NCBI GenBank assembly: GCA_934394665.1
Contig: CAKRRS010000034.1
Location: 1-26,821 of the forward strand
Origin: an uncultured Acetatifactor sp.
GTDB lineage: Bacteria > Bacillota > Clostridia > Lachnospirales > Lachnospiraceae
Length of the DNA stretch: 26,821 bases
Direction of reading: 5' to 3'
In this document: in pieces, positions 1 to 26,821 of the stretch
How positions within the stretch are numbered: the first letter of the stretch is position 1
Layout of the letters: each line of letters opens with the position of its first letter
Notes under the pieces: generated by a model
The model's input: only the letters and a program-made list of their open reading frames with translations
The model's database searches: none
Told to the model about the DNA's origin: nothing
Position numbers and translations under genes: made by a program

Positions 1-96
1 AAAACGGGATATTCTATTTGTAGAAGTTCCGTGATCTTTGTTTTCATTGTCTTTCTGATCCTTCTCGTCGTTCTGCGTTATATTACATATTCTGAT

Positions 97-251
97 GATA
101 CCAGGGTCAAAAGGTCTAAGCCCACATGAGCTTGCTCATAAGTGGGTGAAAGACCTTAGGACCCGCCCCGATATGCGAATATTGGGTAAGATTGTGGGAG
201 TGCGTAGCACGAAGCAATCCGTAGGTATCAAAGTCGGGGGCTTTTGATGCC
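97..251. other. Structured intergenic element downstream of acpP, with nested hairpins and a possible pseudoknot
   Basis: Three helices can be drawn by eye. Arm A has GGGTC 104-108 with GACCC 160-164, AAGGTCT 111-117 with AGACCTT 151-157, CCCAC 121-125 with GTGGG 142-146, and ATGAGC 126-131 with GCTCAT 134-139 around a TT turn. Arm B has GATTG 190-194 with CAATC 215-219 enclosing GTGC 200-203 with GCAC 207-210. Arm C has GGTATCAAA 224-232 with TTTGATGCC 243-251. The G-rich loop of arm C (234-240) can pair with GCCCCGA 165-171, which would form a pseudoknot; GATACC 97-102 can compete for GGTATC 224-229. No open reading frame of note lies inside. It could be a dispersed repeat, a structured RNA or a 3' end processing element of the acpP transcript. 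Which strand is active is unknown. Confidence 0.6.
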
Positions 252-285
252 TGCGGATTCTTGCATTCCGGCAGATATGCAGTCC

Positions 286-510
286 TTATGCCTGCTCCTG
301 AATATATCTGATAACATCACCTACCGTTGCCATATTTTCCAGTTCCTCGGAAGGAATGGACACTCCGTATTCCTCTTCAAATGCCATTACCAGTTCAAAC
401 AGATCCAGGGAATCCACTTCCAGATCCTCCTTAAAACGGGTTGCCTCCGTGATCTCTACATCCTCCTGGTTTAACTGTTCTCTGATGATGGCTGCTACTT
501 TTTCTAACAT
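286..510 (-). CDS. acpP: Acyl carrier protein (74 aa)
   Basis: This is the small acidic carrier that holds growing acyl chains on a 4'-phosphopantetheine arm during fatty acid synthesis in the cytoplasm. The motif EVDSLDLFELVMAFEEEYG is the attachment site of the family, with Ser34 as the modified serine. The length of 74 residues is normal for bacterial ACP. The frame stays open upstream to 615, but that stretch is basic and unlike ACP. The ATG at 510 is preceded by AAGGAG at a 9-10 base distance and starts the family-like sequence MLEKVAAIIREQL. The gene is alone on its strand here, with no fab genes beside it. A sigma-A promoter and a FabT-like palindrome lie upstream at 655-708. The family is certain. 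Whether this ACP serves general lipid synthesis or a dedicated pathway cannot be told, although the FabT-like site favours lipid synthesis. Confidence 0.95.
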   Translation of the reverse strand: MLEKVAAIIREQLNQEDVEITEATRFKEDLEVDSLDLFELVMAFEEEYGVSIPSEELENMATVGDVIRYIQEQA

Positions 511-654
511 GTTTTTGCTCTCCTTATGCATTTTATTATTGTGTTTCTGATACCTTGTTTTACTACTTTGTCGTCTCCGGCGTGTTTGCCTTTCCTTCAT
601 AAATGTTTGTGACACCGGCCTTATGCTTTTTCCATATTACCGCCGTCGAAATGT

Positions 655-667
655 TTTGACTTTCAAA
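655..667 (-). promoter_or_regulatory. FabT-like operator palindrome upstream of acpP
   Basis: TTTGA-N3-TCAAA is a perfect inverted repeat lying just downstream of the acpP -10 box, where a bound repressor would block initiation. It matches the known FabT (MarR family) fatty-acid regulator pattern of TTTGA and TCAAA half sites three bases apart. The FabT assignment is inference: no fabT gene is in the window. Confidence 0.6.
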
Positions 668-679
668 GTATTTATTTGC

Positions 680-708
680 AATATACTACTTAGATGTTGT
701 TCTGTCAA
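680..708 (-). promoter_or_regulatory. Sigma-A promoter of acpP
   Basis: On the minus strand a perfect -35 TTGACA (703-708) and a -10 TATATT (680-685) are 17 bp apart. Transcription would start near 673 and give a leader of about 160 bases before the ATG at 510. The -35 box lies inside a perfect 8-bp inverted repeat, AGATGTTG 692-699 and CAACATCT 706-713. Between 511 and 843 there is no gene on either strand; the space is taken by this promoter, the operator, the inverted repeat and the divergent tRNA promoter. Confidence 0.75.
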
Positions 709-794
709 CATCTTTTTTTATAATTACCGCTTACAACCTTATTATCACGTAGGCAGTAATAATCTCATTGCAGAAGGTTTTTTCGTTTCTCCCC

Positions 795-823
795 TTGCCA
801 AACCGGTATTTTTCAGATAAAAT
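795..823 (+). promoter_or_regulatory. Sigma-A promoter of tRNA-Ser
   Basis: TTGCCA (795-800) and TAAAAT (818-823) are separated by 17 bp and lie about 20 bases upstream of the mature tRNA 5' end, as expected for a stable RNA gene. Confidence 0.65.
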
Positions 824-843
824 AATCTACGTTGTAATCTTTT

Positions 844-930
844 GGAGACGTATCGAAGTGGTCATAACGGGGCGCACTCGAAATGCGTTAGCCCTTCTCG
901 GGCACGTGGGTTCAAATCCCACCGTCTCCG
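844..930 (+). tRNA. tRNA-Ser, anticodon CGA
   Basis: The sequence folds into a class II tRNA. The acceptor strand GGAGACG (844-850) pairs with CGTCTCC (923-929), and G930 is the discriminator typical of serine tRNAs. The anticodon stem GCGCA/TGCGT closes the loop CTCGAAA with anticodon CGA at 879-881, which reads UCG codons. The long variable arm has GCCC/GGGC, and the T arm is GTGGG-TTCAAAT-CCCAC. The 3' CCA is not encoded (GCGC follows), so it must be added by a nucleotidyltransferase. It stands alone with its own promoter and terminator. Confidence 0.97.
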
Positions 931-939
931 CGCATAAAG

Positions 940-979
940 AAGCCGGTAATCTGTCAAAACAGACTACCGGCTTTTTGTT
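940..979 (+). terminator. Rho-independent terminator of tRNA-Ser
   Basis: AGCCGGTA (941-948) pairs with TACCGGCT (965-972), with an inner TCTGT/ACAGA extension and a short loop, followed by TTTTTGTTTT. It begins ten bases after the tRNA end. On the opposite strand the T run is weak. Confidence 0.85.
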
Positions 980-1025
980 TTAGAAAAATGTGATTATTGG
1001 TATTTTATTTTTTCAGAAAAATGTG

Positions 1026-1265
1026 TTACGCCTCCCGCAGGATCTGCATGATCACATCATAATGCTCCGGATCGTGTGGGAAGGTGCAGCCCGAGCAGTC
1101 CTTGATCCGTCTGCCGTTTTTCTCGAAATACCTCGGATTCCCGGGGCAGTGCTCCAGGCGGTACATGGGGCAGTAACAGAACAGGCAGTTGAAATCCGTA
1201 AGTCCCTTGTGGCAGGGGAAATATTTACAATCTCTGTTCTCAAAAAAACGATATGAGTTTTCCAT
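1026..1265 (-). CDS. Cysteine-rich small domain protein (PF04071-like, 79 aa)
   Basis: This small, probably cytoplasmic protein has eight cysteines (Cys13, 18, 27, 30, 32, 40, 57, 60) and a conserved core of the type ENSYRFFENRDCKYFPCH followed by NCLFCYCPMY. That matches the cysteine-rich small domain family, which is presumed to bind zinc or another metal and is sometimes found beside cobalamin genes. The function of the family is not established. No cobalamin gene is in this window. The ATG at 1265 is chosen because homologues begin at the ENSYRFF stretch; the nearest Shine-Dalgarno, GGGAGG, sits rather far away at about 14 bases. An upstream ATG at 1316 in the same frame adds 17 residues of poor character. 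The gene ends facing the tRNA terminator. Confidence 0.8.
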   Translation of the reverse strand: MENSYRFFENRDCKYFPCHKGLTDFNCLFCYCPMYRLEHCPGNPRYFEKNGRRIKDCSGCTFPHDPEHYDVIMQILREA

Positions 1266-1295
1266 GCTGATATCGACATCCTCCCATTGATTACA

Positions 1296-1388
1296 AATTT
1301 TGTGCCATTGGCACAAATTTGCGTGTGAAACTTAGAACTTCTTCACGAAAGAGCCTTTGCTCTGAGTGATTAGAAGTTCTTTTCACAC
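1296..1388. repeat. Paired intergenic hairpins (GGCACAAATTTGC element)
   Basis: The left part is AAATTTTGTGCC-ATT-GGCACAAATTT (about 1297-1320). The right part is one long imperfect hairpin: GTGTGAAA 1323-1330 with TTTCACAC 1381-1388, AGAACTTCT 1334-1342 with AGAAGTTCT 1372-1380, TCAC 1343-1346 with GTGA 1366-1369, and AGAGC 1350-1354 with GCTCT 1359-1363. The 13-mer GGCACAAATTTGC at 1310-1322 recurs exactly at 18079-18091, again inside a hairpin. No T run follows on either strand, so a plain terminator is unlikely. It fits a dispersed palindromic repeat or an mRNA-stabilising element. Confidence 0.6.
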
Positions 1389-1544
1389 TTCTTCCGCCAT
1401 GCACATTCCATGGGCAACATTCTGCTCCTTCAGCTGTTCCTCTAATTGATTCAGAGCATCGTCCTCGTCTTCCGCAAATATAACCGCCTGATAGACCTCC
1501 TCCGGTCCTTCCGGAGCCAGTGCCGTCACTTCATACATCTGCAT
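1383..1544 (-). CDS. Small hypothetical protein (53 aa)
   Basis: The frame begins with ATG at 1544 behind GAGG at 8 bases and runs 53 codons to TGA at 1383-1385. The protein starts MQMYEVTALAPEGPEEV and continues with an acidic stretch FAEDEDDALNQLEEQLKEQ. It has no membrane segment or signal peptide, and two cysteine-free thirds precede a C-terminal GMCMAEEV. The composition (Glu-rich, heptad-like Leu/Ala spacing around residues 30-42) suggests a short alpha/beta or helical domain. I do not recognise the family. The stop codon lies in the outer stem of the hairpin at 1323-1388. It precedes the cysteine-rich gene on the same strand by about 120 bases, so the two may share a transcript. Confidence 0.6.
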   Translation of the reverse strand: MQMYEVTALAPEGPEEVYQAVIFAEDEDDALNQLEEQLKEQNVAHGMCMAEEV

Positions 1545-1696
1545 GATAGTTACCTCGTACCTCTTAGTTTTTATACTACTTTTTCCACTGCATTATTTCT
1601 ATTTTTATTTTCATTCCGGATTTTTAAACATTCAGCATATTATTTCGGTTCTAACCATTAACCACAATTTATTTATACCGTCTCCCACGTTTTTTT

Positions 1697-1737
1697 GCAA
1701 GTAAAAAGCGCCGCTCCGGGGAAGAGTGACGCTTTTA
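1697..1737 (-). terminator. Terminator of the cellobiose transporter operon
   Basis: On the minus strand AAAAGCGTCACTC pairs with GAGCGGCGCTTTT (1703-1736, one mismatch and one wobble) and is followed by TTACTTGC and more T residues. It lies about 36 bases after the stop of the permease gene. The remaining space 1545-1696 is AT-rich with nothing else recognised. Confidence 0.7.
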
Positions 1738-1773
1738 GGAGAGATTTATGTATTGAATGTTGCTGGCGAAATA

Positions 1774-2640
1774 TTAACCCTTGACGCTTCCCATTGCCAC
1801 GCCCTGGACAATGTACTTGGAAAGGAACAGGTATACGATGATAACAGGGAAGATGGAGAATGCAATCGTTACATACACCTGACCCATATCAAACTTCAGG
1901 AAGTCTGCGGAACGCAGCTGAGCGATCAGGATAGGTAATGTCTTCATCTTGTCATCATGCAGAACCAGTGCCGGTGTGAAGTAGTTATTCCAGTTCGCTA
2001 CGAAAGTGAAGATCGCCTGTACTGCGATTGCCGGCTTCATCAGCGGCAATACGATGGAATTAAATGTACGGAACTCACCGGAACCATCGATTCTGGCTGC
2101 CTCTACCAGAGACAGGGGCAATGCACTTTCCATGTACTGCTTCATATAGAAGAAAGTAGCAGGTGCTGCGATTGCCGGGATGATCAGGGGGATAAAGTTA
2201 TCCTCCAACTTCATATCAGCTACCAACTGGATAAATCCGAGTGCGGTAACCTGGGTAGGAATCGTCATGATTGCCAGGATAAAGGTAAACATGAACTTCT
2301 TTAACTTAAAATCATATACATGGATCGCATAAGCGGTCATGGTAGAGAAGTAGGTACACAGCACTGCACTGCAGGTTGCTACTACAAGGCTGTTGATCAT
2401 ACCTCTGACTACCGGCAGGGTTCCTGCCATAACACCCTTCCAGTTCTGGATCAGATGTGTGCTGGGCAGCAGGGTAAATCCCTGTGTCAGCTCGCCTTTG
2501 GATCTGGTTGCATTTACAAACAGTATATAGAACCAGAACAGGCAGAGAAAACTCATAATAACCAGTACGATATATGCAAGTGCTCTTCTGGCATGAATGC
2601 CCAGACCTTTTTTTGTCTCGTTTGTTTCTACGCTCAACAT
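1774..2640 (-). CDS. Sugar ABC transporter permease, MalG type (cellobiose locus, 288 aa)
   Basis: This is the second inner-membrane subunit of a CUT1-type carbohydrate importer. The hydrophobic profile gives about six membrane helices, starting with residues 21-43. The cytoplasmic EAA loop that contacts the ATPase is present as EAARIDG at 180-186, followed by LPLMKP, and the C-terminus ends GVAMGSVKG as is usual for MalG-type subunits. A GTG at 2649 extends the frame, but it touches the Shine-Dalgarno, so the ATG at 2640 (AGGAGG eight bases upstream) is preferred. It starts 12 bases after the stop of the MalF-type gene, so the two are translated together. No ATPase gene is in the cluster; a shared MsmX/MalK-type ATPase elsewhere is likely. 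Cellobiose or cellodextrin as substrate is inferred from the divergent phosphorylase. Confidence 0.9.
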   Translation of the reverse strand: MLSVETNETKKGLGIHARRALAYIVLVIMSFLCLFWFYILFVNATRSKGELTQGFTLLPSTHLIQNWKGVMAGTLPVVRGMINSLVVATCSAVLCTYFSTMTAYAIHVYDFKLKKFMFTFILAIMTIPTQVTALGFIQLVADMKLEDNFIPLIIPAIAAPATFFYMKQYMESALPLSLVEAARIDGSGEFRTFNSIVLPLMKPAIAVQAIFTFVANWNNYFTPALVLHDDKMKTLPILIAQLRSADFLKFDMGQVYVTIAFSIFPVIIVYLFLSKYIVQGVAMGSVKG

Positions 2641-2652
2641 TTCTGCCACCTC

Positions 2653-3567
2653 CTACTTATCCTGTTTGCCGTTCGAGAACTTAAATACGATCAAGCTCAG
2701 GATACCTGTGATAATGAACAACATTACAGACAGCGCACCACTCATTCCGTAGTTCTTACTGTACAAATGGTTGTTCAGGTACATGATCAGGGTCATACTG
2801 GATCTCATAGGATCGCCCTTACCGTTAGTCAGGATCTGAGGTACATCGAACATCTGCAGACCACCGATCAGGGATGTGATCATTACATAAATCAGAATCG
2901 GCTTCAACAAAGGTAATGTAATCTTGAAGAATACCTGGGTAGAGGTTGCTCCGTCTACTTCCGCTGCCTCAAAAAGGGAAGTATCAATACCCATCATACC
3001 TGCCATCAGGAGGATCGTTGTGTTACCAAACCACATCAGGAAGTTCATCAGTGCTACCAGGCCTCTGGTACTCCATACGTTTGTAAGGAACTGATACGGC
3101 TCTTTAAAGATTCCGATCTGCATCAGCATTTCATTGATAGGACCACCATCCGAGAACAGCGTGAAGAACAACATTGCAAATGCGGAAGCCATGATCAGGT
3201 TCGGCAGATAGATAACTGTCTTGAAGAATCTCTGTCCTTTTAATCTAAGACTGGGATCCGAGAACCATGCACCCAGAAGCAGAGATATGATGATCTGCGG
3301 TACAAATCCCAGTACCCACATGATCAATGTATTCTTGGTGTACATCCACAGATCCGGATTGGATAACAGCTTTGCATAGTTACCAAATCCGATGAAATTC
3401 GGTCCGATCTGTGTCAGTCCGGAACGGTAATTTTCAAAAAAGCTGTAATAAAATGTCCGGAACAACGGGATCAACTGGAATAATACATACACTACTATAA
3501 AGGGGATCAGGAAAATATAACCCCACTTATTATAGCGTACCACCTTTCCGCGTTTTACCTTTGCCAT
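2653..3567 (-). CDS. Sugar ABC transporter permease, MalF type (cellobiose locus, 304 aa)
   Basis: This is the first inner-membrane subunit of the same CUT1 importer. A basic N-terminus (MAKVKRGKVVRYNKW) precedes helix one at about residues 15-38. The EAA loop reads EAAEVDG at 200-206 and is followed by FFKITLPLLKP. The length is normal for short MalF-type permeases of Firmicutes, which lack the large periplasmic loop of the enteric protein. The ATG at 3567 is preceded by GGGAGGA at a 6-7 base distance. The gene follows the binding protein gene after a hairpin at 3723-3756 that probably reduces permease expression relative to the binding protein. Confidence 0.9.
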   Translation of the reverse strand: MAKVKRGKVVRYNKWGYIFLIPFIVVYVLFQLIPLFRTFYYSFFENYRSGLTQIGPNFIGFGNYAKLLSNPDLWMYTKNTLIMWVLGFVPQIIISLLLGAWFSDPSLRLKGQRFFKTVIYLPNLIMASAFAMLFFTLFSDGGPINEMLMQIGIFKEPYQFLTNVWSTRGLVALMNFLMWFGNTTILLMAGMMGIDTSLFEAAEVDGATSTQVFFKITLPLLKPILIYVMITSLIGGLQMFDVPQILTNGKGDPMRSSMTLIMYLNNHLYSKNYGMSGALSVMLFIITGILSLIVFKFSNGKQDK

Positions 3568-3713
3568 AATGATTCCTCCCTTTTGCCGTCATGCTCTCTT
3601 AGCGACTTTACGTTTTTCGTGCCATCTTGTTTCCGATCAGGCTCGCAGCAGCTCTTTTCTTTTTGTTCTTAATTATCTTCTTCCGAAAAAAACTTCTGCC
3701 AACCGGGAATTTT

Positions 3714-3757
3714 GAGAGAAAAACCGTGCCTACCTGACCAGCCAGGCAGGCACGGTT
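3714..3757 (-). terminator. Intercistronic terminator/attenuator between SBP and permease genes
   Basis: On the minus strand ACCGTGCCTGCCTG pairs with CAGGTAGGCACGGT (3723-3756, one mismatch) and is followed by TTTTTCTC. It lies 42 bases after the binding protein stop. A partly effective terminator here would give the usual excess of binding protein over permeases. Confidence 0.75.
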
Positions 3758-3798
3758 CTCAATTCCTTATTGTTTCGCTATTCGCTTATCGTTTCAGA

Positions 3799-5211
3799 TT
3801 AGTGAGTAAGCTCAGGATACTTCTCTTCAACACCCTTGTAGAACAGATCCAGTGCATCATCCAGAGAAGCCTTGCCATCGAAGTAGTTCTTCATAGCATG
3901 CTGGAACTCTTCGTTACATCCCTGATCGTATGCAGACAGGTTGCTCAGATCGATCTTCTCAGCACCTGCGCAGAACATAGCCAGAGGATTCTGTCCGCCC
4001 AGTACCTTGCTCTGATAAGAGGTATCTGCTGCCATAGCTTCCATAGCGGGTTTATTGTTTACGAAATCATCATCAGCTACAACGATCTCTTTCATGATGT
4101 CTTCATCAGTGGTCATCTTCAGGATGATATCCTTCACCAGAGAAGCGTTGTCAGTTCCGGTAGCACCGCAGATCCAAGTACCGCCCCAGAAGAAGCCCTG
4201 AGGTCCTTCAGTAGCGCCCCAGCCACCCTGGTTTGCGATAGATCCATCGGTATCAGCTGCCATGGAGAAGTTGATCAGCCAAGCGGGTCCAAAGTAGCAG
4301 AATACTTTGCCATCGGGATAGAAGCCTTTGCTCCAGTCATCAGACCACAGGTCGAAGGTACCGGTTTCCTTAGCGTCAACCATCTTCTTGGAGTCATCAA
4401 CCCACTTCATCAGGTTGTCATCGATTACGATCTTGCCATCCTGTACCCATTTACCGGATACGTTGTTGGAGTATACACGATAAGTATCGTTTACGGAAGA
4501 TACCATGTTGTAACCGGCTGCTTTCATCTTCTCAGCGGTTGCGGTGAAGGTATCCCAATCAGATACAGACTTCTGAACCTCTGCAGGATCATCGGTTCCC
4601 AGAACAGCCTTAGCAGCTTCACGGTTGTAGATCAGAACGCCGGGGCAGCCCTGCCATGAAACACCCTTCAGATTGCCGTTGGAGTCGGTAACAACATCCT
4701 TGGTGTACTGATACTGGTTAGCCAGATCTGCATCGGTGATGCCCAGATCCTTAACAGGCATTGTGTAGTCGGTATCAACATATTTCAGTGCGTAGTCAGC
4801 CTCAACCAGGAACAGGTCGATCTTGTCATCAGCTGCTGCATCAGCCTGCTTTAACAGTGTTGCATCCAGATTGTTCTGATAAGCGTTGTCATCAGAAGGA
4901 GTGATGTTCCACTTTACAGTGATGTCACCGATCTTACCGGTGGTTCCGTCTACTTCTTCATATCCGGGATAATGATCTGTCAGACGGCTCTTGAACTCCT
5001 CGTTCCAGCAGTAGATATTGAAGACTTTGCCTTCTTCGGTTGCTGCTACCTCTGTAGAAGCTGCTGCTTCGGTGGAAGCTGCTGCCTCGGTGGAAGCTGC
5101 GGGTGCTGCATCGGTGGATGCAGCAGGAGCTTCGTTGCTGCTGCCACAACCTACCAGCATGCTGGCAAGCATAGCAGTTGTAAGTAAAGCACTAAGTACT
5201 TTTTTCTTCAT
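3799..5211 (-). CDS. Extracellular sugar-binding lipoprotein of the cellobiose ABC importer (470 aa)
   Basis: This is a substrate-binding protein of the carbohydrate family 1 type, anchored to the outer face of the membrane. The signal MKKKVLSALLTTAMLASMLVGC has a lipobox LVGC with Cys22 as the lipidated residue. A low-complexity linker of about 35 residues made of Ala, Ser, Thr and Glu (STEAAASTEAAASTE) follows. The mature fold begins near EEGKVFNIYCWNEEF and includes aromatic-rich stretches such as WLINFSMAADTDG and FFWGGTWICGA, which suit sugar stacking. The ATG at 5211 has GGGAGGA seven bases upstream; the frame open to 5271 is not part of the protein. Its place between a LacI gene and the permeases, opposite cellobiose phosphorylase, suggests cellobiose or short cellodextrins. 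This is inference from context. Confidence 0.9.
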   Translation of the reverse strand: MKKKVLSALLTTAMLASMLVGCGSSNEAPAASTDAAPAASTEAAASTEAAASTEVAATEEGKVFNIYCWNEEFKSRLTDHYPGYEEVDGTTGKIGDITVKWNITPSDDNAYQNNLDATLLKQADAAADDKIDLFLVEADYALKYVDTDYTMPVKDLGITDADLANQYQYTKDVVTDSNGNLKGVSWQGCPGVLIYNREAAKAVLGTDDPAEVQKSVSDWDTFTATAEKMKAAGYNMVSSVNDTYRVYSNNVSGKWVQDGKIVIDDNLMKWVDDSKKMVDAKETGTFDLWSDDWSKGFYPDGKVFCYFGPAWLINFSMAADTDGSIANQGGWGATEGPQGFFWGGTWICGATGTDNASLVKDIILKMTTDEDIMKEIVVADDDFVNNKPAMEAMAADTSYQSKVLGGQNPLAMFCAGAEKIDLSNLSAYDQGCNEEFQHAMKNYFDGKASLDDALDLFYKGVEEKYPELTH

Positions 5212-5306
5212 GTTTGTTTCCTCCCATTTTGTTGAATGTTTGTTGTAAGTGTTTGTTGCATTTATATTCATATGGCTGCTTTCGCATTTCCCATATAAAT
5301 GTCTGA

Positions 5307-6326
5307 TTATTTTGTCGGGATCTGTGCTACCGACTGGCCTTCGACTACTTTCCCGGCGACAACGACCTGCTCTATGATTGTGGTCTTAGGTCTCTCAATG
5401 AGACTGATCAATTCTCTGGCTGCCAGGCATCCGATCTGTTCCGTGTCCTGCTGGACTGTGGTAAGTCTCGGATCCAGTTGTCTGGTGGCCTGTATGCCAT
5501 CATAGCCTGCTACCGAGATATCTTCGGGAATCTGTAGTCCCCTCTGTCTGATAGCATTGATGCCTCCAAAGGAAGCGAAATCATCCGGGAAGATGATGCA
5601 TGTCGGCGGATCCGGCAGATCCAACAGTTCATTGGTCACGCGGTAGGTCGTCGTCGTGTCTCTGTAGGCTGCCTCCCTGATGTACTCATCGGGGATTTCC
5701 AGTCCCAGTCGCTCTGCCGTGCGGTAGAAGCTCGACAGACGTCCCGAAGTAACTGCTGACATTGCACCGTGGATATAAGCGATTTTCCTATGTCCTCTGC
5801 TGTAGATATATTCCAGCAGTTCCTTCATGCCCGTCACGTTGTCCGACATGATTGCAATACGATTGTTAAACAGATAGTCTATGGTGACTACCGGGATGGA
5901 GCTCTGTACCAGTTCGATGACTTCGGGATCTCCGAAATCGATACAGGCAAGTACCACGCCGTCAAAGCCTCTGTATCTGCTGTGTTCCAAATAGGACATC
6001 CGGTCCGGCCGGTTCTTGCAGCTATTAATAAAGGTAATATCATAACCGCTTTTCTCTGCCGTTCTCTTGAAGCTGTCCAGTACACTGGAAAAGTAATCGT
6101 GGGTAAGACCGCTTCTTGCTTCATCTGCAAAGAGGACGCCGATTCCATAAGTCCGGTTCGTCTTCAGAGCTCTTGCGGAAAGATTCGGGGAATATCCCAT
6201 CTCCTTAGCTACCCGTCTGATGTTTGCTTTTGTTTCTTCTCCAATGTCCTTGTGGTCGTTCAGTGCCTTGCTGACAGTTGCAACGGAGACTCCACAAATC
6301 TTGGAAATGTCTTTCAGTGATGCCAT
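5307..6326 (-). CDS. LacI-family transcriptional regulator of the cellobiose locus (339 aa)
   Basis: The N-terminal helix-turn-helix reads LKDISKICGVSVATVSKALND (residues 4-24), followed by the hinge region (SPNLSARALKTNRTYGIGVLF) and a periplasmic-binding-protein-like sugar sensing domain to the end. The length is typical. The ATG at 6326 has AGGAG six bases upstream. The gene lies between the transporter operon and the divergent cellobiose phosphorylase, so it is the likely local repressor. The 12-mer ACTTAATCGTTT occurs downstream of its own -10 box (6376-6387) and downstream of the phosphorylase -10 box (6732-6743), which suggests control of both promoters including its own. The transporter genes probably share its transcript. 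The effector is unknown; cellobiose or a product is likely. Confidence 0.92.
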   Translation of the reverse strand: MASLKDISKICGVSVATVSKALNDHKDIGEETKANIRRVAKEMGYSPNLSARALKTNRTYGIGVLFADEARSGLTHDYFSSVLDSFKRTAEKSGYDITFINSCKNRPDRMSYLEHSRYRGFDGVVLACIDFGDPEVIELVQSSIPVVTIDYLFNNRIAIMSDNVTGMKELLEYIYSRGHRKIAYIHGAMSAVTSGRLSSFYRTAERLGLEIPDEYIREAAYRDTTTTYRVTNELLDLPDPPTCIIFPDDFASFGGINAIRQRGLQIPEDISVAGYDGIQATRQLDPRLTTVQQDTEQIGCLAARELISLIERPKTTIIEQVVVAGKVVEGQSVAQIPTK

Positions 6327-6375
6327 AGCGTTCTCCTGTTCCTTGTCTTCATCATTCCGTCCGACCTGTTTTGTA

Positions 6376-6387
6376 ACTTAATCGTTT
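6376..6387. promoter_or_regulatory. Candidate LacI operator in the lacI promoter
   Basis: ACTTAATCGTTT lies directly after the -10 box of the lacI promoter. The identical 12-mer stands at 6732-6743 in the divergent promoter. The central CG is typical of LacI-family sites. A looser LacI-like site, ATAACGTTTGAT, is at 6553-6564 between them. Confidence 0.5.
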
Positions 6388-6397
6388 TCGTAGTTTT

Positions 6398-6426
6398 AAT
6401 ATATAACACATTTGAGCATTTTGCAA
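6398..6426 (-). promoter_or_regulatory. Sigma-A promoter of lacI and the transporter operon
   Basis: On the minus strand -35 TTGCAA (6421-6426) and -10 TATATT (6398-6403) are 17 bp apart. Directly upstream is a perfect 10-bp inverted repeat, ATACTTTTTT 6426-6435 and AAAAAAGTAT 6448-6457. Confidence 0.65.
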
Positions 6427-6457
6427 TACTTTTTTGCTTATTTTTTTAAAAAAGTAT

Positions 6458-6682
6458 CCATTTTGTCTATAATTAACAATTTCGACTGGGTGGTTTTGTA
6501 CATTTGGCTTGTATGGCTATTGTGTTTCTTCCATATAAAGGCAAAGTGTGCGATAACGTTTGATATGTTTTTTATTTGTAGGCTCTGCTTATGGGTATAT
6601 ATTTTCTTTTGTGTTTTCTGACCATCTTTTTCTGACGTTTTTGTATACATTGCGCATTTTACAGGCTTTTTCAAGATTCATA
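6458..6682. other. AT-rich intergenic stretch between divergent promoters
   Basis: The 490 bases between lacI and the phosphorylase gene hold the two promoters at their ends. The middle is T-rich with no convincing gene on either strand. The only motif of note is the LacI-like site around AACGTT at 6555-6560. Confidence 0.5.
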
Positions 6683-6711
6683 TTGCATTTTCACTATTGC
6701 TTCTGTATAAT
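6683..6711 (+). promoter_or_regulatory. Sigma-A promoter of cellobiose phosphorylase
   Basis: TTGCAT (6683-6688), a 17-bp spacer and a perfect TATAAT (6706-6711). Initiation near 6718 gives a leader of about 100 bases. Confidence 0.75.
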
Positions 6712-6726
6712 ACAAATCAGAAATCC

Positions 6727-6762
6727 GGAGTACTTAATCGTTTACTTAACAGTAAGCACTCC
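6727..6762 (+). promoter_or_regulatory. Candidate operator inside a leader inverted repeat
   Basis: GGAGTaCTTA (6727-6736) and TAAGcACTCC (6753-6762) form a 10-bp inverted repeat with one mismatch. It starts about ten bases after the predicted transcription start. The repeat encloses ACTTAATCGTTT (6732-6743), which is identical to the site in the lacI promoter. It can act as an operator on DNA, as a hairpin in the leader RNA, or both. Confidence 0.5.
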
Positions 6763-6817
6763 GCAGCGAAAAACTAAACACTCAACATACAACAACATGA
6801 AAGAAGGAGATTTTCTT

Positions 6818-9253
6818 ATGAAGTATGGTCATTTTGATGATGTGCATCAGGAATATGTCATCACCACTCCCAAGACTCCGCTTCCCTGGATCAACTACCT
6901 GGGCTGCAACGAGTTTTTCAGTCTGATATCCAACACCTGTGGCGGATATACCTTCTATAAGGATGCCAAGTTGCTGCGTCTGACCCGTTATCGTTATAAT
7001 AACGTACCCGCAGACATCAACGGCAAATATCTGTATATTAAGGACGGAGATACCGTATGGAATCCCGGCTGGCAGCCTACGAAGACTGAGCTGGATTCTT
7101 ACGAGTGCCGTCACGGTATCGGTTACAGCCGTTTCACCTCTTCCAGGAACGGTGTCAAGGCTTCCGTGCTCTCCTTCGTTCCTCTGAACGATAACTGCGA
7201 GATCTCTCAGCTTACTCTGACCAACGGAAGCTCCGAGGACAAGAAACTGTCCGTATTCTCTTATGTAGAATGGTGTCTGTGGAATGCCGATGATGATATG
7301 AAGAACTTCCAGCGTAATTTAAGCACCGGCGAGGTGGAGGTACAGGATTCCACCATCTACCATAAGACCGAATACCGTGAGCGTCGTAACCATTACGCAA
7401 TCTATTCTGTAAATACGAAGATCGACGGTTTCGATACCAGCAGAGACGCTTTCCTGGGTGCGTACAGAGGTGCGGATTCCCCTGAAGCGGTTGAGAACGG
7501 CAAATGCACGAATTCCATGGCAAGCGGCTGGTCTCCCATCGCCTCCCATCAGATCAATGTGGATCTGGCAGCCGGTGAGACCAAGACTTTCATCTTCGTA
7601 CTGGGCTATATCGAGAATCCCGAAGACGAGAAGTGGGAGTCCTATGGTGTGATCAACAAGACCCGCGCGAAGGAAATGCTGGCAAAGTACCAGACCGACG
7701 CCCAGGTAGAGGACGCTTTCGCAGCATTACAGGCTTACTGGAAACAGTTACTTGCCCGTTACACGGTAGCTTCTGCCGACGAAAAAGTAAACCGTATGGT
7801 CAACACCTGGAACCAGTATCAGTGCATGGTGACCTTCAACATGTCCCGTTCCGCTTCTTATTACGAGTCCGGAATCGGCCGTGGTATGGGCTTCCGTGAT
7901 TCCTGCCAGGATCTGCTCGGTTTCGTACATCTGATCCCGGATCGTGCAAGAGAACGTATCATTGATATCGCTTCCACCCAGTTCCGGGACGGCAGTGCTT
8001 ACCATCAGTACCAGCCTCTGACCAAGAAGGGCAACTCCGATATCGGCAGCGGCTTCAACGATGATCCTCTGTGGCTCATCGCAGGTACCAGTGCTTACGT
8101 CAGAGAGACAGGCGATACCTCTATTCTGACCCAGATGGTTCCTTTCGATAATGACATGAGCGTAGCTGCTCCTCTGATGGATCACTTAAAGCGCTCCTTA
8201 GATTATATTATCAATCACAAGGGTCCTCACAACCTGCCTCTGATCGGCCGTGCCGACTGGAATGACTGTCTGAACCTGAACTGCTTCTCCGCTCATCCCG
8301 GAGAATCCTTCCAGACTTTCGGTCCCAGTGAAGGTCCCGTGGCCGAATCCGTATTCATTGCCGGTATGTTCGTAAAATACGGCGAAGAATATGCACAGCT
8401 GTGCGAGCTGATGGGTGATGCTGACGAAGCTGCCCGTGCACGTAAGGAAGTACAGGCAATGTATGATGCAATCCTGAAGGATGGCTGGGACGGCGACTGG
8501 TTCGTACGTGCTTATGATGCTTACAGCCACAAGGTGGGTTCCAAGGAATGCCGCGAAGGCCAGATTTACATTGAGCCTCAGGGCTTCTGTGTACTCGCCG
8601 GTGTCGGTGTGAAGGAAGGACTTGCCGAGAAGGCACTGAATTCCGTAAAAGAAAGACTGGATACCAAGTATGGTGTCATGATCTTACAACCTGCATACAC
8701 GGAGTATCACCTCGAACTTGGTGAAGTATCCTCTTATCCGCCTGGATATAAGGAAAATGCCGGTATCTTCTGCCACAACAACCCCTGGGTATCCATCGCA
8801 GAGACCGTTCTCGGCAGAGGTGACAGAGCGTTCGAGATCTACCGCAAGACCTGCCCCGCATATATTGAAGATATCAGTGAGATCCATCGTACCGAGCCTT
8901 ATGTATACTCTCAGATGGTAGCCGGTAAGGATGCAAAATTCCACGGTGAAGCGAAAAACAGCTGGCTGACCGGTACCGCAGCATGGACTTTCGTAAACAT
9001 CTCCCAGTATATCCTGGGTGTATATCCCACTCATCAGGGATTGTCCGTAGATCCTTGTGTTCCCAAGGGCTTCGGTGATTTCTCCATCATCCGTAAGTTC
9101 CGTGAAGGCACCTATCACATTCAGGTCAAGAACCCTAAGAATGTGGAAAAGGGCGTGGTATCCATGACCGTAGACGGCAAGGCAGTAGACGGACATATCA
9201 TTCCTTACGAAAAAGGCAAGGAAGAGTACAACGTTGTCATCACCATGGGCTAA
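6818..9253 (+). CDS. cbp: Cellobiose phosphorylase, GH94 (811 aa)
   Basis: This cytoplasmic enzyme splits cellobiose with inorganic phosphate into alpha-glucose-1-phosphate and glucose, saving one ATP per disaccharide. The protein follows clostridial cellobiose phosphorylases from the first residues ([20 protein letters not shown]) to the last. Landmarks are [18 protein letters not shown], the central [20 protein letters not shown], and [11 protein letters not shown] at about 478-488, which contains the general acid aspartate of the family. The 811-residue length is that of typical cellobiose phosphorylases and much shorter than cellodextrin phosphorylases. The ATG at 6818 has AAGGAGA seven bases upstream; the frame open back to 6560 covers the promoter and is not coding. 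It is divergent from lacI and the transporter operon and ends at a bidirectional terminator. No beta-glucosidase is nearby. Cellobiose is the most likely substrate; a closely related disaccharide cannot be excluded. Confidence 0.95.
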
Positions 9254-9286
9254 AGAACATAGTTTAAAACGATTTCTATCCTCCTT

Positions 9287-9328
9287 AAAAACCCCGGCAG
9301 TTATTACATTGCCGGGGTTTTTGTATTT
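9287..9328. terminator. Bidirectional terminator between cellobiose phosphorylase and the YgbA-like gene
   Basis: AAAACCCCGGCA pairs with TGCCGGGGTTTT around a ten-base loop, with a T run at both ends when each strand is read. It lies 34 bases after the phosphorylase stop and just beyond the stop of the convergent gene. Confidence 0.9.
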
Positions 9329-9331
9329 TGA

Positions 9332-9730
9332 TCATTTTTCTGTTTCTGCTGCTTCCCTGTGGGATTCGATCACATGCCGGACAGCTGCCACGGGATGAAC
9401 GAAAAGCATCCTTGGTCCGGAAAATCGCATCACCGTGCGGATCCGTTCCCGCATATCGGGTTTATAACAGTGTACCTTGCAGTTAGAGCAAAAAGTCTTA
9501 GTCTCCATAAAGGGGCACTTGTCGCTTCGCATTCTGGCATATGCTTCCAGTTCGGCGCATTCCGGACAAAGGTCTGTTTTTCCAAGTCCGGATGCTTTGC
9601 GTACTGCTTTATGCTGTTTCCGGCAGTAGAGCAGAATCATATCAGAGACCATTTCCTTTTCCCTCTCCCGTTTGTCCTGTAAATGTGTGGTTTTATCAGT
9701 ATCGTTCTGTATCTTATTTGTATTCAACAT
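9332..9730 (-). CDS. YgbA-like cysteine-rich protein (nitrous oxide-stimulated promoter family, 132 aa)
   Basis: The protein has the pattern of the YgbA_NO family: LYCRKQHK, then LCPECAELEAYARMRSDKCPF, then TFCSNCKVHCYKPDMRERIRTVMRFSGPRMLFVHP. Seven cysteines (36, 55, 58, 72, 81, 84, 88) suggest metal or cluster binding. In Escherichia coli the homologue belongs to the nitric oxide response; the molecular activity is not known. No signal peptide is present, so it is cytoplasmic. The ATG at 9730 has only a weak AGAAAG-type ribosome site. An internal ATG (residue 27, at 9652) behind GAGAGGG is a reasonable alternative and keeps the whole conserved part. It lies 50 bases after the second ABC exporter gene on the same strand, so it is probably the last gene of that operon. 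Confidence 0.8.
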   Translation of the reverse strand: MLNTNKIQNDTDKTTHLQDKREREKEMVSDMILLYCRKQHKAVRKASGLGKTDLCPECAELEAYARMRSDKCPFMETKTFCSNCKVHCYKPDMRERIRTVMRFSGPRMLFVHPVAAVRHVIESHREAAETEK

Positions 9731-9780
9731 GCTTTTCTTTCTAATCTCTGTTCTCTGTGCTTCCTTTTTGCTTCATCGTA

Positions 9781-11532
9781 TCAGCTCATGCGCCCGTTTT
9801 CCACAGAATAGGTTCGGCCTGCAATACGCATAGTGGATTCTCTGTGAGATACCAGGACAACTGTCTTGTCCTCTTTTTCCTCCCTGAGGGACTTTAAAAT
9901 CACCGCTTCGTTCAGACTGTCCAGATTACTGGTAGGTTCATCCAGCAATAATAACGGTGCGTCGTGAAGAAAAGCCCTTGCCAGGCCGATCCTCTGCCGT
10001 TCTCCGCCGGACAGGGTATCTCCCAGTTCTCCGACCGGCGTGTCATACTTCTGTGGCAATGTCATGATAAAATCATGCACTGATGCCTTTTTACAGGCAT
10101 CAATCATTTCCTCCTCCGTGGCATCCAGCTTTGCGATCCGGAGATTGTTACGAATGCTGTCGTGGAACAGATGTGTCTCCTGCGTAACAAAACTCTCCAT
10201 GTTACGAAGGTTTGCCGTATTAATCTGTTCTACAGAGGTACCGGAAAGTTTCACTTCTCCCTGCTGTACCGTCCAGAACCGCATCAACAGTTTCAACAGG
10301 GTAGATTTGCCGCTGCCGCTTTTACCGGTGATTCCGATGACAAAATGTTCCGGGATTTCTACCGACATGTCTGTCAGGATATTCTGCTGTACCGTACCGT
10401 CTTTATCCCTTTCCCCATAAGAAAATGTCACACGCTCCACCGCTGCTCCCTGAAAAGCAATCTCAGGTTTTCCGGTGATCTCCTCTACCACAGGCTCTTC
10501 CTCCAGAATGTCCAGCACCCGGTTGCCCGCAGCAAAAGTATTCTGCAATGTGCTGCCCAACGCCGCCAGCGCCACACAGGGACCGAAAGAACTCATCAGC
10601 GCGATGGTCGGGATCAATATGCCCTCATAGCCCGTCTCACCATTTCGATACAATACCATGGACACACACAGCATTGCCAGATCAAACAGCAGGATCACCG
10701 TGTTAGTGATAGCCGTATTTCTACCGGAAACAGCTTTCATTTTCTCTTCCTCTGCGCTCAACGCATCCGTCTTCTCCATCATGCCATCCAGCCTGGCCTG
10801 CCCCTGTCCGTACTGCATGGTCTCCTTCAATCCCCGCAGACTGTCCAGCACATAACCGGACAGTTCCCCTGATCCGGTACGGAAGCGGATTCCATGATCT
10901 CCACCGGCTTTCGAAACAGCCAGAGGAACGCCCACACCTACTGTTACATATGCCGCCAGTGCCAGCAGTCCCAGTACCGGATAAAAACTGCCGATGAATC
11001 CGCACATAATCAGCGTAAATAGGAATGCAATCGCCGCAGGGGAGATCGTATGGGCATAAAACACTTCCAGCAGCTCAATATCCGAGGTGATCACAGCGAT
11101 CAGATCCCCCTTGTCTCTCCCTTCCAGCTTCGCAGGACACAATTTACGAAGTGCCCGGAATACCTTGTCGCGGATCAGTGCGAGAAGTTTAAATGCAATA
11201 AAATGATTGCAGGACTGTTCTCCATAGCGGAGTCCCGCCCGTAAAAGCGCCAATAGCGGCACAGCGACAAACACCTGCATCGGTGTGATCTGTTCCTGCA
11301 GGCCAAGCACCGCCAGCACTGCGTATCCGCCCAGAATCGTAATGAACGCGGCGCACAGATGCCCCAGCAGTCCTGCGAAAACAGCAAGACACATATAGCC
11401 GGACAGCGGTTTTACCAGTCCGATCAGTTCCGCCATGACCCGGAAGCCGCTGCGTTTCCCGATATTTTTTCCCTGCATCGTTGTACCTTGTTTCATATGT
11501 TTATGTTTCTGCATTGCTTTTGTCTCTGTCAT
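9781..11532 (-). CDS. CydC-like ABC exporter half-transporter (permease plus ATPase, 583 aa)
   Basis: An N-terminal six-helix membrane domain (roughly residues 35-320) is fused to an ATPase. Walker A GKSGSGKST is at 403-411, the signature LSGGERQR at 507-514, Walker B LLLLDEP at 527-533 and the switch histidine at 563. The ATG at 11532 overlaps the stop of the upstream partner gene (ATGA), with GGAGG nine bases upstream, so the frame open to 11583 is not used and the two proteins are made in equal amounts. The partner and order match the CydD-CydC heterodimers that export cysteine or glutathione. No cytochrome bd genes are nearby, so the substrate is uncertain and another thiol, peptide or drug is possible. 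Confidence 0.85.
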   Translation of the reverse strand: MTETKAMQKHKHMKQGTTMQGKNIGKRSGFRVMAELIGLVKPLSGYMCLAVFAGLLGHLCAAFITILGGYAVLAVLGLQEQITPMQVFVAVPLLALLRAGLRYGEQSCNHFIAFKLLALIRDKVFRALRKLCPAKLEGRDKGDLIAVITSDIELLEVFYAHTISPAAIAFLFTLIMCGFIGSFYPVLGLLALAAYVTVGVGVPLAVSKAGGDHGIRFRTGSGELSGYVLDSLRGLKETMQYGQGQARLDGMMEKTDALSAEEEKMKAVSGRNTAITNTVILLFDLAMLCVSMVLYRNGETGYEGILIPTIALMSSFGPCVALAALGSTLQNTFAAGNRVLDILEEEPVVEEITGKPEIAFQGAAVERVTFSYGERDKDGTVQQNILTDMSVEIPEHFVIGITGKSGSGKSTLLKLLMRFWTVQQGEVKLSGTSVEQINTANLRNMESFVTQETHLFHDSIRNNLRIAKLDATEEEMIDACKKASVHDFIMTLPQKYDTPVGELGDTLSGGERQRIGLARAFLHDAPLLLLDEPTSNLDSLNEAVILKSLREEKEDKTVVLVSHRESTMRIAGRTYSVENGRMS

Positions 11533-13304
11533 CTCTGTGTGCCTCCTTTCCCGTAATTTTCCAGGCTCTGCTGAGCATACCACAATCTTGCGTAAATACC
11601 GTTTTTCGCAAGCAGTTCTTCCTGCGTTCCCTGTTCTGCCACATTTCCGGCATCCATGACGTAGATTCTGTCTGCTCCCGCCACATTTGCCAGACGATGG
11701 GAGATCAGCAGGATAGTTTTCTCTCCGGAAGCCGCCAGTTCACGGATCAATGCGATAATGTCGTTCTCACTCTTCACATCAATATTGGAGGTTGCCTCAT
11801 CGAAAATATAAACAGGGCTGTCATGCAGAAGCGCTCTCGCCAATGCCAGACGCTGACACTGTCCTCCGGAAAAATTACTTCCCTTTTCCAGGACCGGAGT
11901 CTCCAGCCCCTGTTCTCCCTTCAGAAAGTCTGCCAGACGTACCTTTTCCAATACCTGCCACAATTCTTTCTCCGAAGCCTCCGGGCGTCCCATGCACAGG
12001 TTTTCCCTTACCGTTCCGCGGAACAGATAGCTTTGGTGACTGACATAGGTGATGTTCTGCATCAGACCTGTCTCCGGAATCTGCCGGTAATCCACAGCTC
12101 CCACCTTTACCATGCCTGTATATCCACTGTTTCTGCCCATGAGAATGCCGGAAACGGTGGATTTTCCACAACCGCTTTCGCCCACAATGGCGGTAAAACT
12201 GCCCTTACGCAGCACCAGATCCACACCGTGCAGAATCTCCCTGTCCTCTTCATACGAAAAACGCACCTGCTCCAGACAGATATCACCGTCAACCGGGAAC
12301 TTCTCAGCCATAGCATTACCTGTTCCGGTCGCTTCCTTACCGGCATCCCCCTCCGGCAGATCCAGCAGTTTGAAAATCTTCTCACTGGCCGCCATACCAT
12401 TCATGGCAATATGAAAAAAGGAACCCAGCTGCCGCATGGGAATAAAGAAATCAGCCGCCAGAAGGATGATGAGCAGGCATCCGGCCAGATCCACTTTTCC
12501 CGCATGCATCCGGCTCACAGAAAGGATGATTCCCAGTGCTGCACCGCCATAAGCGATAAAATCCATGATTGTAATAGAATTCAGCTGCATCGTCAGCACT
12601 TTCATGGTGATCTTACGGAACTTTTCCGATTCCGCATTCATTTCCTCATTTTTAAAAGCATCCGACTGATAGATTTTCAAAGTCGTCAGCCCCTGTAAAT
12701 TTTCCAAAAAAGTATCTCCCAGTGCCGTGTATTGTCCCCAATACTTCGACAACAGTTTTTTGGCCCAGGTCTGCACCGCTGCGATTGCCACCGGGATCAG
12801 CGGAACGCAGATCAAAAGCACCACAGCCGAAGGAACGTCGATAAAGCACAGATAAATAAAAAGTGTCAGCGGTGCCAGCATCGCATAGAAAAACTGCGGC
12901 AGATACGCGCCGAAATAAGTCTCCAGCTGATCCACACCTTCCACCGCCACCTGTACCACTTCAGAGGTTCCCGTCTGCTCCTGATATGAGCTTCCCAGAC
13001 GCAGAAGTTTCTCATAGATCAGTCTGCGCAGCGTCTTTTTGACTTCTTTGGAAGACAGGTAACTCATTTTGGATGCTCCGATGGCACAGCCGAAACGTAC
13101 CGGTAATGCCGCCAGCATCGCCACGACCGTAACGGGCAACAGCTTGTCTGTCTCCGTATGATTATACAGTGCTGACAGTAATGTTGTAATCGATGTCATC
13201 ATTGTAATATTTGCTGCCAGAGATAACCACTGCAACGCTACGTTCCCTGCAATGTATTTCCGGCTTTCCGGCACGATGCCGATCAGTCTTTTGTTGATCA
13301 TCAT
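11529..13304 (-). CDS. CydD-like ABC exporter half-transporter (permease plus ATPase, 591 aa)
   Basis: The membrane domain takes about residues 1-310 (helices near 18-45, 55-77, 138-160, 160-178, 244-263 and 272-292). It is followed by an ATPase with Walker A GESGCGKST at 375-383, Walker B VYIFDEA at 498-504 and the switch histidine at 536. The signature reads FSGGQCQR (478-485) instead of LSGGQ-type. The stretch SEVVQVAVEGVDQLETYFGAYLPQF is the intracellular coupling region common in CydD-like proteins. Two ATGs in a row (13304 and 13301) follow AAGGA. The gene is first of a coupled pair; the partner starts in its stop codon. Heterodimer formation is well supported by the arrangement; the exported compound is not known. 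Confidence 0.85.
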   Translation of the reverse strand: MMINKRLIGIVPESRKYIAGNVALQWLSLAANITMMTSITTLLSALYNHTETDKLLPVTVVAMLAALPVRFGCAIGASKMSYLSSKEVKKTLRRLIYEKLLRLGSSYQEQTGTSEVVQVAVEGVDQLETYFGAYLPQFFYAMLAPLTLFIYLCFIDVPSAVVLLICVPLIPVAIAAVQTWAKKLLSKYWGQYTALGDTFLENLQGLTTLKIYQSDAFKNEEMNAESEKFRKITMKVLTMQLNSITIMDFIAYGGAALGIILSVSRMHAGKVDLAGCLLIILLAADFFIPMRQLGSFFHIAMNGMAASEKIFKLLDLPEGDAGKEATGTGNAMAEKFPVDGDICLEQVRFSYEEDREILHGVDLVLRKGSFTAIVGESGCGKSTVSGILMGRNSGYTGMVKVGAVDYRQIPETGLMQNITYVSHQSYLFRGTVRENLCMGRPEASEKELWQVLEKVRLADFLKGEQGLETPVLEKGSNFSGGQCQRLALARALLHDSPVYIFDEATSNIDVKSENDIIALIRELAASGEKTILLISHRLANVAGADRIYVMDAGNVAEQGTQEELLAKNGIYARLWYAQQSLENYGKGGTQR

Positions 13305-13330
13305 AGGTAATCCATCCTTTTTCCCTGTTT

Positions 13331-13382
13331 AAAACAAAAACCGTGCATGGAGTTAGTAGCTTCTAACTTTCTGCACGGTCAT
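13331..13382 (-). terminator. Terminator of the lipoprotein gene
   Basis: On the minus strand CCGTGCA (13341-13347) pairs with TGCACGG (13372-13378), and AGTTAG pairs with CTAACT inside the loop. The hairpin is followed by TTTTTGTTTT (13331-13340). It lies between the lipoprotein stop and the CydD-like start, so the exporter pair is either served by readthrough or by a promoter that I could not identify. Confidence 0.85.
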
Positions 13383-13439
13383 TTTATCGGAAATGGTTCT
13401 CAATGTCAAATGGTATTATTTTCTCGCAGACAGATGATT

Positions 13440-14357
13440 CTAAAAAATGTCAGCTGTGAGTGCATCTCCAAAGTCACTTGCCGGGATATCAAAATCAATG
13501 ATTCCCACCGCATAAGGTTGTAATACATACTGCCCGGATTCAAAGACGAATCCATCTCCCGTAATGCTGAAGGTCGGGCTTGCCGGACCATTGCCGGTGC
13601 CTGCAATGTCCGCATCATAGATTTCCTGATAGATAGTATCCATATTTTCCGTACCATCTAACACTACCAGTTTAATACTCTTCTCATAATCGGGGTAGAA
13701 GCAGTCATCCGTTGCCTGCATCTCGGCAGCTTTTTTCGTCACCAGTTCCAGTGCTTTGTCACGGAATCCACTTCCGAGACTGTCAAAAGTAATTTTTTCT
13801 CCTGTCTGCGTATAATAGTTTCTGTAATCCTGTATGTACCAGCCATGCGCTCCCTGATCATAGCCCTCATTGCCCCATACCACGCTGATCACCTTGTCAT
13901 CTGCGCGGATCACGTGGAACGTCAGGTCCTGATAGCTGGTTATTCCGCTCATTTCTCCTTCATACACCGTACCGAACTCACTATTTTTCACACTATCTAA
14001 AAACATTTCCACGTAATCACTCAGATCCTTTTGGATCTTGTCCTGTGCTTCTTCATTGCCTTCGATTGTAATCGTCGGCACCTGATAGTTATAGGTGTAT
14101 TTTCTGTCCGCATTTTCCGGATCACTGCTACCTTCAAAATCTTCCGTGGCAATCTCCACTTTGCCGGTTGCAGCAGTCTCGGTCTGCGTCTCCTGCTGCG
14201 ATGCAGTCTCCGCCTCTGTATTTTCCTGCATGCTTTCCTCCACGTTCTCAATTGGGGTGCCGGTCACCTCCGGAATCACCGGGGATTCCTGACTTCCGCA
14301 TGCCGTAAACGCAAGCAGCAGTCCTGTAAATATTGTTGCCGATAATTTCTTCTTCAT
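13440..14357 (-). CDS. Lipoprotein with DUF4163/DUF3298-like (RsiV-type) domain (305 aa)
   Basis: The signal MKKKLSATIFTGLLLAFTAC ends in a lipobox with Cys20, so the protein is anchored outside the membrane. A Glu/Thr/Gln-rich linker (about residues 21-70) precedes a folded domain. Its first part (YTYNYQVPTITIEGNEEAQDKIQKDL) resembles DUF4163, and its end (FESGQYVLQPYAVGIIDFDIPASDF) resembles DUF3298. This combination occurs in the RsiV anti-sigma factor, where it senses lysozyme, and in the PdaC deacetylase, but neither a transmembrane anti-sigma part nor a deacetylase domain is present here. The function is therefore unknown; ligand sensing or an envelope role is possible. The ATG at 14357 has GGGAGG eight bases upstream. 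It has its own extended -10 promoter and its own terminator, so it is a single-gene unit. Confidence 0.85.
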   Translation of the reverse strand: MKKKLSATIFTGLLLAFTACGSQESPVIPEVTGTPIENVEESMQENTEAETASQQETQTETAATGKVEIATEDFEGSSDPENADRKYTYNYQVPTITIEGNEEAQDKIQKDLSDYVEMFLDSVKNSEFGTVYEGEMSGITSYQDLTFHVIRADDKVISVVWGNEGYDQGAHGWYIQDYRNYYTQTGEKITFDSLGSGFRDKALELVTKKAAEMQATDDCFYPDYEKSIKLVVLDGTENMDTIYQEIYDADIAGTGNGPASPTFSITGDGFVFESGQYVLQPYAVGIIDFDIPASDFGDALTADIF

Positions 14358-14491
14358 TTTATTTACCTCCCAATATCAATATATACCATCCCTGCATCAT
14401 ATTCAGCCGATGGATTTTAGTCTGATACACTACATTCCAGTGGCTTGTTTGCTATACAGAAAAGCAGAGAATTTCGCCATGAATTACTATG

Positions 14492-14497
14492 ATTATA
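14492..14497 (-). promoter_or_regulatory. Extended -10 promoter of the lipoprotein gene
   Basis: On the minus strand the sequence TGTTATAAT gives a TGn extended -10 with a perfect TATAAT. No good -35 box is seen, which is acceptable for extended -10 promoters. The rest of the gap 14358-14675 holds a direct repeat TGGAATTT (14559-14566 and 14577-14584) and the nrdG terminator, but no gene. Confidence 0.5.
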
Positions 14498-14629
14498 ACA
14501 GAAATCCAATATTTTTTCTCTAAAATCATTTGATTTCAGGCAACTTTTAAGGACACGGTGGAATTTACCTGTGCACTGGAATTTAAAATTTCAAGCCAGC
14601 GGAAAAATAAAAACTTATATAAGAAAGCA

Positions 14630-14657
14630 TTAAAATAGGTTGTCTTTTCAGACAACC
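14630..14657 (-). terminator. Terminator of nrdG
   Basis: GGTTGTCT (14638-14645) and AGACAACC (14650-14657) form a perfect 8-bp stem with a four-base loop, followed on the minus strand by TATTTTAAT. It lies 18 bases after the nrdG stop and may also end the whole malQ operon transcript. Confidence 0.75.
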
Positions 14658-14675
14658 CATAACCATCTCTCCATT

Positions 14676-15419
14676 TTATTCCACGCCTCGCAGCACAACC
14701 TTCCCCACATATTTCCGGACCGCTTCCGCCATCTGTTCCAGTTCCTCCCGGGAAAATGCACCAAACGGATCCGCACTGCCCGTTTTCGCATCGTCACTTT
14801 CCACTGTCTGTATCATCCGGTACAGGCAGTTATCATTCTCCTGATAATTCTGCAGATAGTATGCTGGGCATCCTTCGATCCATCTGCCAATATCTTCAAA
14901 TTCTTCCACCCTGTGGATTCCTTTTACCGCGGTAGTTCGGAATTCATAGGGAATTCCGCTGCTTTTCAGCATACCGATACTCTCCTCAATGCGGGAGATA
15001 TCCATATGTGACAGTCCCGCCGCCCGGGCATAAAGATCTCTGGAAGCCTTAATATCCATCGCCACATAATCAATCAAGTGCTCCTGCAACAATTCCCACA
15101 ATACTCCTGGCATATACCCATTGGTATCCAGCTTAATGGGATACTCCAGCTCCTTGATCTTTTGCAGGAACTTGCGAAGGTCCCGCTGCAGAGTCGGCTC
15201 TCCGCCGGTGACGCAGACCCCCTGGAGAATCCCCTGCCTTTTTTTCAGGTAGGACAGCACTTCCTCTTCTGAGACGGAGGGCTGTCCCGCAGGATCCAGT
15301 ACCAGTTCCCCATTGTGGCAAAACGGACAGCGAAAATTGCAGCCTCCTGTAAAAACAGTGGCTGCAATATGTTCCGGATAATCTAATAAAGTTGTCTTGT
15401 TAAAACCATGTATTTCCAT
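14676..15419 (-). CDS. nrdG: Anaerobic ribonucleoside-triphosphate reductase activating protein, NrdG2-type radical SAM (247 aa)
   Basis: This radical SAM enzyme would install the glycyl radical on the anaerobic class III ribonucleotide reductase. The cluster motif CNFRCPFC gives Cys27, Cys31 and Cys34 (CxxxCxxC), followed by the SAM-binding GGEPT at 72-76 and DTNGY and AMDIKA strands of the radical SAM barrel. The length fits the NrdG2 subfamily (about 230-250 residues). The usual partner nrdD is not next to it here. The start at 15419 lies 42 bases after the stop of the second lacI gene, so it may be transcribed with the malQ operon. The ribosome site AAGGGA and the ATG lie inside a possible hairpin (15417-15453). 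A related activase, for example of another glycyl radical enzyme, is a possible alternative. Confidence 0.85.
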   Translation of the reverse strand: MEIHGFNKTTLLDYPEHIAATVFTGGCNFRCPFCHNGELVLDPAGQPSVSEEEVLSYLKKRQGILQGVCVTGGEPTLQRDLRKFLQKIKELEYPIKLDTNGYMPGVLWELLQEHLIDYVAMDIKASRDLYARAAGLSHMDISRIEESIGMLKSSGIPYEFRTTAVKGIHRVEEFEDIGRWIEGCPAYYLQNYQENDNCLYRMIQTVESDDAKTGSADPFGAFSREELEQMAEAVRKYVGKVVLRGVE

Positions 15420-15453
15420 ACAGTATTCCCTTCGTCCCCACAGGGACTGTATG
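15417..15453 (-). promoter_or_regulatory. Hairpin that can hide the nrdG start site
   Basis: In the minus-strand RNA CATACAGT pairs with ACTGTATG, the latter containing the start codon, and CCCT pairs with AGGG of the ribosome site AAGGGA. An alternative short hairpin, GTCCC-TGTG-GGGAC, would use the same left arm and free the ribosome site. This is a fold drawn by eye. Confidence 0.45.
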
Positions 15454-15461
15454 ACTCTTTC

Positions 15462-16496
15462 TTACGTCCTCGACATCGTAGAATCCCGGACCACAAGTTC
15501 TCCGTCGAATACGCAGTGCTGGTGTTTCGCTTTTTTCCCGATAATGTCAAACAGAATCCGGGCAGTCTCTCTCGCCATGCTGTCTACCGGCTGCTTTAAA
15601 GTCGTCAATGACGGGATAACATATTTCCCGATTTCCACACCATCAAAGCCTGTCAGGGAAATATCTTCCGGTACCTTGTATCCGGCATCAGACAATGCTT
15701 TTCCTGCACCGATTGCCAACATGTCGGAGATTGCGAAGATCGCCGTGCACGGAATCTGCTTCTCCAGGAATTCCTTCGTCACCATATAGCCATTCTCCAG
15801 GGAGTAATCTTCCAAATCACTCCTCATAGGCAGGATTAGTTCCTCTCTTACTTCTATTCCGTTATCCTTCAACGCCTTTTTATAGCCCTCCAGACGCAGC
15901 TTACCGATGGAAGCATCCGTTTTGCGGGCACAGAGGATCGCAATATCCTTATGTCCGTTCTTGCACAGATAGTCCACCATCTTGTAGCTTTCCTTGGTAT
16001 CATCCACGGTCACGGAAGAATAGGTATTACGGCTGAATCCCTTGGGCAGCATTCCGGTAGTGCTCAAGATAAACGGTACATGAAGCTGTGCCAGTTTTTC
16101 CTCACTGTGGACCAGATAACCACCGAGGAAGATAATGCCCCGAAGCCTTTTTTCCTTCACCAGCTTCAGTGCCACTTCCACTTCATCATCGTCATAATCG
16201 ACATGCTGCAAAACCATGGAGTAGGACTTTTCCTTGATCTCTTCTTCCAATACCTTGATCATCTGGCTGAAAAAAGAGTTGTTAATACCTTTGACCAGCA
16301 CTGCAATCGCCTTGGCATCCTGACGTTTCAGGTTCCGTGCACTGTTATTGGGCACATAATTATTTTCCTTGATCACCCGCATGATCGTTTCCTTGGTCTC
16401 AGGATTGATATCCGGATGATTATTTATCGCACGGGACACCGTGCTGACGCCGACACCGCAGATTCTGGCGATGTCCTTGATCGTGATTTCCTCCAT
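15462..16496 (-). CDS. LacI-family transcriptional regulator of the alpha-glucan operon (344 aa)
   Basis: The DNA-binding domain ITIKDIARICGVGVSTVSRA (residues 4-23) is followed by the hinge (VPNNSARNLKRQDAKAIAVLV) and a sugar-sensing domain that ends with GELVVRDSTMSRT. The ATG at 16496 has GGAAAGG about ten bases upstream. A TTG at 16505 in the same frame touches that ribosome site and is less likely. The gene is fifth in the operon SBP - permeases - malQ - lacI, 29 bases after malQ, so its expression depends on the promoter it probably represses. The expected operator is the CGGTAACGTTTCCG site at 21436-21449. It resembles MalR-type regulators of maltodextrin use; the effector is not known. 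Confidence 0.9.
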   Translation of the reverse strand: MEEITIKDIARICGVGVSTVSRAINNHPDINPETKETIMRVIKENNYVPNNSARNLKRQDAKAIAVLVKGINNSFFSQMIKVLEEEIKEKSYSMVLQHVDYDDDEVEVALKLVKEKRLRGIIFLGGYLVHSEEKLAQLHVPFILSTTGMLPKGFSRNTYSSVTVDDTKESYKMVDYLCKNGHKDIAILCARKTDASIGKLRLEGYKKALKDNGIEVREELILPMRSDLEDYSLENGYMVTKEFLEKQIPCTAIFAISDMLAIGAGKALSDAGYKVPEDISLTGFDGVEIGKYVIPSLTTLKQPVDSMARETARILFDIIGKKAKHQHCVFDGELVVRDSTMSRT

Positions 16497-16525
16497 GGAG
16501 CGCAAACCTTTCCAAGCTTACATGC

Positions 16526-18019
16526 TTACCTGCCGTACAGCTTTGTCATACTGCGGATCCGCCCTGCAAGCTCCTTTGTAAAATCTCCGTTCCCCATTCT
16601 CCACTTCCAGTTGATGCCCAGTGTGGAAGGAATGTTGATGCGGGCCTCCGATCCCAGTCCGAGATAATCCTGCATGGGAATAACCGCCAGATCCGCTACA
16701 CTGGACATTGCCGCACGCACGAACTCCCAGGGAATCTGTTCTCTGGGGATGGGCTCACCGTCCGCGTCTTTCAGACGCAGGTAGTCATCGCAGAGCTTTT
16801 TATCCGCTCCCTTCAGCGTATCGTACCATCCCATCACCGTATCATTATCATGCGTTCCCGTATATACCACGCAATTATGTGTATAATTATGCGGCAGATA
16901 ATCACTCTCCTCGCGGGAATCAAATGCAAACTGCAGGATCTTCATGCCTGGATAACCGGATTTCTTCACTAATTCTATCACAGATGGCGTCAAAAATCCA
17001 AGGTCTTCTGCAATAACTTCTTTTTCGCCCAGTTTCTCCTTCATGGTACGGAAAATGTCATATCCGGGTCCCTGCTCCCAGTGACCATGCTCTGCTGTCG
17101 GTTCTCCATATGGAATCGCATAGTAAGCATCAAATCCACGGAAATGATCGATACGAACCACGTCATAGCGTTCAAAGCAGGCCGCCAGACGCTGCATCCA
17201 CCATGCATAACCGGTCTCTCTGTGGTGTTCCCATTTGTATAGCGGATTGCCCCACAGCTGTCCGGTGGCGGAAAAGGCATCGGGAGGGCATCCCGCTACT
17301 GCTACCGGCTCACAGTTCTCATCAAACTGGAACAATTCCGGATTCGCCCAGGCATCCGAGCTGTCAAATGCCACGTAAATAGGAATATCTCCGATGATCT
17401 TGATGCCGTTGTCGTTGGCATAGGTCTTTAATTTTTCCCACTGTACCTGGAACAGGTATTGCTGGAACTGATAAAATGCGATCTCTTTCGCATATTTTCT
17501 GCGGTATTTATCCATAGCCGCAGGCGTTCTCAGCTTGATATCCTCTTCCCATGCCGCCCAGCAGATGCCGCGGAAACCGTCCTTGATCGCCATATACAAC
17601 GCATAATCATCCAGCCAGTAGGCTTTTTTCTGTACAAAATCCCGGAAGTCCGCATCCTCTTCGATATGGCTGTTCTCAAAGGCTTCCTTCAGCAGTCGGA
17701 AACGGCTCTTATAGATTTTGCCATAATCCACGGAATGAATGTCAGTACCGAAATCATAGGCATTACACTGTTCTGCGGTGACATAGCCTCTCACCACCAG
17801 ATCCTCCGGATCGATAAAGTAAGGATTTCCCGCAAAAGTAGAGAAGGACTGGTACGGAGAATCTCCGTAGCTGGTAGGTCCTAACGGCAGAATCTGCCAA
17901 TAGGCCTGACCGGCCTCTTTTAATCTGTCGATAAATTTATATGCTTCCTTGGAAAAGCAGCCGATTCCATATCTCGACGGCAGACTGCTCACCGGCAGCA
18001 AAATTCCGCTTTTTCTCAT
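16526..18019 (-). CDS. malQ: 4-alpha-glucanotransferase, GH77 (amylomaltase, 497 aa)
   Basis: This cytoplasmic enzyme transfers maltosyl and longer units between alpha-1,4-glucans and releases glucose, feeding maltodextrin phosphorylase. The protein begins MRKSGILLPVSSLPSRYGIG and contains the substrate loop TSYGDSPYQSFSTFAGNPYFID. The three catalytic acids are Asp291 in VRIDHFRGF (nucleophile), Glu338 in VIAEDLG (acid/base) and Asp391 in GTHDNDT. The length is typical of bacterial amylomaltases. The ATG at 18019 fits the family start; an in-frame ATG four codons upstream (18031) is close to GGAAAG and cannot be excluded. It lies 104 bases after the permease gene, a gap that holds a hairpin element, and 29 bases before lacI. 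No maltodextrin phosphorylase is in the window. Confidence 0.95.
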   Translation of the reverse strand: MRKSGILLPVSSLPSRYGIGCFSKEAYKFIDRLKEAGQAYWQILPLGPTSYGDSPYQSFSTFAGNPYFIDPEDLVVRGYVTAEQCNAYDFGTDIHSVDYGKIYKSRFRLLKEAFENSHIEEDADFRDFVQKKAYWLDDYALYMAIKDGFRGICWAAWEEDIKLRTPAAMDKYRRKYAKEIAFYQFQQYLFQVQWEKLKTYANDNGIKIIGDIPIYVAFDSSDAWANPELFQFDENCEPVAVAGCPPDAFSATGQLWGNPLYKWEHHRETGYAWWMQRLAACFERYDVVRIDHFRGFDAYYAIPYGEPTAEHGHWEQGPGYDIFRTMKEKLGEKEVIAEDLGFLTPSVIELVKKSGYPGMKILQFAFDSREESDYLPHNYTHNCVVYTGTHDNDTVMGWYDTLKGADKKLCDDYLRLKDADGEPIPREQIPWEFVRAAMSSVADLAVIPMQDYLGLGSEARINIPSTLGINWKWRMGNGDFTKELAGRIRSMTKLYGR

Positions 18020-18046
18020 ATTAATAACCATATCTTTCCGTAACCC

Positions 18047-18091
18047 GCAAATTTTCAGGTACTTTCGTACCTCACGCAGGCACAAATTTGC
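18047..18091. repeat. Intergenic hairpin with a copy of the GGCACAAATTTGC element
   Basis: GCAAATTT (18047-18054) pairs with AAATTTGC (18084-18091). Inside it AGGTAC (18057-18062) pairs with GTACCT (18067-18072), and the minus-strand RNA closes with a GAAA tetraloop. The 13-mer at 18079-18091 is identical to 1310-1322. It sits between permease G and malQ within one operon, so it may adjust RNA stability rather than stop transcription. Confidence 0.55.
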
Positions 18092-18123
18092 TTGCAAAAA
18101 ACGAGCCCAAAGGAATATTTTAC

Positions 18124-18963
18124 TTAGCCCTTAACCGCACCGGCTACCACGCCCTCGATAATGTACTTCTGACAGGTCAGATAGAAGACGATAATAGGAA
18201 TCACGGACAGTACCAGCAGTGCCATCATGGCCCCCAGATCCTTTGCACCGTAAGAACCTACCAGGTATTGTACCACAACCGGGATGGTTTTGTAATTAGT
18301 GCTCAGGCCGATCACCAGATAAGGCAGCAGATAGTCGTTCCAGATCCACATGGCATTCAGGATGGCTACCGTGATGGCGGTCGGCTTCAGGATCGGCATT
18401 ACGACACCGAAGAAGGTCTGCAAAGGGTTGCAGCCGTCGATCATGGCTGCCTCTTCGATGTCCAACGGAATCGATTTGATGAATCCGCAGAACATGAACA
18501 CGGACAGGCCGGAACCGAATCCCAGATACAGCAGCACCATTCCGGGAGGGTTGTTTAAATGGGTCATATTCGCCAGCTTAGACATAGTGAACATAACCAT
18601 CTGGAAAGGTACAATCATGGAAAATACAAACATGTAATACAGCACGTTGGTCACACCGGATTTCACTCTGGTCAGATAGTACGCAGTCATGGAAGTGAAC
18701 AGAATGATCGCCGCCACGGAAAATACAGTGATGAATGCAGACCATCCGAAAGCTGTAAAGAACCCGGTCTTTTCAATACCGTTCACATAGTTGGTAAGTC
18801 CTGCAAAGGTCTCTGCGGTAGGCAGTGCAAAAGGATTGTTACTGATGTACAGCTTTCCTTTAAAAGAGTTGATCAACACGAAGAAAATAGGTGTTAAAAA
18901 AGCAACTACCAGCAGACACAGGATACAAAATATGATTACATTGGAAGTTTTTTTCTTAGTCAT
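18124..18963 (-). CDS. Sugar ABC transporter permease, MalG type (alpha-glucan locus, 279 aa)
   Basis: This is the second inner-membrane subunit of a CUT1 importer with about six helices, the first at residues 9-31. The EAA loop reads EAAMIDG at 171-177, followed by FFGVVMPILKP, and the protein ends GVVAGAVKG. Its ATG overlaps the TAA of the preceding permease (TAATG), with AAGGAGG ten bases upstream inside that gene, so the two subunits are translationally coupled. The next gene is malQ, which points to malto-oligosaccharides or related alpha-glucosides as the cargo. As in the first transporter, no ATPase gene is present in the cluster. Confidence 0.9.
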   Translation of the reverse strand: MTKKKTSNVIIFCILCLLVVAFLTPIFFVLINSFKGKLYISNNPFALPTAETFAGLTNYVNGIEKTGFFTAFGWSAFITVFSVAAIILFTSMTAYYLTRVKSGVTNVLYYMFVFSMIVPFQMVMFTMSKLANMTHLNNPPGMVLLYLGFGSGLSVFMFCGFIKSIPLDIEEAAMIDGCNPLQTFFGVVMPILKPTAITVAILNAMWIWNDYLLPYLVIGLSTNYKTIPVVVQYLVGSYGAKDLGAMMALLVLSVIPIIVFYLTCQKYIIEGVVAGAVKG

Positions 18964-19805
18964 TATTGTTCTACCTCCTTACGTCTGGTAAGTACCAGCT
19001 GTCCCAGCGCAATAACTGCCACAACGATGAAGAACAGTACTGCTTTCGCCTGACCGACACCTTCGAAACCGGTTCTGCCGTAGAAGGTATTGTAAATGTC
19101 CAGAGCCAGCATTGCTGTCTTTTTGCTGGGTGCACCGGCGGTCAGTGCCAGGTTCTGGTCGAACAGCTTAAAGCTGTTGGATACAGTAAGGAATAAGCAT
19201 ATCGTAATAGATGGCATAACCATCGGAATTTTCACTTTGAATAATGTCTGTAACGAAGTAGCTCCGTCAATCTGTGCTGCTTCGATCAGATCGGTAGGTA
19301 CATTCTGCAGTCCGGCTACATAAATAATCATCATATAACCGATCATCTGCCAGTTCATCAGGATGACCAGTCCCCAGAAACCGTAGGTAGGATTGGATAC
19401 CAGTGTGGTCTCGTATTTTAACAATACCGCATTAATCATCTGCTGCCAGATATAGCCCAGGATGATACCGCCGATCAGGTTCGGCATGAAGAATACGGTA
19501 CGGAACAGATTGGTTCCTTTGATCTTTCTGGTCAGTGCCAGTGCCAGAATAAATGCAAACACGTTAATCGTAACAATGGATACGACTGAGAATTTTAAGG
19601 TAAAACCGAATGCGTTGACAAAATCTTTGTCCGCAAAAATTTTAATGTAATTGTCTAAGCCTACAAACTGCGCGTTCGTGATTGTCTTGAATTTGCAAAA
19701 GGACAGATATACGCCCATAACAAACGGTATGATAAATGCAAAGGAAAACGCGATCAACGTAGGCAGTACAAAAATGGGAAAATATCGTTTTAATGTCTTT
19801 TGCAT
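18963..19805 (-). CDS. Sugar ABC transporter permease, MalF type (alpha-glucan locus, 280 aa)
   Basis: This is the first inner-membrane subunit of the second importer. Helix one covers about residues 9-33 (IFVLPTLIAFSFAFIIPFVMG). The EAA loop reads EAAQIDG at 175-181 with LFKVKIPMVMP after it. The protein ends in a basic tail TRRKEVEQ. The ATG at 19805 has AGGAGA six bases upstream. It follows the binding protein gene after about 117 bases that contain a strong hairpin (19851-19883). The stop codon is shared with the start of the next permease. Confidence 0.9.
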   Translation of the reverse strand: MQKTLKRYFPIFVLPTLIAFSFAFIIPFVMGVYLSFCKFKTITNAQFVGLDNYIKIFADKDFVNAFGFTLKFSVVSIVTINVFAFILALALTRKIKGTNLFRTVFFMPNLIGGIILGYIWQQMINAVLLKYETTLVSNPTYGFWGLVILMNWQMIGYMMIIYVAGLQNVPTDLIEAAQIDGATSLQTLFKVKIPMVMPSITICLFLTVSNSFKLFDQNLALTAGAPSKKTAMLALDIYNTFYGRTGFEGVGQAKAVLFFIVVAVIALGQLVLTRRKEVEQ

Positions 19806-19850
19806 AAGCCTTCTCCTCGATTACTTGCTTTTTAAATTCTTTTCAATGAA

Positions 19851-19883
19851 CATGGGGACTGTGGTACCGCCACCGCCCCCATG
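19851..19883 (-). promoter_or_regulatory. Intercistronic hairpin between SBP and permease genes
   Basis: CATGGGG (19851-19857) pairs with CCCCATG (19877-19883), with GTGG/CCAC inside and two mismatches. On the minus strand no T run follows, so it is more likely a 3' end stabiliser that protects the binding protein message than a terminator. Confidence 0.55.
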
Positions 19884-19922
19884 TCCGAAATAATATAAGA
19901 TGGATTAAGTTTATCGCTTTGT

Positions 19923-21332
19923 TTAGTTAGCTGCAGTAGCTGCTTTTTCAGCTGCCCATCTGTCAACTACGGTTGTCTTTACAGTATCCCAGTCGATGGA
20001 ACCGGAAGCATACTCCAGAAGAGCTGCGCCGAAGTCATCCTTGAACTGCTGGCTGGGGAAGGAAGTGAAGTTCCATGCTACAGATGTCTTGGAGCTATCT
20101 GCCATGTAACGAAGAACTTCCTGTGCCAGAGGATCGGTGGGCTTTTCGTCATCGCTAAAGGTATCGAAAGGAGCGATGAATCCAAGGTCGTTGGTTACTG
20201 CTGCCTTACCGGTCTCAGAAGAGAACAGCCATTCAACGAATGCGATAGATGCTGCCTGATCCTCAGCAGAAGCTTCCTTGTTGATGCAGAAGAAGTTCTC
20301 AGTACCGGTGCACAGTCCCTGGTTCTCTTCACCTTCAACTCCTGTATAGATAGGAAGGAACTTAACATCCTCAGCTTTAACAGTGTTACCGTCTACGCCA
20401 TTGATCTGGCTCCAACCCCAGTTACCGTTCTGTACCATTGCTGCCTGACCCAGAGCGAACTCAGCCATGGAGTCGTCTACAGACTTGCTTCCCAGCAGGC
20501 CGGGCGCTGTGCAGGAGTTGTTGATGTACAGATCGAAAATATTCTTGAAGTTATCGGAGTAAGTGAACTCCAAAGTGTCGGTATCAGTGATACCCTTATC
20601 CTTGAACTCGTAGTATACAGGGATGTTAGCCAGATGAGTCTGCCATCTCCAGTCTTCACCGGGAGTCAGGGATGTGGAAGCGAATACGCCTTCGATACCC
20701 AGATCATCTTTCTTAGCCTGCATATCTTCTACAACCTCTTTTAACTTAGCGAAGTTGTTGATCTCATCCATGCTTGCTGCCTTAGCACCATCCAGTGCGA
20801 AGTACTTCTGCATGATAGCGTCGTTGTAAATGATACCGTAACCCTCTACTACGTAAGGGATTCCGTATACACCACCGTCTTCGCCGGTGATTGCCAGGCT
20901 CTTATCCATTAACCAGCTGTACAGGTCTGTATCCTTTAAGTCTGCGCAGTAGTCTTTCCAGTTCTGATAACCGATAGGTCCATTGATCTGGAACAGGGTA
21001 GGTGCTTCCTTGTTAGCGATCTCAGACATCAGGGTCTGCTCATAGGTACCGCTTGCTGCGGTAACAACCTTTACAGGAACACCGGTCTCCTCGGTATATT
21101 CCTTAGCCAGCTTCTGCCATACTTCATCAACTTCTGGTTTGAAGTTCAGATAGTATACAGAGCCTGCTGCCTCTGCGGTCTTCTCTGCTGCCTCGGTGGT
21201 GGTTGCTGCTGCTGCATCCGTCTTAGCGTCTGTTGCAGGTGTGGTAGCTGCGTTGTCGGAACTGCCACAGCCGGTCAGCATGGAAGCTGCCATTACTGCA
21301 CAAAGTAATACACTTGCCAGTTTCTTCTTCAT
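19923..21332 (-). CDS. Extracellular sugar-binding lipoprotein of the alpha-glucan ABC importer (469 aa)
   Basis: The signal MKKKLASVLLCAVMAASMLTGC has its lipobox cysteine at 22. An Ala/Thr/Asp-rich linker follows to about residue 58. The mature carbohydrate family 1 fold begins SVYYLNFKPEVDEVWQKLAKEY and contains PTLFQINGPIGYQNW, GIPYVVEGYGIIYND and AMVQNGNWGWSQIN, motifs typical of maltose- and alpha-glucoside-binding proteins. The ATG at 21332 has GGAGAGG seven bases upstream; the 14 codons open before it are leader. It is first of the operon with permeases, malQ and lacI. The promoter at 21463-21491 with a LacI-type operator directly downstream indicates induction by its sugar. Malto-oligosaccharides are the best guess from malQ; other alpha-glucosides are possible given the GH4 enzyme upstream. 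Confidence 0.9.
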   Translation of the reverse strand: MKKKLASVLLCAVMAASMLTGCGSSDNAATTPATDAKTDAAAATTTEAAEKTAEAAGSVYYLNFKPEVDEVWQKLAKEYTEETGVPVKVVTAASGTYEQTLMSEIANKEAPTLFQINGPIGYQNWKDYCADLKDTDLYSWLMDKSLAITGEDGGVYGIPYVVEGYGIIYNDAIMQKYFALDGAKAASMDEINNFAKLKEVVEDMQAKKDDLGIEGVFASTSLTPGEDWRWQTHLANIPVYYEFKDKGITDTDTLEFTYSDNFKNIFDLYINNSCTAPGLLGSKSVDDSMAEFALGQAAMVQNGNWGWSQINGVDGNTVKAEDVKFLPIYTGVEGEENQGLCTGTENFFCINKEASAEDQAASIAFVEWLFSSETGKAAVTNDLGFIAPFDTFSDDEKPTDPLAQEVLRYMADSSKTSVAWNFTSFPSQQFKDDFGAALLEYASGSIDWDTVKTTVVDRWAAEKAATAAN

Positions 21333-21411
21333 AATCTTACCTCTCCTTTTGGGTTGAAACGGGATACTTTTCATGATTTTTGCATTGTATGCATTGCTCC
21401 CGTCTGGTTGT

Positions 21412-21449
21412 CGGAAACGGTGTCGGTATGGTTACCGGTAACGTTTCCG
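21412..21449. promoter_or_regulatory. LacI/MalR-type operator region of the alpha-glucan operon
   Basis: CGGTAACGTTTCCG (21436-21449) is a 14-bp palindrome with one deviating base and the central CG of LacI-family operators. A second, weaker site, CGGAAACGGTGTCG (21412-21425), lies 24 bp away. GTTACCGGTAAC (21431-21442) is also a perfect 12-bp palindrome. All lie just downstream of the -10 box, a blocking position. CcpA, a LacI relative, could use the weaker site. Confidence 0.65.
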
Positions 21450-21462
21450 TTGCTGTGATTAA

Positions 21463-21491
21463 AACATAGCACATTCACGAATGGCTTGCAA
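21463..21491 (-). promoter_or_regulatory. Sigma-A promoter of the alpha-glucan operon
   Basis: On the minus strand -35 TTGCAA (21486-21491) and -10 TATGTT (21463-21468) are 17 bp apart. The leader of about 120 bases contains the operator region. Confidence 0.65.
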
Positions 21492-21567
21492 GTGGTTTTC
21501 TGTAAATCCTTGGAAGTTTGTATATTGTTCTTAAAATTGTCCACCGGAATTTGTGCAGTTTCACAAT

Positions 21568-21601
21568 AAAAAGCAGGAAATCTTTCGATCTTCTGCTTTT
21601 T
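21568..21601. terminator. Bidirectional-looking terminator downstream of the GH4 unit
   Basis: AAAAAGCAG (21568-21576) pairs with CTGCTTTTT (21593-21601), with an inner partial stem, and gives a T run on both strands. On the minus strand it would end transcripts coming from GH4 through the box array, shielding the SBP promoter. Confidence 0.75.
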
Positions 21602-21631
21602 CTCATTGATAGCGTTATTTTCATTTAGTTC

Positions 21632-21890
21632 TACCGCTTACCGATTACTTTTTCTTAGCCGGGCGGTAATAGATCCATGTATTTCCTAAACATCGGATCT
21701 CATTTACCGCTTATATCCTGACTACAAACAGTAGCAGGCGGTATTTTTCGTATGATTCTACCCATTTGCGTTCCTTTTTTACCGCCTGATCACTGTTAAT
21801 AGCATCTAAAAGCGGTAAATGTTACGATATAATGGCTTTTTTATATGAATAATTACCGCTTAGGTTTTGAAATGTGTCAGTCAGGCGGTA
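21632..21890. repeat. Phased array of eight alternating TACCGC/GCGGTA boxes
   Basis: TACCGC occurs at 21632, 21705, 21780 and 21854, and its reverse complement GCGGTA at 21663, 21738, 21812 and 21885. Start distances are 31, 42, 33, 42, 32, 42 and 31 bp, so the unit is 73-75 bp. Most boxes extend to TTTACCGCYT or ARGCGGTAA. The sequence between boxes is not conserved. Each 42-bp step can fold as a hairpin: 21663-21710 has inner AGATCC/GGATCT, and 21812-21859 has inner ATATAA/TTATAT. The array fills the 300 bases between the GH4 stop and its terminator and holds no gene. Its role is unknown. Confidence 0.8.
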
Positions 21891-21902
21891 CCGGGCAGTT
21901 GC

Positions 21903-23315
21903 CTATAAATATTTCTTCCAGCCCTCCGGCAGGTATTTGCTCGTGCCACGGAGCATATCTGACACCAGTTCTTCTACCTGTGCACGGGTAGTTCTTCCTT
22001 TCACCTGAGGATCATTCAGGAAAGCTTCCACTACCAGGTCGAAGTCACACAGAATCGCCGCCTTCAGAATGCGCTCGTGGTTCTCCACATGGGGCTCTAC
22101 CAGCTCCTTGATTTGGGCAGGAAGTTCTCCGGCATACAACGGACGGATGGCATCTCTCTCGAATACCGCATTGGTCTCTACCACGGCACTTTCCGGCAGG
22201 TTTGCGATCTGATGACCTGTATTGGGAATGTTGACATTGCTGATCTTACGGGTCAGTCCGCAAAGTGCTTTGATCAGCTGGATGCCTTCCTCTCCGGTGG
22301 GTTTCAGTTCGATTTCTTCTTCCCCTGCTGCCAGTCTCGCGCTCTTTTCCAGGCGCTTCTGCAAATCCTGTTTTCTCCAGTCCACGGTGGTCAGACCGAA
22401 TTTCCATCTTTTTACAGTTTCCGGATCCTTCAGGTAACTGTCTCCGACACCCGGCATGAATTCTACCAGATGTCTGTCTCCGGCTGCCGCGATCAGACCG
22501 TACTTGCGGAACAGGTCAAATTTTACAATGTGTGCACAGTCAAAAGTGGAATTCATCCAGTTTTTATCTACTTCCTTAAAGCCGTCCTCCTTATGCTCCT
22601 CGGTATATTTCCGATACATGGGGAACAGGTCGATTCCCTTATAGGAGGCATAGTCAAACCAGGTGAAATGATTGATACCCAGTACATTGACCTGAATGTC
22701 CTCTCGCTTCACGTCGGTAAGTCCGGTGGTCTCCTCCAGGATTCCCTTTAATACTTTCTGTGTGCCGAATACTTCATGACAGCATCCGAAGGCTTTGATC
22801 TCCGGGAATACATAGTATAACGTCTTCACGCACAGTGACATTGGATTTGTGTAGTTGATGACCCATGCCTTAGGTGCATAGGCTTTGATCGCCTGCGCGA
22901 TCTCCACATACATCGGGATCGTGCGCAGTGCTCTCATGGCGCCACCGGGACCCGCCGTGTCTCCTACGGACTGGTAGATGCCCAGTCGTTCCGGCATATG
23001 CACGTCCACTGCCATCTCGTCAAAGGTACCCGGCAGGATCGATATGACGATAAAATCAGCTCCGGTCAACGCCGTCTTCAGGCTGTCGGAAACGGTGTAA
23101 TTCCATTTTCCCACGACATCTTCTCTGGCTGACAGTCTGTTACCGATGATCTCATTGTGTCTTGCCGCCTCTGCATCAATATCATACAGGCGGATGGTGC
23201 CGGACAGTTCCTCGTCCATAGCCAGATCTGTCATAAAGGTCCACGCCCATCCTCTGGAACCTCCGCCGATATAGGCGATCTGTAAGTCTTTTACTTTTCC
23301 GTTTGCATACTCCAT
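21903..23315 (-). CDS. GH4 family glycosidase, probable alpha-glucosidase (470 aa)
   Basis: GH4 enzymes cleave glycosides by NAD-dependent oxidation and elimination and need Mn2+ in reduced conditions. The NAD-binding start reads IAYIGGGSRGWAWTF (13-27). NYTNP is at 154-158, the metal site motif CHEV at 179-182 (Cys179, His180) and a second conserved histidine lies in GINHFTWF (His216). Within GH4 the CHEV-type motif marks alpha-glucosidases acting on free sugars, whereas CHSV marks alpha-galactosidases and CDMP or CNVP the phospho-sugar enzymes. This fits ABC import, which delivers unphosphorylated sugar. The ATG at 23315 has a perfect AAGGAGG; the frame open to 23399 covers a duplicated leader. 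It is a separate unit upstream of the alpha-glucan operon and divergent from an AraC regulator. No signal peptide, so cytoplasmic. Alpha-galactosidase activity is a less likely alternative. Confidence 0.9.
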   Translation of the reverse strand: MEYANGKVKDLQIAYIGGGSRGWAWTFMTDLAMDEELSGTIRLYDIDAEAARHNEIIGNRLSAREDVVGKWNYTVSDSLKTALTGADFIVISILPGTFDEMAVDVHMPERLGIYQSVGDTAGPGGAMRALRTIPMYVEIAQAIKAYAPKAWVINYTNPMSLCVKTLYYVFPEIKAFGCCHEVFGTQKVLKGILEETTGLTDVKREDIQVNVLGINHFTWFDYASYKGIDLFPMYRKYTEEHKEDGFKEVDKNWMNSTFDCAHIVKFDLFRKYGLIAAAGDRHLVEFMPGVGDSYLKDPETVKRWKFGLTTVDWRKQDLQKRLEKSARLAAGEEEIELKPTGEEGIQLIKALCGLTRKISNVNIPNTGHQIANLPESAVVETNAVFERDAIRPLYAGELPAQIKELVEPHVENHERILKAAILCDFDLVVEAFLNDPQVKGRTTRAQVEELVSDMLRGTSKYLPEGWKKYL

Positions 23316-23322
23316 TTGTAAT

Positions 23323-23398
23323 CCTCCTTGTTTTTGCGAAGCAAAAATCCGAACCCCTTGGTGAGGAGAGGATTTAGCCTCCTTGTTTTTGCGAAGCA
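23323..23398 (-). repeat. Duplicated 21-bp ribosome-site unit in the GH4 leader
   Basis: An exact 21-bp direct repeat occurs at 23323-23343 and 23378-23398, starting 55 bp apart. Each copy includes AAGGAGG on the minus strand. The copy next to the gene is the real ribosome site. TTTTTGC and GCAAAAA around GAA (23331-23347) form a 7-bp hairpin just before it, and AAATCC/GGATTT in the spacer form another. Confidence 0.8.
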
Positions 23399-23475
23399 CA
23401 TCTAATTCTCTTGTGTTTTTAGCGTTGGCATTTCTGTTCTGTTTTATCTCTATACACTTTATCTTTATATTGCAT

Positions 23476-23481
23476 ATTATA
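23476..23481 (-). promoter_or_regulatory. Candidate GH4 promoter with a poor -35
   Basis: On the minus strand TATAAT is perfect, but the hexamer 17 bases upstream (AAGATT) is far from TTGACA. Such promoters usually need an activator; the divergent AraC gene is the obvious candidate. Confidence 0.45.
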
Positions 23482-23512
23482 GCGGAGATTATTATAATAA
23501 TCTTACTATTAT

Positions 23513-23541
23513 TTGCGCATTTTTCTATATTTTCGTACTAT
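23513..23541 (+). promoter_or_regulatory. Candidate promoter of the AraC-family gene
   Basis: TTGCGC (23513-23518), 17 bp and TACTAT (23536-23541). Other hexamers nearby (TTGACT at 23543) lack a good partner. The 360-base gap between GH4 and this gene holds these promoters and the leader repeat only. Confidence 0.35.
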
Positions 23542-23675
23542 ATTGACTTTTTGTTTATCCTCATAGTTAGTTGTAAACGACTGAAGGTGAATAGGAGTCT
23601 TAACGTAAAATATCGAATAAGACATACAGGGAAAATAAGAATAGGTCAAGCTCAAGTGGAGTGTTTACAAAATAA

Positions 23676-24629
23676 ATGAAAAAAGGAAATCTCTTCGATA
23701 TGATTACAACGCAACCAAATCACACAGAAAAATCTGTAGAAGAAAACCGTCCTGCATCACCGCAGGATCAATGGATTTATAATGAGATCACAGACAATTT
23801 CCACATCGACCGCGTGGTTCGGGATTATGACTACTCCATGATCACAAGGCATATCCATGAAGAGTATGAGATTTACTATCTTTTAGAGGGGGAACGCTAT
23901 TACTTTATCAATCAGCAGACCTACCTGATCACGCCCGGGACGCTGGTATTCATTGACAGGGAGCAGGTGCATCGTACCGGAATGGTCTCCGGGATTCCCC
24001 ATCATGACCGGATTCTTATGGGCATTATGGAAGAACCTTTTTCCTCTTTTCTGGCGTCCTTCGGTGGACTGAAGCTGCAAAACTTTTTTACGGAACAGGG
24101 CAATGTCCTGACTTTATTGCCCGATATGCGTCCGATAATTGAGTCTCTGCTGCAGGATATTGCTTCCGAAATGATTGCCAAGAAACCGGGATATCTTCTG
24201 GCTGCCATGACAAAGCTGGCTGAATTTTTTATCACCGTATTGCGGATGCAGCCTGCAGGTCCTGCGGTTCTCTCCCAGGCTACACATTCGAATCCGAAAT
24301 ATCAGAAGGTCGATGAAGTTGCGCGTTATATTGTGACGCATTGCACGGAGAATCTCTCGTTAGATTACCTTGCCGACCGGTTCTATATCAACAAATTTTA
24401 TTTGAGCCGGATTTTCAAGGAAGTCACCAGTTTCACGACCAATGAATACCAGAACGTCAACCGTATCAAAAAAGCCCACCGGCTCCTTCTGGAAACAGAT
24501 GACAGCATCACTTCCATTGCGGAACAGTTGGGCTATGAAAATATCACTTATTTTGAACGGGTATTTAAAAAATACCGAGGGATGACACCGTTGAAATATC
24601 GGAATTATTACAGCACGCAGGAAGCGTGA
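23676..24629 (+). CDS. AraC-family transcriptional regulator with cupin sensor domain (317 aa)
   Basis: The N-terminal half (about residues 45-125) has the cupin pattern HIHEEYEIYYLLEGERYYFI followed by LITPGTLVFIDREQVHR, a sugar-binding sensor. The C-terminal 100 residues form the double helix-turn-helix: LSLDYLADRFYINKFYLSRIFKE, then ITSIAEQLGYENITYFERVFKK and the AraC signature tail GMTPLKYR. The first ATG (23676) has only a distant GGAG; a second ATG (23700) behind AAAGGAAA is possible and loses no domain. It is divergent from GH4, whose promoter lacks a -35 box, so activation of GH4 is likely. Its last 22 bases overlap the end of the SGNH hydrolase gene on the other strand, and there is no terminator between them. 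Confidence 0.9.
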   Translation: MKKGNLFDMITTQPNHTEKSVEENRPASPQDQWIYNEITDNFHIDRVVRDYDYSMITRHIHEEYEIYYLLEGERYYFINQQTYLITPGTLVFIDREQVHRTGMVSGIPHHDRILMGIMEEPFSSFLASFGGLKLQNFFTEQGNVLTLLPDMRPIIESLLQDIASEMIAKKPGYLLAAMTKLAEFFITVLRMQPAGPAVLSQATHSNPKYQKVDEVARYIVTHCTENLSLDYLADRFYINKFYLSRIFKEVTSFTTNEYQNVNRIKKAHRLLLETDDSITSIAEQLGYENITYFERVFKKYRGMTPLKYRNYYSTQEA

Positions 24630-25633
24630 CTTCTGTACTCTTTGTACTCTTCCATTACACGGCTCCATCGCTCCGCAATCTGCTGCTGTCCTTGCACACT
24701 CGGATGTACAAGATCCGCAGAAATGAAGCAGGAATTGTCCAACAGCTGCAGGCCGTCCGTATAGATCAAACGACTAGCAGCATATTTTCTCACGATCCGA
24801 CGCATTTTCTCAGCACGTTCCTGATCGGGATCATCATTAAATCCAAAGATAGAGGTAGCAAAAATTGGTCGTGGGTCTTCTGCCAAAACAGCCGTAAATT
24901 TATCTATTCTCTCTTCAAATGCTTCCAGCGTAGGAATACCCTTTTTGATTTCAAGTGCATTGACTCCCATCTCCACAGAAGCAAAATTCCAGTCCTTACG
25001 GGAAATAATATACTTTGCCATTTCTTCTTCCATCAGAGCCCTGCCGGCAAATCCGAGGTTGATATAATCAGTTCCAAGCAACTGAGAAATACGGAACACA
25101 TAGGAATCCGGCTGAATCAGTCCGAGACTTCCGTGCGTAATAGAGGAACCGTATGCCAGATAGGTCTCCCGTGGCAGTTGCTCCGGCTTTGGCACTTCTG
25201 TCACACCTTCGGTACACACATAATAGCAAGGAACATAAGGCAATACGATTCTGACAACCTCGGGTTGGAATGGAAGCTTCTGCTCTGCCGTGATTCGGCG
25301 CAGCGTCTCCATTTTCCTCTCTTCCGGGTATTCAATATGGATTCTGGTCTCGGTCTCATAAATATTTTTGGAAGACTGATCCCAGCCTCCCTGAAAAGAA
25401 CCGAAAAAGATATGCAATGTTGCACTTTCCGGTACCATATCCGCACGCAGGACGATATCCACAGAACCCTTCGGCATTGTAAACCTCAGTTCTACTCCGG
25501 TTGCATAAATGTTTTCCTGAACTCCGGTGCTGATCTGTTCCCTGATATCTTTACGAATCCGTCTGGGAAGATACCCTTTTTCTGTTTTTTCCAGTTCTTC
25601 CACATTGTGAAATAAAATGTTGTCAAATTCCAT
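24608..25633 (-). CDS. SGNH/GDSL hydrolase, probable carbohydrate esterase (341 aa)
   Basis: The N-terminal 150 residues are rich in beta strands and resemble the jelly-roll modules found in front of some SGNH esterases. The catalytic domain has block I YGSSITHG (161-168, nucleophile Ser164), block II GFAGRA with Gly197, block III GVNALE with Asn225, and block V DLVH with Asp307 and His310. All catalytic and oxyanion residues are thus present. The ATG at 25633 has AAGGAA eight bases upstream; the frame open to 25888 crosses the promoter. There is no signal peptide, so it would act in the cytoplasm, for instance removing acetyl groups from imported oligosaccharides. The divergent neighbour is another esterase. 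The true substrate is unknown. Confidence 0.85.
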   Translation of the reverse strand: MEFDNILFHNVEELEKTEKGYLPRRIRKDIREQISTGVQENIYATGVELRFTMPKGSVDIVLRADMVPESATLHIFFGSFQGGWDQSSKNIYETETRIHIEYPEERKMETLRRITAEQKLPFQPEVVRIVLPYVPCYYVCTEGVTEVPKPEQLPRETYLAYGSSITHGSLGLIQPDSYVFRISQLLGTDYINLGFAGRALMEEEMAKYIISRKDWNFASVEMGVNALEIKKGIPTLEAFEERIDKFTAVLAEDPRPIFATSIFGFNDDPDQERAEKMRRIVRKYAASRLIYTDGLQLLDNSCFISADLVHPSVQGQQQIAERWSRVMEEYKEYRSHASCVL

Positions 25634-25673
25634 GTCCCTGTTTCCTTTCGCATGCACTCCCCATTTTGTCTTT

Positions 25674-25702
25674 ATTATAGCATGCTCTTTTATCTTCTCC
25701 AA
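25674..25702 (-). promoter_or_regulatory. Sigma-A promoter of the SGNH hydrolase gene
   Basis: On the minus strand -35 TTGGAG (25697-25702) and a perfect -10 TATAAT (25674-25679) are 17 bp apart. GCATGC occurs at 25650-25655 and 25680-25685, flanking the -10 box. Confidence 0.65.
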
Positions 25703-25752
25703 GGTACAACTCCTCAGATGAAAAAGTGTTCCTTCTTCTGAAAAATGGTATC

Positions 25753-25780
25753 TTTCCAAATTTATTTTTCTATGTATACT
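25753..25780 (+). promoter_or_regulatory. Candidate promoter of the SASA esterase gene
   Basis: TTTCCA (25753-25758), 16 bp and TATACT (25775-25780). It is back to back with the SGNH promoter, so the two esterases may be controlled together. Confidence 0.4.
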
Positions 25781-25906
25781 AAAAAATGTAAGCCATGCAT
25801 CATTTACCTTATGAAATGTTACAAAATTAGCCTTCATCATGTTCCATTGTGAAAGTCCAATAAGAATATGCCTGATATCTGTTGTCAAAAGGAGAATCTA
25901 CTATAT

Positions 25907-26713
25907 ATGCGACCACTTCCAAACATACCATTTGACCTTTTTCTTTTCGCCGGACAATCCAACATGGCCGGACGCGGTATTACCTGCTCACGATTTCCTG
26001 AAACAGCTCCTGCCGTATCCCCGGAAGCCGGCGCAGAGTTTCGTGCTATTTCCGATCCCACGACGCTTTATCCAATTGCAGAGCCTTTCGGAGCCTTGGA
26101 AAATAATCCGCAGGGAATTTATGAACCCGGGATGAAAACCGGTTCTCTGGTCGGTAGCTTTGTAAATACTTATTATGCCAAAACCGGAATCCCTGTACTC
26201 GGAATTTCTGCATCCAAAGGGGGCTCTTCTATCCTGGAATGGCTCCCCGGAACACCATATTTTCAAGATTTATGTGAACGCTATCAAAAGTGTCTTGACT
26301 ATATCTGTACAAATGACATTAAGATTCACTCTCAATATCTGTTATGGTGTCAGGGTGAGACAGACGGTGATCATAAGATGTCAAAAGAGAAGTATGTAAA
26401 ATATTTTGCAGAATTTTGGAATGCCTTGAAACTCCACGGAATCAAACAATGTTATCTGATTCAGATTGGTCATTTTAATCCATATCTTGTCGAACCCGAT
26501 GCAGAATTTCACGACTACTCAGAGATTATGGATGCTCAGCGCTACCTATCCAAAGAATTTCCGGATGTCACACTGGTGTCTGACAGTTTTTCCTCTATGC
26601 TGCGAAGAGGCCTTATGAAAGATGCCTTTCATTATTATCAAAAGGCTTATAATGAGGTGGGAGAAGAGGCAGCTGGAAATATTGCTGTTCTGAATGGCAA
26701 GTTAGTGAAATAA
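25907..26713 (+). CDS. Sialate O-acetylesterase-like carbohydrate esterase (SASA/CE6 type, 268 aa)
   Basis: The protein opens with the family hallmark LFLFAGQSNMAGRG (residues 11-24, nucleophile Ser18), followed by GISASKGGSSILEW (99-112), LLWCQGETDG (145-154) and the acid-histidine motif DAFHYYQKAYNEVG with Asp239 and His242. All expected active-site residues are present. Such enzymes remove acetyl groups from xylan-type or sialic sugars. No signal peptide is seen, so an intracellular substrate is likely. The ATG at 25907 follows AAAAGGAG at 12 bases; an upstream ATG (25868) has no ribosome site. It is divergent from the SGNH hydrolase gene, and the pair may deacetylate the same imported oligosaccharide. 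No sialic acid genes are near, so acetylxylan- or acetylmannan-derived sugars are more plausible. Confidence 0.88.
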   Translation: MRPLPNIPFDLFLFAGQSNMAGRGITCSRFPETAPAVSPEAGAEFRAISDPTTLYPIAEPFGALENNPQGIYEPGMKTGSLVGSFVNTYYAKTGIPVLGISASKGGSSILEWLPGTPYFQDLCERYQKCLDYICTNDIKIHSQYLLWCQGETDGDHKMSKEKYVKYFAEFWNALKLHGIKQCYLIQIGHFNPYLVEPDAEFHDYSEIMDAQRYLSKEFPDVTLVSDSFSSMLRRGLMKDAFHYYQKAYNEVGEEAAGNIAVLNGKLVK

Positions 26714-26821
26714 ATATTTACAAAGGGACGGACTCCCGGAACGGACAGAATGCCTTCTGGAAGCTGTAACGTCTCCGAGTGTGAATTCCCTAAAGAAGTG
26801 GATATCATATATGGTAGAGGG
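26714..26821 (+). other. Unassigned window end, possible start of a further reading frame
   Basis: No terminator is visible after the esterase. A frame opens with ATG at 26750 (MPSGSCNVSECEFPKEVD...) and stays open to the edge, but it has no ribosome site and only 24 codons, so it is reported only as a possibility. Confidence 0.15.

Follow-up and report, generated by a model that had tools for sequence, protein, structure and literature searches.

ERIC and Correia elements are bacterial MITEs or small mobile repeats. NrdR boxes occur in pairs about three helical turns apart, forming paired operators set by helical phase. RU repeats have also been described as bacterial small mobile repeats (PMC2759123). 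BIMEs, or bacterial interspersed mosaic elements, are built from REP palindromes and come with RAYT transposases; as presented in PMC2817692, they are multicopy intergenic elements of alternating orientation and regular spacing that bind gyrase, IHF, or Pol I.

The element described here, an array of short alternating boxes, resembles the BIMEs of that source in being multicopy, intergenic, alternating, and regularly spaced and in occurring as arrays of several units as well as single units. It differs in that the conserved part is a box of 6 to 9 bp rather than the longer hairpin with a GTAG head presented there, in that the letters of the spacers drift while their lengths are held, in that the periods come in five whole-turn classes, in that four dyads (eight boxes) are the commonest layout among arrays with diverged spacers, and in the absence of a detectable Y1 transposase from the richest genome, G142. 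Like MITEs and small mobile repeats, it occurs as short copies scattered through the genome, with homology that frequently stops at an inverted motif (among the matches listed); unlike them, it has internal boxes that are intact in diverged copies, and no target duplication was seen in the flanks of 11 copies. With NrdR box pairs it shares two binding boxes about three turns apart, here putatively read by an oligomer, but the letters are different, the sites are many and intergenic, with unrelated neighbors, and a single array can hold as many as eleven exact boxes. The initial annotation of this DNA knew of no named family with this geometry, and nothing like the phased box array was found in our searches of the open-licence literature of PubMed Central.

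The window, meaning the whole 26,821-nucleotide stretch that was analyzed, contains eight exact TACCGC/GCGGTA boxes in strictly alternating orientation at positions 21632 to 21890 (Table 1). A direct box map gave start-to-start distances of 31, 42, 33, 42, 32, 42, and 31 bp, exactly as first claimed. It is flanked on one side by the stop codon of a GH4 gene and on the other by the 5' side of the gene for a solute-binding protein.

Table 1. Features of the window array, its neighboring genes, and the geometry of related arrays
Feature	Positions or genome	Strand or boxes	Detail
ABC transporter solute-binding protein gene	19923..21374	-	258 bp from first box; context
Dyad 1	21632..21668	TACCGC 21632-21637 (+), GCGGTA 21663-21668 (-)	31 bp start to start
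Linker 1	21669..21704		36 bp; box-to-box 42 bp = 4 turns; holds imperfect inverted repeat AGATCC...GGATCT (by eye)
Dyad 2	21705..21743	TACCGC 21705-21710 (+), GCGGTA 21738-21743 (-)	33 bp
Linker 2	21744..21779		36 bp; box-to-box 42 bp
Dyad 3	21780..21817	TACCGC 21780-21785 (+), GCGGTA 21812-21817 (-)	32 bp
Linker 3	21818..21853		36 bp; box-to-box 42 bp
Dyad 4	21854..21890	TACCGC 21854-21859 (+), GCGGTA 21885-21890 (-)	31 bp
Glycoside hydrolase family 4 (GH4) gene	21903..23399	-	stop codon 13 bp from last box; context, outside array
Geometry in turns	Window		3-4-3-4-3-4-3
Geometry in turns	G142		3-4-3-5-3-4-3
Geometry in turns	G289, three arrays		3-6-3-4-3-6-3
Geometry in turns	G413		3-2-3-2-3-2-3
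Geometry in turns	One G011 array; G089 counting two one-mismatch boxes		3-4-3-4-3-3-3

The box itself is not rare in the window. There are 30 TACCGC/GCGGTA 6-mers, of which 22 lie elsewhere than in the array, whereas shuffles average 6.9, and the 7-mer TTACCGC occurs 11 times against 1.76 expected, which might suggest that the array is an accident of composition. The exceptional thing is the clustering: in 500 dinucleotide shuffles of the whole window, the maximum number of boxes per 260 bp was at most 1 in 320, 2 in 177, and 3 in 3, and it never exceeded 3, compared with 8 in the real window. This clustering and the recurrence of whole-turn spacing in ten genomes, the window counted, refute an accident, to which we assign practically no probability. 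Elsewhere in the window, at 638-758, two lone TTACCGC boxes stand 87 bp apart, a distance that is not a whole number of turns, and the second is followed by GCAGTA; these may be remnants.

A pattern search of related genomes, as initially suggested, returned arrays of the same make in nine other Lachnospiraceae genomes: GAM79 (= G001), G011, G018, G089, G142, G289, G336, G413, and G492. The window array is one member of a dispersed intergenic element class, and the class is wider than is visible from the window alone. The nearest named relative, Lachnospiraceae bacterium GAM79, has a GH4 that is 94% identical; alignment of the orthologous gap between the GH4 and solute-binding protein genes, a check proposed in the initial annotation, gave no conservation at the site, as the GAM79 gap has no array and differs throughout, and a similar array is found at another locus (G001:C1:626965 on).

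A first survey with a three-box pattern matched 4 of 101 genomes (GAM79, G011, G089, and G033, the last set aside as chance). Among 397 family genomes 13 matched, compared with 10 for the reversed control; G001, G142, G289, G413, and G492 were counted as real bearers, and the eight genomes with a single hit were treated as chance. The matches in G413 were first read as coding repeats, a reading that was dropped after its C15 array was read. With shorter linkers, 9 of the same 397 genomes matched and 8 matched the control; G114, G353, and G360 were set aside. Because the 101- and 397-genome surveys required linkers of at least 38 and at least 30 bp, respectively, and missed the 53-bp class, the prevalence is a lower bound; G018 and G336, with the shorter period, were detected later, and G018 had first been chosen as a negative comparison. 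A single-dyad pattern matched 21 of 391 genomes of the taxonomic class against 20 for the reversed control, which is background except for GAM79 (5 matches); G564 and G601 had two matches each. Near-identical 40-bp inverted repeats of the form TACCGCC...GGCGGTA in the Clostridia genome G650 (six copies, e.g., C1:133831-133870), and also in G533 and G858, appear to be a different repeat.

G142 was the richest bearer, with 95 three-box matches (reversed control, 0) in about 31 separate arrays by hand count. Exact dyads, part of which were inspected individually, numbered 97 in G142 (control, 0), 27 in G289, 19 in G011, 14 in G018, 11 in G492, 8 in G001, and 4 in G089 (controls, 0 to 2), and the comparison genomes G019, G020, G063, G041, and G457 had 2, 1, 1, 0, and 0 (controls, 0 to 3). 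G457, one other genome of the genus of G142, had no arrays, and among 50 named relatives from a GH4 search there was one match, judged to be chance, with a pattern blind to the 53-bp period. Since it is absent from the GAM79 locus, from 49 of the 50 named relatives as far as that pattern reaches, and from G457, the element is dispensable. A viral, phage, or plasmid origin was considered and rejected: 84 viral stretches had a three-box match, several had at least eight boxes, and many of the stretches shared one recurring pattern of different make, but none of their box maps had the window geometry, and neither the window array against plasmids nor a G142 array against phages gave a match. One viral contig (L155:385-583, IMGVR_UViG_3300010392_003162) carries ten TACCGC/GCGGTA boxes spaced mostly 11 to 12 and 30 to 31 bp apart (about one and three turns); these may form a tandem repeat of 42 bp, possibly another phased array.

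The helical phasing proposed for the window was borne out beyond it, with several whole-turn geometries in other genomes (Table 1). The unit is a dyad, TACCGC followed mostly 29 to 33 bp later by GCGGTA (31 bp in 88 of 94 G142 cases), although odd dyads also occur: G142 has some of 35 and 44 bp, G011 some of 14 and 20 bp, and GAM79 some of 20 bp. Arrays of two, three, five, or more dyads also occur, as do single dyads in GAM79. Same-strand box spacings of at least 40 bp fell into five classes, 52 to 54 bp (47 cases), 61 to 63 bp (26), 72 to 75 bp (121), 82 to 84 bp (36), and 94 bp (12), which correspond to 5, 6, 7, 8, and 9 turns of 10.5 bp and take in 242 of 254 spacings, the remaining twelve being scattered from 44 to 96 bp. 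The 254 spacings are not independent, as there are near-identical repeats in G018, G336, G492, and part of G011 and G413, and the G142 copies share descent. As many spacings are copies by descent, the distinct pairs of genome and value provide a sharper test; for these (n = 43), R was 0.585 at 10.5 bp, and none of 20,000 random draws was as high. The same was true of 21 hand-compiled linker classes (R of 0.89; 0 of 20,000 draws as high), a list which predates the reading of G018, G336, and the G413 array. The spacing count leaves aside L325, L326, L099, L100, and L280, and both it and the context counts given below leave aside runs in L257 before 2000, L189 beyond 7000, and the window before 20000.

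The near-fixed module is the plus-to-minus dyad, and whole turns are kept best by the dyad-to-dyad period. The linker offsets the length of the dyad, with 30 + 23 bp in G018, 29 + 23 in G336, and 32 + 20 in G413 (period of 52 to 53 bp) and 31 + 42 in G142 and the window; the 23-bp linkers are about 2 bp off two turns, so that only the period is in register. A 52-bp tandem repeat of 4.8 copies at L187:3625-3875, also with a period of five helical turns, contains no box and reaches to within about 90 bp of the G089 array.

The G142 copies allowed constraint to be examined in diverged sequence. Seventeen of the approximately 31 arrays were aligned, picked for full length, and the nine that lie outside the young subfamily were used for divergence; these nine were chosen as complete, a choice that favors intact boxes and lengths. 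In pairwise comparison, spacers mismatched at 3,269 of 7,733 positions (42%) and boxes at 8 of 1,728 (0.5%). After three boxes per copy were discounted as the search seed, 44 of 45 boxes were exact, compared with 211 of 1,557 spacer 6-mers equal to the consensus. Spacer lengths were 25/36/25/46/25/36/25, being one base off in 4 of 63 cells and ten bases (one turn) off in one. The statement that the DNA between the boxes is not conserved therefore holds for its letters, 42% of which differ, but not for its lengths, which are conserved in G142, the one genome where this could be tested. The suggestion that the spacing itself is under selection gains support both from these diverged copies and from the several geometries in other genomes. 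We read the contrast between boxes and spacers as a sign that each copy, or each lineage, is under functional constraint. The alternative, a single master under constraint from which neutral copies were seeded, would require recent copies, a requirement at odds with their divergence unless there were many masters.

The arrays might alternatively be insertions of a miniature nonautonomous transposable element, the boxes being terminal and internal sites of a transposase acting in trans. The G142 copies are homologous along 267 to 272 bp, and in many older pairs among the matches listed the likeness breaks off only a few bases outside the first and last boxes. The discrete ends with terminal inverted repeats and the multiple copies characteristic of MITEs were thus found in many older G142 pairs among those matches, with exceptions such as L249/L259, where the likeness goes on some 53 bp further. 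In eleven younger copies, longer stretches of flank are shared, with likeness up to about 520 bp (again among the matches listed), the distribution among genomes is patchy, and the G142 contigs C206, C217, and C231 break near arrays. However, a dead insertion would lose its boxes as fast as its spacers, contrary to the 44 of 45 unseeded boxes kept in diverged copies; the flank alignment of the 11 copies revealed no shared target duplication; and the whole-turn linkers are left unexplained. We consider this reading unlikely. A search for an empty site in G457 with a 6.5-kb G142 query gave no DNA match at all and was uninformative. A profile of the G142 element matched the GAM79 array with an E value of 2e-19; its match to the window array, with an E value of 7e-13, was full length. 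On these profile matches, common descent of the G142 and GAM79 arrays is likely and that of the G142 and window arrays is only suggested, both graded cautiously because the boxes supply much of the scores.

The organization shared with BIMEs raised the related possibility that the arrays are REP/BIME elements spread by a RAYT tyrosine transposase. "Many per genome" holds for the 97 dyads of G142; the other bearers have 4 to 27. The arrays have no GTAG-type head or conserved REP palindrome, their conserved unit being the 6- to 9-bp box; the palindrome is limited to the boxes in most G142 dyads and is longer in some G289 and GAM79 dyads. A search of the draft genomes for one transposase family, by the Y1_Tnp domain (PF01797), which lumps RAYT and IS200 types, gave no match in G142, G089, or G018 and one each in G001, G011, G289, and G492, and the result for G142, the genome with 97 dyads, argues against both transposition readings. 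The element behaves like an interspersed array of the BIME kind, yet two of the features that define REPs are missing from it, and a RAYT-spread REP is very improbable.

The initial annotation had also raised a string of RNA hairpins, here taken as hairpins transcribed from intergenic regions or as one long hairpin. This was addressed with cmscan, RNAalifold, counts of pairs for local and nested stems, and folding with the boxes fixed and the spacers shuffled. The window folded better than its spacer-shuffled versions on both strands (z of -4.3 and -3.4), as did three G289 arrays (z of -2.0 to -6.4) and G089 (z of -3.4 to -3.5), and a single GAM79 dyad (L280:4084-4122) is a perfect 12-bp inverted repeat. 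In the 17 aligned G142 copies, the sole family large enough for the test, there was no covariation: paired cells amounted to 83.2% compared with 83.4% after shuffling for local stems and 85.5% compared with 85.7% for nested stems, and none of 11 changed boxes was compensated in either partner, eight of the 11 representing one inherited change. Excess folding on both strands was found in 5 of 17 arrays, the window included, and was lacking in the other 12, except on one strand of L271 (-2.4). Furthermore, neighboring genes may have either orientation with respect to an array, an RNA gives no reason to expect whole-turn spacing, and cmscan at the gathering threshold gave no Rfam match on the arrays scanned, which did not include the G018, G336, and G413 loci. 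The RNA reading was therefore rejected as a general explanation, and we regard it as improbable overall, although for the window array itself it may still apply: the covariation it predicts fails in G142, and the better-than-shuffled folding of the window, G289, and G089 spacers speaks for it. Since the excess appears on both strands, it reflects inverted repeats in the spacers, which may correspond to dyad symmetry of a bound complex or to an RNA role in some lineages.

Reading frames around the arrays were called by a simple rule. Among 43 arrays, 28 lie between tandem genes, 7 between divergent genes, and 3 between convergent genes, with 5 undetermined; a further 16 comprise 7 tandem, 2 divergent, 4 convergent, and 3 undetermined. 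The arrays are placed in gaps between main reading frames; a few overlap the end of a longer frame by 24 to 70 bp (L247, L251, L265, and L268), and several run into small frames of doubtful status. Where the genes are in tandem, 6 arrays had the same orientation as the genes and 12 the opposite (P = 0.24; hand count leaving out the extended arrays L246 and L250), a lean that may still reflect a strand effect. The array end is 13 to 53 bp from a stop codon in the window, L186, L187, and L189 and 172 bp away in L185; a 3' untranslated region role was considered and dropped, as a number of G142 arrays are instead close to a gene start (L256, 25 bp; L264, 30 bp; L245, 60 bp). A scan for terminators beyond the window array found none; by eye, there is a possible terminator with a long loop at about 21570-21600. 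The window also contains a Clostridiales-1 RNA at 96-230 (RF01699, 108 bits) and a tRNA at 844-930. Of 20 neighbor genes scanned, 13 had a Pfam match and 7 did not, the matches including ribosomal protein L7/L12, a serpin, a polysaccharide deacetylase, NlpC/P60, LytTR, an ECF-type sigma factor, and transporters. These 20 neighbors are unrelated, so that no regulon is apparent, and a regulon operator was rejected as an explanation.

The explanation that we favor, and hold to be somewhat more probable than all others together, is that the array is a dispersed DNA element serving as the scaffold for a candidate multimeric DNA-binding protein, with the boxes on one face of the helix. Each dyad consists of two boxes of 6 to 9 bp, TACCGC and its inverse, about three turns apart, and dyads, typically four, are set a whole number of turns (5 to 9) from one another, so that the boxes face one side. 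A sequence-specific multimeric protein may bind each dyad as a dimer or, within a tetramer, bridge it. Neighboring dimers may then interlock by contacts that are possible only on a shared face of the helix, and the defined complex so formed would cover about 190 to 300 bp of DNA. Cooperative binding of a multimeric protein, the first of the alternatives initially listed, is thus the best fit, supported by the phasing and the constraint, with the protein itself only a candidate; the folding excess of the window, G289, and G089 spacers is not predicted by a plain double-stranded DNA site. The chromosomal genes on either side of the copies are unrelated, and for this reason an architectural role in the DNA (as a bend, bridge, insulator, or anchor for a topoisomerase, by analogy with proposals made for BIMEs) is more likely for the complex than that of an operator for a single regulon.

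More tentatively, and with confidence short of even, we propose an undescribed nucleoprotein scaffold of fixed size in which four dimers would occupy four dyads on one face; a few Lachnospiraceae would have up to dozens of such sites between their genes. Selection would keep the letters of the boxes and their register and would tolerate whole-turn insertions and deletions in an element that would also spread. Five whole-turn period classes around a near-fixed dyad amount to an unusually clean natural experiment in helical phasing, in which evolution has gained and lost turns of the helix as wholes and hardly ever as halves. The arrays predict a sequence-specific, face-dependent DNA-binding complex in common gut bacteria; if this is true, the Lachnospiraceae would gain a BIME-like chromosome element not found in our searches of the open-licence PubMed Central literature.

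G142 and GAM79 also carry TwoAYGGAY RNA (RF01731), a second dispersed repeat about as long as the box arrays but, in contrast to them, a structured RNA with an Rfam model. In G142 it was found at L263:471-635, L263:2814-2979, L254:4014-4177, L243:5419-5585, L244:3011-3175, L247:1992-2155, L258:1344-1507, and L267:1805-1968, and in GAM79 at L189:4179-4341. By eye, the G142 copies have inverted repeats, TGTATAAC...GTTATACA, outside the RNA model, giving them the look of a mobile element. One copy, that at L263:2814-2979, has a box array 50 bp away. A DDE transposase gene (DUF772, DDE_Tnp_1_6) at L263:3417-5006 starts 122 bp from a G142 array and was possibly inserted in the flank of the array.
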